Source: Clostridia bacterium
GTDB lineage: Bacteria > Bacillota > Clostridia > Peptostreptococcales > JAAYPU01
Assembly: GCA_016278615.1 (NCBI GenBank)
Contig: JADQBM010000018.1
Location: forward strand, 1 to 62,780
DNA length: 62,780 nt
Reading direction: 5' to 3'
Shown: positions 1 through 62,780 of the stretch, piece after piece
Layout: each line of letters begins with the position of its first letter
Position numbering within the stretch: the first letter of the stretch is position 1
The notes under the pieces: generated by a model
Seen by the model: the letters and a program-made list of their open reading frames with translations, nothing else
What the model was told of the DNA's origin: nothing
Database searches by the model: none
Translations under genes and position numbers: made by a program

Positions 1-104
1 TACTTATTATTTATACAGCAAAAAGTTAAATTAAAATAATATCTATTATGAGCATGCCAAGATTATGTAAAATATAAATTCTAATTCGCCTAATCCATGC
101 TTTG

Positions 105-256
105 ACGTTTGGGAAACGGGGCAATATTGACACATATAATATTGAACAAGCTTCACATTATCCTCGCATAACAAAGTTTCCAACATGGACAAGAAAGCAG
201 AAGAATCTTCACGTCGGCAATACTAACACGTTAGGCGACAGATTATTATAGTGAAG
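105..256. repeat. Composite palindromic intergenic element (attC-like)
   Basis: The left half (105-163) is a copy of a spacer motif that recurs at 5013, 12031 and 12694. It is followed by a larger imperfect palindrome whose arms are 151-172 (CTTCAC...CATAAC) and 230-256 (GTTAGGC...GTGAAG). The inner part runs from GCATAAC (166-172) to GTTAGGC (230-236), 71 bp, and these two heptamers are complementary at 6 of 7 positions. A further GTTTCC lies 3 nt after the first heptamer and TACTAAC 2 nt before the second. That layout resembles the paired simple sites of integron attC. Function is inference. Confidence 0.5.
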
Positions 257-310
257 TATATAAGTAGGTTTGGTTTGAGATTAATTGGAAAGTTAAAAGG
301 TGATGATGAG

Positions 311-751
311 ATGAAAAAAATATCTGTAATATTAATTGCAGTTTTATTATTTATATTAATTGGGTGTAGTCAAGAAAATACTATCAATACTATAGAATCT
401 GATACATGGAAGAGTGTAGCTAATAAAGAATGGAGTAATTTAGATGTTTGGGCAGGAAGTGGACTTTACTTTCATGAAGAAGAGGGTATTGCTTATTGTA
501 CTTTTATGATTTATGGTAGCGGTGTTAGGGTTGCAGGGCATTATACGTCAATAGCTGATGTGAATGAAGAAGGTACAATCTTAATTTCATTACCTCAGGA
601 TATGTCAACTGGTTATTTAAGTGATATAGATACTGAGAATGTTGAATTAGTAGAAGTAGAATTAGTTGTTGGGGATAATTCGATTATGTTTGGTAATTAT
701 GAGTTTGAGGTTCATGAAGGTTTTAATAACTATGAATATATAATGTGGTAG
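311..751 (+). CDS. Small putative lipoprotein
   Basis: No family was recognised. The reading frame is open from a GTG at 251, but the ATG at 311 is preferred: it has an AAAGG box about 10 nt upstream and starts a textbook lipoprotein signal (two lysines, a hydrophobic run, lipobox LIGC with Cys about 19). The mature part, about 125 residues, is acidic and rich in valine, glycine and aromatic residues, as in small secreted beta-sheet proteins. The GTG at 251 falls inside the arm of the palindromic repeat upstream, another reason to reject it. The protein should be anchored to the outer face of the membrane. It is the first gene of the plus-strand accessory island. Confidence 0.7.
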   Translation: MKKISVILIAVLLFILIGCSQENTINTIESDTWKSVANKEWSNLDVWAGSGLYFHEEEGIAYCTFMIYGSGVRVAGHYTSIADVNEEGTILISLPQDMSTGYLSDIDTENVELVEVELVVGDNSIMFGNYEFEVHEGFNNYEYIMW

Positions 752-806
752 TTTCCGAATCGGTGGTTACTTTTGGTTTTAACTTTGGCGGGAGGAGGGA
801 TTTCAG

Positions 807-1061
807 GTGATAAAGGAAACATCGAAATATAAGGAAAATATTTTCTATTGCATTGGAATATTGGCTATTTTGTCGGTGTTTATTCTGTCCTACTCTGGAG
901 TGAAAGAAGGTTATTTTGAGATTTTTTTATTAGCAATTATAATCTCCCCCATGCTGGTTATTATGAAGCCTAAAAACATTCTAAAGATTGATTTTACCTT
1001 CGCAGTCCTTTTAGTCTTAATTATAGGTTTATACATTTGGTCTATGGGAGTACAAAGATAG
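807..1061 (+). CDS. Small three-helix membrane protein
   Basis: A GTG start is supported by a strong GGAGGAGG box at 791-798, 8 nt upstream. The 84-residue product has three hydrophobic stretches (roughly residues 13-30, 37-53 and 62-80) joined by short charged loops, so it is an integral membrane protein. No family or motif was recognised. It follows the lipoprotein gene by 55 nt and might be co-transcribed with it. It lacks any catalytic signature; function unknown. Confidence 0.6.
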   Translation: MIKETSKYKENIFYCIGILAILSVFILSYSGVKEGYFEIFLLAIIISPMLVIMKPKNILKIDFTFAVLLVLIIGLYIWSMGVQR

Positions 1062-1077
1062 ACCACCCTCTCATATT

Positions 1078-1239
1078 AATAATATTAGCCAAATACCTGA
1101 AGAATCGAGGGGTGGACAGTTTAGTTTTGAAAATCCGTTAAGATTACAACTCATGTTTGTTTATAGTACAATATCTATCTTAATATCACTATTAATGCGA
1201 ATTATTTTTTGTAAGTTTAAAATCCATAAGTCATTTTAA
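1078..1239 (+). pseudogene. Remnant of a small membrane protein
   Basis: An open frame without a proper start runs 1078-1239. Its last half starts at an internal ATG (1153) without a ribosome binding site and encodes a single hydrophobic helix followed by a basic tail. The pattern of glycines, a PLRLQLMF stretch, a helix and a basic end resembles the C-terminal third of the next gene (1380-1625; PFQLFMYVG then a basic end). It is probably a decayed relative. The rest of the 1062-1379 spacer has a GACGTTAGGGGACG motif (1256-1269) of the recurring intergenic element and nothing else I can identify. Confidence 0.3.
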
Positions 1240-1379
1240 AAGATTATTTCCGTGGACGTTAGGGGACGTAATAACAAAGACGAGGGAACAGAGACTTGTT
1301 TGACGAGCATAGATACTTGAAGACGCAAAAATTATGTACAATTAATGGATAGATTTATTATTAATTAGGGGGAGACTGC

Positions 1380-1625
1380 ATGGGAAGACTTTCATTTAAA
1401 AATTTTATACTTGATTTGTTATTGGGTATTGGGTTCCTTTTTGCATTTAGTCCAATAATTTTATACTGGTTTATTCATGGTGATTATGAGAGATATATAT
1501 GGATCATAAACGGACCCTATCCATTCAGCCATTTTGGTGGGGGACCTTTTCAGTTATTTATGTATGTAGGTTTATTTGTAGTTGGTGTAGTTTTGATTGC
1601 TATTTCAAGGTTTTTAAAAAGGTAG
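1380..1625 (+). CDS. Small two-helix membrane protein
   Basis: The ATG is 5 nt after an AGGGGGAG box. The 81-residue product has a helix at about residues 10-32, a polar aromatic loop with GDYERYIW and FGGGPF, and a second helix at about 55-76 that ends in basic residues. It is therefore a two-pass membrane protein with a loop that could be outside. No family was recognised. It sits 30 nt before the DUF1835-like gene and could be co-transcribed with it. Confidence 0.6.
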   Translation: MGRLSFKNFILDLLLGIGFLFAFSPIILYWFIHGDYERYIWIINGPYPFSHFGGGPFQLFMYVGLFVVGVVLIAISRFLKR

Positions 1626-1654
1626 TATAACTTTTATTATAGGTGGTGGTATAA

Positions 1655-2557
1655 ATGATTGAAGTTGTATTTAGCGATAGCACAAAAGGATCTATTAAGG
1701 TTGCTAAAAACTATAAAAAGGAAAAAATGATAAGTGGTGCTGCTATTGGTTATATAGGAGGGACACCACCAAGTATAAAAGAGCTTGAAGAACGTTTTGA
1801 AGGTGAGGCGTTAGGCGGAAACTCCAATGAAGTAATAGGTGTTTCATTAACCCTTGATATTGGAGATATTTCGAAAGGTGTTACAAGTGATGAACGTAAA
1901 AAAATTCTTTTTAAAATGTTAAAAAATCCATTAAATAATGGTGAGGAAGAAGATAATTTACTTGCAATGAAATGGGAAGAAAAACTAAATGATTTACAAA
2001 AGCTAATAAACCTTGCTCAAAACGGTGAGCATATTCGTATATGGTATAGCGATGCACCTTATTCCATCTGTGGTTTTTATTTTATAAATTCTATTTTAGA
2101 GAGTTATAATTGTTCAATATCAGCGATAAAACTACCTAAATATGAAATTAAGAAAAAAGATTCGGTTGTTTCTTATTCCTCTTGGGACGAAATTAATGCG
2201 GGAAAATTTTATAAATTTTTGTCACTTGAAACTGAAATTTCAAAGACTGAACAAAGATTCTTAGCATCAAGATGGAGAGAGCTTCAAAGAGAAAATGCTC
2301 TTATTCGTGCAGTTGTAAACGGAAAATTAACAAGTGTAAATGAAGATTTTTATGATTATTTTATTCGAATAAATTTACCAGACACAGAGTTTGTTGTGGC
2401 ACGTCTTATAGGGAAGGTGCTCTCAACATATCAGTTTGGTATTGGTGATTGGTGGATTGAACAACGGATAAGATACATGATTTCAAAAGGAGAATTGGAA
2501 ATTGTTTTAGATAATGAATTCGATTATCACAAGGTATTGAAAAAATCTAGTTTATAG
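1655..2557 (+). CDS. DUF1835/DUF3658-like protein
   Basis: The N-terminus (IEVVFSDSTKGSIKVAK) is characteristic of the DUF1835 family of Firmicutes, and the C-terminal half, with its long basic helix region (TEQRFLASRWRELQRENALIRAVVNGKL), matches the layout of the associated DUF3658. At 300 residues the gene has the usual length. The middle carries WYSDAPYSICGFYFI, the typical helix-rich centre of the family. No biochemical role is known to me; the protein is cytoplasmic. Start is ATG after GGTGG. The gene is a typical accessory-region single, probably mobile. Confidence 0.7.
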   Translation: MIEVVFSDSTKGSIKVAKNYKKEKMISGAAIGYIGGTPPSIKELEERFEGEALGGNSNEVIGVSLTLDIGDISKGVTSDERKKILFKMLKNPLNNGEEEDNLLAMKWEEKLNDLQKLINLAQNGEHIRIWYSDAPYSICGFYFINSILESYNCSISAIKLPKYEIKKKDSVVSYSSWDEINAGKFYKFLSLETEISKTEQRFLASRWRELQRENALIRAVVNGKLTSVNEDFYDYFIRINLPDTEFVVARLIGKVLSTYQFGIGDWWIEQRIRYMISKGELEIVLDNEFDYHKVLKKSSL

Positions 2558-2875
2558 CAAAGATAGTGAACATTAGAAATTACTTTAGCATAATTAAATG
2601 GAGAAAATTATGAAATTAGTTACATTGGTTGAAAATAAAACTGAATCAGAAAAATTAAGAAACAAGCATGGATTATCATTTTATATTGAATCAAATGAGG
2701 TTAAAATAATTTTTGATACTGGTCCTGATGATACTTTTTTAAAAAATGCTAATAAACTTGGAATTGAAGTTTCAGATGTAGATTTTTTAATAATATCACA
2801 TGGACATGTTGATCATGGTGGGGGAATTGAAACTTTTATTAAATATAACCATAAAGCTAGAATTATTATGAGCAG

Positions 2876-4436
2876 AGTCAAGTCCTAAAAAGTGTGTAAA
2901 TTTCCTCGGTATTACTTTTATCCATGTACAAAGCATAATCACTAAGCGTTTATGCCGCGAAAGGTTGTTGATAGTGAGTGCCTACATGGTAAACTGATAC
3001 GTTAAGGCATCATTCTGCCAAAGTATATATTTCTGCTAAAGCCAAAGGTGATGCCGCTGTGATGCCTCTGTATCCATGTTGGCCGAGGCTCGCTGTCAAC
3101 AACACCGTGGAATAAATGCGGCTTTAAGCAGCAGTAGTTTCTTTTGAAGCTTCTTTTAGAGTTTGATAGTAAAGGTCCATCTCGAAGTACTTGCGCTCGG
3201 TTCTCCATCTTTCATCTAATTCTATAAGAAGAGCGCCCATTAAACGAATGACAGATTGTTCATTAGGAAATATTCTTATGACTCTTTCTCGCCGACGGAT
3301 TTCCTGGTTAAGCCTTTCAACTCCGTTGGTAGTACGAAGCCGTTTACGGTATTTTAGTGGTAAAGTTAAAACTGAAGTAATATCATCAAATGCTTCATCT
3401 AAGAGACAGACTGCTTTTGGTGCTTTAGCTTCATATTTTTGTATAAGCTGGTCTCTAGCGGCTCTTGCACTTGTAACATCAACCGCTTCGTAAAGTTGAC
3501 GCAAATCTTCTTTTAAAGCTGGTTGAAGCAACTTCGGCGTATGATCCAGTATGTTTCTAGAAAAATGAGTTTGACATCTTTGCCAACTAGCGCCTTGAAA
3601 ATGTTTTTTAATAGCAGATACCAGCCCTTTATGGTTGTCAGAGCTGACTAGATGGACATCTTTTAGTCCTCTATCTATCAGAGAACCAAAGAGCTCACCC
3701 CAACTGGTCTCGGATTCGCTGTTTGCTACATGAAACCCTATGATCTCGCGATGCCCTGTTTCACTGATGCCAAGGGCAATTAAAAGGCCTTTGGATTGCA
3801 CACGGCCATTCTCACGCACCTTTAGATATATGGCATCCACCATTAAAAACGGATAATGATTTTCCAATGGTCTTGTTCTAAAGTCGTGCACCAAAGGATC
3901 TAGCTTTTGACAAAGAGCTGAAACCGTAGATTTGGAAAATTTCTTGCCACAAAGTTCTTCAGTGATGGTTTTTACTTTGCGGGTAGATACACCGTTTACT
4001 ACCATTTCCATCAGGGCGAGTACCAATGCCTGCTCGCTACGCTGATAGCGTTCAAAGAGTTCTGTACTGAATTCTCCGTTACGATGGTGTGGTACTCTAA
4101 GTGTCATAGTTCCAATACGGGTTGTTAAATCTCGTTCCCTAAAACCATTGCGATAAGCAGTTCTATCTTCTGTTCTTTCGTACGGTTTAGCACCTAGCTG
4201 CTCGCTTGATTGCATTAGTAATACTTGATTGAAAATTGCTTCAAGCAAATTGGAAAATGCTTCATCTCGGCTATCTTTTGTAAAAAGTCCGTGCAAAAGT
4301 TCTGTGTCCAGTGTAATATTTAATTGAGCCATTTGTTCATCACCTCGATTATTTATTTGTTTGGTCACTTATATTTTAACCGAGGTTTGAGCTTTTGGCT
4401 CGTATTTTCTTTTTACACCATTATATGGACTTTATC
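2876..4436 (-). mobile_element. Complete IS256-family insertion sequence
   Basis: The element is bounded by 9-bp target duplications TATGAGCAG at 2867-2875 and 4437-4445. Its ends are imperfect inverted repeats: the left starts AGTCAAGTCCTAAAAAGTG and the right, read on the minus strand, starts GATAAAGTCCATATAATGG, sharing AAGTCC and GTGTAAA. Length is 1561 bp, with one full transposase gene on the minus strand. Both ends, the intact gene and clean duplications indicate a recent and possibly active copy. Confidence 0.9.
3124..4332 (-). CDS. IS256-family (mutator-type) transposase
   Basis: The protein of about 402 residues catalyses DDE cut/copy-type transposition of the surrounding element. 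The catalytic aspartates sit in FLMVDAIYLKV and LVSSDNHKGL, and the glutamate in GVERLNQEIRRRERVIRIFP, with the family C-H signature (RCQTHFSRN) between them. The start chosen is the ATG at 4332, preceded by GAGGTGA; the frame stays open 12 codons further but without a box. The gene is full length. It interrupts the metallo-beta-lactamase-fold gene in antisense orientation. Confidence 0.95.
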   Translation of the reverse strand: MAQLNITLDTELLHGLFTKDSRDEAFSNLLEAIFNQVLLMQSSEQLGAKPYERTEDRTAYRNGFRERDLTTRIGTMTLRVPHHRNGEFSTELFERYQRSEQALVLALMEMVVNGVSTRKVKTITEELCGKKFSKSTVSALCQKLDPLVHDFRTRPLENHYPFLMVDAIYLKVRENGRVQSKGLLIALGISETGHREIIGFHVANSESETSWGELFGSLIDRGLKDVHLVSSDNHKGLVSAIKKHFQGASWQRCQTHFSRNILDHTPKLLQPALKEDLRQLYEAVDVTSARAARDQLIQKYEAKAPKAVCLLDEAFDDITSVLTLPLKYRKRLRTTNGVERLNQEIRRRERVIRIFPNEQSVIRLMGALLIELDERWRTERKYFEMDLYYQTLKEASKETTAA

Positions 4437-5012
4437 TATGAGCAGGTATGCTTTAGATAGATATTATACTAGGTTTTTAAAATTGATGAAATTTAATATT
4501 GGTTTAAATCCAGAATTGAAGAGTAGTAAAAGGATTGAATTTATTGAAGGGATAGAGAATTTAAAAAATGGTCTGTTACTATTTGATGGGGTTAATGCAA
4601 AGAAATTATATCCTAAATCTAATAGCAATTTGTTAAAGAAAGCCGATGAAAATTTTACAGAAGATGACTTTAAACATGAGATTAATTTAATAATTTCAGA
4701 AGAAGAAAGAATAATACTTATTTGTGGTTGTGCTCATAAAGGTATAATTAATATAATTGAGAAGGCTCAAAGAGTAATTAAAAGAGATATTAATGTAGTC
4801 GTTGGTGGGATGCATCTTTATAATCCAATTACAAAAAGATGTGAAAGCAATGAATTTATTGAAGCGTTAGGGGACATTTTATTAAAAAATAAAGTTGATC
4901 ATTATTACACCTGTCATTGTACAGGAGAAAAAGCTTATAAACTTCTTAATATGAAATTAAAAGGTCAAATTAATTATTTAAAAACGGGTAGTATTATTGA
5001 AATTTAGTAAGT

Positions 5013-5060
5013 AGGGACAGTTGGGATGGAGCATTCTTTCACAAGCTTCCCATTATCCAT
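5013..5060 (+). repeat. Copy of the island's intergenic element
   Basis: GGGACAGTTGGGATGGAGC, a shortened loop, then AAGCTTCCCATTATCCAT. The two arms match those of the elements at 105, 12031 and 12694; the AATATTGACACATAT loop has been lost. Confidence 0.5.
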
Positions 5061-5074
5061 ATTGTATTTTACCC

Positions 5075-5102
5075 AAAGAGACACAATCTTGTGTGTCTCT
5101 TT
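5075..5102. terminator. Stem-loop between convergent genes
   Basis: Inverted repeat AGAGACACA / TGTGTCTCT flanked by AAA and TTT lies between the end of the plus-strand hydrolase gene and the end of the minus-strand recombinase. It probably terminates both; T-runs are short, so efficiency is uncertain. Confidence 0.5.
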
Positions 5103-5105
5103 GAT

Positions 5106-6041
5106 TCAGCTAAACATCATTGCAAGGGGGTTAGAGTTTACCGCTGCTTGTAATTGAGATTCGTCGATGTGAGTATAAATCTCTGTAGTAGCTACACTTT
5201 CATGCCCTAATATTTGCTGAAGAGATCGCAAATCAACTCTTCCGTATTTATACATTAATGTAGCTGATGTATGACGAAGTTTATGTGCTGATATAGTAGA
5301 AGATTCTAATCCAGCAAGTTGTACATATTTCTTCACAACATTTTGCAGTGCTCTTGAGGTAATTCGTTTTTTGTTTCTGGAGACAAAAAGTGCCTTAGTA
5401 GGAACGTCAATAGTATTTCTTACTTGCATCCAAGTGCTAATCGAATTTTTAGCAGCTGGTGTAAGAAAAATTTTACGCTCTTTATTACCTTTTCCTACCA
5501 CAGATAAAATATCTGTATTAATTTGGTCTATGTTAAGGCTGGCAAGTTCTGATAATCTTAAGGCACAATTCAAAAATATAGTAATGATACAATGATCCCT
5601 AGGAGATGATTTACATACAAGCAGTAAACGCACAGATTCTTCTAAAGTAAGATATTTTGGGTTCCGTTTAGGAAGTTTTGGGGTTTCAAGTTCTTCAGCA
5701 ATATTATTATCTATTAAGTGTGCTTTTGTTTTGAGATACTTCCAAAACTGTCGTAAAGAAACAATTTTTCTGGCTCGAGTCCCTGCGGATGAGAGCAGGT
5801 TTATTTGGCAATGGGATATAAATGAATACATGTCATTAAGAGTAATGGATTTGATAAAGCCAATATCGGCGAATACAAAGTTTTTATTTTCAATTGATTG
5901 GTTTCTTGTCTCCATTACATACTTGAAGAATGTCAATATATCGGTTCGATATTCCAAGATTGTGTTTTCACTGCGGCCTTTAATAACTGTAAGATAACCT
6001 AGGTATTGTTCTAATAGTGTACATGTTTTATTTAACTGCAT
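5106..6041 (-). CDS. Tyrosine recombinase, XerC/XerD-like
   Basis: A 311-residue site-specific recombinase. The N-terminal SAM-like DNA-binding domain covers about residues 5-110 and the catalytic domain follows. The active-site residues are present in order: Arg in NCALRLSEL, Lys in VVGKGNKERK, HKLRH, LGHES and the Tyr nucleophile in TTEIYTH. The C-terminus NPLAMMF is typical of clostridial Xer-like proteins. It has no insertion of the kind that defines integron integrases (IntI) between the Lys and HxLRH boxes. The ATG follows AAAGGAGTG. It is oriented against the plus-strand cassette-like genes and is the obvious candidate to act on the palindromic spacers, but a phage- or transposon-type role is equally possible. 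Confidence 0.85.
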   Translation of the reverse strand: MQLNKTCTLLEQYLGYLTVIKGRSENTILEYRTDILTFFKYVMETRNQSIENKNFVFADIGFIKSITLNDMYSFISHCQINLLSSAGTRARKIVSLRQFWKYLKTKAHLIDNNIAEELETPKLPKRNPKYLTLEESVRLLLVCKSSPRDHCIITIFLNCALRLSELASLNIDQINTDILSVVGKGNKERKIFLTPAAKNSISTWMQVRNTIDVPTKALFVSRNKKRITSRALQNVVKKYVQLAGLESSTISAHKLRHTSATLMYKYGRVDLRSLQQILGHESVATTEIYTHIDESQLQAAVNSNPLAMMFS

Positions 6042-6410
6042 TTTGAATCACTCCTTTTCTTGAGTATTATGCAGATTAATATAGAAATTAACAATTAGAA
6101 TAATAATGGAATAGTAAATTGTTGGAGATGCTTATGAGAGTAAAAAGGCAGATAGGGACGTTGACTGACTTTTCATGTTATAAAAAAAGCCAAAGAGAAA
6201 AGCTCTATTAATGATTCTAACAATAAATCAGAAATGGGATGGGGAAGAGGTAATTATAACGGGTACAACGTGTAAATAGTCGCCGTCCTTATCTGGTCTA
6301 TTTATCCAAGAGATGAACCCTGGTTATGCTAACTTCTTATATAATTGATCCAGAGGTAAATCTTAATCAAAAGATTTTCCTTATCAAATTTTAAGCCAAA
6401 TATAAAGGAT
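6042..6410. other. Spacer between recombinase and next operon
   Basis: No gene was found here. It holds AGGGACGTTGACTGAC near 6153-6168, related to the GACGTTRGG cores of the recurring element, and a GGTTATGCTAAC palindrome near 6322. If the recombinase and the spacer elements form one system, this is where a primary attachment site would be expected. I see nothing decisive. Confidence 0.3.
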
Positions 6411-6457
6411 ACATTAATACATTAATAATTGACATTAATGTATTATTCATATATAGT
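6411..6457 (+). promoter_or_regulatory. SigmaA-type promoter inside a perfect palindrome
   Basis: TTGACA (6429-6434) and TATAGT (6452-6457) are 17 bp apart. A perfect 12-bp inverted repeat, TAATACATTAAT (6415-6426) and ATTAATGTATTA (6434-6445), brackets the -35 box. The octamer ACATTAAT also occurs three times directly (6411, 6419, 6432). This is the arrangement of a repressor operator. It sits 30 nt before the gene at 6488, whose product could be the autoregulator (inference). Confidence 0.6.
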
Positions 6458-6487
6458 AAACATATCCAATAGAGGGAGGTGTATATT

Positions 6488-7015
6488 ATGAAACAAATCT
6501 TTCAATTGAGACTAGTGTTAAAACATCCAAATGATAGTAAAACATCAGATAACGGTTTAATAGATCGCAAGCAAGAATTAAATGAAGCTGTGGAAGAGTT
6601 CAATCTAAAGTTTGGATATAAAAAAATAGTAGAAATATTGGAAATATCACAGAAAAGTATTCTGATGATTTTTGAAATTGAGCAGGAAGTTTCTATAAGA
6701 AATCCAGGTAAAGAGCTTTCTGCTTTAAGCAAGATTCTATACCATAAGAAGGGCTGGGGTGTTTTTTCAGCAGTTGAAGGTCGCTTATTCACTGTTGCTG
6801 ATTGCGCTGAAATAACAGAATATAAGAAAAACAACTTTCATTTGGGAGATGAGGACATCCTAAAAAGTGCTCGAAAAATATCCGATCAAGAAATGATAAA
6901 ATATTTAAATTTTATTCTTGAGGTACAGGAAAAAGGTAAGCCAGATACCATTGAAAAGCGAAAAGAAGCAATAATGAAAATCAAATATATTATTGCTGAT
7001 TGCCTTGATATGTAA
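6488..7015 (+). CDS. Hypothetical protein, first gene of the 6.5-12 kb cluster
   Basis: No family was recognised. The start ATG is 8 nt after GGGAGG; a GTG three codons earlier is less well placed. The 175-residue protein is soluble and alpha/beta-like, with a central region (about 55-115) containing hydrophobic strands and VFSAVEGRLFTVADCAEI. The C-terminus is a charged helix (residues 130-175). The palindromic promoter lies immediately upstream, and 200 nt of empty sequence separates it from the PD-(D/E)XK-like gene. It may be a regulator or an immunity-like component; nothing in the sequence decides this. Confidence 0.6.
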   Translation: MKQIFQLRLVLKHPNDSKTSDNGLIDRKQELNEAVEEFNLKFGYKKIVEILEISQKSILMIFEIEQEVSIRNPGKELSALSKILYHKKGWGVFSAVEGRLFTVADCAEITEYKKNNFHLGDEDILKSARKISDQEMIKYLNFILEVQEKGKPDTIEKRKEAIMKIKYIIADCLDM

Positions 7016-7216
7016 ATACAAGAATGAATTTGCACTTAATTATGTGTATTGTTAATAAATCATAGATACTTTAAAGAAATAATAATTGGCTTTAATTACT
7101 AATGAGGACATATTGCTATTATAGTTATTTAATTAGCACCTTGAAAATTATATTTTATTATTAAAGCCGAAAGCCCTGCTATAAATGTCCTTACATATTT
7201 AAAAGGGGGGATTATA

Positions 7217-8407
7217 ATGAGTTATTCTAAGCAAGAAACGATTAAAATGGTTATGGAAAGTATTAAAGAGCCTAAATGGATATATAAAGGTGGTTTTATA
7301 AACTACAGAGGGAAGACTTCTGACAGTAGAGAGTATTATACAGAAGTAACAGCAAAAGAATTATTGAATAATAATATCTTAGGACTTTTACAGAGTATAC
7401 ACGAAATAGTACGAGCATCAGGGTATAGAACTAATAGTCATGACGGAGTCGTTTCTACAGGAATTGCTCCAGGAAGCAGCAATAGAATTGAAGAAAGATA
7501 TGCATTAAATATGTACAATAAAAGCAAAGATGGCATTAATTTTGATGAAATCGGTACGATAATTGATTACCAAATTCCGTTGAAAAATTCAAAAGCTGAT
7601 CTTGGCTTAGGAAAAATTGACTTAATTTCAAAGACTCAGGACTATATATGGCTCCATGAGTTAAAAATAGGGAAAAATAAAGAAACATTGCTGAGGTGTG
7701 TTTTGGAAATAGCCACATACTATCAACTATTATCTAAAAGTACCTTTATTAACAGTTACTCAGAATTTAAAGGATATACTGTTGATAAAATAAAAAAAGG
7801 TATACTTATTCAAAAGGGTTCAAGCCAAGCAGAAGAGTTAGAAGAGATGAAAAGTGGTAAAAGGGAGCACCTTTACGATCTGATGAAAATATTGGATGTT
7901 GAGGCTTTTATTATCGAAGAAGCAGATCAGCATTTGACTATACATAAGGGAATTAGTGAAATTGAAAGTCTACAGAAGATGGTCAATAGACTTAAGAGCT
8001 ATTCATTTTGTACAATAGACGAATATCTAGGAATGGTTGCGGGCGGTGAGATAGTAAAAAAGGAAAATCTAGTTGATGATATACAATTTCAGTTAGAAAA
8101 CCCAAGTCACCCTTTGGCTTCAGATTTCAGATTTGGGCGGATTAAGTATGCAGATCAAATACGTGATAAAGCAAAGAAAATGAAAGAGAACATTCCTGAT
8201 GAAACACTTTTGAATATTCACGAAATTCTTTTTGACTGTTGCGCAGCTGTGAGGTTATCAATTGCACAGGCGCTGTCTTATATTGGAACAGAAGCTTCAA
8301 TACCATATTTGAAAAGACTCTTGGATGAAGAGCCTGAGTCTAAAATGGTGAGAGAAGGCACCCGAGAAGCCTTGTCAGAATGTATAACCAGAACCACCGT
8401 TCAATAA
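7217..8407 (+). CDS. PD-(D/E)XK-like nuclease with C-terminal HEAT-like repeats
   Basis: A 396-residue protein with a strong AGGGGGGA box. Residues 115-165 read as a restriction-endonuclease core: an acidic strand with D135 (GKIDLIS), then E148-x-K150 (WLHELKIGK), then a helix RCVLEIATYYQLL; E92/E93 lie on a preceding helix. Residues about 335-390 form HEAT-like helical pairs (VRLSIAQALSYIGTEASIPYLKRLLDEE is the clearest stretch, here shown only in part by motif VRLSIAQALSYIG). I do not recognise a named family. A 25-nt gap to the WG-repeat gene indicates co-transcription. A DNA-cutting role, for example in defence, is inference from the fold motif and the neighbours. Confidence 0.6.
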   Translation: MSYSKQETIKMVMESIKEPKWIYKGGFINYRGKTSDSREYYTEVTAKELLNNNILGLLQSIHEIVRASGYRTNSHDGVVSTGIAPGSSNRIEERYALNMYNKSKDGINFDEIGTIIDYQIPLKNSKADLGLGKIDLISKTQDYIWLHELKIGKNKETLLRCVLEIATYYQLLSKSTFINSYSEFKGYTVDKIKKGILIQKGSSQAEELEEMKSGKREHLYDLMKILDVEAFIIEEADQHLTIHKGISEIESLQKMVNRLKSYSFCTIDEYLGMVAGGEIVKKENLVDDIQFQLENPSHPLASDFRFGRIKYADQIRDKAKKMKENIPDETLLNIHEILFDCCAAVRLSIAQALSYIGTEASIPYLKRLLDEEPESKMVREGTREALSECITRTTVQ

Positions 8408-8432
8408 ATTTATATATCAGTGATAAAGGGGA

Positions 8433-9731
8433 ATGAAAAGTTTGAATGATAGACTAAATCATTTTAGTAAGGAAAATGTTATAGGCCAAGAGCTACATAG
8501 TAGTATTCCTTTCAGAGGTAATAGCTCTGTAAGAAAAATGCTATATGGGTATATAAATAATCAGGGGGAATATGTTATTGCACCAGTATTTGACGAAGCA
8601 GAATGCTTCATTGATGGGATAGCATGTGTAAAAGTAAATGATAAATATGGGTTTATTAGCAAAAAAGGCGAATTCCTTTTGGCTCCTCAATTTGATTGTA
8701 TCGTGGATATAACCGATGATACAGATTCTGGGAGCAGACGAATTGCCGTAAAAACTAACAATCTCTGGGGATTAATAGATCAGAAATGCAATTTTATTAA
8801 AGAACCAATAATTAATGCAATCAGTATCGGAATGTTTCGTGATGGGTTAGCATCAGTAATAACTGAGGAAGGTTACGGATTTATAAATTTAAAAGGTGAA
8901 TTAGTTATTAACCCAACACTTTACAGTATAGACTGGAGATATGAAGGGTTTTCTGAAGGATTGGCTGCGGTTTCGTTTATAGAGAGTCCCCAAACTCACT
9001 CAGGAGAAGAAACATGGGGATATATAAACAAACAAGGAATAATAGAAATTGATTATAAATTTGAAGAGGCATGTAAATTTTCAGAGGGTCTTGCTGCAGT
9101 GAGACTCAATAATAAATGGGGATACATTAATAAAAAAGGCACCTTTATTATAGACCCTATATATGACGCCGCTTCTGGCTTTATAAATGGCATGGCTGAG
9201 ACTGAGATAGAAGGCAAATGGGGATATATAGATAAAAGAGGCGACTTTGTAATTGAACCTATATTTGATAGCATAGAAGAATTTTGTGATGACGTTGCGG
9301 CTGTAAGAATTAACGGTAGATATGGGATTATTAATAGCGTGGGCAAGTTCATAATAGAACCCAGATTTGAAAATGCATTTGCTATTTCAAATGAGTTTAT
9401 ACAAGTTAGAGTAAAGGAAAAAGAAGGTATAATTAATATGGCAGGAGATTTTATAATTTTACCTGTTTATGATAATTTGTATGGTTTTTTAAATCGAGAG
9501 TTAATGGTCACAGTCTTAGGAGAAAAATATGGTGTAATATATTTACATGGCAATGTAAATATAGAGGCTTCTTTTGATTCAATACCTTTTTTTAGGGAGG
9601 GACTTGCTGTGGTAAAGATTAATGAAATGTATGGATGTATAAATTTAAATGGAGAAACAATTGTTAAACCTCAATATCATGATGCTGGATATTTTTCTGA
9701 AGGCCTATTGAGTGTCGGGATAGAGCAATAA
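8433..9731 (+). CDS. WG-repeat (KWG) protein
   Basis: About 11 copies of the WG repeat run through the whole 432 residues, each with the pattern (W/Y)GYI-x-x-x-G-x-(F/I)-x-(I/L)-x-P-x-(Y/F)D; examples are WGYINKKGTF, WGYIDKRGDF and YGCINLNGET. Such repeats form beta-propeller-like scaffolds and probably bind partners rather than catalyse. There is no signal peptide, so the protein is cytoplasmic. The ATG at 8433 is only 1-2 nt from the AAAGGGG box; the in-frame TTG at 8442 has a normal spacing of about 10 nt and may be the true start. It is encoded between two nuclease-like proteins. Confidence 0.85.
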   Translation: MKSLNDRLNHFSKENVIGQELHSSIPFRGNSSVRKMLYGYINNQGEYVIAPVFDEAECFIDGIACVKVNDKYGFISKKGEFLLAPQFDCIVDITDDTDSGSRRIAVKTNNLWGLIDQKCNFIKEPIINAISIGMFRDGLASVITEEGYGFINLKGELVINPTLYSIDWRYEGFSEGLAAVSFIESPQTHSGEETWGYINKQGIIEIDYKFEEACKFSEGLAAVRLNNKWGYINKKGTFIIDPIYDAASGFINGMAETEIEGKWGYIDKRGDFVIEPIFDSIEEFCDDVAAVRINGRYGIINSVGKFIIEPRFENAFAISNEFIQVRVKEKEGIINMAGDFIILPVYDNLYGFLNRELMVTVLGEKYGVIYLHGNVNIEASFDSIPFFREGLAVVKINEMYGCINLNGETIVKPQYHDAGYFSEGLLSVGIEQ

Positions 9732-9848
9732 TATAAAATAATTACAATAGAGGAATTTAGAATGAAAGCAATTATTTATCATCCATTAAATGAGTAATAA
9801 TAGCGATTGTTTAGATGTCTTTTTTTAAAATAAAGAAGGGGAATTATT

Positions 9849-10766
9849 ATGAGAGGATTAAATGAAACATTTATTAAAGATTTACAAAATGGTGAGTTAG
9901 CAATATTTTTAGATAAGGTAAAAAAAGATGATACTTTATGTCTTGAAATAAGAGAAAATTATATCAATATTTATTATCGTGGCGGAAGCATGTTCCGTAT
10001 AGAGCAATATAAAGAAAAATACAAGATTTTATTTGATCTAAACTATTGCACAAATAGAACACATTCAAAATATTTATCAAATATTTCTAAGATAGAAACT
10101 CATGCCGAGTGGGCTGAATCTATTCCACTGTTAAAAGCTGAAATGGATTCATATTTTTTTGAACATCCAAAACATGAAAGAGAATACCAGCAACTCGTAT
10201 TAAGAGCCAATAATAATAATATAATTGCTAAAGATACTGACTATTACTTCGTAGATATGGAGTATGCAAATAGCCTAAATAGGAGCAGATTTGATTTAGT
10301 TGCTATTAAATGGCTTTCAGAGTCTATTACGAGAAGAAATGCGGATAATATTAACCTTGCTTTTATTGAAATGAAGTATGGAGATGGAGCTTTATCGGGT
10401 GAAGCAGGAATTCAGAAACATATTCAAGATCTCAATAAATTTATGAGTGATTCAAGCAATATTGATGCTATTCAAGAAGAAATGGAAACAGTATTTAACC
10501 AAAAAATTAGACTTGGCCTAATTCCTAGTGTATCTAAAGAAATTAAAATAAATAAAAATACAAAATCAGAATTCATATTATTAATTGCTAATCACAAGCC
10601 TGCCAAGTCAGTTTTGAAAAGGGAAATATCTTTAGCTATGAATACTATTGAATATAAAGAATTGGTGAAAAAATGCGACTTAAAGATTGCCACAGCATCT
10701 TTCATGGGGTATGGCTTATATAATAACTGTATGAGAAATATAGAGGACTTTTTGGATGAGCTATAA
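9849..10766 (+). CDS. PD-(D/E)XK-like nuclease
   Basis: A 305-residue protein with RBS AAGGGGA. The core is visible at residues 131-200: D149 in a strand (RFDLVAIKW), then E174-x-K176 (AFIEMKYGDG), then a helix with a conserved-looking Q189-K-H-x-x-D-L. An acidic helix (HEREYQQLVLRANN, about 108-121) precedes it. This matches a type II restriction-like fold but not a family I can name. The stop overlaps the start of the next gene by 11 nt, so the two are translationally coupled and probably function together. Confidence 0.6.
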   Translation: MRGLNETFIKDLQNGELAIFLDKVKKDDTLCLEIRENYINIYYRGGSMFRIEQYKEKYKILFDLNYCTNRTHSKYLSNISKIETHAEWAESIPLLKAEMDSYFFEHPKHEREYQQLVLRANNNNIIAKDTDYYFVDMEYANSLNRSRFDLVAIKWLSESITRRNADNINLAFIEMKYGDGALSGEAGIQKHIQDLNKFMSDSSNIDAIQEEMETVFNQKIRLGLIPSVSKEIKINKNTKSEFILLIANHKPAKSVLKREISLAMNTIEYKELVKKCDLKIATASFMGYGLYNNCMRNIEDFLDEL

Positions 10767-11949
10767 AATACATAGGGGGCAAGACCAAATCGGCGGAAAT
10801 ATAATTGAAATCGCATCAGGTACAACCAAAATACTTGTAGATATTGGAACGGAACTTGATGAGGGCGAAGTGATCAACCTTCCAAACATTGATGGTTTGT
10901 TTAACTATAAAGGGTTTGATGCTGTGTTCATTTCTCATTATCATTCAGACCATATGGGGCTTGCTTATCAAATATATAAAGGCATCCCATTATATATTGG
11001 TGAAAATAGCTATAAAATAGTAAAAGCTTCTGATAGATATAAGCGGCAGCAGACTATTAGACCCACTGGATTTCTAAGAAATAATAAACCCATTCAAATT
11101 GGTGATATAAAAGTAACACCCTATCTGACGGACCATTCAGCATTTGATTCATATATGTTTTTGATTAAGGCTGAAGATGAGACGATTTTGTATACAGGAG
11201 ATTTTCGTTCTAATGGGAGAAAATCATTTGATAGACTACTTAAAGAACTGCCTAATAAAGTAGATATTTTAATTTGTGAAGGAACTACTCTTTCAAGATT
11301 AAACTATGTTAGTGAGACAGAAAGTCAACTAGAAGAATATGCAACAGAAATATTCAGAAAGAAGACAGGTCCTATATTTATTTTGCAATCTTCTATGAAT
11401 ATAGACCGAATCGTTACAATGTATAGAGCATCTAAAAGGAGTGGACGTTTATTTTTACAAGACTTATACATGGCTGAAATAACAACTTCAGTAAGTGGTA
11501 GGATACCAAATCCAATAGGGTTTGGTGATGTAAAAGTATTTATTACTAGACCATATGCTAAGGAACATTTCAGATATAGATTATTTAGCAGGTATGGAAG
11601 AAATAAAATCAGTAAAAAACAGATAAGTAAGTCGTTGTTTGCAATGTGTATAAGAAGCTCTATGGGAAATTATTTAAAAGCTTTAAATAAGGAAATGTCA
11701 TTTGAAAATGGTGTGTTAATTTATTCATTTTGGAGTGGATATAAAGAGCAATTACAAATGAAAGAGTTTCTAAAACTATATCAGGATTTGGGGCTTGAAG
11801 TTATGACATTACACACAAGTGGACATGCCGATTCAGACGCAACTAAAAGGTTGATAAACCATGTAAGGCCTGAAAAAATTGAACCTATACACACAGAAAA
11901 TTCAAGTTGGTTTGATACGTATAAACTACTAAACCAAGAGGGTGATTAA
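10756..11949 (+). CDS. Metallo-beta-lactamase-fold hydrolase, beta-CASP/RNase J-like
   Basis: A 397-residue zinc hydrolase. The metal motif is H61-x-H63-x-D65-H66 (FISHYHSDHMG), followed by DHSAFDSY, TGDFRSNGRK and, at the end, TSGHAD and PIHTENSSWF. The last two resemble the closing motifs of RNA- or DNA-processing beta-CASP enzymes. The insert between TGDFRS and TSGHA is about 200 residues. The enzyme is likely cytoplasmic and acts on nucleic acid. It starts inside the end of the PD-(D/E)XK gene, so the pair is a two-gene nuclease module at the end of the 6.5-12 kb cluster. Confidence 0.75.
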   Translation: MSYKIHRGQDQIGGNIIEIASGTTKILVDIGTELDEGEVINLPNIDGLFNYKGFDAVFISHYHSDHMGLAYQIYKGIPLYIGENSYKIVKASDRYKRQQTIRPTGFLRNNKPIQIGDIKVTPYLTDHSAFDSYMFLIKAEDETILYTGDFRSNGRKSFDRLLKELPNKVDILICEGTTLSRLNYVSETESQLEEYATEIFRKKTGPIFILQSSMNIDRIVTMYRASKRSGRLFLQDLYMAEITTSVSGRIPNPIGFGDVKVFITRPYAKEHFRYRLFSRYGRNKISKKQISKSLFAMCIRSSMGNYLKALNKEMSFENGVLIYSFWSGYKEQLQMKEFLKLYQDLGLEVMTLHTSGHADSDATKRLINHVRPEKIEPIHTENSSWFDTYKLLNQEGD

Positions 11950-12030
11950 AAAGACATTTATAAAAAATATTTTAATAATAGTTTGTTTAATCTTTATGGG
12001 GGCGGGCAAAAAGGTATTGATGTGACAATG

Positions 12031-12099
12031 TGACATTAGGGACGGAGCAATATTGACACATATAAAATACAGAAAAAGCTTCGCATTATCCATATATAG
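12031..12099 (+). repeat. Copy of the island's intergenic element
   Basis: TGACATTAGGGACGGAGC, then AATATTGACACATATA, then AAGCTTCGCATTATCCAT. The first and last parts are imperfectly complementary, so the transcript could fold into a hairpin. It is followed by AAACTAA...TTAGTTT (near 12101-12130), a second small palindrome. Confidence 0.55.
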
Positions 12100-12169
12100 A
12101 AACTAACTTTAACTTCTGTATTAGTTTATAGTTATGTATGTTGATAAATAAACGAAAGGAATCATTTAA

Positions 12170-12691
12170 ATGAATAGTTATATACATAAAAGAAAAATAT
12201 TTTCTAAAGTAATTATGATAACATTTTATATTACGTTTGTATGTTATTTACTAGGAGATGTTCAAAGCATTACAAATATTAATTATTCACTTCATGAAAT
12301 GTTATACATTCCCTACAATGTAGCTATATTTATTCTCCCTATTCTGACTATAGGATGGCTATATTTTGCAATTAAAAGCCTAGGATTTAAACAAGAGAAA
12401 TTAAAGTATAAAGACTATATTAAGAATTTTATTATTATAATTTCACTAATAGGTATCTTCATTTATTTTATTATTCAGCAACAATCTGTTTCAACAGGAG
12501 GAATATTTCTTATTACTAATAAGGTTTATGATGGGAATAACTATTACGTTGAAGTAAATGAAATGAAAATTAAATGTACATGGAATGAATTCAATTTAAT
12601 AGAAGAAGGAAAAACATATTTAATAGATTATGAATGGAATACATATTGGCCAGATAAAGGTAAATTAGAATATATAGAATTATTAAGGTAG
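12170..12691 (+). CDS. Membrane protein of unknown function
   Basis: Three hydrophobic segments are visible in the 173 residues (about 14-32, 45-68 and 84-104), followed by a soluble C-terminal domain of about 65 residues with NYYVEVNEMKIKCTWNEF, which looks like a small beta-barrel. The ATG follows AAAGGA by 8 nt. No family was recognised. The gene stands alone between two copies of the recurring spacer element, so it behaves like a single-gene cassette. Confidence 0.6.
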   Translation: MNSYIHKRKIFSKVIMITFYITFVCYLLGDVQSITNINYSLHEMLYIPYNVAIFILPILTIGWLYFAIKSLGFKQEKLKYKDYIKNFIIIISLIGIFIYFIIQQQSVSTGGIFLITNKVYDGNNYYVEVNEMKIKCTWNEFNLIEEGKTYLIDYEWNTYWPDKGKLEYIELLR

Positions 12692-12693
12692 GG

Positions 12694-12765
12694 TGACGTT
12701 GGGTAACGGAGCAATATTGGCACATATGGTGTTGAACAAGCTTCCCATTATCCATAAAAACTTCA
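12694..12765 (+). repeat. Copy of the island's intergenic element
   Basis: TGACGTTGGGTAACGGAGC, AATATTGGCACATATG, then AAGCTTCCCATTATCCAT. The left arm (TTGGGTAACGGAGC) is close to the reverse complement of the right arm. The left core GTTGGGT fits the GTTRRRY consensus of attC sites; the element begins 3 nt after the upstream stop codon. Confidence 0.6.
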
Positions 12766-12793
12766 GAAGCATTTTTATGATTGAGGTGAATAA

Positions 12794-13342
12794 ATGTTTA
12801 ATAAGCCTTTAAGAACAGTCCAGCAAGCAAAAGAATATTTTAGGTTTATGGGATGCTCACATTTCCATATGGTTAGAGAATATCCTCAAAGATACGAGGA
12901 ATATATGCAACTAAATATATCAACGCAAATAGAAATTGAATGGAGAAAAGAACAATTAAACGAGTATTATATGAATGTTATAAAGGATGAAGAGGATAAA
13001 GAACTTTGGATTATTCATAGTAACATGGCTGACCTAGTTGAATCTATTAAAGTTGCCAATACATTAAAAAGAATGTTAGATGTGACTCATCATATTAAAA
13101 ATAGAGTCCCATATAAAGACAGAGTAATTATATCAGAAACAATCAATGGTCGAAAAGATAGGAGATATCGTAGTGGGTTAATATATTTGGCATATGACCT
13201 AAAGGACATACCTGCAGCTAAAGATTTTATAGAATTATCTCGTCATTTTTCAACTTATTCGAGGGGAAAAGAACAAGATTTAGATAGATGTCAGAGGGCT
13301 ACTAAGCTTTGTAATGATATTAAGAAGGAACTAAATATTTAA
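12794..13342 (+). CDS. Hypothetical protein (conserved in clostridia-like genomes)
   Basis: A 182-residue, highly charged soluble protein with a GAGGTGA box. The N-terminus (residues 1-40; YFRFMGCSHFHMVREYPQRY) has the look of a conserved motif: a cysteine and two histidines close together could bind metal. The rest is mostly helical, with an interrupted arginine-rich C-terminus. I recall similar short hypothetical proteins in Firmicutes but no assigned function. It lies alone between two spacer elements. Confidence 0.55.
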   Translation: MFNKPLRTVQQAKEYFRFMGCSHFHMVREYPQRYEEYMQLNISTQIEIEWRKEQLNEYYMNVIKDEEDKELWIIHSNMADLVESIKVANTLKRMLDVTHHIKNRVPYKDRVIISETINGRKDRRYRSGLIYLAYDLKDIPAAKDFIELSRHFSTYSRGKEQDLDRCQRATKLCNDIKKELNI

Positions 13343-13347
13343 TTTAT

Positions 13348-13410
13348 AAGTTTCTCATTATTCATAACAAGACAAGTTGTTTATACCCGTTAGGCTAATA
13401 ATGGAAAGTT
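13348..13410 (+). repeat. Palindromic spacer element with GTTAGGC core
   Basis: Arms CTCATTATTCATAAC (ending 13368) and GTTAGGCTAATAATGG (13389-13404) pair with one bulge; the 20-nt loop contains GACAAG. Here the order of the arms is the reverse of the copy at 12694, so the two kinds of hairpin alternate. GTTAGGC equals the canonical attC core heptamer. Confidence 0.5.
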
Positions 13411-13581
13411 CAACAAGGGTCATGTAATAGCAATAATGGGTAGATGAGCCATAATCTGAAGTATGAAAACAACGCTAATGGAGAGCTGCGTTCTAATAAA
13501 ATTTGTACAACAATTCTGACAGACGGTTACTGGAAAAAGCGTAGTTTGAAAACAGTCAAGTAGAGAAATGGAGATATCGCT

Positions 13582-14592
13582 ATGGTCGTATTGAATATGC
13601 AGAAAAAAATCTCTCCTATTTGTATATCAAAGAAACTTAAACTGTATATTTCAAATCTTCCTAACGGCAAAGACAACAATTGGAACGAGAAACTTTGTTC
13701 TGAAACGTGGGCAAATCTACGCTATTTGGAAATACATGCTCAAAAATTAGGCATTGAGCAGAAAAATGAATTGTACAAGATATATAAAAAATACTTTTCA
13801 CAAGAATCTTTACCAGATGGCGCTACTGAAAATATATGTATTCAAAGCATTGTTGATCGTATGATCTGCTTATATTTTGACTATGACTATGCAGATATGC
13901 CGATGGGGGACTGGACAACAAACTGTTTTGACGGCAGACTTTGTGAAGAAGATTATACCGAAAAAACAGTAGATTTCATAAACTTCCTGGCACACGATGA
14001 AAACAAGCTACTACCATCGCCAACGCCGCAATGGATTTACTCGTCAAATCATGACGAAATAAATCTTTACCGCATGTTCTTGGGAGGAGAAGAAGCTACT
14101 CCATATATCGAAAGCATGAAAAAGTGGGGCGAGTTGATCGATAATTTTTTATGTAACAAGAATGACTATTTTATGCTAGATTATCTTATGAATTCAATCC
14201 ATAAAGACAATGAATACAATGAGTACCATTTTTTAAAGATGTTTTCATTGTGCCAATTATTTTTAGAGAAGGAGCGCATGTCTGAGCTTGATTCAAAACT
14301 TCCGAGATTTATTGATGCAAGGTATTCTCAAAAGGAAAAGGAGGACTGTGCAAAACTTCTCCGTAGAATGAGAAACAAGATAGCCCATGGCGATTTTCTG
14401 TCCTTCGAAGTAATAATTGAGGAATTTGCTACAACACTAATGGACGGACGATTTTGGTTTGATTATTCTGAACATAGTCGGAAAAACTGGACCATCCAGC
14501 ACGTTTGCTGTTTAATGGATGATATTGTAAGGAACCTAATTCAAATGTTGTTGTTGGATAAAAAACAGTTAGATTCCATTAGAAAGCTATGA
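13582..14592 (+). CDS. HEPN-like domain protein
   Basis: A 336-residue soluble protein with a GGAGA box. Residues 215-330 are helical and contain LLRRMRNKIAHGDF, with R264-N265 and H269 forming the Rx4H motif of HEPN ribonucleases and HEPN-type structural domains; flanking helices fit the fold. Residues 1-200 match nothing I recognise. HEPN proteins cut RNA or mediate dimerisation in toxin and antiphage systems. The next gene, 137 nt downstream, encodes a CHAT protease, so a defence role is a reasonable inference. The base composition (more G+C than its neighbours to the left) suggests a separate origin. Confidence 0.6.
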   Translation: MVVLNMQKKISPICISKKLKLYISNLPNGKDNNWNEKLCSETWANLRYLEIHAQKLGIEQKNELYKIYKKYFSQESLPDGATENICIQSIVDRMICLYFDYDYADMPMGDWTTNCFDGRLCEEDYTEKTVDFINFLAHDENKLLPSPTPQWIYSSNHDEINLYRMFLGGEEATPYIESMKKWGELIDNFLCNKNDYFMLDYLMNSIHKDNEYNEYHFLKMFSLCQLFLEKERMSELDSKLPRFIDARYSQKEKEDCAKLLRRMRNKIAHGDFLSFEVIIEEFATTLMDGRFWFDYSEHSRKNWTIQHVCCLMDDIVRNLIQMLLLDKKQLDSIRKL

Positions 14593-14673
14593 CATGCCCT
14601 TTTGAAGCTGTTTTGGTGCAGAGTGGGCACAAGAATTTTTACGGACTTGATTATATTTATATCGGACAAGCGG

Positions 14674-14692
14674 GTTAGCAATAATGGGAAGC
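14674..14692 (+). repeat. Half copy of the palindromic spacer element
   Basis: GTTAGCAATAATGGGAAGC, preceded by CGGACAAG (14663-14670). It is the reverse complement of the GCTTCCCATTAT arm seen in other copies and matches the right half of the element at 13348. Confidence 0.45.
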
Positions 14693-14729
14693 CTGTTCGA
14701 AAACATAATGAGGAAATGAGGAGAAAGTA

Positions 14730-15785
14730 ATGGCACTTGTTGACACATATAGAAATAATGTCGCACGAAAACGTAGTGAGCTTGCAAAACTCTCCAGTGA
14801 TAGAGCCAAAGAAAGTGCTAAAAAGGCACAGCAGAAACAAAAGATTGTGACAGCGTCTAATTCTATAAAGCACACTTCATCACAACCTACCATTTGTTCA
14901 AAAATATCCGAAATTGATAGAGCGGAAAAAGCAGTTGCCGCTATTTATAAAAAGATAGCTGATTTGGATAAAAAGATAGCTCAAAAAGATAAAGAAATAG
15001 CCGATGAGAAGAAGAAAGTGCAAGGTGAAGAAAAGAAAATTCGCAAGAAACATGAGCAAGATGATAAGAAAAAGCAACAAGAGAGTGAAAAAACGCTCCA
15101 GAAGATTAATCAAGCCATTATTATGCAACAAAGACAACAGGCGACCATGCAAAAAGATATAGAGCAGTTAAAGTGTGTTCCAGAAAAAATTACCGTGTTA
15201 TTCTTTGCGACAAATCCCACAGACACCTCTAAGTTGCGCTTAGACGAAGAAGCTAGGTCAATACAGGAAATGATTCGAAAATCTGAACATAGAGACTCGA
15301 TTTCTTTTGAGACCAGATGGGCTGTTCGTCCATTGGATATTCTCCAAGCAATTAATGAAATAAATCCAGATGTTATTCATTTTAGTGGTCATGGTACTGA
15401 AATGGGAGACCTTGTATTAGAAAACACAGACGGTTCAGCAAAACTTGTCACTAAAGAAGCCATCACTCAAACAATTATGGCGTCTTCGGACAAGATTCAC
15501 CTACTGTTCTTTAATGCATGCTTTTCATATGAGCAGGCCCAAGAAGTAGTTAGCCACGTGGATGCAGCTATCGGGATGACCGATTCAATAGGTGATGCGG
15601 CCGCTTGCTCTTTTGCAGCGCAGTTTTACTCTTCATTAGGGTTTGGGCTTTCTGTAAAAAAAGCCTTCGAGCAGGCAAAGGGATCCATGATGCTTGAGTC
15701 TCCAACTGAGTCTAACACGCCAAGACTTTATACAAACGACAACATAGATGCAGATGCGTTATACATTGTACGTCCTATCATTTAA
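14730..15785 (+). CDS. Coiled-coil / CHAT-domain caspase-like protease
   Basis: A 351-residue two-part protein. Residues 1-148 are a long lysine/glutamate-rich coiled coil (DTYRNNVARKRSELAKLS at the N-terminus) of a type that is also found fused to TIR and other effectors. Residues 152-351 are a CHAT domain with the catalytic dyad H221 (IHFSGHGTE) and C264 (FFNACFS), preceded by FFATNPTDTSKLRLDEEARSI. The family cleaves protein partners on activation; in bacteria it often serves in abortive-infection-type defence. Start ATG after GAGGAGA. The HEPN-like gene lies upstream and a metallopeptidase gene downstream. No partner protease sensor is obvious. Confidence 0.85.
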   Translation: MALVDTYRNNVARKRSELAKLSSDRAKESAKKAQQKQKIVTASNSIKHTSSQPTICSKISEIDRAEKAVAAIYKKIADLDKKIAQKDKEIADEKKKVQGEEKKIRKKHEQDDKKKQQESEKTLQKINQAIIMQQRQQATMQKDIEQLKCVPEKITVLFFATNPTDTSKLRLDEEARSIQEMIRKSEHRDSISFETRWAVRPLDILQAINEINPDVIHFSGHGTEMGDLVLENTDGSAKLVTKEAITQTIMASSDKIHLLFFNACFSYEQAQEVVSHVDAAIGMTDSIGDAAACSFAAQFYSSLGFGLSVKKAFEQAKGSMMLESPTESNTPRLYTNDNIDADALYIVRPII

Positions 15786-15803
15786 ACCAACAACAAGTAA
15801 AAA

Positions 15804-15877
15804 GATTCCCATTATGTTAAACATGTTAAGTGTCTATAACACGAAGTTCGGACAAGTCGGTATATTAGTAATTAGGC
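15804..15877 (+). repeat. Palindromic spacer element, diverged copy
   Basis: GATTCCCATTATGTTAAAC, then TATAACACGAAGTTCGGAC, AAG, and ATTAGGC (15871-15877). It has the same order of motifs (CCCATTAT, TATAAC, GGACAAG, TTAGGC) as the copies at 151-236 and 13348-13410. Confidence 0.4.
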
Positions 15878-15912
15878 TCAATTGGAGTGAAGTGTGAGAG
15901 GGGTGTTTAACA

Positions 15913-16677
15913 ATGGATAAAGAATCAATATTGCTAAATAAATATGTTAATCAGTCAGTAAAAAGATATATTGATTTTATGAATATAGAAAAATTGCCAC
16001 AGTTTATAATTACAAAAAAGAAGATATCACTTACGAAGGCAAACAAGAAGGGATTCGGTTCATTTGCAACGCATCATTATGATATACCAACAGGGGGACA
16101 CTCTTTAGAAGTATGGTCAGATATGTACCAACAACAGTTACATGCTGAGTATCTGTTGTTCCATGAATTTACACATATTCTTGATACCGAAATGTATGTA
16201 CAGAAAGATAAAAAGAAGAATGTGATGTATAAAGGATTTTCAGAATATCACGCAGGTCAAATAGATTTTCTGAAGGTGATAGGAGTCAAAAAAGCAGATG
16301 CGAGTTTTAGCTTTTCTATGAAGCAGATGTTTGAAACTGTAGGAGGTCCAAAAACCGCCGAAGAATTTGTGCTTGTAGCACACGACACATCAGCAAACTT
16401 AATCAACAGGAGTGATTTCCAAGCTGATGTGGAAACATTAGCTATTACGTTTGGATTAATTTTTAATTATTGGGGACGACGTTCAATCTGTAAGATGTAT
16501 GCCGTTGACTATGTTGAAAAAGTGGATAACAAAGCTATTGAAAAGTGCATAGGAAAGGAATCTTTTAAAACTTTAGATGCATTAATGAACGGTTGGCTGA
16601 CTGAAGACCAGATTAAACTAATAGGTGAAATCTACTTTAAAATAATAGTATCAAAAATGAAGAAATATTCTTTATAA
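15913..16677 (+). CDS. HExxH metallopeptidase-like protein
   Basis: A 254-residue protein with the zinc motif H84-E-F-T-H88 (LLFHEFTHILD) on a helix. A possible third ligand is E111 in FSEYHAGQ. The preceding strand (HSLEVWSDMY) and an earlier SFATHHY fit the edge strand of a zincin. There is no signal peptide or membrane segment, so it is cytoplasmic. I cannot assign a named family; ImmA/IrrE-type and SprT-type are both less than convincing. GAGGGG precedes the ATG. It follows the CHAT gene and is separated from it by a spacer element. Confidence 0.6.
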   Translation: MDKESILLNKYVNQSVKRYIDFMNIEKLPQFIITKKKISLTKANKKGFGSFATHHYDIPTGGHSLEVWSDMYQQQLHAEYLLFHEFTHILDTEMYVQKDKKKNVMYKGFSEYHAGQIDFLKVIGVKKADASFSFSMKQMFETVGGPKTAEEFVLVAHDTSANLINRSDFQADVETLAITFGLIFNYWGRRSICKMYAVDYVEKVDNKAIEKCIGKESFKTLDALMNGWLTEDQIKLIGEIYFKIIVSKMKKYSL

Positions 16678-16682
16678 AATGA

Positions 16683-16745
16683 GGCTCCCGTTATGTTTAA
16701 ATGAAGTAACGAAGTTCATATTATCCATAATAAAATAATGAGAAA
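16683..16745 (+). repeat. Palindromic spacer element, diverged copy
   Basis: GGCTCCCGTTATGTTTAAA, then AACGAAGTTCATATTATCC and ATAATGAG. It is related to the copy at 15804 (CCCATTATGTTAAAC, GAAGTTC). The 28-codon open frame that starts at 16738 inside it has no ribosome binding site and is not called. Confidence 0.35.
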
Positions 16746-16836
16746 CAAAACTCAACTTACACAAATGGAAATGATAGCTGAAAATTTAATTTGTAAGACA
16801 CAAGTATTGAAGTATTTGGAGTAAAGGAGATTTTCT

Positions 16837-17418
16837 ATGAAGTTTGATAGTTATAACGAAATGAGTATATTTGCAAGGTGTGATTGTAATGCTTTGAGAA
16901 GATTTGATCTATCAGATGTTGAGATAATAGATGATAAAGTAATTCTTAAAGAAGAATATGTATGTAATAAATGCAACAAATGTCACACAGAAGTATATGG
17001 ATATAGCAGGTTGGGGCAATTAGATACAAAACAAACAATTAATAAAAAACCCGAAGAAATAAAGAGAGACATTGAGTTATTACTGGTCTTGTCATGTGGC
17101 TCGATTGAAGGAAGAAAAATATTGGAATATAACGACATTATAACAAGTGAGATAGTTTTAGGAACTGGTATATTTAGCGACGTTAGCTCGAAGGTATCAG
17201 ATGTTTTTGGAAAGAGAGCGCACTTATACGAAGATAAGCTTGTTAGAGCTAAAGATTCAGCCCTTTATAATTTTAAGGTTAAGGCATATAATCTTGGTGC
17301 TGATGCAGTAATATCGACTAAAATAGATTATGAGACTATTGGGGATAACATGTTAATGATTATTATTAGTGGGACCCCAGTAAAGCTAGAAAATATTATT
17401 GAACAAGAGTATGGCTAA
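16837..17418 (+). CDS. YbjQ/UPF0145-like protein with N-terminal zinc-ribbon-like motif
   Basis: Residues about 100-190 match the YbjQ (UPF0145) fold: TSEIVLGTGIFSDVSSKVSDVFG, then a helix with KDSALYNFKVKAYNLGADAVIS and a closing strand LMIIISGTPVKLE (motifs quoted in part). Classical YbjQ proteins are about 105 residues and form pentamers; this one carries an extra N-terminal segment with C15-x-C17 and C44-x2-C47-x2-C50-type cysteines that could bind zinc. AAAGGAG precedes the ATG. Function of the family is unknown; heavy-metal binding has been proposed. Confidence 0.65.
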   Translation: MKFDSYNEMSIFARCDCNALRRFDLSDVEIIDDKVILKEEYVCNKCNKCHTEVYGYSRLGQLDTKQTINKKPEEIKRDIELLLVLSCGSIEGRKILEYNDIITSEIVLGTGIFSDVSSKVSDVFGKRAHLYEDKLVRAKDSALYNFKVKAYNLGADAVISTKIDYETIGDNMLMIIISGTPVKLENIIEQEYG

Positions 17419-17650
17419 TTACCTTTTTCTTTTTATCCACTGTTTTAAATTGGTTGGGTAAGACATATGGAGATAGAGAACATCAGACTTGTCTAAGGTT
17501 TCCATTGTTCACTGGACAGTTATATCTGAAATATAAAATTAAAATACTAAGCTTTAATTAAAGCTAATAATCGGCAATCATTTAACTGGATACTTTAGCA
17601 ATGGGGAAGTAAAAAGAGTTATCCATTTGAGTATTAGTGGAGGAATTAAA

Positions 17651-18099
17651 ATGCTGAATATTGAATCGTTCATTGTGTTGGCGAAAAAGCACAAGATGAA
17701 AACTACATTGGTTATTATTGGACTGCTTTTTGCCCCGTTAATTGTCGTGCATTTGCTTTTTAAATGGGATACTGGATATGACTTTATTTCTGCAGAATGG
17801 TCTGGTCAGCTGGAGACTTGATTGGGTATATTGCTGGTTTTGAAGCATTTGCTGGCACAGTTATTCTTGGAATTATTGCAGTGTGGCAAACTGATAAGGC
17901 AAATAAAACTAATGATAGTCTTCTGAAACTGACAGAGGAAAATGAGAGAAAATCCGTTCTTCCTTTTTTGTCTTTTAACTCCTATATCCCGAAATATGAA
18001 GGCAATAGCTTTAATAGTTTGCTTGCAAAGGCAATGTCTGAGAGCTGTTTTTGGTACAATGAAAACCAAGCATTCCGGAACTTAAAAAACCATGCATAA
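17651..18099 (+). pseudogene. Frameshifted membrane protein gene
   Basis: The ATG at 17651 has GGAGG 7 nt upstream. Residues 1-50 carry one transmembrane helix and then YDFISAEWS, after which the frame stops at 17821. The frame that starts at 17797 continues WSAGDLIGYIAGFEAFAGTVIL with a second helix. The two join perfectly if one copy of a tandem TGGTC duplication (17798-17807) is removed, giving AEWSAGDLIGYI. This two-helix N-terminus followed by a coiled region is common in small Firmicutes hypothetical proteins. The 3' part stops at 18099, just before the truncated IS21 element, so the end may also be damaged. Confidence 0.65.
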
Positions 18100-18115
18100 A
18101 ATGGAAAAACTCCAT

Positions 18116-19362
18116 TGCTGAGCACCCCTAAAAATAATACCCTTTAAGTTGAAGAGACTTTAAGGGGGTAAAAGAAAGGATGCTAACAATGGAGCAAATA
18201 TATCGTATCAAAAATATGAGTAAATTTGAAGGTAAGAGTTTAAGAAAAATTTCTGAAATTACAGGCCATGATTTTTCTACAGTACAAAAGTATGTAAGTA
18301 AAGAAGATTTTAATATTGGGCTTCATCCTAAGCAAAAGCGGAACAGTAAGTTATCACCTTACAGAAATATTGTTTTACGATGGCTCATAGAAGATCAGAA
18401 ATCGCCACGTAAACAAAGGCATACAGCTAAAAGGATATATGACCGATTAAGGGAGCTTTATCCTGATGAATTTGACGCAAGCGACAGATCTGTCAGAAAA
18501 TTTGTTGCAGCCTTACGGCAAGAACTGAAAATGAATGCAGAAGGCTTCTTGCCATTAGAGCACCCCTCTGGGGAGGCACAAGCTGATTTTGGAGAAGCAA
18601 GATTTATTGAAAACGGAATTACCTGTAATGGCTACTACTTCAATCTATCATTTCCATACAGCAATGCTGGATACACTCAGTTATTTAAAAGTACAAATCA
18701 GGAATGTTTACTTGAAGGAATGAAAGCAATATTTGAGCACATAGGTGGAGTCCCTACAGCGATATGGTTTGATAATATGTCCACTGCTGTAAAGAAGATC
18801 AGAGAATATGGACAAAGGGATTTAACACAAGGATTTCTAAGATTTATGATGCACTATGGATTTCAGAGTAATTTTTGTAATCCTAATAGTGGTCATGAGA
18901 AGGGATCTGTAGAAAACAAAGTAGGTTACCATAGGAGAAATCTTTTCGTTCCAATCCCCGAGTTTAGTAATCTTAAAGAGTACAATCAGGGGCTTCTCTT
19001 TAAATGTGATGAGGATATGAAAAGGAACCACTACAAAAGACATGAATGTATCAAAGACTTGTTTAAAGAAGACCGGTTAGAATTTTTCCAACTACCGAAA
19101 GTATCTTTTGAAGTATATTTACATGAGTTTGCAAAAGCAGATAACTATGGAAAAGTTAAATTTGATGGAAAGATATACTCTTCATCCCCGGAGATGGCAA
19201 AAAGGCAAGTCATGGTAAAAGTAGGTGCTTATGATGTAGATATATTGGATATGGATTGTAATCATATCGTTCGACATAGACGCCTTTATGGAGAGGAAAA
19301 AGAGTCCATGTATTGGATTCCTTACCTAAAACTAATGTCCAAACGACCGACAGCTTTAAAGG
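18116..19362 (+). mobile_element. Truncated IS21-family element
   Basis: The left end is placed at TGCTGAGCACCCC (18116), a plausible IS21-type terminus; CCCTTTAAGT/ACTTTAAGGG forms a hairpin in the leader. Only the istA gene remains, and it stops short. No istB and no right end follow: at about 19362 the sequence passes directly into an unrelated coding fragment. A deletion has therefore removed the distal half. Confidence 0.7.
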
Positions 19363-19367
19363 CATAA
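18189..19367 (+). pseudogene. istA: IS21-family transposase IstA, C-terminally truncated
   Basis: The remaining 392 residues include an N-terminal helix-turn-helix (LRKISEITGHDFSTVQKYV), and the DDE core with GEAQADFGEA, TAIWFDNMSTAV and GHEKGSVENKVGYHRRN. IstA proteins usually exceed 480 residues; the frame here is cut after MSKRPTALK and reads only two more codons. The ATG at 18189 is preferred over 18180 because the AAAGG box abuts the latter. Without its last part and without IstB the element should be inactive. Confidence 0.85.
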
Positions 19368-19762
19368 TTAAAGATATCATTATTGATGAGTTTAACCTAA
19401 AAGGGAATGATTATGTCGGAGATTTTATGTTAAGTGCTCCTGTAGGGATTTCACATATAACTACTTCAGAAATTCAACTGTTGATAAAAGGATATGTACA
19501 CGCAACAGACGATAAGATTCGATTATTAGAAATTATTGAATCAGATAGTGAAAATTCATTTCATTCATTTTTCTTGAATACAGAAAGCAGTAGTATTTGG
19601 AAGTGCTATATTGATTCAGTTTGGTCAAAGGACGGTGATGGTGACGATCGCTATATTAATAGAATTAGAAAATTAGTTGAAAAACATAGCGACAGAGTTG
19701 AACACAGGATTGCGTACATGTTGTCTGGAGAAGTACGAAAAGGATTTTTAAATGAGGGATAA
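19363..19762 (+). pseudogene. 3' fragment of an unknown gene
   Basis: An open frame without its own start emerges from the broken end of istA and codes for about 133 residues (DIIIDEFNLKGNDYVG..., ending RKGFLNEG). The fragment is soluble and alpha/beta-like. No family was recognised. It is probably the C-terminal part of a gene destroyed by the IS21 insertion and later deletion; whether the N-terminal part was the gene at 17651 cannot be told from the sequence. Confidence 0.5.
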
Positions 19763-20395
19763 GAATTATTTTAAGCACGTCTATATAGATTAACGAGAAA
19801 AGAGAGAGGGGTAAGGATTTAAATATTTACCCATATTTTTAATCTCCAACTATTCCTTAAATGTATATTTAGGGTATAGTTGTAAAGGAGATACGGCCAG
19901 GCTATCATTTTATTGGATTATCAACAGTTCATTCGATTTTTTAGTTTTTATATATCTTGCTTTCTAAAAATGTTTTTTGAATATTTTTTCTTATTTCCTA
20001 TGAGGATCTTTTTTATGAATCCTTATTAAAGTCATTATTGCAATTCTTCTTACTTTATTTTTCATCTTATTTTTGCCATGGGCTCTATGATTTTTTTACT
20101 TCTATCTTAATAATCTGTTAAAATCAACCCGTAATAAATTGACTAAATAAAGACAGTTTTTTGTCGAAAAAGCGACCCTCTAATTTGCCCTATATTCATT
20201 TTTTTTAAAGGTGTTAATGTATTTGTACCTGTAAAATTAAGGCATATATTGATAAAATCCTTCACAGTACTTAGTCGTATCTATTTATGCGTTTTTAACT
20301 ATGTTTTTAACTATAAAAAAAATCCCTTCATAGAATAATACCAATATGTTTATGGGAACATTAATTCATAAGGTTTAAATTATTTCAGGAGGGTT
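19763..20395. other. Gene-free boundary of the accessory island
   Basis: More than 600 AT-rich bases without a convincing gene. On the minus strand, 19834-19790 encodes a 14-residue frame MGKYLNPYPSLFSR with a good GGAGA box, which looks like the vestigial start of a lost gene. A weak T-rich stretch follows at 19900-20130. Nothing else could be supported. Confidence 0.35.
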
Positions 20396-21091
20396 ATGAT
20401 GGATTTAGAATCGATTATACATTTATCAACGACACTTGTTGTGGGACTACTTGCGTTATTAGTTTCAACAAATATGTTGGGAAAAACACAAATCAGCCAA
20501 GCAACGCCTTTTCATTTTATTTCAGCATTGGTTTTAGGTGAATTATTAGGCAATGCTGTTTATGATAATGAAGTTAACCTTTATAAAATACTATTCGCCA
20601 TAGCCCTTTGGACATTTTTAATGTTTTCGATCGAAATGATCACTCAAAAATTCAGAAAAGTAAGAGGTTTTTTTGAAGGAAATCCTTCTATTGTTATAAA
20701 CAAAGGTGAGATTAATTTTAAGGAATTGAAAAAAAACAGAATGGATCTCAATGAGTTACAGAGTTTATTAAGACAAAAAGGTGTTTTTAGTTTTAAAGAA
20801 GTAGAGTATGCAATATTAGAATCCAATGGCTCTGTTAGTGTTTTGAAAAAATTTGAATATGGCCAACCGACTAAACAAGAACTAAAAATACCTATTAAAG
20901 AGATTTCTTTACCTGTTACGATAATAAGTGATGGTGAAATTTTGAAAAAAAACCTTGCATCCATCCAGTTCGATGAAAAATGGGTTAAGGAATTGCTGTA
21001 TCAGTACGGTATCAAAGATATAAAGGAAGTCTTTTATGCTCAGTGGGATATGGCAGGCGGTTTATTTTTATCTAAAAAAATAAAATCATAG
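20396..21091 (+). CDS. DUF421 (YetF/YcaP-like) membrane protein
   Basis: The 231-residue protein has three N-terminal helices (about residues 8-26, 38-56 and 63-82) with the family motif TPFHFISALVLGELLGNAV, followed by a cytoplasmic domain with GNPSIVINKGEINFKELKKNRM and a second beta-rich part. This is the full DUF421 layout. These proteins are linked in Bacillus to spore or stress physiology, but the molecular role is not established. The first of two consecutive ATGs is used, after AGGAGGG. It is the first intact gene after the island and has no obvious operon partner. Confidence 0.85.
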   Translation: MMDLESIIHLSTTLVVGLLALLVSTNMLGKTQISQATPFHFISALVLGELLGNAVYDNEVNLYKILFAIALWTFLMFSIEMITQKFRKVRGFFEGNPSIVINKGEINFKELKKNRMDLNELQSLLRQKGVFSFKEVEYAILESNGSVSVLKKFEYGQPTKQELKIPIKEISLPVTIISDGEILKKNLASIQFDEKWVKELLYQYGIKDIKEVFYAQWDMAGGLFLSKKIKS

Positions 21092-21138
21092 TTCAGTCAA
21101 ATTAATCCCTCTCCAGGGATGGCTTTTGAGTTCTTATC

Positions 21139-21450
21139 TCAATCCATGGAATAAGTGGGTATCCTCAAAACTTGCCCCGGATAAATATAATCTTGATTCA
21201 ATTGATTTAACTTGCTGATTTCATATATGGTTTTTCGGGTGTCTACATGGTCGGGACCGTATTCTTGAGCAATGTCCCAAAGTGTATCTCCAGAATCTAC
21301 ATAAACTTCTATATATTTAGGTATTGATGCACTCTCAACTGTATTTAGCCCAATTAACGTACCGACTCCACTGATTATCACTAAAGATACTATAATAATA
21401 AAAATTGAAAAACGAAATTTGTTTGCAATCCGTAGTTTTCTTCTCTTCAC
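21139..21450 (-). CDS. LysM-domain protein, YneA-like cell division suppressor
   Basis: A 103-residue protein: basic N-terminus, one transmembrane helix (about residues 14-35) and a C-terminal LysM domain (YVDSGDTLWDIAQEY ... LNQDYIYPGQVLRIP). This is the architecture of B. subtilis YneA, which is made during the SOS response and blocks division. Two LexA operators overlap its promoter, which strongly supports that role. The GTG start has AGGAGG 9 nt upstream. lexA itself is not in the window. Confidence 0.8.
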   Translation of the reverse strand: MKRRKLRIANKFRFSIFIIIVSLVIISGVGTLIGLNTVESASIPKYIEVYVDSGDTLWDIAQEYGPDHVDTRKTIYEISKLNQLNQDYIYPGQVLRIPTYSMD

Positions 21451-21466
21451 CTTCTCTTACCTCCTT

Positions 21467-21515
21467 AGAACATATGTTCTATTATTATATTATCAGAACG
21501 TTTGTTCTTTGTAAA
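21467..21515 (-). promoter_or_regulatory. LexA-controlled promoter with two SOS boxes
   Basis: Two palindromes of the Bacillus LexA type, AGAACATATGTTCT (21467-21480) and AGAACGTTTGTTCT (21495-21508). On the minus strand TTTACA (21515-21510) and TAATAT (21492-21487) are 17 bp apart; the second box fills the spacer between them and the first lies at about the start of transcription. Both would block the promoter of the YneA-like gene. Confidence 0.9.
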
Positions 21516-21700
21516 GCAGTTTTTATAATTTTTTTCTTAATACCCCTTCTCCTTTATCATTTTTAGACAATTTAGTTATAGTAAGGAACTATTCTTACTA
21601 AAAACTTCATTAATCCCCATTTATTTCGACTTTTTTATCACTCTTGTTGATGATAAGATATTTGTATTCCATATCATACTGAGCGTAGGAGTGATTACAT

Positions 21701-22234
21701 ATGCAATTTGAAAGCACCCTTTTATATCGTTACAAACTGAGAAAATTAAATTTACGAGATGAAAGTATTTTGGAGAATCTGTGTACATGTTGCACAGACT
21801 ATTACCGTATTACTGAAGGAAAAGCACCCGATATAAATAGTGCATCAAAAATAATTGAGGAAATTCCCCAAGGCAAGAAGTATAAGGACAAATATGTCAT
21901 AGGCATCTTTGATTCTCATAATCAATTAATAGGGGTATTAGATATGATTAAAGATTATCCCTTAAAGTATGAATGGATCATATCCTTGTTGATGATAGAT
22001 CCTTCCAAGAGACATATAGGTATCGGGAAATCCATACATAAATATATTAAAACCCAATTACAAAAAACAAATGCAGCACAAATAAGAATTTGTGTCACAG
22101 AAGACAATAAGTCTGCCTATAAATTTTGGAAAAGCCTTGGTTATACTGAAGAATTAAGAAAAAAATATCAATTAGGAAATAAGTATAGTGTTTTTATTGT
22201 CATGACATTAACTTTAATAAGTAAAAACAATTGA
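21701..22234 (+). CDS. GNAT-family N-acetyltransferase
   Basis: A 177-residue protein with the GNAT core: strand WIISLLMIDPSKRHIGIGKSI supplies the acetyl-CoA loop (R/Q-x-x-G-x-G/A, here RHIGIGK) at about residues 105-112, and the end has SAYKFWKSLGYTEELRKKY, the usual final helix and strand. The substrate amine is unknown. GGAGTGA precedes the ATG. It is a single gene convergent with hydA. Confidence 0.85.
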   Translation: MQFESTLLYRYKLRKLNLRDESILENLCTCCTDYYRITEGKAPDINSASKIIEEIPQGKKYKDKYVIGIFDSHNQLIGVLDMIKDYPLKYEWIISLLMIDPSKRHIGIGKSIHKYIKTQLQKTNAAQIRICVTEDNKSAYKFWKSLGYTEELRKKYQLGNKYSVFIVMTLTLISKNN

Positions 22235-22254
22235 AATAATAAATCGCATATTTC

Positions 22255-22281
22255 TGCGGGCAGGTGCAAGACCAGCCCCTA
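22255..22281. repeat. Dispersed GCGGGCAGG...CCAGCCCCTAC repeat
   Basis: A 27-nt spacer sequence that recurs with few changes at 34531-34558. Repeats of this general type are scattered through many Firmicutes genomes. No function is evident. Confidence 0.6.
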
Positions 22282-22309
22282 CATGAATTTACACTTCAAC
22301 TCATACTTT

Positions 22310-24067
22310 CTATATTCTTTCTCTTTTTTCAAAATGTGTATGAAGAAGATTATGCGCCAAATCTCCAAACGGTTCCCCAAGAAATTCTTTGTAAAGCTTT
22401 AGAATTTCTGGATTTTCATGTGATTTTCTGATTTTTTTGTTTCTGTCTTCTTGATAAATGGCTTCTTGACGTTTCTTAATAATTTCATCGTTCCCATGAT
22501 GATAAGGTTGACCTCCCCCAGCAATACACCCTCCAGGACAAGCCATGATTTCAATGGCATGGTAATTGGATTTCCCTTCTTTTATTTCATCAAGGATCAA
22601 TCGAGCATTCCCTAATCCACTGGCTACAGCAATGTTTAATGTTTTGTCTCCTATTTCTACGGTAGCTTTTTTTACGCCATCCATTCCTCGTAATTGACTA
22701 AATTCCACATTTTTTAGTTCTTCCCCTGTTATCCACTCATAAGCAGTTCTTAAAGCGGCTTCAATGACACCTCCTGCAGCACCAAAAATAACAGAGGCTC
22801 CACTAGTTTCGCCCAAGGGCTTGTTAAACTCCCCTTCTGGAAGAGATTTAAAATCCATGCCCGTTTCTCTTATCATAGCACCCAGTTCCCGAGTGGTAAT
22901 AACGATATCCACATTGTTTTGCTCATCCTTTGTGAGTTCAGGCCTCTTTGCTTCTGCTTTTTTTGCAATACAAGGCATAACAGAAACAACGACAATTTTA
23001 TTGGGGTCAATTCCCATTTTTTTGGCATAGTATGTCTTAACGATTGTACCAAACATGATATGGGGCGATTTACAGGTAGATGGCACATGTATAAGATCCG
23101 GAAACTGATGCTCGATAAACTTAACCCAGGCTGGGCAGCAGTTTGTCAGAATCGGCAGTGTCTTGTTATTCTCCAATCTATAAATGAGTTCTGACGCTTC
23201 TTCCATAATGGTTAAATCCGCACCAAAATCTGTATCAAAGACTTCATCAAATCCCATTCGTTTTAAAGCTGTTGCCATTTTACCTGTTACAATGTTGCCA
23301 GATTCCATTCCGAAAAGCTCCCCTAAAGCGACACGAATAGCTGGTGCTGTTTGGACAACCACATGCTTGTCTGGGTCATTTAATGCTTCCCAAACCTTAT
23401 CTGTATGAAACATTTCAGTTAACGCCGCCGTTGGGCATACCTGAACACACTGCCCACAATAAGTGCACGAAGATTCCACCATGGGAATATTAAAAGCAGG
23501 ACCCACAAAGGAATTAAAACCACGACTGATTCCTGATAAAATACCACAGGTTTGTACCACGTTACAACCCGTTTCACAACGTCTACAATAAATACATTTG
23601 TTTGCATCTTTTACTATGGCATCGCTGGACATATCCTTTGGATAATCCATTCGCTCTCCTTCCCATCTTATTTCTCGAATATTTAGTTCTTCAGCCAAAG
23701 CTTGAAGTTCACATTCTAAATTTTTAGGACATGTAAAACACTCATTGGGATGGTTGGACAAAAGAAGCTCTACGGCCATTCTTCTCGCCGTAATGGCGCG
23801 CAAAGTGTCCGTACGAATAACCATGCCTTCTTGTGCTTTTGTAACACAAGATGGAACCAGTTTATTTCTCATGGGTTCATTTAATTCCACCATACAGACT
23901 CTGCAAGATGCTGTTTTATTATAAAGTTGCAAATCATGTAAATCCAGATGGCACAATGTGGGTATTTTTACCTCTGCTTCAAGAGCCGCTTCTAATATGG
24001 TAATACCCTCTGGAACCATTAAATCCTGATCATTTATTTTAATAGAAATCTTTTTGTTAGTGTCCAT
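22310..24067 (-). CDS. hydA: [FeFe]-hydrogenase catalytic subunit HydA
   Basis: Catalyses reversible H2 production, here most likely with both ferredoxin and NADH. Domains in order: 2Fe-2S plant-type (CHLDLHDLQLYNKTASC...C), His-ligated 4Fe-4S (HPNECFTCPKNLEC), two 4Fe-4S motifs (CIYCRRCETGC, CTYCGQCVQVC), then the H-cluster domain with TNCCPAWVKF, MPCIAKKAEAKRPE and EIMACPGGCIAGGGQP. About 585 residues, the usual size. The ATG at 24067 is chosen over an upstream GTG; either overlaps the end of hydB. It is the last gene of the hydrogenase operon. Confidence 0.95.
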   Translation of the reverse strand: MDTNKKISIKINDQDLMVPEGITILEAALEAEVKIPTLCHLDLHDLQLYNKTASCRVCMVELNEPMRNKLVPSCVTKAQEGMVIRTDTLRAITARRMAVELLLSNHPNECFTCPKNLECELQALAEELNIREIRWEGERMDYPKDMSSDAIVKDANKCIYCRRCETGCNVVQTCGILSGISRGFNSFVGPAFNIPMVESSCTYCGQCVQVCPTAALTEMFHTDKVWEALNDPDKHVVVQTAPAIRVALGELFGMESGNIVTGKMATALKRMGFDEVFDTDFGADLTIMEEASELIYRLENNKTLPILTNCCPAWVKFIEHQFPDLIHVPSTCKSPHIMFGTIVKTYYAKKMGIDPNKIVVVSVMPCIAKKAEAKRPELTKDEQNNVDIVITTRELGAMIRETGMDFKSLPEGEFNKPLGETSGASVIFGAAGGVIEAALRTAYEWITGEELKNVEFSQLRGMDGVKKATVEIGDKTLNIAVASGLGNARLILDEIKEGKSNYHAIEIMACPGGCIAGGGQPYHHGNDEIIKKRQEAIYQEDRNKKIRKSHENPEILKLYKEFLGEPFGDLAHNLLHTHFEKRERI

Positions 24068-25682
24068 ACTTATATTTACCTTCCTCACTTAAATGTTCAT
24101 TATCTTGAATAAAACCTAAATATTCTTCCCAAAAATATTTCATTGTACTTATGATTGGGTTTGGGGCAGTTTGTCCAAGGCCACACAACGAGCTTCCTTT
24201 CACCATGCTTCCTAACTGTTTTAAGGCATCAATATCATTAAGGGTTCCTTTTTTATCGGTAATTTTGCATAATAGTTCATACATTCTTTTAGTACCGATT
24301 CTACAAGGAGTACATCTACCACAAGATTCATCCATAGTAAATTCAAGATAGAACTTAGCTATTTTTACCATATTGTCATTTTCATCCATGACAATCATGC
24401 CTCCAGATCCCATCATAGATCCTTTTTCAGTGAGACTTTCATAGTCAATAGGTGTATCCAATTGTTCCTCTATTAAAACCCCTCCGGAAGGGCCACCAGT
24501 TTGAACTGCTTTAAACTTCTTACCGCCTTGTATGCCTCCGCCAATATCAAATATAATTTCCCTAAGGGTTGTGCCCATAGGGACTTCAACGAGTCCCACG
24601 TTATTTATTTTTCCGGCTAAAGCAAAGACTTTTGTCCCTTTGCTTTTTTCAGTTCCTATAGAAGAAAACCATTGAGAACCTTTTATTATTATAGGTGCAA
24701 TATTGGCAAAGGTTTCAACATTATTTACATTTGTGGGATACCCCCAAAATCCTTCTTCCGCCGGATAAGGGGGTCTGTAATTGGGCTCCCCTCTCTTCCC
24801 TTCACATGAATTGATTAGAGCCGTCTCTTCCCCACAAACGAAGGCACCTGCTCCATACTTGATTTGTATATCAAAATTAAAATCTGAGCCAAAAATTCCA
24901 GTGCCAAGAAGACCCAATTCTCGGGCTTGTTTTATAGCCGTATTGAGTCGCGATATGGCAAGGGGATATTCTGCCCGAATATAAATAATTCCTTTATTAG
25001 CTCCAATTGCATAAGCGCCTATGGCCATAGCTTCTAAAACATTATGAGGATCCCCTTCTAAGATGCTTCTGTCCATAAAAGCACCTGGATCCCCTTCATC
25101 CGCATTACAAATAATGAACTTTTTATCACTCACTTGCTTTTTTGTAATCTCCCATTTGACACCCGTAGGGAATCCACCGCCACCTCTGCCACGAAGACCT
25201 GATTTTTTTATTTCATCTATAACTTCATCTCTACTCATTTGGGTAAGAGCTTTACCAAGTGCTTCATACCCCCCCAGGGCAATATACTCATAGATATCTT
25301 CTGGATTAATTAACCCACAATTTCTAAGGGCAATCCGAAGTTGCTTTTTATAAAAAGGGATATTTTCTTGTTTGTCAATCTTTCCTTTTTCTGGTTCTCG
25401 GTAAAGGAGCCTATCAACGATTCTTCCTTTAACAATGTGTTCATCCACAATTTCTCTGGCATCTTTTGGCCCTACTCGAACATAGAAAACATCATCGGGC
25501 TCTATCTTTACAATGGGACCCTGTTCACAAAAGCCAAAGCACCCAGTTTTAATGACTTTAACTTCATCGCCATATCCACGAGCTTTTACAATCAATTCTA
25601 AATTTTTCTGAACTTTTTCGCTGTCGCTTGCGATGCAACCTGTCCCCCCACAAATTAATATATTAGTACGGGTTCTTGCCAT
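24057..25682 (-). CDS. hydB: Hydrogenase NuoF-like diaphorase subunit HydB
   Basis: The NAD(H)/FMN subunit. An N-terminal 2Fe-2S thioredoxin-like domain (CGGTGCIAS ... CFGFCEQGP) is followed by the NuoF core with GRGGGGFPTG (NADH), NADEGDPGAFMDR (FMN), and the 4Fe-4S motif SCGRCTPCRIG...C near residues 455-500. The protein ends at residue 541, shortly after the 4Fe-4S helix bundle. Bifurcating HydB proteins such as those of Thermotoga and Acetobacterium are about 600 residues or more, with a C-terminal two-4Fe-4S ferredoxin domain, which is absent here. AAAGGAG precedes the ATG. Confidence 0.95.
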   Translation of the reverse strand: MARTRTNILICGGTGCIASDSEKVQKNLELIVKARGYGDEVKVIKTGCFGFCEQGPIVKIEPDDVFYVRVGPKDAREIVDEHIVKGRIVDRLLYREPEKGKIDKQENIPFYKKQLRIALRNCGLINPEDIYEYIALGGYEALGKALTQMSRDEVIDEIKKSGLRGRGGGGFPTGVKWEITKKQVSDKKFIICNADEGDPGAFMDRSILEGDPHNVLEAMAIGAYAIGANKGIIYIRAEYPLAISRLNTAIKQARELGLLGTGIFGSDFNFDIQIKYGAGAFVCGEETALINSCEGKRGEPNYRPPYPAEEGFWGYPTNVNNVETFANIAPIIIKGSQWFSSIGTEKSKGTKVFALAGKINNVGLVEVPMGTTLREIIFDIGGGIQGGKKFKAVQTGGPSGGVLIEEQLDTPIDYESLTEKGSMMGSGGMIVMDENDNMVKIAKFYLEFTMDESCGRCTPCRIGTKRMYELLCKITDKKGTLNDIDALKQLGSMVKGSSLCGLGQTAPNPIISTMKYFWEEYLGFIQDNEHLSEEGKYKYGH

Positions 25683-25704
25683 ATGCTTACTTCTCCTTTC
25701 ACAA

Positions 25705-25831
25705 AACCCACGAAATTATAAATTATAGATAACAGATAAGAGATAACAGATAAGAGTTAAGGTGGAAATTATGACAAAGTCATAATTTCTTTCCATCATT
25801 ATTCATTATTCATTGTTCATTGTTCATTTAT
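25705..25831. repeat. Repeat cluster inside the hydrogenase operon
   Basis: Three simple elements are packed between two genes of one operon: GATAACAGATAAGA in tandem (25725-25756), a perfect 11-bp hairpin GAAATTATGAC / GTCATAATTTC (25765-25789), and ATTCATTATTCATTGTTCAT-type repeats (about 25797-25828). The first and last kinds also occur near 33902, 34602 and 58376. Confidence 0.7.
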
Positions 25832-25833
25832 TA

Positions 25834-26226
25834 TCAGGCTCTTTCAAAATTCATTTCCAAAACAAGATCCTTTATAGGTTCGCCACCTTTTATATGTTTT
25901 TCAATGATGGAATGTACTTTATCAGGTTTCACGTTGCCGTATAATACTGGCTTTTCTCCTGGTTTATTGACTTGAACCGTGGGTTCTGAATGACAATACC
26001 CGATACACCCTACAGGCACGACTTTTACATGATTTAACTTTTCCTTTTGTATTTCATCCACAAAAGCATTCAGTGTTTCTCGTGCACCTGAAGAAATACC
26101 ACAAGTAGCCATGCCAATCATCACTTCTATTTTGTCTGTAATAGAATCCCCTTCTTCACGAAGATTAACTTTTTCATAATGCTCTTCTCTAATTTTTTTC
26201 AACTCTTCAATTGTTTTTATTTTCAT
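25834..26226 (-). CDS. 2Fe-2S thioredoxin-like ferredoxin subunit of the hydrogenase operon
   Basis: A 130-residue protein with four cysteines in the thioredoxin-like ferredoxin pattern (ATCGISSGA near residue 41, GCIGYCHSEP near residues 77-81). The domain is like the C-terminal half of NuoE and the N-terminus of HydB. An extra small gene of this kind is known in the hyd operons of Acetobacterium-type bacteria. It would pass electrons between the NADH site and HydA. It overlaps the end of hydC by 20 nt. The position favours an integral role in the complex. Confidence 0.85.
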   Translation of the reverse strand: MKIKTIEELKKIREEHYEKVNLREEGDSITDKIEVMIGMATCGISSGARETLNAFVDEIQKEKLNHVKVVPVGCIGYCHSEPTVQVNKPGEKPVLYGNVKPDKVHSIIEKHIKGGEPIKDLVLEMNFERA

Positions 26227-26752
26227 TTTTACCCACCTTCATCTCGCTATAAGTATTGATTATTCCATCTATATCCTCTACCTTAACACGCCCATATACT
26301 TTATCATCTACCATTACAACAGGCGCTAAACCACAAGCTCCAATGCATCGAACATCTTTCAGAGTAAACAAACCGTCTTCCGTGATTTCATTGGACTCCA
26401 CAGATAACTTCTCCTTGAAATACTCTACAATGGCATCTGCGCCCCTTACAAAACACGCAGTCCCCATACAAACACTTATGGTATGTTTGCCTCTGGGCTT
26501 TGTGGTGAAATAGGAATAAAAACTGACAACCCCAAATACTTCAGCACCTGGGATTCCTAATTTTCTGGCGATATAAAGCTGTACATCTCTTGGAAGATAT
26601 CCAAAAAGATTTTGTGCTTTATGAAGGGTCTCGATCAAAGCGCCATCCGTTGTTTCCATTTGATCTATGAATTTGCTCAGTTCATTAAATTTTTCTTTTG
26701 GGAGATTATCTGATATTGGTGCTGTCACACTAATCTCTGCAGGCTTTGTCAT
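26207..26752 (-). CDS. hydC: Hydrogenase NuoE-like subunit HydC
   Basis: A NuoE/HydC protein of about 181 residues: a helical N-terminus (LIETLHKAQNLFGYLPRDVQLYIA in part), then a 2Fe-2S thioredoxin-like fold with cluster ligands in SVCMGTACFVRGA and RCIGACGLAPVVMV. It forms the small subunit of the NADH-oxidising module. The ATG at 26752 has AAAGGA 8 nt upstream and starts where the family usually starts; the open frame goes 20 codons further but without a box. It is the first gene of the operon hydC - 2Fe-2S - hydB - hydA. Confidence 0.93.
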   Translation of the reverse strand: MTKPAEISVTAPISDNLPKEKFNELSKFIDQMETTDGALIETLHKAQNLFGYLPRDVQLYIARKLGIPGAEVFGVVSFYSYFTTKPRGKHTISVCMGTACFVRGADAIVEYFKEKLSVESNEITEDGLFTLKDVRCIGACGLAPVVMVDDKVYGRVKVEDIDGIINTYSEMKVGKNENKNN

Positions 26753-26828
26753 TTTAATCGTCCTTTCAACCCATAATTGTTCTATTAAATAATATCCCCT
26801 GCTTTTATTCATTTATCCCGTGATAGTA

Positions 26829-26868
26829 AAACTGCCCTCATTATTATTTTAGCAATGAGGGCAGTTTA
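26829..26868 (-). terminator. Rho-independent terminator after nhaC-like gene
   Basis: AAACTGCCCTCATT and AATGAGGGCAGTTT form a 14-bp perfect stem; minus-strand reading is followed by TTTTAC. It separates the alanine/opine operon from the hydrogenase operon. Confidence 0.85.
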
Positions 26869-26926
26869 AAATTATCTTTACATATATATCACTTTGTTTA
26901 TAAACTATCAAGTTCAGAATGCATTT

Positions 26927-28450
26927 TTATAAAATACCAATTATCAAATACGCAATTAATGTAATTAGCGCTGCAACTGAAGCATAAGGCAGCTGTGTTT
27001 TAACATGATCAATATGATCCGAGGCAGCTCCAAAAGAGGCCAAAATAGTCGTGTCCGATAACGGAGAACAATGGTCTCCAAATACACCTCCACCTGCAAT
27101 TGCACCAACTGTAGCAAATACCAAAGGATCAATTTGATTGCCTGTAAATGAGAAAGCTAACGGTATAGCAATGGGAATCATGATTGCGAAGGTTCCCCAA
27201 GATGTGCCTGTTGAAAAGGAGATACCAGCACAAAGAAGAAACACAATTAGTGGCAGTATGGTCGGAGTCAACCATGATTGTGTGCTTTCAATCACATATT
27301 GCGCGGTTCCGACTTCCTTACTGAGGGTATTGATTACGTAAGCCATGGCTAAAATAATAATTGCCGGCGTTACGCCTTTAATTCCTTGAACTGCTGTATC
27401 AAAAATATCTTTTATCATGAGTCTTTGAGCCACAAGTGCAATTCCCAAAAAGAATACAGCAAACATAAAGGCTTCTAAAGTTTTGGCTGACCCCAAAAAG
27501 ATATAGGTTCCTACCGCAACACAGATAACAATTAACACAGGAAATATAAAGTTTATAAATAATCTTGGCTTCACAATCTCTTCGGCCATTTGAATCTCTG
27601 ATAATTCGACCCCCATCAAGGGTTGAGCATTATCACCTAAAACCTTTCCTTCTTTCATTGCTCTCTCTTCTGCTCTTTTCATTGGACCAAATTCAGGAAC
27701 AATACCAAGGGCAATAAGACCTACCATTAAGACAGCCAATATGGCATAAAAGTTGAAAGCTACTGACTTAAAAAACACTTGGGTTGCGACGGCGACGTCT
27801 GTTATGGGTCCATATCCAATTAATAAACCTGCAATAAAAACACCCCACGCACTAAATGGAATTAGAACTGCCATAGGTGCAGACGTCGAGTCACAAATAT
27901 AAGCCAATTTTTCTCTAGATATTTTAGCTTTATCTGTTAAATCTTTCATAACTGGTCCAACAAAAAGTGGTGAAAAATAATCGCTGAAGAAAATAAACAT
28001 TCCCAAGAACCAACCTAGGAGTTGAACACCTTTCCTAGTTTTTATTTTGCCACCAGCAACCCTGCTAAATTCAGCAGTTGACCCTGTCTTTAAGAAAAAT
28101 GCGACCAATATACCTATAAAAACTTCTATCATTACGACCCATATAAAGTCCCCGTTTCCTAATGCTTTCATAAATATCCGTGGAAGACCCCAAAGACCTT
28201 CCCCTAAAATAAATAGACCTGTAATGCTTGCAAGTAAAAGGGAATAGACCGCTTCTCTTGTAATAAAGGCAAAAATGACAGCCATAACAGCTGGAAGAAC
28301 TGACCATGCCCCATAGTTTACAATTCCATCACTATTTTCAGGAAACTCTCCTTTTACTAAAATAATTATGATTATTAGAGCAAATATAGCGAGGGAAATA
28401 AAGTTAAGCTTTTTAGTTTTAGCATTCTTTAGACTGATTGAATTTTCCAT
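26927..28450 (-). CDS. NhaC-family Na+/H+ antiporter-like transporter
   Basis: About 507 residues with 12 or so hydrophobic segments. Motifs typical of the NhaC superfamily are seen: FFSDYFSPLFVGPVM, the repeat signature GTSWGTFAIMIPIAIPLAF, and GGGVFGDHCSPLSDTTILAS. Members exchange Na+ with H+ or move organic anions with Na+; MleN, a malate/lactate carrier, belongs here. Because it is the last gene of an alanine/opine-dehydrogenase operon, it may import the substrate or export a product (inference). AAAGGGG precedes the ATG at 28450. Confidence 0.88.
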   Translation of the reverse strand: MENSISLKNAKTKKLNFISLAIFALIIIIILVKGEFPENSDGIVNYGAWSVLPAVMAVIFAFITREAVYSLLLASITGLFILGEGLWGLPRIFMKALGNGDFIWVVMIEVFIGILVAFFLKTGSTAEFSRVAGGKIKTRKGVQLLGWFLGMFIFFSDYFSPLFVGPVMKDLTDKAKISREKLAYICDSTSAPMAVLIPFSAWGVFIAGLLIGYGPITDVAVATQVFFKSVAFNFYAILAVLMVGLIALGIVPEFGPMKRAEERAMKEGKVLGDNAQPLMGVELSEIQMAEEIVKPRLFINFIFPVLIVICVAVGTYIFLGSAKTLEAFMFAVFFLGIALVAQRLMIKDIFDTAVQGIKGVTPAIIILAMAYVINTLSKEVGTAQYVIESTQSWLTPTILPLIVFLLCAGISFSTGTSWGTFAIMIPIAIPLAFSFTGNQIDPLVFATVGAIAGGGVFGDHCSPLSDTTILASFGAASDHIDHVKTQLPYASVAALITLIAYLIIGIL

Positions 28451-28478
28451 ATTCAATCCCCTTTCTCTTATAATTTAA

Positions 28479-29555
28479 TTATAATACATTTGTGAGCTTT
28501 TTGATTATATCTTTGCTTAATCCTAATGAATCAGGTGTTCTTTCTTTATTCTCTCTATATGGCCTATTCATAATGACAGAAGCAATATTGATAATAGAAT
28601 CCATTAGGGGTGTTTCTACACCTATTTCTTTAGCAAGTTCTGACATAAAAACGAGTCCATAGCCTACATCTTCATTCAAATACCTATGTTCCAGTTGACT
28701 TTGGGCTTTAATACCTTTAAATCCATGGGCTGTTCGATATCCATTCATATAATTTTCTTCTTGCATATAACCTTGCATTTTACCGATTACAGGATCCGGA
28801 AGTATTGGAACATTTAATTTCTCACCAATAAGAAGTCTCTCTTTATCGAGGGCTTCAATTAACCTTCCTACACTGGGCATGACCCCCTCTTCGTAAAATA
28901 AAAATTCTTCTGCGCGTTCAATCAATGCTGCGTTCATTAAAGTCACCGCTGGATGTATGATAGGGTTCGCATTTTGTAGTATTGTTTGCAAAACATGTTT
29001 TGCCGGTAATAATGCTGGATATACGTCTTGAATTTCTTTTAGCACTTCTTCTGTCAATGTAGATGGAACTGCCGATAAAAAAATACCTCCTTTCAATTTT
29101 AAATAGATTTGTACTTTACCAGGTTTTATAATTCTACAAGCATAAGGCAATGTAGAAGTCTCTGCGATAACAATGGATTCATCATTCAATTCGTATCCCA
29201 GACTGCTTTTAAATATCAAACTACCTCCACAAGACCCGGGGCATACTATGATTTTTTGACCTTTTTGAATAAAGTCCTTAGAAGCTTGTGCAAATTTTTT
29301 TGTGCTGAATGCCGGTCCAACAACCATTATTAGCGCTGCATCAACAATAACCTTTTCAATGTCATGACCTGCATATTTGATCTTTGCAAAACCTGAAAAA
29401 TCTCCTTCAACCAACACCCCCCCTTTTTCATTAATGGCTCTAATATTCTCATGGAATTCTTCGAAATCGAATAGAAATACCTCATAACCTTTTAGACTAA
29501 AATCTGCAGCTACTGCACATCCTCCGTTACCTGAACCTAAAACAGCAACTTTCAT
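28479..29555 (-). CDS. NAD/NADP opine dehydrogenase-like enzyme
   Basis: A 358-residue Rossmann enzyme with GSGNGGCAVAADF at the N-terminus and the C-terminal helical domain of octopine/nopaline dehydrogenases (NANPIIHPAVTLMNAALIERAEEF in part; the conserved H is in NPIIHPA). These enzymes split or form secondary amines that join an amino acid and a 2-oxo acid. Coupled with an alanine dehydrogenase, the likely direction is opine (for instance alanopine-like) to amino acid plus pyruvate. Six bases separate it from the ald stop codon. The exact substrate cannot be inferred. Confidence 0.85.
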   Translation of the reverse strand: MKVAVLGSGNGGCAVAADFSLKGYEVFLFDFEEFHENIRAINEKGGVLVEGDFSGFAKIKYAGHDIEKVIVDAALIMVVGPAFSTKKFAQASKDFIQKGQKIIVCPGSCGGSLIFKSSLGYELNDESIVIAETSTLPYACRIIKPGKVQIYLKLKGGIFLSAVPSTLTEEVLKEIQDVYPALLPAKHVLQTILQNANPIIHPAVTLMNAALIERAEEFLFYEEGVMPSVGRLIEALDKERLLIGEKLNVPILPDPVIGKMQGYMQEENYMNGYRTAHGFKGIKAQSQLEHRYLNEDVGYGLVFMSELAKEIGVETPLMDSIINIASVIMNRPYRENKERTPDSLGLSKDIIKKLTNVL

Positions 29556-29561
29556 ATTTGA

Positions 29562-30695
29562 CTACACATCCTCTCTTTTAATAGTATTTAATGCTGTTAC
29601 TGCTTTCATATAAGGGATATTAAATTTTTCTGCTGTTTCTTTTATTGTTAATCTTCCTTTATAAAAACTTAAGCCTTTTCTAAAACATTCATCTTCAGTT
29701 AAAGCTTTTTCTAATCCAAGATCAGCAATTTTTAAAGCATAGGGAAGGGTTATGTTGCTAAGTGATTGGGTAGCAGTTTGAGAAAATGCAGAGGGAATGT
29801 TATCAACCGCATAATGCATAATACCCTCTTCAAAATAAACGGGATTATCATGGGTTGTAGGTCTTGAAGTTTCAATGGCCCCCATTTCATCACAAGATAC
29901 GTCAACAATTAAAGCATTAGGTTTCATTGTTTTTAAGTCTTCTCTATAAATTAAATGCCCTTTCGAATTCTTATTCCACAAAATACAATTGATCAGCACA
30001 TCTGCATATTTCAATGTTTCAACGATATTGCTTCGGTTAGAATAAAGCAACTCTACATTATTGGGTAATTTATATTTTGCTTCTTCTAATTTTTCCATGT
30101 CCTTATCTAATACAGTGACTCTATTCCCCAATGCTGCGGCCAATTCAGCCGCCCCTAACCCCGAGCTGCCCGCTCCAATGATTGCAATAGAAGGTGATTT
30201 AACGCCATGCACGTTTGCAAGCATCAACCCTTTACCCCCATGTATGCTTTGAGAATGCGTCATTGCAGCAATAAAGCCACCCTTTCCCGCAATCTCACTC
30301 ATGGGTTTTAGGAGAGGGAATCCACCATTTGCGTCTTCAATATCCTCATAAGATACTGCAATAACCTTTTTTCCCAGCATTACTTCTGTCATTTCTAAGT
30401 TCGAATTTGAATGTAAATAGGTGAAAATGATGAGTCCTTCTCTCATATATCTGTACTCAGATGGTAAAATTTCTTTTACCTTATAAATCATTTCTGCATT
30501 TTTATAGACATCCTCAACACTTGTACAAAATGCGCCTGATTTTATATAATCTTCATCCCTATATCCGCTACCAACTCCTGCATTTTTTTCAATAAAAACT
30601 TCATGTCCTTTTTGAACAAAATCTCTAACCCCTGTTGGCGTTATAGCAACTCGATATTCATTACTTTTTATTTCTTTTGGTACTCCAATTCGCAT
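29562..30695 (-). CDS. ald: Alanine dehydrogenase
   Basis: Converts L-alanine, NAD and water into pyruvate, ammonium and NADH. The 377-residue protein has the AlaDH/PNT N-terminal domain (MRIGVPKEIKSNEYRVAITP), catalytic Lys in YKVKEILPSEY and His in FTYLHSNS, a Rossmann motif GAGSSGLGAAELAAALG and the dimer segment VDNIPSAFSQTATQSLSN. The ATG after GGAGGTAAC is used in preference to the GTG just before it. It heads the sigma-54-type operon with the opine dehydrogenase-like and transporter genes. Confidence 0.93.
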   Translation of the reverse strand: MRIGVPKEIKSNEYRVAITPTGVRDFVQKGHEVFIEKNAGVGSGYRDEDYIKSGAFCTSVEDVYKNAEMIYKVKEILPSEYRYMREGLIIFTYLHSNSNLEMTEVMLGKKVIAVSYEDIEDANGGFPLLKPMSEIAGKGGFIAAMTHSQSIHGGKGLMLANVHGVKSPSIAIIGAGSSGLGAAELAAALGNRVTVLDKDMEKLEEAKYKLPNNVELLYSNRSNIVETLKYADVLINCILWNKNSKGHLIYREDLKTMKPNALIVDVSCDEMGAIETSRPTTHDNPVYFEEGIMHYAVDNIPSAFSQTATQSLSNITLPYALKIADLGLEKALTEDECFRKGLSFYKGRLTIKETAEKFNIPYMKAVTALNTIKREDV

Positions 30696-30741
30696 CACGT
30701 TACCTCCATATAATCTTTTTCAATTCTTAAGCCTTATATAG

Positions 30742-30758
30742 AGCAACTTATATGCCAA
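30742..30758 (-). promoter_or_regulatory. Sigma-54 (-24/-12) promoter of the ald operon
   Basis: Minus strand TTGGCATATAAGTTGCT. The GG and GC dinucleotides are 10 bp apart, as required, and the flanking TT/CA and TT/T bases match the consensus. It lies about 47 nt before the ald start codon and next to a gene for a sigma-54 activator. Confidence 0.88.
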
Positions 30759-30819
30759 TCTCTCAAAGCATTGGAAATGCTGTATTTGTTTAAAGTGCCT
30801 ATGTAAAAGAAAGACGTTT

Positions 30820-30835
30820 CGCCAATTATTTGTCG
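30820..30835 (-). promoter_or_regulatory. Candidate enhancer (UAS) for the sigma-54 activator
   Basis: CGCCAATTATTTGTCG is a 16-bp palindrome with a single mismatched pair (CGNCAAWTAWTTGNCG). It lies about 70 bp upstream of the -24 element, between the activator gene's terminator and the promoter. A weaker related sequence, CGACAGTTATTCGTC, is at about 30892-30906. This is the usual place and form of an activator-binding site; the identity of the binder is inferred. Confidence 0.6.
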
Positions 30836-30849
30836 GTATAATTAAGCTT

Positions 30850-30882
30850 AAAAAAAATACCGCTAAGTTTTTAGCGGTATTT
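30850..30882 (-). terminator. Rho-independent terminator of the activator gene
   Basis: Minus strand ATACCGCTAA / TTAGCGGTAT stem with loop AAAC, followed by eight T. It isolates the activator gene from the ald operon. Confidence 0.9.
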
Positions 30883-30903
30883 GAAATAGGCGACAGTTAT
30901 TCG

Positions 30904-32322
30904 TCACTTGAACAGTTCTAAATCAATCTGGTATAAATTTATTTTGTATTTTAAAGTTTGTCTGGGTATCTTTAATAATTCCCCTGATTTTGTAAGGTTC
31001 CCACCTGTATGTGTCAATGCTTTTATAATCATTTCTGTCTCAACTTTTCTCACTTCATCATTTAATGCTGTCCAAGTCGTAAAATCTTGATGCTGTAGTT
31101 TGCTTTTTTTGTTGGTAGTGTTATCCTCTATAATATGCTTCATATAGATGGGCAAGTGCGTAATTTCTAGTATTTTTTCATCTGTTATGCTCACCATGGA
31201 TTCGATAATGTGCTTCAATTCTCTGACATTACCCTTCCATTCATAATTAATAAATAATTTTAATAAGTTTTTGGAAATACCATTTACCTTTTTATTGTAC
31301 ATTTTATTACTAATGTTTATAAATTCATGGATATATAAAGAGATATCCTCAACTCTCTCTCTTAGAGGAACCAATCTAAGTATTCCACTACTAAACCGAT
31401 AAAAAAGGTCTTCCCTTAGCAATTTATTTTTTATTGCTTCCATAGGGTCTATATTCATCGCTGCAATAATTTTTACATTTATTCTTCTTTCTTTAGTTGA
31501 GCCTACTGCTCTGATAACACGATCTTGCAATACCCTTAATAGTTTTGCTTGAAGATTTAAAGGCATGGAATTTATTTCATCTAAAAACAATGTCCCTCCG
31601 TTAGCTATTTCAAATAAACCCTCGGATTTTTTTGCTCCTGTATAAGCCCCTTCCTCCGTGCCAAACAATAACGATTCAAAAAGGCTTTCAGGAATTGCAG
31701 CACAGTTTTGAGCTACAAATTTTTCTTCGTTGCGCTCACTATAATCAACCATTGCCTGCACAAACATTTCTTTTCCTGTTCCTGTTTCACCATAGATTAA
31801 AATTGGGTTTTCTGATTTTGCATATATTTTTGCTACTTCAATATTCTTTTCCATTTCCTTATTTGAAGTAATAATTTCTTCAAAAGATACTTTCTGAGGA
31901 GATATTTTAGCTTCAATTACTGATTCTTTTTCATTTTTCTTTATTAATTTTGATTGAATGTCATCATCAATAGAAGTAATATCCTTAGAAAGTTCAATTG
32001 CGCCAACAATTTCTCCCTTATTAATAATGGGAATCGTTAAATTTCTTGTATTAAAAACATTCCCGTTCATATCAATAAACTTTTGGTTTTCTTTAATCAC
32101 AATCTTTCCGGTTTTAATACATTCAACCATTGAACTTTCGGCATGTTTCATGTTTGGGTATATTTCGAAGAAATTTTTGTTTAAATAGTCTGAATAAGTG
32201 TTTTCATGTAAGCTGCCATCAAAACGCGGGTTAAATCTCAATGTATGAATGATCGTATAATACTTGTCAACAATTAATACAGAATCCACATAATCCATGG
32301 TCCAATTGTTTTTATTAACCAT
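30904..32322 (-). CDS. Sigma-54-dependent activator, PAS-AAA+-Fis
   Basis: Residues about 10-130 form a PAS-like sensor domain (DSVLIVDKYYTIIHTLRF ... VGAIELSKDIT). The AAA+ domain follows at about 155-390 with GETGTGKE (Walker A), GAYTGA (the sigma-54 contact loop, Tyr for the usual Phe), GGTLFLDEIN (Walker B) and an arginine-rich sensor region. The C-terminus is a Fis-type helix-turn-helix (NLTKSGELLKIPRQTLKYKI). The ATG at 32322 has GGGGGA upstream. It is transcribed in the same direction as the ald operon and ends in its own terminator, so it is the likely activator of that operon; the inducer could be sensed by the PAS domain. Confidence 0.92.
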   Translation of the reverse strand: MVNKNNWTMDYVDSVLIVDKYYTIIHTLRFNPRFDGSLHENTYSDYLNKNFFEIYPNMKHAESSMVECIKTGKIVIKENQKFIDMNGNVFNTRNLTIPIINKGEIVGAIELSKDITSIDDDIQSKLIKKNEKESVIEAKISPQKVSFEEIITSNKEMEKNIEVAKIYAKSENPILIYGETGTGKEMFVQAMVDYSERNEEKFVAQNCAAIPESLFESLLFGTEEGAYTGAKKSEGLFEIANGGTLFLDEINSMPLNLQAKLLRVLQDRVIRAVGSTKERRINVKIIAAMNIDPMEAIKNKLLREDLFYRFSSGILRLVPLRERVEDISLYIHEFINISNKMYNKKVNGISKNLLKLFINYEWKGNVRELKHIIESMVSITDEKILEITHLPIYMKHIIEDNTTNKKSKLQHQDFTTWTALNDEVRKVETEMIIKALTHTGGNLTKSGELLKIPRQTLKYKINLYQIDLELFK

Positions 32323-32424
32323 TAGCAGTCCCCCAAACATTATTAATAATATGATTATACAGAAATTTCTATATTATAGCAATTTCAGGACAATGCCTCT
32401 AATTAATATGGTATTCCTTAACGC

Positions 32425-33723
32425 TTAATCGAATCCTTTAATCAGTTTTTCTTCCAGCATGGTTTGCATCGCTTTCATGATCCCATACTTTGAACTTTCA
32501 TAAGTTAATCCCCCTTGAAAGTATACGATATATGGCTCGCGAATGGGTGCATCTGCACTCAATTCAATGGATGAACCCTGTACAAAAGCGCCTGCGGCCA
32601 TAATGACTGGATCTTCGTAACCCGGCATATTCCAGGGTTCTGGCTTTACATGTGAATCTACGGGTGCAGCCGCCTGAACCCCTTGGCAAAAAGCAATGAC
32701 TGCTTCTGGAGAACCCAACTTAACAGACTGTATGATATCACTTCTAGGTTCAGTGTGTTTAGGACACACTTCATAACCAAGATTCTCAAATATTTTGGAG
32801 CAGAGAATAGCACCTTTTACCGCACCATTAACTGTTTTGGGTGCTATAAAAAGACCTTGAAACATATTCCTGGTCTGTCCAAAAGTCAGCCCACATTCTT
32901 TACCGATGCCTTGGGAGGTCATTCGATAGGAGATCTGTTTGATTAGATCTTTCCTTCCCACCACGTATCCTCCAGTAAGAGCCAATCCTCCTCCTGGATT
33001 CTTTATAAGAGAACCTGCCATTACATCTACACCTACTTCGGTAGGTTCAAGAATATCTAAAAATTCTCCATAACAATTATCTACCATACATATGATATTT
33101 GGATTGATTTTTTTAATGAAACTTGTCCATTCTTTAATTTCATCAATGGTAATGGCCTTTCTCCAACCATAACCAGTTGCACGCTGTAAAGATATCATTT
33201 TAGTTTTTTCTGTTATGGTCTGCCGTAATTCTTCAAAATCAATCTTTCCCTCAGGAGTTAATTCAACTTGTTTATATCTAATACCGAATTCCTTTAAAGA
33301 GCCATTATTCTCCCCTCGAATTCCAATTACTTCTTCTAAAGTATCATAAGGCTTTCCTGAGGCATAGATCAATTCATCTTCAGGACGCAAAATCCCTGCC
33401 AGGGTTAATGTTAAGGCATGGGTTCCATTTACTATGGTAGGTCTAACAATGGCGTCTTCTGTACCAAAAAGCTTTGCATAGGCTTTCTCAAGGGTCTCTC
33501 TCCCTACATCATCGTAACCATAGCCTGTATTCCAACCAAAATGCATATCACTCAAACGGCATTTTTGAAAAACATCTAATACCTTGTATTGGTTGTATGC
33601 CATTGTATCATCCAATGCGTCATAGATTTCAGTTAGCTGTGTCTCAGCTTTGTGGATAAGATCAATGATTAAAGGGTCAATTCCCATTCTTTCTACTAAA
33701 AATTGCTCCGTTTTTCCTGACAT
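32425..33723 (-). CDS. Methionine gamma-lyase-like PLP enzyme (aluminium resistance protein family)
   Basis: A 432-residue fold-type I PLP enzyme. The lysine that should bind PLP is in MAGSLIKNPGGGLALTGGYVVG; other family sequences are FGWNTGYGYDDVGRE near the N-terminus, DNCYGEF (the PLP-binding aspartate region) and YFQGGLTYE near the end. Many clostridia have it next to hfq and miaA, as here. The family is annotated as methionine gamma-lyase or as aluminium resistance protein; neither activity is proven for this protein. The start shown follows the 42-bp tandem repeats. Confidence 0.85.
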   Translation of the reverse strand: MSGKTEQFLVERMGIDPLIIDLIHKAETQLTEIYDALDDTMAYNQYKVLDVFQKCRLSDMHFGWNTGYGYDDVGRETLEKAYAKLFGTEDAIVRPTIVNGTHALTLTLAGILRPEDELIYASGKPYDTLEEVIGIRGENNGSLKEFGIRYKQVELTPEGKIDFEELRQTITEKTKMISLQRATGYGWRKAITIDEIKEWTSFIKKINPNIICMVDNCYGEFLDILEPTEVGVDVMAGSLIKNPGGGLALTGGYVVGRKDLIKQISYRMTSQGIGKECGLTFGQTRNMFQGLFIAPKTVNGAVKGAILCSKIFENLGYEVCPKHTEPRSDIIQSVKLGSPEAVIAFCQGVQAAAPVDSHVKPEPWNMPGYEDPVIMAAGAFVQGSSIELSADAPIREPYIVYFQGGLTYESSKYGIMKAMQTMLEEKLIKGFD

Positions 33724-33745
33724 GTTTGTCTCCTTGGATAAAGAA

Positions 33746-33870
33746 TTAAGTTTAAGTGGACGCCTTTGGCGTAGGTTAAGTTGAGTGTTAAGTTTAAGTG
33801 GACGCCTTTGGCGCAGGTTAAGTTGAGTGTTAAGTTTAAGTGGACGCCTTTGGCGTAGATTGAGTTTAAA
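33746..33870. repeat. Three tandem 42-bp repeats
   Basis: Units at 33746-33787, 33788-33829 and 33830-33870 (last one diverged at the end) begin TTAAGTTTAAGTGGACGCC and contain the hairpin CGCCTTTGGCG. Units one and two differ by one base. They sit in the 5' leader of the PLP-enzyme gene. A minus-strand open frame across them is only an artefact of the 42-bp period. Confidence 0.9.
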
Positions 33871-33932
33871 TAGAAGATTCTGTGAAATAAATCCACCATA
33901 ACTGTTATCTATTATCTTTTATCTCTTATCTT

Positions 33933-34307
33933 TCACTTAAGTTCTTCCATTGGTTCTCCAATTTCTATGATGTGAAAATCGGGGTCATAAAATCGCATGA
34001 CTTTTTGCCCCCAAGGTTGCGCTTGAATTCCGTGTATAAACACTACATGATTTTTGAGTTTTTCATATAAAGTGTCTATTTCAGCTTCTTCAAAATATAA
34101 TTCAAAATTTCCTGATTTTTTTGTAATCATGTTATGCTTTTCTCCAAGGAGATTTTTAAAATGATCCTCCAAATGAATGGCAAAATCACCTTCAAAAACC
34201 AAATTCTCACCGTAATCAAACTTAACCTTTTGACCTAGTAAATTTTCATAAAAATCTCTTGATACCTTCATATCTTTCACAACTATTAATGAGCAAATAA
34301 ATTTCAA
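33933..34307 (-). CDS. Glyoxalase/bleomycin-resistance (VOC) family protein
   Basis: A 124-residue protein with the beta-alpha-beta-beta-beta pattern of the VOC fold: FICSLIVVKDMKVSRDFYENLLG, a central FAIHLEDHF, and RFYDPDFHIIEIGEPM at the end, where the final E is a usual metal ligand. Substrate unknown; members remove or resist toxic small molecules. The start is a TTG with AGGAG 9 nt upstream. It stands alone between the PLP-enzyme gene and a repeat-rich spacer. Confidence 0.85.
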   Translation of the reverse strand: MKFICSLIVVKDMKVSRDFYENLLGQKVKFDYGENLVFEGDFAIHLEDHFKNLLGEKHNMITKKSGNFELYFEEAEIDTLYEKLKNHVVFIHGIQAQPWGQKVMRFYDPDFHIIEIGEPMEELK

Positions 34308-34657
34308 AATATCACGCTCCTATGTAATAAAGTGGGACAAGCCCAAAATTAAAAAAGTGGAAGTTTAAGTGTGAGTTTAAGTGCAAATGGAAGCAATTAC
34401 ATATTATTAATCCAGGTGGATTTTACGGATCCAAAATCATCTAAATTGACACCTATACTCATTTTTACTTAAACTTACACTTCTACTACTATTTATACTT
34501 CTATCTAATCTTTTTCTTCTATTCAAATGTGCGGGCAGGCACAGGGACCAGCCCCTACTATTTAAATCAGGGGATTTTGTGCAACAAAATTCTTCCTTAA
34601 CTATTATCTATTATCTTTTATCTCTTATCTTTCGTCTTCTATTTCTATCTTATAGAC
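34308..34657. other. Repeat-rich spacer
   Basis: No gene. It holds direct repeats of AAGTTTAAGTG/AAACTTACAC type, a copy of the GCGGGCAGG...CCAGCCCCTAC repeat (34531-34558) and the ATTATCTATTATCTTTTATC repeat (34602-34636), which also occurs at 33902-33932. Confidence 0.7.
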
Positions 34658-35782
34658 CTATTTCTCAAACTCATCCAACCACTCAAAATTCTTAACCAGT
34701 TCTCTTTTAAGATTCTTCTTATGTGCGGCATAGAGCTGGGTTGTGGTGATATTTTCATGATCCAATAAATTCTGCACATCGTAAATTGAATTTCCCTGCT
34801 CAATTAAAGATGTGGCCGCTGTAGCACGGAGTTTATGAGGACTATAGCCTAAAGCTCGTACAGTTCCCATGGCAACAGAGGTGTATTTTTTAACAAGTAT
34901 GCGAATGGCTCTTTCTGTCATTCTTTTTTTTTGTAGAGATAAAAAAAGAGCATCTTTATTTTCACTTGTCAACAGATCATTAGAGGGTCTTTCTGAATGA
35001 ATGTAATCCGTTACGACTTTTTCAACAGACTTATTTAAAGGCATCACAACCTCTTTTCCTCGTTTTCTAAAAATCTTAAACTCTCCTCTTACAAAATTAA
35101 AAGAAGATATGTTTAACTGGTGAAGCTCATAAAGCCTGAGTCCATATGTTACAAACAATATAATAATTGCCGTATCTCTTAATTGGGTTTTTTTCCAGTA
35201 TTCCTTTTCTTTATCAGTTAATCCTTCTCCTCTGGAAACGGAGTCGATCATCCTCTTGACTTCATAATCATCCAACCTTTTTATTTCCCTTGAGCCAGCC
35301 TTTGGTAATTTAATAGGATTAAACCCATCTGTAATGTTTTTATCCAAAACTTTATCTCTGTACAGATATTTAAAAAGTACTGAAAGAGAAGATTGTTTTC
35401 TTGCTAAGGACCTGTTATGGTTTTCAAAAACATAAATCACATCACCCTTTTCAACATGATACCGACTACAAAAATCACCAATAAACCGATTGATCACCCT
35501 TGAATCAATACGGTTAAAGTCCTCTGTTGATATAGAGTTAAGTTCCTTAGCATTTGTTATATCCGTTTCATTTATTAAGTACTGACAGAAAAATTTTATA
35601 TCCGAAAGATAAGATAATCGAGTGGTAGGCAAAACATTATTTTTTAAGAAAATAAAAAAATCTTTCAAAAAAATAGGTAATTCTCTCTCAATACCTAAAC
35701 TCTTTTCAATAATTTCGTTTTCATTTTTAACGATATTATCGGGTTTATCACTTTTATTATGTACTTTTATCTCTTTTTTCAC
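34658..35782 (-). CDS. Tyrosine recombinase, Xer-like
   Basis: A 374-residue recombinase. A lysine-rich N-terminal extension (about 40 residues) precedes the core-binding and catalytic domains. Catalytic residues: Arg in YGLRLYELHQL, Lys in RKRGKEVVMPL, HKLRATAATSL (second Arg), LDHENITTTQLY (His and Tyr nucleophile). Its place beside hfq and miaA is typical of clostridial chromosomes, so it is probably a housekeeping or resident recombinase and not part of the island. AAGTTAAGCT spacing to hfq is short (24 nt), suggesting co-transcription. Confidence 0.9.
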   Translation of the reverse strand: MKKEIKVHNKSDKPDNIVKNENEIIEKSLGIERELPIFLKDFFIFLKNNVLPTTRLSYLSDIKFFCQYLINETDITNAKELNSISTEDFNRIDSRVINRFIGDFCSRYHVEKGDVIYVFENHNRSLARKQSSLSVLFKYLYRDKVLDKNITDGFNPIKLPKAGSREIKRLDDYEVKRMIDSVSRGEGLTDKEKEYWKKTQLRDTAIIILFVTYGLRLYELHQLNISSFNFVRGEFKIFRKRGKEVVMPLNKSVEKVVTDYIHSERPSNDLLTSENKDALFLSLQKKRMTERAIRILVKKYTSVAMGTVRALGYSPHKLRATAATSLIEQGNSIYDVQNLLDHENITTTQLYAAHKKNLKRELVKNFEWLDEFEK

Positions 35783-35806
35783 TTAAGCTCTCCACCCTTA
35801 AAGGAA

Positions 35807-36052
35807 CTATTCTTCAACGTCTTTAAAAGTATCTGGGTTAAAAATCACATTTTTTGAAGGGATAATGGTAGAAACAGCATGTTTATAAATCATTTGTTGC
35901 TTATTGTCCCCTTCTAAGATAATAATGTAACTATCAAACCCCTTAACCAACCCTTTGATTTGAAAACCATTCACTAAGAAAACGGTGATGTTTGTTTTTT
36001 CTTTTCTTACTTGATTAAGAAAAGCATCCTGTAAATTAATAGAACTCTTCAA
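35807..36052 (-). CDS. hfq: RNA chaperone Hfq
   Basis: An 81-residue Sm-like protein with Sm1 ([21 protein letters not shown] in part) and Sm2 ([16 protein letters not shown]) motifs in the right order. It forms a hexamer that binds small RNAs and mRNAs. The short acidic C-tail (DTFKDVEE) is as in other Clostridia. It is 14 nt downstream of miaA and part of the mutS-mutL-miaA-hfq run. Confidence 0.97.
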
Positions 36053-36066
36053 AATAATAATCCTCC

Positions 36067-37005
36067 CTAATCTTTTCTCAACTGAGGCAATATATATAGC
36101 ATTATATCATTAATAATCTCTTCATTAAAAGAATAATTAGAAAAATTATACCATTTTGTATGATGATACCTTTTGAACCAGGTCAGTTGTCTTTTTGCAT
36201 ACCTTCTGGTATTCCTTTTAATGAGCCAAACAGCGTAATCAAAATCATACGCGCCATTCATATATCCAATCAACTCTTTATAGCCAATACCTTTCATGGA
36301 AATATCATCCTCTGTTAACCCTAAAGCCACCAATTCTTTTACTTCCTCCAAAAGACCAGATTCAATCAACACATCTACTCTGCTATTGATGCGTTCATAT
36401 AAAGCGTCACGGTTTCTGGTTAATCCGATTAAAATATATTGATAATCCACATTTTCTATAAAGGATTCTTCAAATCCTTTTATTCCTTCTCCTGTCTCCT
36501 TAAAAACTTGTATGGCACGAATGACACGTTTTAGATTGTTGGGATGGATTCTTTCTGCCATAGAGGCATCCAATGTTTTTAATTGGTCATGTACAAATTC
36601 ATTTCCATATTGAGCCGCCTCATCTTCTAACCTTTTTCTAAAACTCTCATCAGAAGGCAATGTGGAAAAATTCATATCATAGAGTATGGAATGGACATAA
36701 AGGCCGGTGCCCCCCGCAATAATTGGCGTCTTTTTCTTTTCAATCACCCTTTTTATATATGACTTTGCTTGTTTTTGATAGTCGGATACGGAAAATGGTT
36801 TTCGGGGATCAATTTCATCTATCAAATAGTGCTGAATCCCTTTCTTTTCAATTTCTGTAGGTTTGGCACTTCCAATATTCATATATTTATAAATTTGCAT
36901 GGAATCCGCTGAAATAATTTCCCCATTGATTTTTTCTGCAATGTCCACTGATAATTGGGTTTTTCCTACAGCTGTTGGTCCAAACAAAACAATAACTTTT
37001 TTCAT
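36067..37005 (-). CDS. miaA: tRNA dimethylallyltransferase
   Basis: Transfers a dimethylallyl group to A37 of tRNAs that read UNN codons. The 312-residue protein has the P-loop [16 protein letters not shown], the [16 protein letters not shown] and [12 protein letters not shown] motifs, and the tail motif [12 protein letters not shown]. Size is normal. Start ATG 15 nt after the mutL stop. Confidence 0.98.
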
Positions 37006-37020
37006 CTTCTTGGTCTCCTG

Positions 37021-38823
37021 TTAAGTTCTTTTAAACATCTTATCAATATCTGCCTCTGTCAACTTAATGAAGACTGGACGTCCATGAGGGCAGGTGTATG
37101 GATTTTTTGTTGTTGACAATAGCTTTAGTAAATGAAGAATCTCTTTATGGTCAAGGTGGTCATTTGCTTTCACCGCTTTCTTACAGGCTCTACTGATGAT
37201 TTTTTCCATGTTGCTTCTAATAAGGGGTTGTGCTTGGATATTTTCAATCAACTCTTCTATAAACAACTTTGATTCTGTTATTCCCAGGAATGTTGGTATG
37301 GCTTTAATGATAAAAGAATTATTGCCAAAGGCTTCAATTTCATAACCTAATTTCCAAATAAAGTCCATATTTTCCATAGTATTGTGGGTATCTGAAACGG
37401 ATAGTTCTAAAACTATGGGGCTTAATAATCTTTGACTTAATATAGATTGAGTGTCGTATTCATTTAAAAATTGTTCATAAAGAACGCGTTCATGAGCAGC
37501 GTGGTGATCTATTAAATAAAAATTATCTTCATCATTGGCAGCTATATATGTGTTGAAAACAAGACCCAACACATTGAGTTCATTAATATAAAAAGGTTTT
37601 AATTCTTCAGTCTTTATTTCTTCCTCCTGAGGAGCTTCTAATTCAAAATTATAAGCTTTATTACGATTAATTGAGTCCACCTTGTCACTCTGAAAGTTAT
37701 GAGAGGCCTCTTTGGTTTGCAATAATGTTTTTATGTCAACCTGTTCTGCTTTTTCTTCCTTTATAAAATGACTTTCATTTTTCATTTTCTCTTTTTCTTG
37801 GTTTATTTTGGGAATGATGACAGGTTGCCTCAATGCCTCTAAAAGCGCTTTTCTCATAAATTCTTCTATTTCTTTTTCATTGTTAAATTTAATTTCGTGT
37901 TTATTGGGATGAATATTCACATCAATTAAATTGGGGCGTACTTTAAGAAAAATAAATCCAATGGCATATCTGCCTTCGGATACCAGTTCTTTATAGGCAT
38001 CATTGAAAATCTTATCCAGCACCTTGCTTTTGATCACACGGCCATTCACAAAGAAAACCTGGTTTTTTTTACTGGGTCGCGTATGAAATGGAGGCGAAAT
38101 AAAGGCTTTAATTTCAAATGCTTCATTTTTTGAATTTAGTTTTATCAGATCTTTTCCAATCTCTGTATTATAAATACTGATAATATTCTTTGCAATGTCT
38201 TTATCTCCACTAGTAGAAAATAGTATTTGACCATTGTTAATGACTCGAAAACGAATATCTGAAAAAGCCAAAGCAATTTTCGATAAAAAATCAATAATAA
38301 GATTAGATTCTGCTCCATCAGTTTTTAAGAATTTAAGTCTTGCAGGCACATTATAAAATAAATCAGATACAATAATGGTGGTGCCATCTGTGCAACCAAT
38401 TTCTTTCTTTTCAGTAATATTTCCACCGGATAAAAAGAGCTGAATCCCTGTTTTGTTTGACTTTGTCTTCGTGATGATTTCTGTATGAGAAACTGCCACG
38501 ATACTTGAAAGCGCCTCCCCTCTAAAACCCAAGGAAGAGATTTCTTCCAGATCCTCCACATTCTTAATTTTACTGGTTGCGTGCCGTTCAAAAGCAGCTT
38601 GCACGTCTTCTGGTAATATTCCTGTTCCATCATCTGTTACGCGAATATAGTTTTTCCCACCTTGTTTTATTTCTACAATGATGGTTTTCGAACCAGCATC
38701 TATTGAATTTTCAACGAGTTCCTTTACGATGGAAACGGGTCGATCCACCACTTCTCCCGCCGCAATTTTATTCGCCGTCTCTTCAGAAAGTCTTAAGATT
38801 CGATTATTATCCAATCTGTTCAC
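37021..38823 (-). CDS. mutL: DNA mismatch repair protein MutL
   Basis: The GHKL ATPase motifs are in place: ENSIDAG, DDGTGI, GFRGEALSSI. The C-terminal domain has the nuclease motif DHHAAHERVLYE (a D(Q/H)HA(x)2E(x)4E type) and CPHGRP, so it should be an endonuclease-type MutL. The start is uncertain because the frame overlaps the end of mutS: a GTG at 38823, with GAGGAA upstream, and a TTG at 38814, giving MDNNRILRL, are both better than the ATG at 38841. The overlap indicates translational coupling with mutS. Confidence 0.95.
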   Translation of the reverse strand: MNRLDNNRILRLSEETANKIAAGEVVDRPVSIVKELVENSIDAGSKTIIVEIKQGGKNYIRVTDDGTGILPEDVQAAFERHATSKIKNVEDLEEISSLGFRGEALSSIVAVSHTEIITKTKSNKTGIQLFLSGGNITEKKEIGCTDGTTIIVSDLFYNVPARLKFLKTDGAESNLIIDFLSKIALAFSDIRFRVINNGQILFSTSGDKDIAKNIISIYNTEIGKDLIKLNSKNEAFEIKAFISPPFHTRPSKKNQVFFVNGRVIKSKVLDKIFNDAYKELVSEGRYAIGFIFLKVRPNLIDVNIHPNKHEIKFNNEKEIEEFMRKALLEALRQPVIIPKINQEKEKMKNESHFIKEEKAEQVDIKTLLQTKEASHNFQSDKVDSINRNKAYNFELEAPQEEEIKTEELKPFYINELNVLGLVFNTYIAANDEDNFYLIDHHAAHERVLYEQFLNEYDTQSILSQRLLSPIVLELSVSDTHNTMENMDFIWKLGYEIEAFGNNSFIIKAIPTFLGITESKLFIEELIENIQAQPLIRSNMEKIISRACKKAVKANDHLDHKEILHLLKLLSTTKNPYTCPHGRPVFIKLTEADIDKMFKRT

Positions 38824-41431
38824 CTGCTTCCTCAGCTTCATGGATCAACTCAGCTAAAATATTGACAGCTTGTATGGGCGTTGTATTTAATAAATTAATG
38901 TTCTTAAGTTTATCTAAGAGTTTATTGCTCTTTATATCGAAGAGAGAAGTTTGTTCTTCCGTAATCTCAGAAACTTTACGAGTCAGATGAACCTCTGAAC
39001 TTTTATTTTCAAGCTCTGTTAGCTTTTTTGATGCATTTTGCAAGAGTTCATCAGGAACTCCAGCAAGCCTTGCAACTTGAATGCCATAACTTTGATTGGC
39101 ACAGCCTTCGATGATTTTATGAAGAAATATGACATCATCGTCTTTTTCTTTTACATCTACATTTAAGTTTTTAACACCTGGAATCAAGCCTTCTAATTGG
39201 GTTAATTCATGATAGTGTGTTGCAAATAAAGCTTTTATTCTCATTAAATGGTGACACATATATTCCACAACCGCCCAAGCGATACTTAAGCCATCATAGG
39301 TACTGGTTCCTCTCCCAATTTCATCTAATATCACCAGGCTTTTTTCTGTAGCATTGTTTAAAATATAGGCCAACTCACTCATCTCAACAAGGAATGTACT
39401 TTGGCCTTGGGCGAGATTGTCAGAGGCACCAATTCGAGTAAAAATACGATCCACAATACCGATTTGAGCCTCCTCTGCAGGAACAAAGCAACCGATCTGT
39501 GCCATCAATACAATAATGGCGGTTTGTCTCATATAAGTTGATTTCCCTGACATGTTTGGACCTGTAATCAGTAAAAAACTGCTATCATCGGAGCCGATAT
39601 AGGTATTATTGGAGACAAACATGCCGTTTTTTATGGACAATTCAACTACTGGATGCCTGCCTTTTATTATTTTAATAATACCAGAGTTGTTAACCTTTGG
39701 CTTAACATAATTTAATCTTTCACTTACCTCTGCAAAAGACATCAAAACATCTAAATTTCCAATGGCTTGTGCTGTCTCCTGAATGGTAACAATACGTTTT
39801 TCAATGGCGTTTCTAACTTCTAAGAAAGTCTCATATTCAAGCTGATTTATCTTCACCTCAGCATTGAGCACCTTAAACTCCATTTCTTTTAATTCTGGAG
39901 TAATAAACCGTTCACAATTGGAAAGAGTTTGCTTTCTTATATAGGTATCCGGTACTAAGTGATAATATGATTTCGTCACTTCAATATAATACCCAAAGAC
40001 TTTATTAAAGCCCACTTTAAGTGATTTGATTCCCGTATTGGCTCTCTCAATGTTTTCCAGATTGGCAATCCACTGCTGTCCTCCGGATATGGCTGACTTC
40101 AAATCATCCAATTGGGTGTTGAAACCATTTTGGATTAAACCGCCTTCTTTTATGGTATAAGGAGGGTCCTCCACAATAGATTTAGAAATTAAATCACAGA
40201 TATCCATCATGGGATCAATGGTATCTCGCAGAGCTCTCAATAAAGGAGCCTCCAAGGCTTCCAGATCGCTTCTAATATCCGGCAAGACTTCCAACGAGCT
40301 TTTTAAAGCAGTTAAATCTCTTCCATTAGCTGTTTTGCAAGCAATTCTACCTGAAAGTCTTTCTAAATCATATACTTTCTTCAGAAATTCCTTTAAATTA
40401 TTTCGATTCATACTGTTCTGACAAAGTGCTTCCACTGCTCCTAATCTCAACTCAATATGATTGAGGGTATTCAAAGGTTCTTTAATCCATTGCTTCAGCT
40501 TTCTGCCACCCATGGCAGTATTGGTTTTATCCAGGACGCTTAGCAATGATCCTTTTATTTCTTGATCAGATACCGTTTCTACCAGTTCTAAATTTTTTAA
40601 AGTAGCTTTATCCAAAGCCATGTGATTCCTTAAATCGTATAGATCGATTTTATTTAGATTCAAAAAAATGTTTTTCTGAGTTTCTGATAGATAGCCTAAG
40701 ATGGCCCCTAACGCTCTAACCGTATGGGGTTTTTCGTCCAATCCCAAACCCTTCAAGGCTTTCACTTTAAAATAATTCATAATTCGGTCAATGGCATAAT
40801 CTTCTTTATAATAGAAATCCTTAATTTTATTTATAGGGGCGTTGGAGCCACTGGAAATTTCATTGAATATTTTTTCGTTTTCCCAGTCTGAATAATCATT
40901 TATAATCATCTCACTGGGTTTAATTTTAACAATTTCATTTAAAAGCATACTCAAGTATCCTTTTTCAGTGATTTCTGAAGCTCTTAATTCTCCAGTTGAT
41001 ATATCCGCATAGGCCAGTCCCACACCCGCCTCATCTATGAAAATTGAAAGTAAGTAGTTATTTTCCTTTTCCTTGAGCATATTAGGGCTGATGACCGTCC
41101 CAGGCGTTACTACTTTCACGACATCTCTTTTCACGATGCCTTTTGTCTGGGAAGGGTCTTCTGTCTGTTCACATATAGCTACTTTGTAACCTTTATTAAT
41201 CAATTTAGCAATATAGTTATCGGCAGCGTGATGAGGCACACCACACATAGGGGCTTTCTTCTCTTGGCCACACTCTCTTCCTGTCAGAGTAATTTCAAGC
41301 TCTTTAGATGCAGTCATGGCATCCTCAAAAAACATTTCATAAAAATCCCCTAATCGAAAAAAAAGGATGCAGTCCTTATATTTATCTTTAATTTCAAAAT
41401 ATTGTTTCATCATGGGTGTTAAGTTTTTCAT
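38807..41431 (-). CDS. mutS: DNA mismatch repair protein MutS
   Basis: A MutS1 protein of 874 residues. The mismatch-reading motif is FFRLGDFYEMFFEDA (Phe-x-Glu), and the ATPase has GPNMSGKSTYMRQ, LDEIGRGTSTYDG and LFATHYHELT. C-terminal dimer region is present. The ATG at 41431 is preferred: GGAGG lies 5-6 nt upstream; an in-frame TTG four codons earlier would overlap that box. It starts the mutS-mutL-miaA-hfq cluster. Confidence 0.98.
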   Translation of the reverse strand: MKNLTPMMKQYFEIKDKYKDCILFFRLGDFYEMFFEDAMTASKELEITLTGRECGQEKKAPMCGVPHHAADNYIAKLINKGYKVAICEQTEDPSQTKGIVKRDVVKVVTPGTVISPNMLKEKENNYLLSIFIDEAGVGLAYADISTGELRASEITEKGYLSMLLNEIVKIKPSEMIINDYSDWENEKIFNEISSGSNAPINKIKDFYYKEDYAIDRIMNYFKVKALKGLGLDEKPHTVRALGAILGYLSETQKNIFLNLNKIDLYDLRNHMALDKATLKNLELVETVSDQEIKGSLLSVLDKTNTAMGGRKLKQWIKEPLNTLNHIELRLGAVEALCQNSMNRNNLKEFLKKVYDLERLSGRIACKTANGRDLTALKSSLEVLPDIRSDLEALEAPLLRALRDTIDPMMDICDLISKSIVEDPPYTIKEGGLIQNGFNTQLDDLKSAISGGQQWIANLENIERANTGIKSLKVGFNKVFGYYIEVTKSYYHLVPDTYIRKQTLSNCERFITPELKEMEFKVLNAEVKINQLEYETFLEVRNAIEKRIVTIQETAQAIGNLDVLMSFAEVSERLNYVKPKVNNSGIIKIIKGRHPVVELSIKNGMFVSNNTYIGSDDSSFLLITGPNMSGKSTYMRQTAIIVLMAQIGCFVPAEEAQIGIVDRIFTRIGASDNLAQGQSTFLVEMSELAYILNNATEKSLVILDEIGRGTSTYDGLSIAWAVVEYMCHHLMRIKALFATHYHELTQLEGLIPGVKNLNVDVKEKDDDVIFLHKIIEGCANQSYGIQVARLAGVPDELLQNASKKLTELENKSSEVHLTRKVSEITEEQTSLFDIKSNKLLDKLKNINLLNTTPIQAVNILAELIHEAEEAGEQIG

Positions 41432-41661
41432 GTGTTCCTCCAACTGAAAATTTTACAAAATTATTTTTCCACAAAATCTATTACTATTTTACAATAATTT
41501 CATTCATAATAAAAGAACCATATGGACAATTGCCATACAATACAGTGAATAAATCATTTTATCATACAAATAATAAATAGAAACAATACTTTTATAAAAA
41601 TGAAATATACACTATGAATGTTTGTGACATAAAACTCGAATCGCATTCTCAGGAGGAAAAA

Positions 41662-41865
41662 ATGAAATCAAACCAGACAAAAGAAAACAAAATTCAAGAG
41701 AAAGAAAATAAAACGAAAGAAAAAAATATGAAAAAGCCTATTGAAAGCCATGAAACCGCAGCATGGGCCAATATTGAATCCACATACCCTGTTTCAAATG
41801 TTGCCCGCCCCAATGAAAGTCAAGTCATTAATGCAAAAGAATACGTAGATTCAAATAAGAAATAA
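41662..41865 (+). CDS. DUF3787-like small protein
   Basis: The ATG at 41662 has AGGAGG 5 nt upstream. After a lysine/glutamate-rich N-terminus, the conserved tail ESHETAAWANIESTYPVSNVARPNESQVINAKEYVDSNK (shown here by motifs HETAAWA, SNVARP and NAKEYVDSN) identifies DUF3787, a family of 60-70 residue proteins of Clostridia, often next to mutS. No function is known. A good terminator follows at once. Confidence 0.85.
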   Translation: MKSNQTKENKIQEKENKTKEKNMKKPIESHETAAWANIESTYPVSNVARPNESQVINAKEYVDSNKK

Positions 41866-41889
41866 AAAAGACTCCTTGGAGTCTTTTTT
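41864..41889 (+). terminator. Rho-independent terminator
   Basis: AAAAAAGACTCC / GGAGTCTTTTTT stem with a minimal TT loop, directly after the DUF3787-like gene. Confidence 0.9.
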
Positions 41890-41900
41890 ATTGGTTTAAG

Positions 41901-41982
41901 CTCAACTTTCCCACCACAAAGGTAAAGGGACACACCTTTCGCTTAAGGGTCTATCTTTCTAAGGAATGTCCCTGGTCTATTA
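41901..41982. repeat. MITE-like repeat, truncated copy
   Basis: About 82 bases that match 58412-58494 with only a few changes. They include the hairpin AAGGGACACACCTTT...AAGGAATGTCCC and begin with the CTCAACTTTCCCA end. The right end has diverged or been replaced (TTCGTGCAAAAGTTGG near 42001). It lies between the DUF3787-like gene and nifJ. Apart from the nifJ terminator the rest of the spacer holds no feature. Confidence 0.8.
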
Positions 41983-42134
41983 ACATCCAACTTACCTTTT
42001 CGTGCAAAAGTTGGTAGTTAATAGCTTTCAAGCAACGATAATTCCGATTTTACTCTACCTCCAGAAAATAAATTGCTTATTTTGTTTTACAAGAGCTCTA
42101 CCCCAACATTTGACACAGAGCCTAAAAGGAAAAT

Positions 42135-42162
42135 GGCAGACAGCTAAAACTCACTGTCTGCC
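42135..42162 (-). terminator. Terminator of nifJ
   Basis: GGCAGACAG / CTGTCTGCC 9-bp perfect stem, 23 nt past the nifJ stop codon; the minus strand continues ATTTTCCTTTT. Confidence 0.75.
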
Positions 42163-42184
42163 TACTACGGTTTATTTCTTTTAT

Positions 42185-45100
42185 TTATAAGATATTATTA
42201 TCTGATAGTTTCTTATACTTTTCATACCTTTGTTTCGCATGCTTCTCTGCAATTTCGAACATTTCCTCGGCAATATCCGGAAATACATTCATTAATTGTG
42301 TGTATCTGACCTCACCATTTATAAAGTCTTGAAAAGGTATGCTGGGCTCTTTGGAATCCAAAGTAAATGGGTTTTCTTCTCTTTCCTTTTTTTCAGGATC
42401 GTATCGATATAACTGCCAATGTCCTGCATCCACTACCTTTTTTTCTTCAAAGATACTTGTTTCCATCCCTTTCTTGATACCATGACTTACACAAGGCGCA
42501 TATGCGATGATCAAAGAGGGCCCTTTGTATTTCTCTGCTTCTATTATGGCCTTTAGAGTATGGTTCATATTGGCCCCCATGGAGATTTGAGTCACATAGA
42601 CATATCCGTAGCTCATAGCCATCATACCCAAATCCTTTTTGCGAATTTTTTTCCCTGACGCTGCAAACTTTGCTATTGCCGCAGTTGGCGTAGCTTTGGA
42701 AGATTGTCCCCCAGTATTGGAATAGACCTCCGTATCCATTACGAAAATATTGATGTCATCTCCAGAAGCAAGAACATGGTCCAATCCACCGTATCCTATA
42801 TCATAAGCCCAACCATCTCCGCCAATGGACCAAAATGACTTTTTAATGAGAAAATCTTTCTTTTCTAAAATTTCTTCTATTATAACATCTCCATTGATAT
42901 TATTATTCTTAATTGCATCCAGTACTTTTTTTGTGCTTGTTTTGGATTCTTCTCCATCATCCATTGTTTTAATCCATTCTGTAAAAGCATCTTTTAGGTT
43001 CTCTGGCAAATTACCCTTAACAGCTTCCTGCATTAAATCTCGTATCCGTTCTCTTATTTGTTTAACCCCTAAAAACATCCCATAACCATACTCAGCGTTG
43101 TCTTCAAATAATGAATTGGCCCATGCAGGACCTTTTCCTTCGGCAGTAGTGGAATACGGAATAGAAGGTGCGCTGGCGCCCCATATAGAAGAACAGCCTG
43201 TCGCATTTGCAATCATCATTCTATCTCCAAAAAGTTGCGTTAAGAGCTTAATATAAGGTGTTTCACCACATCCGGGACAAGCACCATTAAACTCCAGAAG
43301 GGGTCTGATAAATTGACTTCCTTTTATGGTCTTTTTATCTACGTACGCACTTTTATCTGAAAGGGTCATTGCAAATTCCCAGTTTTCAGATTCCGCTTCT
43401 ATTTCCTCTTCTGCCGATTTCATAATCAAAGCTTTTCCTTTTGCCGGACAAATGTTCGCACAATTTTGACAGCCCGTACAATCAAGGGGAGAAATTTGAA
43501 CTCTCATCTGAAAACCGTCCAAGTCTTTCCCTGCAGCTTTCTTTGTTTTAAAGGATTCTGGTGCTCTTTTTTCCTCCTCAACATTTAAAAGGAAGAGCCT
43601 CACCGTAGCATGGGGACAAATGTAGGAACAAAAACCACATTGAATACACTTATCAATTTGCCATTCCGGCACCATGGGCGCAATTCCTCTTTTCTCATAC
43701 GCTGTGGTTCCTAAGGGATAAGATCCATCTGCCATATCAGAAAAAGCGCTAACAGGCAGTTCATCCCCTTCCTCTTTGGCCATTTTCCTTTGTATTTTTT
43801 TAACAAACTCTGGTTCTTCTTTAGTAGGGCTTTTTTCATCATCTTTTGCGTTGATCCAGTCTTTGGGAACATTTACCTTTTCAATTTTCTCTATGCCCTG
43901 ATCAACGGCAGCGTTATTCATTTCTACAATTTTTTTGCCTTTTTTTCCATAAGTTTTTTCAATTGAATCTTTGAGATGGGTTACAGCTTCCTCAACCGGT
44001 ATAACCTTTGCAAGTTTAAAAAAGGCAGCTTGCATAATCATATTGATTCTATTAGAGAGTCCTATCTCTGAAGCAATGGACAGAGCATCAATCATATAAA
44101 AATTAATGCTATTTTTAGCAATATAATTCTTAATAGAAGCCGGAAGGTTTTCATCTAATTCATCCTGACTCCAAGGACTGTTTAAAACAAATATTCCTCC
44201 TGGCTTTAATCCTTTCAGAATATCATATTGATTCAAAAAAGAACTATTATGACATGCCATATAATCTGCTTCAAAAACCAGGTACGGAGACCTTACGGGT
44301 TTTTTTCCAAACCTTAGATGAGAAATGGTTGTGCCCCCTGATTTTTTACTATCATAGGAAAAATAACCTTGAACATATAAATCAGTATTGTCACCAATTA
44401 TTTTAATGGCTGCTTTATTGGCTCCAACAGTTCCATCAGAACCTAATCCCCAGAATTTACAGCTTATAGTGCCTTCCGGTATGGTATCAATCCTATCTTC
44501 TTCAGGTAATGAAGTATCGGTGACATCATCCACTATACCAATGGTAAAGTCATTTTTAGGCGTCTCATTTTTTAAGTTATTAAATACAGAAATAATCTGT
44601 GAAGGACGTGTGTCTTTAGATCCAAGCCCATATCTTCCTCCAACGATAACAGGAGGGTTGCTTAAATGACTCACAACCTTTACCACATCTAAATATAAGG
44701 GTTCCCCAGTCGCCCCTGGTTCTTTGGTTCGATCTAAAACGGCTATTTTTTTTACGGTTTTAGGCAGTACTTCCAACAGGTGTTTTTCTGAAAAAGGTCT
44801 GTATAAATGTACTTTGATGGCACCTACTTTTTCTCCAGTTGAAATTAAATAATCAATGGTTTCTTCTATGGTATCACTAACAGAACCCATTGCGATAATC
44901 ACAGATTCAGCATCTTTGGTTCCATAATAGTTGAAAGGTCTGTACTGACGCCCTGTGATCTTTTCTAATTCTTTCATATAGCTTACGACAATATCCGGCA
45001 CCTCTTCAAAATATTTGTTTTGAACTTCTCTACCCTGAAAGTAAATATCAGGGTTTTGAGCGGTTCCTCTCACCACAGGATGCTCAGGATTTAACCCTCT

Positions 45101-45712
45101 ATTTCTAAATGCTTTTATTGCCTCATAATCAATGAGCTTTTTAACGTCCTCATATTCAAAAACATCTATTTTCTGATATTCATGGGATGTTCTAAATCCG
45201 TCAAAAAAATGAATAAAGGGCATTCTTGCTTTTATGGCTGAGAGATGCGCAATCAATCCTAAGTCCATAGCTTCCTGAACATTTGAAGAGGCAAGAAGCG
45301 CAGCCCCCGTTTGACGACAAGCCATTACATCCTGATGATCTCCAAAAATAGAAAGAGCATGGGTGGCAATGGCTCGTGCTGAGACATGTAAAACGCCTGG
45401 CAATAATTCTCCCACCATTTTGTAAATATTTGGAATCATTAATAAGAGTCCTTGAGAAGCAGTATAAGTTGTAGCCAATGCGCCTGCAGCCAATGTCCCA
45501 TGCATAGCACCTGCAGCCCCAGCTTCAGACTGCATTTCTGCTACTTTAACCTCTTGTCCAAAAATATTTTTTTTCCCGTGAGATGACCACTCATCAACAT
45601 TTTCCGCCATAGGAGAAGACGGAGTAATGGGATAAATGGCAGCTACCTCAGTAAGTAAATAGGATGCATATGCTGCAGCCTGATTTCCGTCCATAGTTTC
45701 AAGTCGTGACAT
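42185..45712 (-). CDS. nifJ: Pyruvate:ferredoxin (flavodoxin) oxidoreductase
   Basis: Oxidises pyruvate to acetyl-CoA and CO2 with reduced ferredoxin as the product; it feeds the hydrogenase upstream. The single chain of 1175 residues has all domains in order: the pyrimidine-binding domain (YPITPSSPMAE), the gamma-like domain (GLGSDGTVGANKAAIK), the 2x4Fe-4S region (CIQCGFCSYICPH, CTGCQNCANICP), the TPP domain (GACPGCGETPY, GDGWAYDIGYGG, NTEVYSNTGGQ-like DTEVYSNTGGQ) and a C-terminal cysteine. AAAGGAG precedes the ATG. The gene stands alone. Confidence 0.98.
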   Translation of the reverse strand: MSRLETMDGNQAAAYASYLLTEVAAIYPITPSSPMAENVDEWSSHGKKNIFGQEVKVAEMQSEAGAAGAMHGTLAAGALATTYTASQGLLLMIPNIYKMVGELLPGVLHVSARAIATHALSIFGDHQDVMACRQTGAALLASSNVQEAMDLGLIAHLSAIKARMPFIHFFDGFRTSHEYQKIDVFEYEDVKKLIDYEAIKAFRNRGLNPEHPVVRGTAQNPDIYFQGREVQNKYFEEVPDIVVSYMKELEKITGRQYRPFNYYGTKDAESVIIAMGSVSDTIEETIDYLISTGEKVGAIKVHLYRPFSEKHLLEVLPKTVKKIAVLDRTKEPGATGEPLYLDVVKVVSHLSNPPVIVGGRYGLGSKDTRPSQIISVFNNLKNETPKNDFTIGIVDDVTDTSLPEEDRIDTIPEGTISCKFWGLGSDGTVGANKAAIKIIGDNTDLYVQGYFSYDSKKSGGTTISHLRFGKKPVRSPYLVFEADYMACHNSSFLNQYDILKGLKPGGIFVLNSPWSQDELDENLPASIKNYIAKNSINFYMIDALSIASEIGLSNRINMIMQAAFFKLAKVIPVEEAVTHLKDSIEKTYGKKGKKIVEMNNAAVDQGIEKIEKVNVPKDWINAKDDEKSPTKEEPEFVKKIQRKMAKEEGDELPVSAFSDMADGSYPLGTTAYEKRGIAPMVPEWQIDKCIQCGFCSYICPHATVRLFLLNVEEEKRAPESFKTKKAAGKDLDGFQMRVQISPLDCTGCQNCANICPAKGKALIMKSAEEEIEAESENWEFAMTLSDKSAYVDKKTIKGSQFIRPLLEFNGACPGCGETPYIKLLTQLFGDRMMIANATGCSSIWGASAPSIPYSTTAEGKGPAWANSLFEDNAEYGYGMFLGVKQIRERIRDLMQEAVKGNLPENLKDAFTEWIKTMDDGEESKTSTKKVLDAIKNNNINGDVIIEEILEKKDFLIKKSFWSIGGDGWAYDIGYGGLDHVLASGDDINIFVMDTEVYSNTGGQSSKATPTAAIAKFAASGKKIRKKDLGMMAMSYGYVYVTQISMGANMNHTLKAIIEAEKYKGPSLIIAYAPCVSHGIKKGMETSIFEEKKVVDAGHWQLYRYDPEKKEREENPFTLDSKEPSIPFQDFINGEVRYTQLMNVFPDIAEEMFEIAEKHAKQRYEKYKKLSDNNIL

Positions 45713-45734
45713 ATTTCAATCTCCTTTTCTAATC

Positions 45735-45774
45735 ATTTCATGTAACTCTTAGTATTTCCTATACCACATGAAAT
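45735..45774 (-). promoter_or_regulatory. Inverted repeat in the nifJ leader
   Basis: ATTTCATGT (45735-45743) and ACATGAAAT (45766-45774) are perfect 9-bp arms with a 22-bp gap, starting 23 nt before the nifJ start codon. It could be an operator or an mRNA stem. No clear -35/-10 pair is seen. Confidence 0.4.
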
Positions 45775-45849
45775 ATTATGGCAATTTCCTGATTCTTTTA
45801 TTAATAGAAGTTTATTGAGAAGGGTCTAATCCGAAAAATAAACTATTTT

Positions 45850-45879
45850 TTGACAAATAACGATAAAATGTATTAATAT
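45850..45879 (+). promoter_or_regulatory. SigmaA-type promoter of the haemerythrin gene
   Basis: TTGACA (45850-45855) and TAATAT (45874-45879) with 18 bp between them, 36 nt before the start codon. Confidence 0.65.
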
Positions 45880-45914
45880 AGAGACAATTAAACGGCCATA
45901 AAGGAGGAAATCAT

Positions 45915-46331
45915 ATGTTTCAATGGAATGAATCTTTTGCAACTGGTATAAAAAAAATCGATAATCAACATCAACGACTATTCGAGATTGGAGAAGAAAT
46001 TGAAGTTCTACTGGGTACTTATTTAGATGAAAATACTCTGAATCGTGCAATCACCTTAATAAGTGAATTAAAGGATTACACAGAGTATCACTTCAACACA
46101 GAAAAAAATATTTTCATTAAATACAATTATCCTGATATGGGTGCGCATTTGGTGCAACATGAAACATTTATTAAATATTTAAAAGACATCCATATGGATG
46201 AGATGAAAGAAAATCAGGAAGAGTTCTTACAAAATCTCCTTAATGTAATTGCACAATGGATTTTCAAACATATTAATAATGAGGATTTTAAATATGTACC
46301 CTTTCTTAAGAATATAATGTTACAAGATTAG
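45915..46331 (+). CDS. Bacteriohaemerythrin
   Basis: A 138-residue four-helix protein with the diiron ligands in the usual order: H in IDNQHQRLFE, HFNTEK (H and E), HLVQHETF (two H) and FKHINNED (H and D). It binds oxygen, probably to protect the anaerobic enzymes nearby or to supply a sensor. AAAGGAGG precedes the ATG. It is the only plus-strand core gene between nifJ and the membrane reductase; convergent with the latter. Confidence 0.95.
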   Translation: MFQWNESFATGIKKIDNQHQRLFEIGEEIEVLLGTYLDENTLNRAITLISELKDYTEYHFNTEKNIFIKYNYPDMGAHLVQHETFIKYLKDIHMDEMKENQEEFLQNLLNVIAQWIFKHINNEDFKYVPFLKNIMLQD

Positions 46332-46357
46332 AAAACCGAGTTTTACCTCGGTTTTCT
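46331..46357. terminator. Bidirectional terminator
   Basis: GAAAACCGAG / CTCGGTTTTC hairpin between the convergent haemerythrin and reductase genes, with A/T runs on either side. Confidence 0.85.
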
Positions 46358-46376
46358 AACTTCGTATGCTATTTAT

Positions 46377-47846
46377 TTATGCACTCTCATATTGAATGTC
46401 CTCGGGTTTCACGCCCATACGTATCAATTGTTCTGAGACAGAATGAATTGCATTATGAGATCCGCACATATAGACTTTATACCCTTGTAGTTTCATATCT
46501 TGGAGATGGTCCGTTACATGACCCTTTCTCCCATTCCAATTGGGTTCTCTTGAAACGACTGGTCTAAATTCAAACCTTTTATTGCTTTTTCTTTCAATGG
46601 CTTCAAACTCCTCATGATAAATATGTTCATGGGAAAACTTAGTACCAAACAATAACTTAATTTCCTTGCATGTAGACTTTTCAATCAAATCTTTTACCAT
46701 TGGAATAAATGGTGTAATGCCGATTCCAATTCCAATAAGCAGTACTTTTTTCGCTAATGGGTCAACAATCAAATCCCTTCCCATAGGCCCTTCTAAATCT
46801 ATGATATCTCCAACTTTAAAATGATTAAATATTATTTCGCTACCATAACCATTTCTAATATTCTTAATTATGATTTTGACAAGTGATGGGTCATGAGCAG
46901 TAGAGGAAATAGAAAAAGCTCTAAATGTTTCAGGAACATCTTGAATTTTTACAAGCATAAACTGTCCTGACTCATAGTCTACTTTTAAGGGCGTTAAAAA
47001 TTTAAAAGAGTATTCTTGAATATCCTCACTCAAACTTTCAATATTGACTATTTGAGCTTTGATTTTCTTTCTTTCATTAAAACCATTTGTATCCATATTT
47101 TTTTTCATTATTGCTGCTGCTTTTTCATTGCTCAGGGTTAAAATCTCAGCGGGGCAATTCTCAACACATGTTAAGCAACGAATACAAGCCGCATCATCCA
47201 ACTGATTTAAGTCTGAAAAATTCAGATAAGGCTCCAACTGCATAGGACATACTCTTGAACATTTGCCACATTTATGACACATGGAATCATGCGCCAGCGT
47301 TACTTTTTCATCTGTTGCTTTTGTAACGCCCAGCTTCTTACCGAGCCCATATGATATTTTTTGCAGCATCCCCATGGGACAAAATTGACACCATGTACGG
47401 GGCATAAATACGACTCCCAGAGTCCCCCCTACTAAAGTAACCATTAGATAACTCAATACAAATATTAATCCCATCCTCTCAAAAAATACCAAGGAGCCGT
47501 ACAGTCCTATTACAATGATAAATCTCTTGATCATCATAAACATAAAAAATAGAAAGAATAACACCCCAAAAAACTGGGATCTGAAAAACTTAGGAATTTG
47601 TGTATTTCGACTTATTTTTATCAGAACAGAATCATAAAGACTTCCATGAGCACATATATTCCCGCACCAAAACCTGCCTTTAAAAAATGCGTACAATGTC
47701 AGTCCAATTATTACAGGAATAACCAAGAGCCCCATTAAAGGAATCCATAGTCCTAAAAAAGCAATCGCTAATGTGAATATAAACCCATATTTTCTAATTA
47801 CGGTAAAAGTTCGTTCTGTCTTAATATAATAGTTTTTAATTGACAT
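46377..47846 (-). CDS. Membrane Fe-S protein fused to a flavin (FNR-type) reductase
   Basis: A 489-residue fusion. Residues 1-165 resemble NapH/NosR-type proteins, with several helices and cysteine motifs WCGNICAHG and WCQFCPMG. Two 4Fe-4S ferredoxin motifs follow (CHKCGKCSRVCP, CIRCLTCVENCP) and then a ferredoxin-NADP reductase-like half with FRAFSIS (flavin), GIGIGITPFIPM (nicotinamide) and the closing CGSHNAI. It probably moves electrons between NAD(P)H and a membrane or periplasmic acceptor. GGAGGG precedes the ATG. A strong palindrome lies upstream. The exact substrate is unknown. Confidence 0.85.
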   Translation of the reverse strand: MSIKNYYIKTERTFTVIRKYGFIFTLAIAFLGLWIPLMGLLVIPVIIGLTLYAFFKGRFWCGNICAHGSLYDSVLIKISRNTQIPKFFRSQFFGVLFFLFFMFMMIKRFIIVIGLYGSLVFFERMGLIFVLSYLMVTLVGGTLGVVFMPRTWCQFCPMGMLQKISYGLGKKLGVTKATDEKVTLAHDSMCHKCGKCSRVCPMQLEPYLNFSDLNQLDDAACIRCLTCVENCPAEILTLSNEKAAAIMKKNMDTNGFNERKKIKAQIVNIESLSEDIQEYSFKFLTPLKVDYESGQFMLVKIQDVPETFRAFSISSTAHDPSLVKIIIKNIRNGYGSEIIFNHFKVGDIIDLEGPMGRDLIVDPLAKKVLLIGIGIGITPFIPMVKDLIEKSTCKEIKLLFGTKFSHEHIYHEEFEAIERKSNKRFEFRPVVSREPNWNGRKGHVTDHLQDMKLQGYKVYMCGSHNAIHSVSEQLIRMGVKPEDIQYESA

Positions 47847-47880
47847 TTATACTTACCCTCCAGAATATAAAAATTAAATG

Positions 47881-47922
47881 TATCACTATATCATTATATT
47901 ACAATATTACAATATAGTGATA
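47881..47922 (-). promoter_or_regulatory. Long palindrome upstream of the reductase gene
   Basis: TATCACTATAT (47881-47891) and ATATAGTGATA (47912-47922) are perfect 11-bp arms; the interval includes two copies of TTACAATA. It begins 35 bp before the start codon, the expected position of an operator. A redox- or NO-responsive regulator is plausible but only inferred from the neighbouring genes. Confidence 0.6.
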
Positions 47923-48013
47923 TTATAAAGTGTTTTTGTGAAAAAAATATTAATAATTTTTCCAATTCACGTAATAATGGAAATTCAATAGAAAATCGAT
48001 ATTTCCATTATAT

Positions 48014-48060
48014 AAAAAAGGCACCTGCAAATATTAGATCCTGTCTAACATTCAGGTGCC
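48014..48060 (-). terminator. Terminator of the riboflavin operon
   Basis: Minus strand GGCACCTG / CAGGTGCC with an inner TTAGA / TCTAA stem, then TTTTTT. It lies 19 nt past the ribH stop. Confidence 0.9.
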
Positions 48061-48078
48061 CTACACTACGCTTTATTT

Positions 48079-48540
48079 TTATATTTCTTTTAATAGATTT
48101 GCCATCTCTATGGCCGTTACAGCTGCTTCATACCCTTTATTTCCTGCCTTTGTTCCAGCACGTTCAATGGCTTGTTCAATAGACTCCGTGGTTAGTACGC
48201 CAAAGGCTACAGGAATTTCTGTGTCTAAAGATACAGATGCAATGCCTTTAGTCACTTCGTTGGCCACGTATTCAAAGTGTGGGGTGGACCCTCTAATGAC
48301 GGCACCCAGACAAATAATGGCATCATTTCTTTCTGATTTAATCATTTTTTTAGCCATCAATGGAATCTCAAAAGCGCCTGGGACCCATGCTATTTCTATG
48401 TCATCCTCTGATACCCCATGCCTTTTCAGAGCATCTATAGCACCTGATAATAATTTTCCTACAATAAATTCATTGAATCGCCCCACTACAATTCCAAACT
48501 TTAATCCTTGGGCAATGAGTTTTCCTTCATATATTTTCAT
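48079..48540 (-). CDS. ribH: 6,7-dimethyl-8-ribityllumazine synthase
   Basis: Condenses the ribulose-derived four-carbon unit with the pyrimidine in the penultimate step of riboflavin synthesis. About 153 residues with the family motifs [40 protein letters not shown] and AFGVLTTES. The start is the ATG at 48540 with AAAGGAG; the frame runs further back into a hairpin repeat. It is the last gene of the operon. Confidence 0.97.
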
Positions 48541-48561
48541 CTTAATACTCCTTTCAATTTT

Positions 48562-48601
48562 GGGGACATTCCTCAAGAGCGTAGCGAAAAGGTGTGTCCC
48601 C
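48562..48601. repeat. Hairpin repeat inside the riboflavin operon
   Basis: GGGGACATTCC...GGTGTGTCCCC, a 40-base imperfect hairpin between ribBA and ribH. Read on the minus strand it is the same type as the GGGACACACCTTT...AAGGAATGTCCC hairpin found at 41925 and 58437. Confidence 0.75.
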
Positions 48602-48606
48602 TTTCC

Positions 48607-49803
48607 TTAAAGAATATGACCTAATTTTGCTTTTTTAGTTTCCAAGTAGTTTGCGTTGTTTTCATTTTCAGTTATCTTAATGGGCATTCTTTCTGTAATT
48701 TCAATACCGTATCCAGAAAGTCCTGAGATTTTTTTTGGATTGTTGGTCAATAGGCGTACTTTTTTAATACCTAAATCCGCTAAAATCTGAGCACCAATAC
48801 CATATTCTCTTATATCTTCAGGAAAACCTAATGCAAGATTTGCCTCAACGGTATCCATTCCTTGCTCTTGTAAATGATAGGCTTTAAGTTTATTAATCAG
48901 GCCGATCCCTCTTCCTTCCTGGCGCATATATAGCAGAACGCCACGGCCTTCTTCGTCGATTTGCTTCATGGCAGCTGCATATTGCTCTCCACAATCACAT
49001 CTTAATGAACCAAAAGCATCTCCTGTTAGGCACTCCGAGTGAACTCTTACAAGAACTGGGTCTTCTGTAGTCACATCTCCTTTGATCAAAGCGACATGAT
49101 GCTCACCATTTAATTTATTCTCATAACCAATAATTTTGAATTCTCCATATTTTGTTGGAAGCTTTGCTTCTTCAGTTACTCTTTCTACCAATACTTCTGT
49201 CTGATGCCGATAGGCAATTAAATCCGTTATGGTAATGATTCTTATATGGTGTTTTTCTACGTAATCCATTAAGTCTTGTCCCGTTGCCATGGTGCCATCT
49301 TCATGCATAATTTCACATATAACACCAGCTGGGTATAGCCCTGCTAATTTTGCCAAGTCTACAGCTGCTTCTGTATGGCCTGCTCTCTTTAATACGCCTC
49401 CAGCTCTTGCTTCTAATGGAAATATGTGCCCAGGTTTTCTAAAATCAGAAGGCTTTGCGTCTTTATCAATGACTTTTTGTATGGTTTGTGATCTTTCATA
49501 GGCGGATATCCCTGTTTTTGTATCTAACGCATCAATAGAAACCGTAAAGGCGGTTTGATGATGATCTGTGTTTTTTTCGACCATCTGAGGAATGCCCAGT
49601 TCTGTTAACCGCTGGCTTTCTACGGGCATGCACACCAATCCTCGGGCATACTTGACCATAAAGTTAATAACTTCTGGGGAGGCCTTCTCTGCTGCTATTA
49701 TCAAATCTCCTTCATTTTCTCGATCTTCATCATCTACCACAACAACCATTTTCCCATTCTTTATATCTAAAATCGCATCTTCAATTTTGCTAAATCCATT
49801 CAT
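48607..49803 (-). CDS. ribBA: Bifunctional DHBP synthase / GTP cyclohydrolase II
   Basis: One protein of 398 residues supplies both precursors of riboflavin. The N-terminal RibB half has [12 protein letters not shown], the [11 protein letters not shown] region and HEDGTMA; the C-terminal RibA half has the zinc-binding [20 protein letters not shown] (cysteines spaced as usual) and [13 protein letters not shown], and ends LTNNPKKI. Both catalytic sets seem complete. AAAGGAG precedes the ATG. Confidence 0.97.
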
Positions 49804-49825
49804 TTAAAACGCTCCTTTCTATTCT

Positions 49826-50464
49826 TCAAAATCCGTGTTTTTCTAAAAATCCCATATCAATTCCCTTTTTTGTTACTTTAGCTTCCATAAATTTTTCTAC
49901 GTACTTTCCTATTGCATCACATTCAATATTAACTTGTTCTCCAAGATTCTTTGTTAAAAGAATGGTTTCATCTTTTGTATGGGGAATAATGGAAACTTTA
50001 AAGAGATTGGCATCCACATAAGCCACTGTCAAGCTGATACCATCTATTGCTATGGACCCATTTTCGATTATATATCTCATAATTTTATTTGAAGCTGAAA
50101 TAGCCACCCATACAGCATTCTCTTCCTTTTTTATTTCTTTTATGGTTCCTGTGCCATCTATATGACCACTTACCATATGTCCTCCCAAGCGATCTCCTGC
50201 TCTTAAAGCTCTTTCTAAGTTCACCTTGCTTAGTGGCCTTAATTTTTCCAAATTTGTTTTTCTCATGGTTTCAGCCATTACATCCACAGTAAAATAACTG
50301 GATGTGAAGTCCGTAACCGTTAAGCAAATCCCATTTACAGCAATACTATCTCCTAACTTTACATCTTTTAATACGGTCTTGGCATCAATGGTCAATCTGG
50401 CTGATTTTTCTCTTTTTAAAATGGATTGAATCCTTCCAATTTCTTCAACAATTCCAGTAAACAA
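49826..50464 (-). CDS. ribE: Riboflavin synthase alpha subunit
   Basis: Dismutates two lumazine molecules into riboflavin. The 212-residue protein has the two tandem lumazine-binding barrels: MFTGIVEEIG and then a repeat beginning HMVSGHIDGTGTI, with conserved SIAVNGICLTV and SIAIDGISLTV. The usual length is 210-220. A TTG start, 3 nt after the ribD stop, has GAAGGG upstream, so the two genes are coupled. Confidence 0.97.
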   Translation of the reverse strand: MFTGIVEEIGRIQSILKREKSARLTIDAKTVLKDVKLGDSIAVNGICLTVTDFTSSYFTVDVMAETMRKTNLEKLRPLSKVNLERALRAGDRLGGHMVSGHIDGTGTIKEIKKEENAVWVAISASNKIMRYIIENGSIAIDGISLTVAYVDANLFKVSIIPHTKDETILLTKNLGEQVNIECDAIGKYVEKFMEAKVTKKGIDMGFLEKHGF

Positions 50465-50467
50465 TTC

Positions 50468-51571
50468 TCAACCCTTCTTTCTGATATAGGCCTCTAACAT
50501 TATATCTTCTTCAAATCTTAATATCTCCATATGATCTAACATAATACAATCTTTAATAGAAGGAATGCCTTCTCCACCAACAGGTGATTTTGCTGTAAGC
50601 CCTCCCACTATTTTAGGCGCTATGAACGTAATTATCTTATCTACAAAACCTTCCTTGAGCATGCTGTAGTTAAAGGTGCTTCCCCCTTCTATTAACACAC
50701 TATCGATTTTTCTTTCTCCTAAAGATTTTATTAAGAAAGGCAAATCTACTTTATTATTTTTAATAGGCGCTAATAGAATTTCTGCTCCCTTTTCTTCTAT
50801 TGCTTTGATTTTTTCATGATTTGCAAGTGGGGTTGTTACAACAATTGTTTTTGTGTTTTCATTGCAATTGAGCACTTTAGAATCTAAAGGAATTCGCCCT
50901 TGTGTGTCCACAACAATTCTAATGGGATTCTTCGATGTTAATACTTCATCAAGCCTAACCGTAAGTAATGGGTCATCTATCAACACAGTTCCAATACCCA
51001 CCATGATTGCCGATGATTCTTGGCGTAATTGATGGACATATTGTCTGGATGAATCATTGGTAATCCATTTAGAATCACCTGTATAAGTTGCAATTTTGCC
51101 ATCAAGAGTCATGGCAGTTTTCAAGGTACAAAACGGCATTTTGGTTGTAATATATTTTATAAAAACTTCATTTAACTTTTTTGATTCTTCCTGTAATACC
51201 CCTACAATCACCTCCACTCCCTTCTCTCTCAATTTATTAATTCCTTTTCCTGATACCAACGGATTTGGATCTTCCATAGCTATGACTGCTTTTTTAATGC
51301 CTTGATGAATAATTGCATTGACACATGGAGGTGTCTTTCCAAAGTGGGAACAGGGTTCCAAGGTAACATATAAAGTAGCTCCTGAAACATCTTCTGTGGC
51401 GTCATTCATAGCATTTATTTCTGCATGAGGACCCCCATATTGCATATGCGCCCCCCTACCAATGATTCTTTCATCTTTTACGATGATTGCACCTACCAAA
51501 GGATTTGGACTTACATGCCCTCTCCCTAATTCTGCAATTTCTAAAGCTTTACGCATATATTGAGTATCGAT
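50468..51571 (-). CDS. ribD: Bifunctional riboflavin deaminase/reductase RibD, with apparent AUC start
   Basis: Carries out the second and third steps of riboflavin synthesis. Residues 1-145 are the CDA-like deaminase with HAEINAM and PCSHFGKTPPC zinc motifs; the C-terminal half is the DHFR-like reductase (LDGKIAT, VLIEGGSTFNYSML). The first ATG is at 51556, but it is 22 nt from the AGGAGGGAGG box. An ATC at 51571-51569 is 7 nt after the box, and reading from it adds (M)DTQY ahead of MRKALEIA. This matches RibD N-termini such as MEEYYMKLAL. An in-frame TAA lies just upstream, so no longer start is possible. Confidence 0.9.
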   Translation of the reverse strand: MDTQYMRKALEIAELGRGHVSPNPLVGAIIVKDERIIGRGAHMQYGGPHAEINAMNDATEDVSGATLYVTLEPCSHFGKTPPCVNAIIHQGIKKAVIAMEDPNPLVSGKGINKLREKGVEVIVGVLQEESKKLNEVFIKYITTKMPFCTLKTAMTLDGKIATYTGDSKWITNDSSRQYVHQLRQESSAIMVGIGTVLIDDPLLTVRLDEVLTSKNPIRIVVDTQGRIPLDSKVLNCNENTKTIVVTTPLANHEKIKAIEEKGAEILLAPIKNNKVDLPFLIKSLGERKIDSVLIEGGSTFNYSMLKEGFVDKIITFIAPKIVGGLTAKSPVGGEGIPSIKDCIMLDHMEILRFEEDIMLEAYIRKKG

Positions 51572-51607
51572 ATTTTAACCTCCCTCCTATTTGACTTTAA
51601 TCACAAT

Positions 51608-51638
51608 AAAAAACCCTGAAATTATTATTTCCAGGGCA
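51608..51638 (-). terminator. Expression-platform terminator of the FMN riboswitch
   Basis: Minus strand CCCTGGAAAT / ATTTCAGGG stem followed by six T. It lies between the RFN element and ribD, so FMN would cause early termination. Confidence 0.9.
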
Positions 51639-51686
51639 TTCCTTCATTATATCAAAAATAAATATTTAGATATAAAAAACAACATT

Positions 51687-51792
51687 ACTTCTTCCATCCA
51701 GACTTTACTGTCGGTACTGGAATCACACCAGTTCAGCCAAAAGGCTCGCGGACTTTACCGCCGGTCGGGAATCTCACCCTGCCCTGAAGTAT
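51687..51792 (-). ncRNA. FMN riboswitch (RFN element)
   Basis: On the minus strand all conserved RFN blocks are present in order: CTTCAGGGCAGGGTGA, ATTCCCGACCGGCGGTAAAG, GTCCGCGAGCC, TGAACTGGTGTGATTCCAG, TACCGACAGT and AAAGTCTGGATGGAAGAAG. The first and last blocks form the closing stem. It controls the ribD-ribE-ribBA-ribH operon. Confidence 0.98.
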
Positions 51793-51846
51793 TTATTTAA
51801 TTTTAACAAATTGTATCATACTATTTTTGATTAGTAAATTCATATT

Positions 51847-52122
51847 TTAATAATACTCCACATAGACCCTTTTCCCCATTCCTGAAAGAATTTGAATCAA
51901 TTGGTCAATGATATAGGCTTTTCTTTCGGAATCAAAAGAAGAGGTGAGGCCTTTATAGGTTGGATTTGCAGTGCGTCCAATAATCATATTTACGGATGTT
52001 GCATAATCCATCATAAGCTGAACCAGCAATGACGCCCCATCTTTTTTACTGTAAAAATCATCAACAGCATATGAAGTTTTGCTTTTTTCTAGCATCTCAA
52101 CACATTTGCTTAATGTAACCAA
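51847..52122 (-). CDS. Hypothetical protein
   Basis: A 91-residue soluble protein starting at a TTG with AAGGAA upstream. Two or three helices are likely; a central MDYATSVNMIIGRTANP and DSERKAYIIDQLIQIL stand out. No family recognised. It lies alone between the riboflavin riboswitch and the OmpA-domain gene and is expressed in the same direction. Confidence 0.45.
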   Translation of the reverse strand: MVTLSKCVEMLEKSKTSYAVDDFYSKKDGASLLVQLMMDYATSVNMIIGRTANPTYKGLTSSFDSERKAYIIDQLIQILSGMGKRVYVEYY

Positions 52123-52212
52123 CCGTCAATTCCTTGGTTCAAAATAATTCGTTTTGCAAAATAAAAAAAGAAAATCTTTATAGACTTTCTTTTTTTTATC
52201 TGTGTGACTATT

Positions 52213-52818
52213 TTATTTTACCATCTGAAAAATAATATCTACCCGCCTGTTAAGTTTTCTCTCACTCCATGTCTTATTACTATTAACAGAGTTATCAGAG
52301 CCATTACTGATTACATCCATTCGTTGCATAGGGACCTCTTTTTTTTGGAGGTAATGGACAACTTCTTTTGCTCTTTTAAGTGCAAACGCAATATTAATCT
52401 CACGTTCATAATCACTTAATGCTGTCTTATGTAAGGTCGCACAATTTCCTTCAATTCTAATCTTGCTATCTTCTAAGAGTTCCATTTCAACAAATAAGTC
52501 CAATAGTCTTTGGGATTCTGTGTTTAATAATGTATCCCCAGGTTCAAAGTACAACGAAAGTGTGTATTCTTTGATGTTTTTATCATCTTGTTGGTTATCA
52601 TCTATGTTGCTATCATATTGGTTATCATCTGTGTCATTATTATGCATTTCCCCGATGTCTTGATTTTTATCATTTTGATTTACTACTTCTCCAATATTAG
52701 GAAAATTATGATTGAAAAATGAATTTAGATGCGAGAAAATTGCAATAAATACTATTAGAATAAATGCAAATACTACAATTTTTCCTTTTTTACTGATCCG
52801 ATATCTTTTTGTATTCAT
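52213..52818 (-). CDS. OmpA/MotB-type domain protein with one transmembrane helix
   Basis: A 201-residue protein: a helix at residues 14-30, an Asn/Asp-rich linker (about 40-78) that has no fold, and an OmpA-like peptidoglycan-binding domain. The family signature is visible as LSLYFEPGDTLLNTESQRLLD, then LKRAKEVVHYLQKKEVPMQRM and SERKLNRRVDIIFQ at the end. It should span the membrane and contact cell wall. It starts 7 nt after the stop of the coiled-coil gene, so the two probably form a pair, much like a MotB-type unit with a cytoplasmic partner. Confidence 0.8.
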   Translation of the reverse strand: MNTKRYRISKKGKIVVFAFILIVFIAIFSHLNSFFNHNFPNIGEVVNQNDKNQDIGEMHNNDTDDNQYDSNIDDNQQDDKNIKEYTLSLYFEPGDTLLNTESQRLLDLFVEMELLEDSKIRIEGNCATLHKTALSDYEREINIAFALKRAKEVVHYLQKKEVPMQRMDVISNGSDNSVNSNKTWSERKLNRRVDIIFQMVK

Positions 52819-52825
52819 TTATATC

Positions 52826-53509
52826 TTATGCATCTTTACTTCTCACAAAATCCATAATAGAAGAAATTTTTTGTATTTCAAATTTTACTATGGATTTTTG
52901 CTCATCTAAAGTTCTACTTCTTTCTTCAATCACACTGTTATGGTTTGTTATTTCTTCTTTAAGTGCCTCTATTGCCTTTTTATTTTCACTTATTATATCC
53001 TCTAAGTCCATGGTGAAATTTTCTAAATATTGATTTAATAATTCAGATCGATCTCTGCCATCATTTAAGAGATCTGATAAATCAATGTGTGAAGCCTCTA
53101 GTAGACTATTTAAAGATTGCTTTTTAATTTCAATTGGCAGATTAGAGGGCAGTGCTTTCAAAAAATGATCAATAAGATAAACAGTATTGGTTGCAGTTCT
53201 AGGTGACAAGCTGTATATCGTATATATTTCATCAATAGAAAGTTTTTGAGCTTTGCTTTTTTGTTCAGGATTTAATAACTTATTTTCAGACATTGGAATA
53301 ACATTTGAACGGTTTGGTTCTTCATTTCTTTTATTGTTCTGCGGTTCTGACTGTTCTTCATCTGTTTGTTCCACTGCTTCAACAAGTCCAAGCTTCTCAA
53401 ATAATGATTTCTTTTTTCCTGTCGCATTTGTTGTGTCATATTCAGATACTTTTTCTGGTATAACATTGGTACCTAAATGGCTTTGATTTGAAAAATCTTC
53501 TTTTCCCAT
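52826..53509 (-). CDS. Cytoplasmic coiled-coil protein, partner of the OmpA-domain protein
   Basis: A 227-residue acidic protein with AAAGGAGG. Residues 1-90 are low-complexity and polar (NKRNEEPNRS). Residues 90-150 form a compact helical part (LSIDEIYTIYSLSPRTATNTVYLID), and 165-227 form a long coiled coil (ISENKKAIEALKEEITNHNSVIEERSRTLDEQ in part). There is no membrane segment or signal. No named family was recognised. The tight link with the OmpA-domain gene suggests a cell-envelope role. Confidence 0.6.
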   Translation of the reverse strand: MGKEDFSNQSHLGTNVIPEKVSEYDTTNATGKKKSLFEKLGLVEAVEQTDEEQSEPQNNKRNEEPNRSNVIPMSENKLLNPEQKSKAQKLSIDEIYTIYSLSPRTATNTVYLIDHFLKALPSNLPIEIKKQSLNSLLEASHIDLSDLLNDGRDRSELLNQYLENFTMDLEDIISENKKAIEALKEEITNHNSVIEERSRTLDEQKSIVKFEIQKISSIMDFVRSKDA

Positions 53510-53538
53510 CCGCTATCCTCCTTTGATAATTAAGATTA

Positions 53539-53569
53539 AGCAATGATATTTCCATTTCACATCATTGCT
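53539..53569. terminator. Stem-loop downstream of the RND operon
   Basis: AGCAATGAT / ATCATTGCT, 9-bp perfect arms, about 210 nt past the adaptor gene's stop and just before the coiled-coil gene. It might end the RND transcript or act in the leader of the next gene. The rest of 53570-53782 holds nothing evident. Confidence 0.45.
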
Positions 53570-53782
53570 TTGGATTTTAGTCAGTAAGTAATGGAACCAC
53601 ATGATAGATATAAGTATTGAAAGAAATAAATAATTTAGTCATCGTTATTTTTACTGTGCAGATTAAGTATACAAATTATTTTATATAATACTTATCTTAT
53701 AATAACAATGACGAAGTGTCAATTATTTATGGTTATTAGGTAATATTTCGTCGATATGTTGCATATTTTACGATTTATTCTT

Positions 53783-54808
53783 TCACTCACCTATCTCAAT
53801 TTTAGATTGATCTCTTAGCTTATTCTGACCGGATACAACAACCTCATCTTTTTCATCAATTCCAGATAGTATCTCTACACGATCTTTATTAATCATTCCA
53901 ATTTCAACTTTTGTCTTATGAGCTATCTTATTAGAAGCTACATAAACATAATGAATTTCGTCTTCTTCAATAACAGCATTTTTATCAATTGATAATGCCT
54001 TTTCCTTAATGTTGATGATAACTTCAATATCTACAAACATGCCTGCTTTTAATAGGTAATTCTCATTGTCTACTAATACCTTAATAGGATATGTCCCTGT
54101 ATTTATATCTGGAACAGGGCCTATAATAACAACTTTCCCCGTATAAGAATCTCCATTTTCTGTGATGACATTGACTTTTTGACCTTCCTTTATATTTTCT
54201 ATATCTCTTTCTGTAACACCCGTTTCTACATAAAGTTCACTAATATCTACTACCCGAAATAATTCCATGCCTGGAGAGACCCCTTGGCCGATCAAGACCT
54301 CTTTCGAACTAATAATGCCTGATAAGGGTGCTTTGATTTTGGAATATTCCAGATTTAGCTTTGCCAATTCATAGTCCTCTTTTAATGAATTGTACTGAGT
54401 TTGTAAAGATTCAAATTCAGACTTAGACACAGCCTCTTTTTCATAGAGCTCAATCATTCTATTATAGGTGTTCGTTATATTTTCGTAGGCCAATTCTGCT
54501 TTTTTAAAAGTCCTTGTGTAAGTCTCTGGCTCTATCTCACACAACACTTCATTAAGCTCAACCTGATTCCCTATATCTGAATTGATTTTTTCAATAACAC
54601 CACTCACTTTTGCTGTAATCACACCCTCATCCTTAGGTGTCAATGTGCCTGGTAATATTATTTTGTTTTCAAATGCCTGAAAAATGGGCTTTTCAGTTTT
54701 AACATAAAATATCTTCTCAGCCATTTCATCTGCATGGGCTTTGGTTTGTTCCCCACACCCACCTAATAACAAACTAAGTAGCAATAAGGCAATTATTATT
54801 TTCTTCAT
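53783..54808 (-). CDS. RND efflux adaptor (membrane-fusion) lipoprotein
   Basis: A 341-residue HlyD/MFP-type adaptor with a lipoprotein signal (LLLLSLLLGGC, Cys about 18). A lipoyl-like domain is followed by a coiled-coil hairpin (about residues 95-145), the second half of the lipoyl domain (KIKAPLSGIISSKEV) and barrel domains ending in VVVSGQNKLRDQSKIEIG. It links the pump to the exterior in Gram-positives without an outer membrane channel. Its start lies 3 nt after the RND gene stop. Confidence 0.92.
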   Translation of the reverse strand: MKKIIIALLLLSLLLGGCGEQTKAHADEMAEKIFYVKTEKPIFQAFENKIILPGTLTPKDEGVITAKVSGVIEKINSDIGNQVELNEVLCEIEPETYTRTFKKAELAYENITNTYNRMIELYEKEAVSKSEFESLQTQYNSLKEDYELAKLNLEYSKIKAPLSGIISSKEVLIGQGVSPGMELFRVVDISELYVETGVTERDIENIKEGQKVNVITENGDSYTGKVVIIGPVPDINTGTYPIKVLVDNENYLLKAGMFVDIEVIINIKEKALSIDKNAVIEEDEIHYVYVASNKIAHKTKVEIGMINKDRVEILSGIDEKDEVVVSGQNKLRDQSKIEIGE

Positions 54809-54811
54809 TTT

Positions 54812-57800
54812 CTATACCTCCAGTAAGGCTGTCACCTTTTTTTCTTTCTTTTCTTTTCTATAAATTTTAAATTTCTCAAGCAAAGTATAAATGATGGGCA
54901 CAAGGATTAGTGTTAAAAAACTTGCCATTAATAAACCAAATATAAGAGAATATCCCATAGGTGCAAAGAATTTGTTCTTTAATGTGATTGGCAAAATTCC
55001 ACCCATTGTGGTTATAGTGGTTGCTATTACAGGGATGACACGAGTCATTCCCGTCTCTTTAACGGCATCTAAAAGCTCATATCCATTCTTTCTCAGGTAA
55101 TTAATATAATCTATTAATACAATGGCATCATTAACTGCAATCCCTACTAATGCAATGACTCCGATAAAAGATACAAGACCAAAAGTATTTCCCGTGAGTA
55201 CCAACCCAGGAATTACCCCAATCAAAGCCATGGGGACGGACAATAATACAATGAGTGGCTGACTTAATGAATTAAATTGAACAGCCAAAATTGTAAAAAC
55301 AAGGATAACAGCTATTAGCATATTCATAAACATATCTGTGAAGGTTTCACTTATATCCTCAAACTCTCCACCAAAAAGCACTTCTACATCTTCTGGAAAT
55401 GAATAATTTTCTATCTTTGATTGAAATTCTTTCAGCGCATCAAGGGGTATTACCCCGTCGTGCACCTCCCCATAAACCACGACTTGTCTTTTTAAGTCTT
55501 CATGTTCAATGGTGGCAATACTCTTTGATTCAATAATTTCTGCAACTGCATTAAAGGGGACCTGGTTGCCTTGCATAGAATAAAAATATAAATTTTCAAT
55601 ATCTTGTTTGGTATTTAATTTATTATCAGATGTTTGGATAACAATATCTATATCATCCTGGTTGTTTCTGAATTTAGATGTATGAATCCCATTAATTGCA
55701 TTTCTAATGGTTGATGCCACCATCATATCATTTAAACCCAGATAAGCAGCTTTTTGTTTATTTATCTTTATCTGTAGTTCTGGAGACGAATCATTTAATG
55801 AAGTTGAAACATCTCGAACACCTGTGGTTTCTGATAGAATCTCTTTAAAATCTTCAGATGTGCTCTTTAGAGCATCCATATTACTCCCTCTTAGTTTAAT
55901 CGTTATGGGGTTACTTGATGGAGGCCCATCCTCAAGCTCAATCACTTTTATATCTGCTCCAGATATTGTTTTTATATCCTCTCTAATGAGATTAGCCAAC
56001 GCCATACTGCTGGTATCTCTGGCTTTTACATCTTTTAAATCAATGGTAATTCTTCCATATGTAGGATTGGATCCACCGCTCGTATCAAATTCATTATAGC
56101 TGTCGGCACCTGAAGTTCCAATATTAGCTGTAAAACTTTTAATCTCAGGGTATTTAAATAGTTTTTCTTCAACTTTCTCTGATATTTCAGAAGTTGTTTC
56201 AATAAGGGTTCCCACTGGGGTTTGAATGTCCACATATAATCGGTCATAATCTGAACTGGCAAACATCTCAATTTTAAGTATTCCTAAGGGAATCAAGGAA
56301 ATACTGAGTATAAATACTGCCGTAACAACTGCTATTACAGAAAACATTCTTTTTTTACTTCTTATAATCCCATATAGAAAATCACCATAACGTTCTATTA
56401 CACGAGATTGCTTTCCTTCCTTTTTATGAACAACTTTAAATTGCTTGATAAACATCCCTATGGAAAAAATTATAGCAAAGAAGACAGATAAAAACCCAAT
56501 TCCCGTTTCATTGTCCATAAAGGCATAGAGTGCTAATAGTGCAACAAAGACAACAGAAACAATCTTTCGAACTTTTTCTTTATTTGGCTTCGGCTTTTTA
56601 TTTTTATCCAGACGCTTTAGCCCTACAGAGCACAGTGAAGGTGTTATGATAATGGCTGCCACTAAAGAAGCAGATAGTGCAAACATAACTGTTATGGGAA
56701 TATCCTTAATAAAAGCACCCATAATGCCGCCTGTCAGTAGCATGGGGTAAAACGCAGCAAGAGTTGTCAAAGTCGATGCCGTAATGGCTGGTGCAATCTG
56801 ATTAGTACCTATATGAGATGCCAGTTTGGCCGTTAATCCTTTTTCTCTTAACCGGACAACATTTTCCATGATAACAATGGCATTGTCCACTAACATCCCA
56901 ACTGCAAGAACCAAAGAAAACAATGTAATGGTATTGAAAGTCATGCCATTACTCTTCATTAAACCGAAGGATGCGAAAATGGCTATGGGGATAATGAAGC
57001 TAACAATTAAAGCCTCCCTGAAACCGATAAATAAGAATAAAACAAGCATAACAAGGAGTAATCCCGACTTGGCATTATTAACCACTGCCCCTAATTCATC
57101 TTCTACATAAACGGAGGTATCCCCACTGATTGCCACCTGTAAATTTTCAGGATAAAGAATCCCTTCTTTTTCCTGCAAAAGATGATGTATTTTTTGACTT
57201 ACACTTATCACATCCGCCTCTTTTTTCTTTTTTATAGAAAGGGCTACTGTGCTTTCCATTGTAGGGTGCTCTGATTCTATTTCAAAGCTGGTTCTGGAGT
57301 AAGTGTCTCTGTCTTTATAATCATCTTCAATCCTTGCAATATCCCCTAAAAGTAAGGGCCTATTCTCAGAATAAGAAACCACGACACTCTCAAGCTCTCT
57401 TGCCTCTTTGAACTCACCTACTGTCCTAATGTTATAGTTCTTATTATCAATTTCCATGTCTCCACCAGGATAATTGATATTGGAATGCTCAATGGCAGAT
57501 TTTATCTGGTCTGTCGTGATACCGTATTGAGATAATTTTTGTGGATCTACAACAACACGTATTTCTCTTTCCAGTCCACCAATCACATCTACTTCAAGAA
57601 TTCCGCTTATTTTTTCAATTTCATCCTGAATGTCTTTAGCAAAATTAGTAAGCTCTATATCGCTGTATTCTCCAGATACATTCACAATCATAATGGGTGC
57701 ATTATTTGTTTCTAACTTCAAAACAACGGGATCTTCTATTTCTTTTGGAAGAGATGGTTTGACATCCGCAATAGCCTCTCTCATTTCATCCATTTTTTTA

Positions 57801-58174
57801 TCCATATCAACGCCTTGCTCAAATTCAATCCATAAATTTGATACGCCATAGGAAGAATAAGAGTCTAGTCTCTTAATATCCTCCAAATCATTAATCTTTT
57901 TTTCCACTTTATCTGAAATTAATTTTTCTACTTCTTCAGGTGCAGCGCCGATATACGGAATGGATATATACCCATAGGGCAACGTGATTTCCGGCTGCAG
58001 TTCTCTCTTTAATGAAGTAAATGAATAAGCTCCCCAAATTAATACAGCTATAACAAGTAAAAATACAATTCTATATCTTTCAATAAAGAATCCGGATATC
58101 TTACCAATTATATTTATATCCTGACTTAGCTCAGGAATATCTTCATGTGTTTTTTTGTTGTCTTCATACGACAT
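54812..58174 (-). CDS. RND-family efflux permease
   Basis: A full 1120-residue RND protein with 12 helices in two halves, two large extracellular loops and the family motif VLAVGMLVDNAIVIMENVVRLRE in TM4 (the two acidic residues for proton relay), mirrored by GVIALVGIAVNDAIVLIDYINYLR in the second half. It resembles the AcrB/SwrC branch, which exports drugs, lipopeptides or bile acids. The substrate cannot be told. The operon has no regulator within the window. Confidence 0.95.
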   Translation of the reverse strand: MSYEDNKKTHEDIPELSQDINIIGKISGFFIERYRIVFLLVIAVLIWGAYSFTSLKRELQPEITLPYGYISIPYIGAAPEEVEKLISDKVEKKINDLEDIKRLDSYSSYGVSNLWIEFEQGVDMDKKMDEMREAIADVKPSLPKEIEDPVVLKLETNNAPIMIVNVSGEYSDIELTNFAKDIQDEIEKISGILEVDVIGGLEREIRVVVDPQKLSQYGITTDQIKSAIEHSNINYPGGDMEIDNKNYNIRTVGEFKEARELESVVVSYSENRPLLLGDIARIEDDYKDRDTYSRTSFEIESEHPTMESTVALSIKKKKEADVISVSQKIHHLLQEKEGILYPENLQVAISGDTSVYVEDELGAVVNNAKSGLLLVMLVLFLFIGFREALIVSFIIPIAIFASFGLMKSNGMTFNTITLFSLVLAVGMLVDNAIVIMENVVRLREKGLTAKLASHIGTNQIAPAITASTLTTLAAFYPMLLTGGIMGAFIKDIPITVMFALSASLVAAIIITPSLCSVGLKRLDKNKKPKPNKEKVRKIVSVVFVALLALYAFMDNETGIGFLSVFFAIIFSIGMFIKQFKVVHKKEGKQSRVIERYGDFLYGIIRSKKRMFSVIAVVTAVFILSISLIPLGILKIEMFASSDYDRLYVDIQTPVGTLIETTSEISEKVEEKLFKYPEIKSFTANIGTSGADSYNEFDTSGGSNPTYGRITIDLKDVKARDTSSMALANLIREDIKTISGADIKVIELEDGPPSSNPITIKLRGSNMDALKSTSEDFKEILSETTGVRDVSTSLNDSSPELQIKINKQKAAYLGLNDMMVASTIRNAINGIHTSKFRNNQDDIDIVIQTSDNKLNTKQDIENLYFYSMQGNQVPFNAVAEIIESKSIATIEHEDLKRQVVVYGEVHDGVIPLDALKEFQSKIENYSFPEDVEVLFGGEFEDISETFTDMFMNMLIAVILVFTILAVQFNSLSQPLIVLLSVPMALIGVIPGLVLTGNTFGLVSFIGVIALVGIAVNDAIVLIDYINYLRKNGYELLDAVKETGMTRVIPVIATTITTMGGILPITLKNKFFAPMGYSLIFGLLMASFLTLILVPIIYTLLEKFKIYRKEKKEKKVTALLEV

Positions 58175-58408
58175 TGTAAAGTCACTCCTTTTATAAAATT
58201 TTCAACGTATATAAATATACATGGAAGAATTATACTTTACAATAGAATTGCTAAATATTTAACATAACTCTAACATTAAAATGGAAAACGTTTACTTTGC
58301 TGAAAAAAGGACATGTTAAATAATAAAAAACATATAAAAAGCAGGATTTGAAATTACTTCAAAATCCCACCTTCGTTATTCACTGTTCATTATTCACTGT
58401 TCAATTAT

Positions 58409-58765
58409 TAACTCAACTTTCCCAACAGAAAGGTAAAGGGACACACCTTTCGCTTAAGGGTCTATCTTTCTAAGGAATGTCCCTGGTCTATAAATTGTAC
58501 TTTCAATGTTGAAAGAGATGTTTAATGTATTTATTAGCAGGTTTGCATTTGTTTTTGCAGAAAATTTCGATTAAGGGACTTAAATAATTATTTACTGTAA
58601 AAACCGGTCCCTACATCACATTTTGCATGAATTTAGCGTACCGCGTCTTTGCTGAAGCTTAATCCTATCTTAAGGGTTCGTTTGCAAAACAAAAATAAAT
58701 GCATTGAACGTCTCCCATGTAACTGGAACAATTAAATTAGCTTTCGTGGTGGGAAAGTTGAGTTA
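58409..58765. mobile_element. MITE-like element with perfect 16-bp terminal repeats
   Basis: TAACTCAACTTTCCCA at 58409-58424 is the exact reverse complement of 58750-58765. The 357-bp interior has no gene and includes the hairpin AAGGGACACACCTTT...AAGGAATGTCCC. A truncated copy lies at 41901-41982. Its right end supplies the TAA stop codon of the saccharopine-dehydrogenase-like gene. The left side abuts ATTCACTGTTCATT repeats (58377-58403). Confidence 0.75.
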
Positions 58766-60049
58766 TTCATTATATAACGGTGCTTCAAGGATTTTTTTGT
58801 CCAGCATTCTTTTATACTCAGAATCCATCTCCATAAGTCCAGCATAGTAATCATATTCCCCCATTAACTTAATGTAGGGGTCTGGGTCAAACTCTTCTGG
58901 GCAAAAAACGCCATTACCTTTCCAGGTGCCTTTTGCAATGAGTTCCATGGCAATAACTGGATTAAAAGCTGTCTGCCCCACTACAGCCTGGGAGCCAATC
59001 CTTGTCATGATTTCTTCGTTGTCTGTTACCTGATAAATGAATACCTTTCTTTCATATCCATCCTTCTTCCCCGACACATAAGCACCCACACAAACTTTTC
59101 CCTTCATTTTATCCGCCACTTCTGTTGGACTGGGTGCAATCTTTGCGACCAAGTCCCTTGGAGTAAAATCTGTTCCTTCGACTTTAGTGTGCTTATCATC
59201 CAGGTTAAGGGCTCTAATATCTTTAAGTAATTTAATAAAATCATCACCAAGTCCATACTTAAAAGTAACCTTCTTACAGCCCTTTCCAATATGTCTTGGA
59301 AGCATTACTACTTCTTCATGTTCTACATTGACCAGCTCTTGTTCTCCAATTCCAGCGGGAAAATTAAAGACTTCTTTATCTGTAAAAGGCTCTTTGGTAT
59401 ACCAACCTTTTTCTTTTTCCCAAAGAAAGGGAGGATTCAAACATTCGTCTATAGAAGTCCAAATTGAAAAGCCAAAGGTTACATCATATCCTTCCACAAC
59501 GATATTTCCGCCATCTTTTATACTTATTTCTTCAATTTCATCAAAGAAATGCTTTTCTGCATATCGTGCAAAAACATTGGCTGCTCCAGGATCTATTCCC
59601 ATGCCAATCAAAGCCATTAGTTCTTTTTGCTTCCATGCTTCATGTCTCTCAAATTGGTAATCGCCCATTTTAATATTGGTTTTATTATAGGGGTCTTCAG
59701 GATGTGGCACTGACAAAGTAGTCGCCGTATCCATATAATTTTTATTGCATTGAAAAGCAGTATCAAAAATAGACTCATTTAATGACGGGTCACAGCCATT
59801 AAAAATAAGATCTACATCATATTTCTCAATTAATCTAATAATTTCTTCCTTGTTTTTTGCATCTACTTGTTCTGGGGGGAACCTTTTGGGGTCTCCTAAT
59901 ATTTCTGATAATTTCTCAGCTCTGGATAGTGTACGATTGGACAAAACCATTTGTTCTATCCATTCACCCTTTGGATCACGTTCCTTCACAATCTTAGCTA
60001 CTGCTGAGCCAACCCCTCCGGTTCCAATAATAAGCACTTTCATTTTCAC
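58763..60049 (-). CDS. Saccharopine dehydrogenase-like protein
   Basis: A 428-residue two-domain oxidoreductase with the nucleotide motif GTGGVGSAVAKIV at residues 8-20 and the family segments NGCDPSLNESIFDTA, GMGIDPGAANVFA and VVGQTAFNPVIAMELIAKGTWKGNGVFCPEEFDP at the C-terminus (quoted in part). Members include saccharopine and carboxynorspermidine dehydrogenases; the latter makes polyamines in gut bacteria. No partner enzyme lies nearby to choose between them. The last codon is next to the terminal repeat of a MITE-like element. Confidence 0.85.
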   Translation of the reverse strand: MKMKVLIIGTGGVGSAVAKIVKERDPKGEWIEQMVLSNRTLSRAEKLSEILGDPKRFPPEQVDAKNKEEIIRLIEKYDVDLIFNGCDPSLNESIFDTAFQCNKNYMDTATTLSVPHPEDPYNKTNIKMGDYQFERHEAWKQKELMALIGMGIDPGAANVFARYAEKHFFDEIEEISIKDGGNIVVEGYDVTFGFSIWTSIDECLNPPFLWEKEKGWYTKEPFTDKEVFNFPAGIGEQELVNVEHEEVVMLPRHIGKGCKKVTFKYGLGDDFIKLLKDIRALNLDDKHTKVEGTDFTPRDLVAKIAPSPTEVADKMKGKVCVGAYVSGKKDGYERKVFIYQVTDNEEIMTRIGSQAVVGQTAFNPVIAMELIAKGTWKGNGVFCPEEFDPDPYIKLMGEYDYYAGLMEMDSEYKRMLDKKILEAPLYNE

Positions 60050-60144
60050 ACCTCCATATTTAAATGATTTATATATTTTAACCTTTTTGGAATGTCATTA
60101 TCCTTTAATGTATTAAAACTCCCAGTGATGATCCATATTGAATA

Positions 60145-60918
60145 TTATTGCTTACCCATTTCCTCCTTTGCAAGAGCGTTTAATGGAACATAATACTTAG
60201 AGTAACGGTTCCTCTGCTTATCTGAATACAACCCTTTTTTGTCCTTTACCATAACTGTTGCTCTCTTATTAATTTTATAAAGGACACCTTTAAGTTTATG
60301 GTCTTCAAAATCAAAACAAACTACATCTCCTATTTTTAAACCTAAATTTTCATAGACAATTTGCTTTTGCGTAGGCAGTTTATGATAACTTTCGGTGTGT
60401 CCGAATAAATTAAATGCCATTTCTTTAAATCGCTTTCCTTTACAGCTTGATTTGTGATACAAAGCAAATTCTAAAACATGACACAACTCATGCTCGAAAA
60501 CAAGTTGGAGCGCTTCAAGGCCACTATGGGTCTTTATGCCACTTACCATCTTATCCCCTTTTAGTGCGTCGTAATTAAAAAAGAAATTCACACCGATTCT
60601 AATTTCAATGATAAATTCCTCTTGTGTGAATGGTTGGCGTTTTTTAGGACAAAGTGTCAGCCCCGCACTACGGGTCATTCTTTTTGAAAGTGAAAACTTA
60701 ATTTTTCCCTTAAAGCACTCTTTAAACCAATGGTCAAAAAAAATTCGGTCATATAGACTCAACAGCAAACACATATCCTCTGTAGAAATAACACGTAAAC
60801 TGTTTTCATCTTTAATATTTGCCGAATCTTGAATGAATTGTTTTCTAATATCATAACGCCTGGAAACGATGGTTTCTTCAATTTGTTTTATCTTTAAAAA
60901 CGCGCACATATCTAACAT
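60145..60918 (-). CDS. SprT-like zinc-metallopeptidase-like protein
   Basis: The ATG at 60918 is chosen because the longer frame overlaps pncB and lacks a box. The product of about 257 residues has the SprT-like motif FEHELCHVLEF (HExxH) at about residues 132-142, preceded by FDHWFKECF and KIKFSLSKRMTRSAGLT, as in SprT proteins; a further H in FGHTESYH could be the third ligand. The C-terminal 60 residues are a basic beta-rich part (LKIGDVVCFDFEDHKLKGVLYKINKRATV in part), like an SH3-type fold. SprT-type proteins are linked to DNA-protein crosslink repair, not proven here. Confidence 0.75.
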   Translation of the reverse strand: MLDMCAFLKIKQIEETIVSRRYDIRKQFIQDSANIKDENSLRVISTEDMCLLLSLYDRIFFDHWFKECFKGKIKFSLSKRMTRSAGLTLCPKKRQPFTQEEFIIEIRIGVNFFFNYDALKGDKMVSGIKTHSGLEALQLVFEHELCHVLEFALYHKSSCKGKRFKEMAFNLFGHTESYHKLPTQKQIVYENLGLKIGDVVCFDFEDHKLKGVLYKINKRATVMVKDKKGLYSDKQRNRYSKYYVPLNALAKEEMGKQ

Positions 60919-60946
60919 TTTTTTATTCTTTGTCTCCCTTTTTTTA

Positions 60947-62395
60947 TTAATGACTTGTTTCTTCCAGTAATTTTTCTTTAACCTTCCACAAATTTTCAGA
61001 TAGATCCACATAGTACCTATGGGGATTTTCAAATCTTTTTACCTCATCCCACAAATTATCCACCTGATTCTTGCAATCTTTCTTGATATTTTCCAGATTA
61101 GGCGCATCATAAATACATGTGCCATTTTCAAAGATTTTAACTAAAAGCTTTTTAGCATAAAAATTTGAGATTCTTTTTCTTTTCCATGTATGATTGGGGT
61201 CAAATATCTCGTAATCTTTTGAATCATCAATGACTTCATCGGCTAAAGTTATCACATCTGCCATAGCTTTACCCGTTTGATTATCAAAAAATCGCCATAC
61301 TTGTTTGAATCCAGGATTCGTAATTTTGGAGACATTTTCACTAAGCTTAATCTTAGGAATTTCTTTGCCGTTCTCTTCAATAGCCACAAGCTTATAGACA
61401 CCTCCAAAAACGGGTTCAGACTTGGATGTAATAAGGCGTTCCCCTACTCCAAACATGTCCACTTCTGCACCCTGAAGCAAAATATCTCTAATAATATATT
61501 CATCCAAGGAATTGGATGCAATAATCTTACAGTCAGAAAATCCTGAATCATCAAGCATCTTTCTGGCTTCCTTTGAAAGATATGTAATATCACCACTGTC
61601 AATTCGAATGCCTTTGGGTCTACATCCTAATGGAATAATGATTTCATTAAAAGTTTTTATTGCATTGGGAATCCCCATTTTCAATACATTATAAGTGTCC
61701 ACCAGCAAAGTGCAATTATCTGGATATATCTTTGCATAAGCCCGAAAAGCCTCCAACTCTGATGGAAACATTTGAATCCAACTGTGTGCCATGGTCCCAG
61801 ATGCAGGAATATGATAATCTCTGTCTGCAATGGTACATGCCGAGGCAATACAGCCTCCAATATAGGCTGCTCTCGCGCCAAAAATGGCGCCATCATATCC
61901 TTGTGCTCGCCGAGACCCAAATTCCATAACAGGTCTTCCCTGCGCCGCCCTAACAATACGATTCGCCTTGGTAGCAATAAGACTTTGATGATTAATGGTT
62001 AATAGTACCATTGTTTCAATAAACTGTGCCTCTATGGCAGGTCCTCTTACAGTAATAATGGGCTCATTGGGAAAAATAGGTGTCCCTTCTGGAATTGCCC
62101 AGACATCACATGAAAATTTAAAAGTTCTCAAATATTCCAGAAAATCATCACTGAAAATATTTTTGCCTCTCAAATAGGTCAAGTCTTCTTCATTGAATTT
62201 CAAATTTTTTAAATAAGCAATTAATTGTTCAACTCCAGACATTATTGCGAATCCACCCTTATCAGGCACTTGTCTAAAAAACATATCAAAATAGGCTGGT
62301 TTATCCTTTAATCCGTTTAAAAAGTAACCATTTGACATGGTTAGTTCATAAAAATCTGTTAACATCGTCAAATTGGGTGACTGATGTGTACTCAT
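60947..62395 (-). CDS. pncB: Nicotinate phosphoribosyltransferase
   Basis: Joins nicotinate with PRPP for NAD salvage. The 482-residue protein has LTMLTDFYELTMSNGYF at the start, GSRRAQGYDGAIFGARAAYIGG (the catalytic loop, quoted in part), SGTMAHSWIQMF with a conserved His, and FGVGERLITSKSEPVFGGVYKLV later. Length is normal for the 480-residue class. TAAGGAGG is 8 nt before the ATG. Confidence 0.96.
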   Translation of the reverse strand: MSTHQSPNLTMLTDFYELTMSNGYFLNGLKDKPAYFDMFFRQVPDKGGFAIMSGVEQLIAYLKNLKFNEEDLTYLRGKNIFSDDFLEYLRTFKFSCDVWAIPEGTPIFPNEPIITVRGPAIEAQFIETMVLLTINHQSLIATKANRIVRAAQGRPVMEFGSRRAQGYDGAIFGARAAYIGGCIASACTIADRDYHIPASGTMAHSWIQMFPSELEAFRAYAKIYPDNCTLLVDTYNVLKMGIPNAIKTFNEIIIPLGCRPKGIRIDSGDITYLSKEARKMLDDSGFSDCKIIASNSLDEYIIRDILLQGAEVDMFGVGERLITSKSEPVFGGVYKLVAIEENGKEIPKIKLSENVSKITNPGFKQVWRFFDNQTGKAMADVITLADEVIDDSKDYEIFDPNHTWKRKRISNFYAKKLLVKIFENGTCIYDAPNLENIKKDCKNQVDNLWDEVKRFENPHRYYVDLSENLWKVKEKLLEETSH

Positions 62396-62421
62396 GGCAA
62401 GCGCCTCCTTAGTACATCCAT

Positions 62422-62453
62422 ATTCTACATATTCTACATATTCTACATATTCT
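62422..62453. repeat. 9-bp tandem repeat before pncB
   Basis: Three and a half units of ATTCTACAT, 27 nt upstream of the pncB start. It may modulate promoter or leader spacing, but no clear promoter was found. Confidence 0.8.
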
Positions 62454-62511
62454 TTAACACGTATTATATCACTTATTCGTCATCGAGGAAAAACTGTTTT
62501 ATATCGCATTA

Positions 62512-62780
62512 TTATGTTTGGGGTGGCATCTCTAAAAATTCTATTCCTTTGTTGTTATCTTGAGTTCGTTTTAATGCCCACTTGTCTTTAAATAAAATAA
62601 CCGGTCTTTGATTCTTATCTTCTACAATAATGGCACTATCCATGTATCCCAACATGTCCTTAGTGACTTTATCCGTCATGACCCATCGTGCAAAATTGTA
62701 TGGAAGATTATGCACATCGATATCCACGCCATATTCATTTTTCATTCTATATTCTAAAACTTCAAACTGCAACATACCCA
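62512..62780 (-). CDS. prfC: Peptide chain release factor 3, C-terminal end (partial)
   Basis: The window ends inside this gene. The 87 visible codons, with Gly just before the first methionine, read (G)MLQFEVLEYRMKNEYGVDI and continue with PYNFARWVMTDK and ALKRTQDN..., which is the C-terminal domain of RF3, a GTPase that recycles class-I release factors. The in-frame ATG is internal, not a start. The gene continues beyond base 62780. Confidence 0.85.
   Translation of the reverse strand, partial: GMLQFEVLEYRMKNEYGVDIDVHNLPYNFARWVMTDKVTKDMLGYMDSAIIVEDKNQRPVILFKDKWALKRTQDNNKGIEFLEMPPQT

Follow-up and report, generated by a model that had tools for sequence, protein, structure and literature searches.

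One PD-(D/E)XK gene and one beta-CASP gene make up the recurring core of a five-gene cluster found in the window, that is, the whole 62,780-nucleotide stretch of Clostridia bacterium DNA analysed here (contig JADQBM010000018.1). Compared with what had first been supposed, this core has fewer genes and a broader distribution. A preliminary description of the same DNA had raised the co-occurrence of the whole set in other genomes; the PD-(D/E)XK gene does recur elsewhere with the beta-CASP gene, whereas the five genes do not form a conserved unit.

Layout and products of the five-gene cluster

The cluster and its surroundings comprise the following features:

5106-6041, minus strand: tyrosine recombinase of the phage-integrase family, immediately upstream; mobility context, outside the module
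6415-6457, plus strand: inverted repeat (arms 6415-6426 and 6434-6445) and sigma-A-type promoter (-35 at 6429-6434, -10 at 6452-6457)
6488-7015, plus strand: gene 1, unknown product of 175 aa; ATG start, with an in-frame GTG at 6479
7217-8407, plus strand: gene 2, 396 aa; predicted PD-(D/E)XK domain (about residues 1-244) and C-terminal HEAT-like repeats
8433-9731, plus strand: gene 3, 432 aa; eleven WG repeats
9849-10766, plus strand: gene 4, 305 aa; predicted PD-(D/E)XK nuclease that also has a conserved N-terminal domain of its own
10756-11949, plus strand: gene 5, 397 aa; predicted metallo-beta-lactamase/beta-CASP nuclease with an RMMBL motif

The arrangement first described, five plus-strand genes with one overlapping pair and another pair 25 nt apart, was confirmed, the overlap being one of 11 nt between genes 4 and 5 and the short gap lying between genes 2 and 3. 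Wider gaps separate gene 1 from gene 2 (201 nt) and gene 3 from gene 4 (117 nt). No terminator-like site was found in the five-gene region, and a single transcript spanning genes 1 to 5 is therefore possible. The sigma-A promoter reported ahead of gene 1 was also recovered (TTGACA-17-TATAGT, 6429-6457), with 11 of 12 consensus matches, the best in the region. The sequence around it had been called a perfect palindrome; its 12-bp arms are indeed perfect, but they are separated by a 7-nt spacer, which overlies most of the -35 box, and the element is hence an inverted repeat. When the 446-bp intergenic stretch was dinucleotide-shuffled 1000 times, an inverted repeat of this kind appeared in 0.2% of the shuffles and an 11/12 promoter in 3%; the overlap of promoter and repeat is thus more than chance would predict. 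Apart from one site with 3 mismatches, the inverted-repeat site is single-copy in the genome, and 6415-6457 is probably an operator with its promoter. Within the window, composition gave no island signal and no tRNA genes were found. A transposase, besides the recombinase, lies close to the cluster.

Genes 2 and 4 had both been read as encoding PD-(D/E)XK-like proteins, and the two cores were upheld through a conserved motif and a predicted fold in each. Gene 4 carries the motif E110...D149...E174-x-K176, whose residues are conserved at 97%, 100%, 97%, and 98%, respectively, across 59 aligned sequences and sit on the expected helix and strand elements of the predicted structure (pLDDT 94). When this model was compared with solved chains using VIA-align, 23 of the 35 best aligned were PD-(D/E)XK enzymes, e.g., HamA, NucS, XisH, FokI, McrC, and NucC, with Z-scores of up to 7.5 that lie inside the range of unrelated folds. 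Foldseek found nothing for gene 4 at E 0.001, so the fold assignment depends on VIA-align together with the motifs, which point to gene 4 as a member of the PD-(D/E)XK nuclease superfamily. Gene 4 matched no curated family in Pfam, NCBIfam, PADLOC, or PHROGs, its family being without a curated name in the libraries searched, and a PDB sequence search with gene 4 returned nothing. A plasmid search with the gene 4 sequence also gave no match; plasmid copies of the module carry remote gene-4 relatives (hhalign 97%). Remote "C-type" partners had been considered a separate family, a distinction that was dropped when hhalign joined them to gene 4.

Gene 2 displays the motif GKIDL...HELK, its relatives having the pattern GKIDL...ELK in common. 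Its nuclease domain (residues 62-246) was matched in structural alignments to NucS/EndoMS, XisH, Can2/Card1, and PaqCI with Z-scores of 5.5-7.4, values that, up to the VIA maximum of 7.4, also fall inside the range of unrelated folds. Motif and modelled fold place this domain in the PD-(D/E)XK superfamily as well. No gene 2 relative was found in viral contigs. The HEAT repeats described for gene 2 and the WG repeats described for gene 3 are present, the latter numbering 11.

Gene 5 is predicted to encode a beta-CASP metallo-hydrolase, with the HxHxDH signature, the later His and Asp, and motifs A, B, and C all present. The metal-site and beta-CASP positions (H61, H63, D65, and H66 of HxHxDH, followed by H127, D149, E175, H357, and H379) are invariant or 97% conserved. 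The protein probably acts on RNA, given the His in its last motif. No gene 5 was found in annotated phages.

Pairing with gene 5 and exchange of partners

The pairing of a PD-(D/E)XK gene with gene 5 is well supported. A gene-5 relative lies within 3 kb of gene 4 in 41 of 65 gene-4 loci, and in 29 of the 65 the two genes share a strand and are separated by less than 200 bp, 15 times in one order and 14 times in the other. Relatives of genes 4 and 5 occur together in at least 13 phyla; many of the loci come from metagenome bins. Sampling anchored on gene 5 revealed an adjoining PD-(D/E)XK-like gene in 15 of 16 evaluable Bacillota genomes, and these partners belong to several families, that of gene 2 included. 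The two outcomes named beforehand as speaking against the initial proposal, lack of a PD-(D/E)XK core and genes that never co-occur, were thus not what we found. The same recurrence bears on the idea that ordinary nucleases have simply come to lie together on a mobile island, a view for which two internal gaps of more than 100 nt and the nearby recombinase and transposase could be cited. With the pair found in both orders across so many phyla, and gene 5 so regularly next to a PD-(D/E)XK-like gene, we consider this highly improbable; the recurrence of the pairs refutes a chance neighbourhood both of gene 4 with gene 5 and of gene 2 with gene 5.

Since the motif pattern that flags partners also picks up about 11% of the unrelated ORFs that are 200-400 aa long, partners were accepted through family relationship or sequence reading and not on the pattern alone; those in loci L080, L082, and L085 were assigned from motif reading only. 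Partner exchange is evident among close relatives of gene 5: in loci L192, L193, and L198, proteins 79-83% identical to one another adjoin nucleases of three different families (the L192 partner also gives a weak PDDEXK_4 match). At least nine changes of partner label are required on the tree, on which the labels predate the joining of the C-type partners to gene 4 and part of the count therefore falls within the gene-4 superfamily (two rows). Gene 4 can also exist without gene 5: in 14 of the 65 loci the flanks are complete yet contain no gene 5, and of 13 such genomes tested, 12 are devoid of it altogether.

A constant partner beside changing nucleases, with short intergenic gaps or 4-nt overlaps, could alternatively reflect toxin control, in which the variable PD-(D/E)XK protein would be a toxin acting on the host and the beta-CASP or WG/HEAT protein would restrain it or remove its product. 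The broken gene 5 of loci L196, L197, and L231 would fit such an arrangement. However, intact copies of gene 5 keep a complete catalytic site, both gene orders are equally common, and many genomes carry gene 4 without gene 5, so that we regard toxin control as distinctly unlikely.

The remaining genes of the cluster do not follow the pair. Gene 1, for which no curated family was found in Pfam, NCBIfam, PADLOC, or PHROGs, has only two relatives, both weak, in 341 genomes of the class, and the one examined (L233) does not adjoin such nucleases. Its inclusion in the set, as first proposed, was not borne out, gene 1 lying beside the core in no locus examined; it is probably outside the conserved module and, judging from its position alone, a possible local regulator. 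A WG protein like that of gene 3 adjoins the core pair in two or three other loci, clearly so in L023 and L231 only, and WG repeats were accordingly rejected as a fixed part of the module. These observations weigh on the view that genes 1 to 5 are a dedicated five-component system that is regulated by gene 1 and needs the WG and HEAT parts as scaffolds. The close spacing, the strong promoter with its operator-like repeat before gene 1, and the negative search for a terminator speak for this view, as do the WG proteins of those two loci. In L038, moreover, a regulator-like protein encoded near gene 4 ends in a segment that resembles the HEAT tail of gene 2. Against it stand the scarcity of gene 1 relatives and the form that gene 2 relatives take elsewhere, where the nuclease domain alone adjoins gene-5 relatives, with neither HEAT tail nor WG partner. 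A five-component system appears improbable to us.

Neighbourhood and proposed function of the module

Of 88 loci, 23 have a regulator of the WYL/cRec type no more than 2.5 kb away, and WYL proteins account for 4.9% of near ORFs compared with 1.1% of those further out; on the Butyrivibrio plasmid pCY186, the gene order is WYL-nuclease-MBL. Copies of the module are present on plasmids and viral contigs, and QatC and PD-Lambda-1 proteins were found close to gene-4 relatives (raw proximity). Near neighbours also include ADP-ribosylglycohydrolases (3), microbial PARG (2), and calcineurin-like phosphatases (3), together with HAD phosphatases and cRec-HTH proteins identified from their sequences. Such company could indicate a repair or clean-up module, in which the beta-CASP enzyme would trim damaged RNA and the PD-(D/E)XK protein would handle DNA or RNA ends within toolkits of phosphatases and ADP-ribose hydrolases, and passages of PMC7824862 and PMC9503650 do link the cRec domain to RNA ligases and ADP-ribose processing. 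Yet no RNA ligase family is among the most frequent neighbour families, the extra toolkit genes occur in a minority of loci, and a partner nuclease that is swapped repeatedly is what one would sooner expect of a conflict system; a repair role therefore seems rather unlikely.

Our preferred reading, in which our confidence is evenly divided, is that genes 4 and 5 form a regulated two-nuclease module directed against invaders or engaged in conflict, gene 2 supplying a second nuclease of like kind. Gene 5, a predicted beta-CASP nuclease whose metal site is complete, would be the constant part, and the PD-(D/E)XK partner, with which it may interact physically, would be the exchangeable part that probably determines the invader nucleic acid to be engaged or cut. 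A repressor at the promoter-operator, here at the inverted repeat 6415-6445, would keep the module off, a role that WYL or cRec-HTH regulators may take in many relatives. Infection or a nucleotide signal would then switch the module on, leading to degradation of invader nucleic acid or, as an abortive response, that of the host. The earlier suggestion for this cluster, defence on a mobile island, is plausible given the adjacent tyrosine recombinase, the plasmid and viral-contig copies, and the neighbours that come from known defence systems.

More tentatively, and with slightly less confidence than in the local reading, we suggest a widespread and undescribed type of defence in bacteria, and perhaps archaea, that would combine a constant RNA-acting beta-CASP nuclease with an exchangeable, target-setting PD-(D/E)XK subunit, often under nucleotide-sensing WYL/cRec control. 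If so, a system of two genes, carried by a few percent of the sampled Bacillota genomes and found in many further phyla, has so far escaped cataloguing, and the swapping of partners round a fixed beta-CASP enzyme would offer a natural experiment on how a defence changes its target. Beta-CASP nucleases have mostly been associated with RNA processing, DNA repair, and type VII CRISPR, and their reach would be extended into another immune setting.

Comparison with known systems

No catalogued defence system was recovered with PADLOC 2.0.0, which holds no model of the module: genes 1, 2, and 4 had no match, gene 3 matched only over a 35-residue stretch of PDC-M03A, and gene 5 reached only E 0.12 and matched no model. 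No description of a system joining beta-CASP and REase proteins was found in the open-access literature, a prior mention in a 2016 survey of RNA repair (10.1093/nar/gkw722) being possible. Passages of PMC9503650 and PMC7824862 describe ARG-centred and cRec/WYL neighbourhoods of NAD and ADP-ribose processing and contain no mention of a beta-CASP and REase pair. Some relatives of the module likewise occur with WYL, cRec, ADP-ribosylglycohydrolase, PARG, phosphatase, and REase genes, whereas the cluster in the window has only the REase type among these and most module loci lack the rest.

With RNase J and other beta-CASP nucleases, including EF2904 (PDB 2az4), gene 5 shares the metallo-beta-lactamase site, the beta-CASP motifs, and the RMMBL segment. 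The initial assignment to an RNase J-type hydrolase held with respect to the motifs, which are complete, but not to the family, as gene 5 scores far below the RNase J cut-offs (77.1 versus 400 bits for TIGR00649 and 60.7 versus 820 for NF047419). The gene-5 family is separated from RNase J by a clear score gap in 341 genomes. At 397 aa, it is also shorter than RNase J (about 550 aa) and is paired with PD-(D/E)XK genes; as judged from its sequence, gene 5 is distinct from RNase J. Cas14 of type VII CRISPR, an MBL-beta-CASP effector, provides a precedent for a beta-CASP nuclease in defence, and its profile matches gene 5 weakly, at 29.6 bits, which does not pass the cut-off of 800; no Cas proteins were identified among the cluster genes.

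Hachiman combines the PD-(D/E)XK effector HamA with the helicase HamB. HamA ranks first among the structures aligned to gene 4, its Z of 7.5 being of the size expected for a fold common to the superfamily, while the cluster proteins include no helicase family and no sequence-family match to HamA. HamM is a protease-MBL add-on of Hachiman (PMC12799240). No protease family corresponding to the trypsin-like protease of the HamM pair was found in genes 1 to 5, and HamM is described as ComEC-like whereas gene 5 is predicted to be of the beta-CASP type; in HamM-Hachiman as in the present module, a PD-(D/E)XK enzyme and an MBL nuclease meet (PMC12799240).

Layout and predicted products of the cluster

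The five plus-strand genes that the preliminary description had joined into one nuclease cluster are present in the window, preceded by a promoter:

5' of gene 1 (+): promoter TTGACA-17-TATAGT, a sequence match
6488-7015 (+): gene 1
7217-8407 (+): gene 2, PD-(D/E)XK nuclease-like
8433-9731 (+): gene 3, WG repeats
9849-10766 (+): gene 4, PD-(D/E)XK nuclease-like
10756-11949 (+): gene 5, metallo-beta-lactamase (MBL)/beta-CASP

Gene 5 starts within gene 4 (an 11-nt overlap) and genes 2 and 3 are separated by 25 nt, the remaining two gaps measuring 201 and 117 nt. The promoter had been placed within a perfect palindrome; both the promoter and perfect 12-bp arms were found, but the structure is an inverted repeat with a spacer, which the -35 box overlaps. 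Upon shuffling of the same intergenic DNA, such a repeat arose in 0.2% of shuffles and a promoter as good in 3%. The site is present in a single copy in the genome, save one match with 3 mismatches, as would be expected for a putative local operator.

Gene 4 matched no curated family. Residues E110, D149, E174 and K176 are conserved at 97-100% in an alignment of 59 sequences, and PD-(D/E)XK enzymes make up 23 of the 35 solved chains best aligned to its structure model (pLDDT 94). The PD-(D/E)XK core initially proposed is thus upheld by motif conservation and a consistent list of aligned chains, the Z values alone being weak (HamA 7.5, NucS 7.2, XisH 6.8 and FokI 6.4). Gene 2, described as nuclease-like with HEAT repeats, indeed combines an N-terminal domain bearing a GKIDL...HELK pattern with a C-terminal region resembling HEAT repeats (E 2.5e-5, slightly short of Pfam's cut-off). 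Its structure model scores 73 overall, with confidence mainly in the nuclease domain, and residues 62-246 align with solved NucS/EndoMS, XisH, Can2/Card1 and PaqCI, among others. A protein encoded two genes upstream of a gene-4/gene-5 pair in another genome (L038 5555-7108) unites cRec-like, HTH and HAD phosphatase-like parts with a C-terminal region resembling the HEAT end of gene 2 (35% over 151 aa). At L194, a gene for a small membrane protein containing the conserved stretch GAVKDIAGT (6371-7048) separates the gene-2-type nuclease from gene 5, and a similar one is found near gene 4 at L007 (5994-6731).

Domain search found 11 WG repeats in gene 3, in keeping with the scaffold first suggested. 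Curated family profile searches returned no match for gene 1, and only two weak relatives were found in 341 genomes of the class; the one examined (L233) adjoins a ParA-like gene, with no nuclease of the PD-(D/E)XK/beta-CASP module kind alongside. The metal site of gene 5 is complete and all three beta-CASP motifs (A, B and C) are present, which bears out the beta-CASP-like hydrolase first suggested. Motif C carries His in RNA enzymes and Val in DNA enzymes; judged by its His, gene 5 probably encodes an RNA-type enzyme.

Gene 5 and its exchangeable nuclease partners

A scan of ~85,000 species genomes for the gene-4 family yielded 64 loci, to which one viral contig was added. Gene 5 lies on the same strand less than 200 bp from gene 4 at 29 of these 65 loci (15 with gene 4 first, 14 with gene 5 first), within 3 kb at 9 more, and nearby on the opposite strand at 3; it is missing at 14 loci whose flanks reach 1.5 kb or more, and at 10 the contig ends nearer than that. 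When 13 neighbourless gene-4 genomes were checked, gene 5 was present elsewhere in one (G432). Paired loci are spread over 13 or more phyla. One comes from an archaeal metagenome bin whose assignment may be wrong, given that its gene 5 clusters tightly with a copy from Chloroflexi.

To counter the bias of a search started from gene 4, a second search was anchored on gene 5. Its family scored E <1e-55 in 13 of the 341 class genomes, where two intermediate outgroup copies at ~1e-42 had no nuclease partner and RNase J and others scored from ~1e-33; it occurs in 9 of 398 genomes of the phylum, the window's own included. Leaving out the window, 15 of 16 judgeable genomes carry a PD-(D/E)XK-like gene on the same strand, adjoining gene 5 or one gene off; gene 5 is broken in the one exception, G188, as it is at locus L231.

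Partners of gene 5 at loci in other genomes (L194 and L195 are near-copies of each other)
Gene 4 family: L225
Remote gene-4 relatives: L190, L199
Gene 2 family: L194, L195, L198, L226, L227, L228, L230
Third family, 'D': L190, L193, L200, L229, L231
Weakly PDDEXK_4-like protein (Pfam E 0.001): L192

Gene 2, like gene 4, is therefore a recurrent partner type of gene 5. Both types accompany gene 5 in the window, whose copy is sister to the gene-2-paired L194 copy (support 100/100). Of the cluster's proposed conservation, the gene 4/gene 5 and gene 2/gene 5 pairings recur, but the gene 1 relative at L233 stands apart from them.

Similar gene-5 proteins are found with different partners. Those of L192, L193 and L198 are 79-83% identical, with partners from three families; L226/L228 and L229 (~60%) likewise differ in partner family, and L061 and L190 (94%) have nuclease partners without a pairwise BLAST match. 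On the gene-5 tree, the label "gene-4 partner" changes 13 times, and well-supported branches force no fewer than 9 of these changes; a few fall inside the wider gene-4 superfamily. Partner type and order thus change while gene 5 stays.

A lone gene-5 relative on a viral contig (L081 5917-7239), where no nuclease partner was found, lies on the strand opposite to adjoining apparent tail genes. Proteins of a small family (~125-160 aa, GIFW/HY pattern) are repeatedly encoded next to the gene-5 relative or close to it, and may represent a third component in other phyla:

L236 4558-4953
L237 4504-4980
L241 6256-6630
L242 4543-4986
L014 10246-10728
L039 6991-7374

Regulators and genomic surroundings

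Among the 407 ORFs lying no more than 2.5 kb from the core genes, 20 are WYL-type regulators and 11 are cRec-like HTH matches; among the 367 ORFs farther out, the numbers are 4 and 0. One or the other type lies within 2.5 kb at 23 of 88 loci. Both profiles were made in this analysis, with overlapping HTH parts and partly the same proteins, so the near-versus-far gradient outweighs the counts. The Butyrivibrio proteoclasticus plasmid pCY186 carries, in order, a WYL regulator, a gene-2-type nuclease and an MBL protein, and five proteobacterial plasmids have a remote gene-4 relative near or adjoining an MBL gene.

Neighbours include QatC (L056) and a PD-Lambda-1 protein (L015, alongside gene 4 only), and these surroundings offer a lead towards a defence-island setting. 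ADP-ribosylglycohydrolases, PARG and phosphatases also occur. The main rival explanation is that the module serves RNA repair or ADP-ribose clean-up, to which some neighbour genes point (PMC9503650, PMC7824862).

In the window, 13582-16677 holds three unassigned genes that could belong to another conflict locus; the middle gene (14730-15785) encodes a CHAT protease domain (E 2.4e-7). The beginning of a plus-strand ORF (4324-5007), whose end resembles another metallo-beta-lactamase-type protein, is overlapped by a minus-strand Mutator-type transposase (3124-4368); the insertion may have interrupted this ORF.

Proposed function and known systems

What can be said most safely is that gene 5 works jointly with a PD-(D/E)XK protein. 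We propose a regulated two-nuclease module that would be aimed at invading nucleic acid and benefit its host: the exchangeable PD-(D/E)XK protein would choose what is engaged, perhaps in a complex with the constant beta-CASP enzyme, which would break down nucleic acid, probably RNA. Binding surfaces peculiar to the window locus and a few others would be supplied by the WG and HEAT parts, and the nearby regulators may repress the module.

Our survey, which covered open-access literature, found no description of a beta-CASP and PD-(D/E)XK pair. Gene 5 falls far below RNase J family cut-offs, and by curated family cut-offs neither it nor the cluster represents type VII CRISPR. Unlike Hachiman, the window cluster has no helicase, and whereas the MBL enzyme of the HamM-protease pair is ComEC-like and protease-accompanied, gene 5 is beta-CASP (PMC12799240). 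Hachiman with HamM is nevertheless the nearest parallel in kind, as it likewise brings an MBL nuclease together with a PD-(D/E)XK protein.
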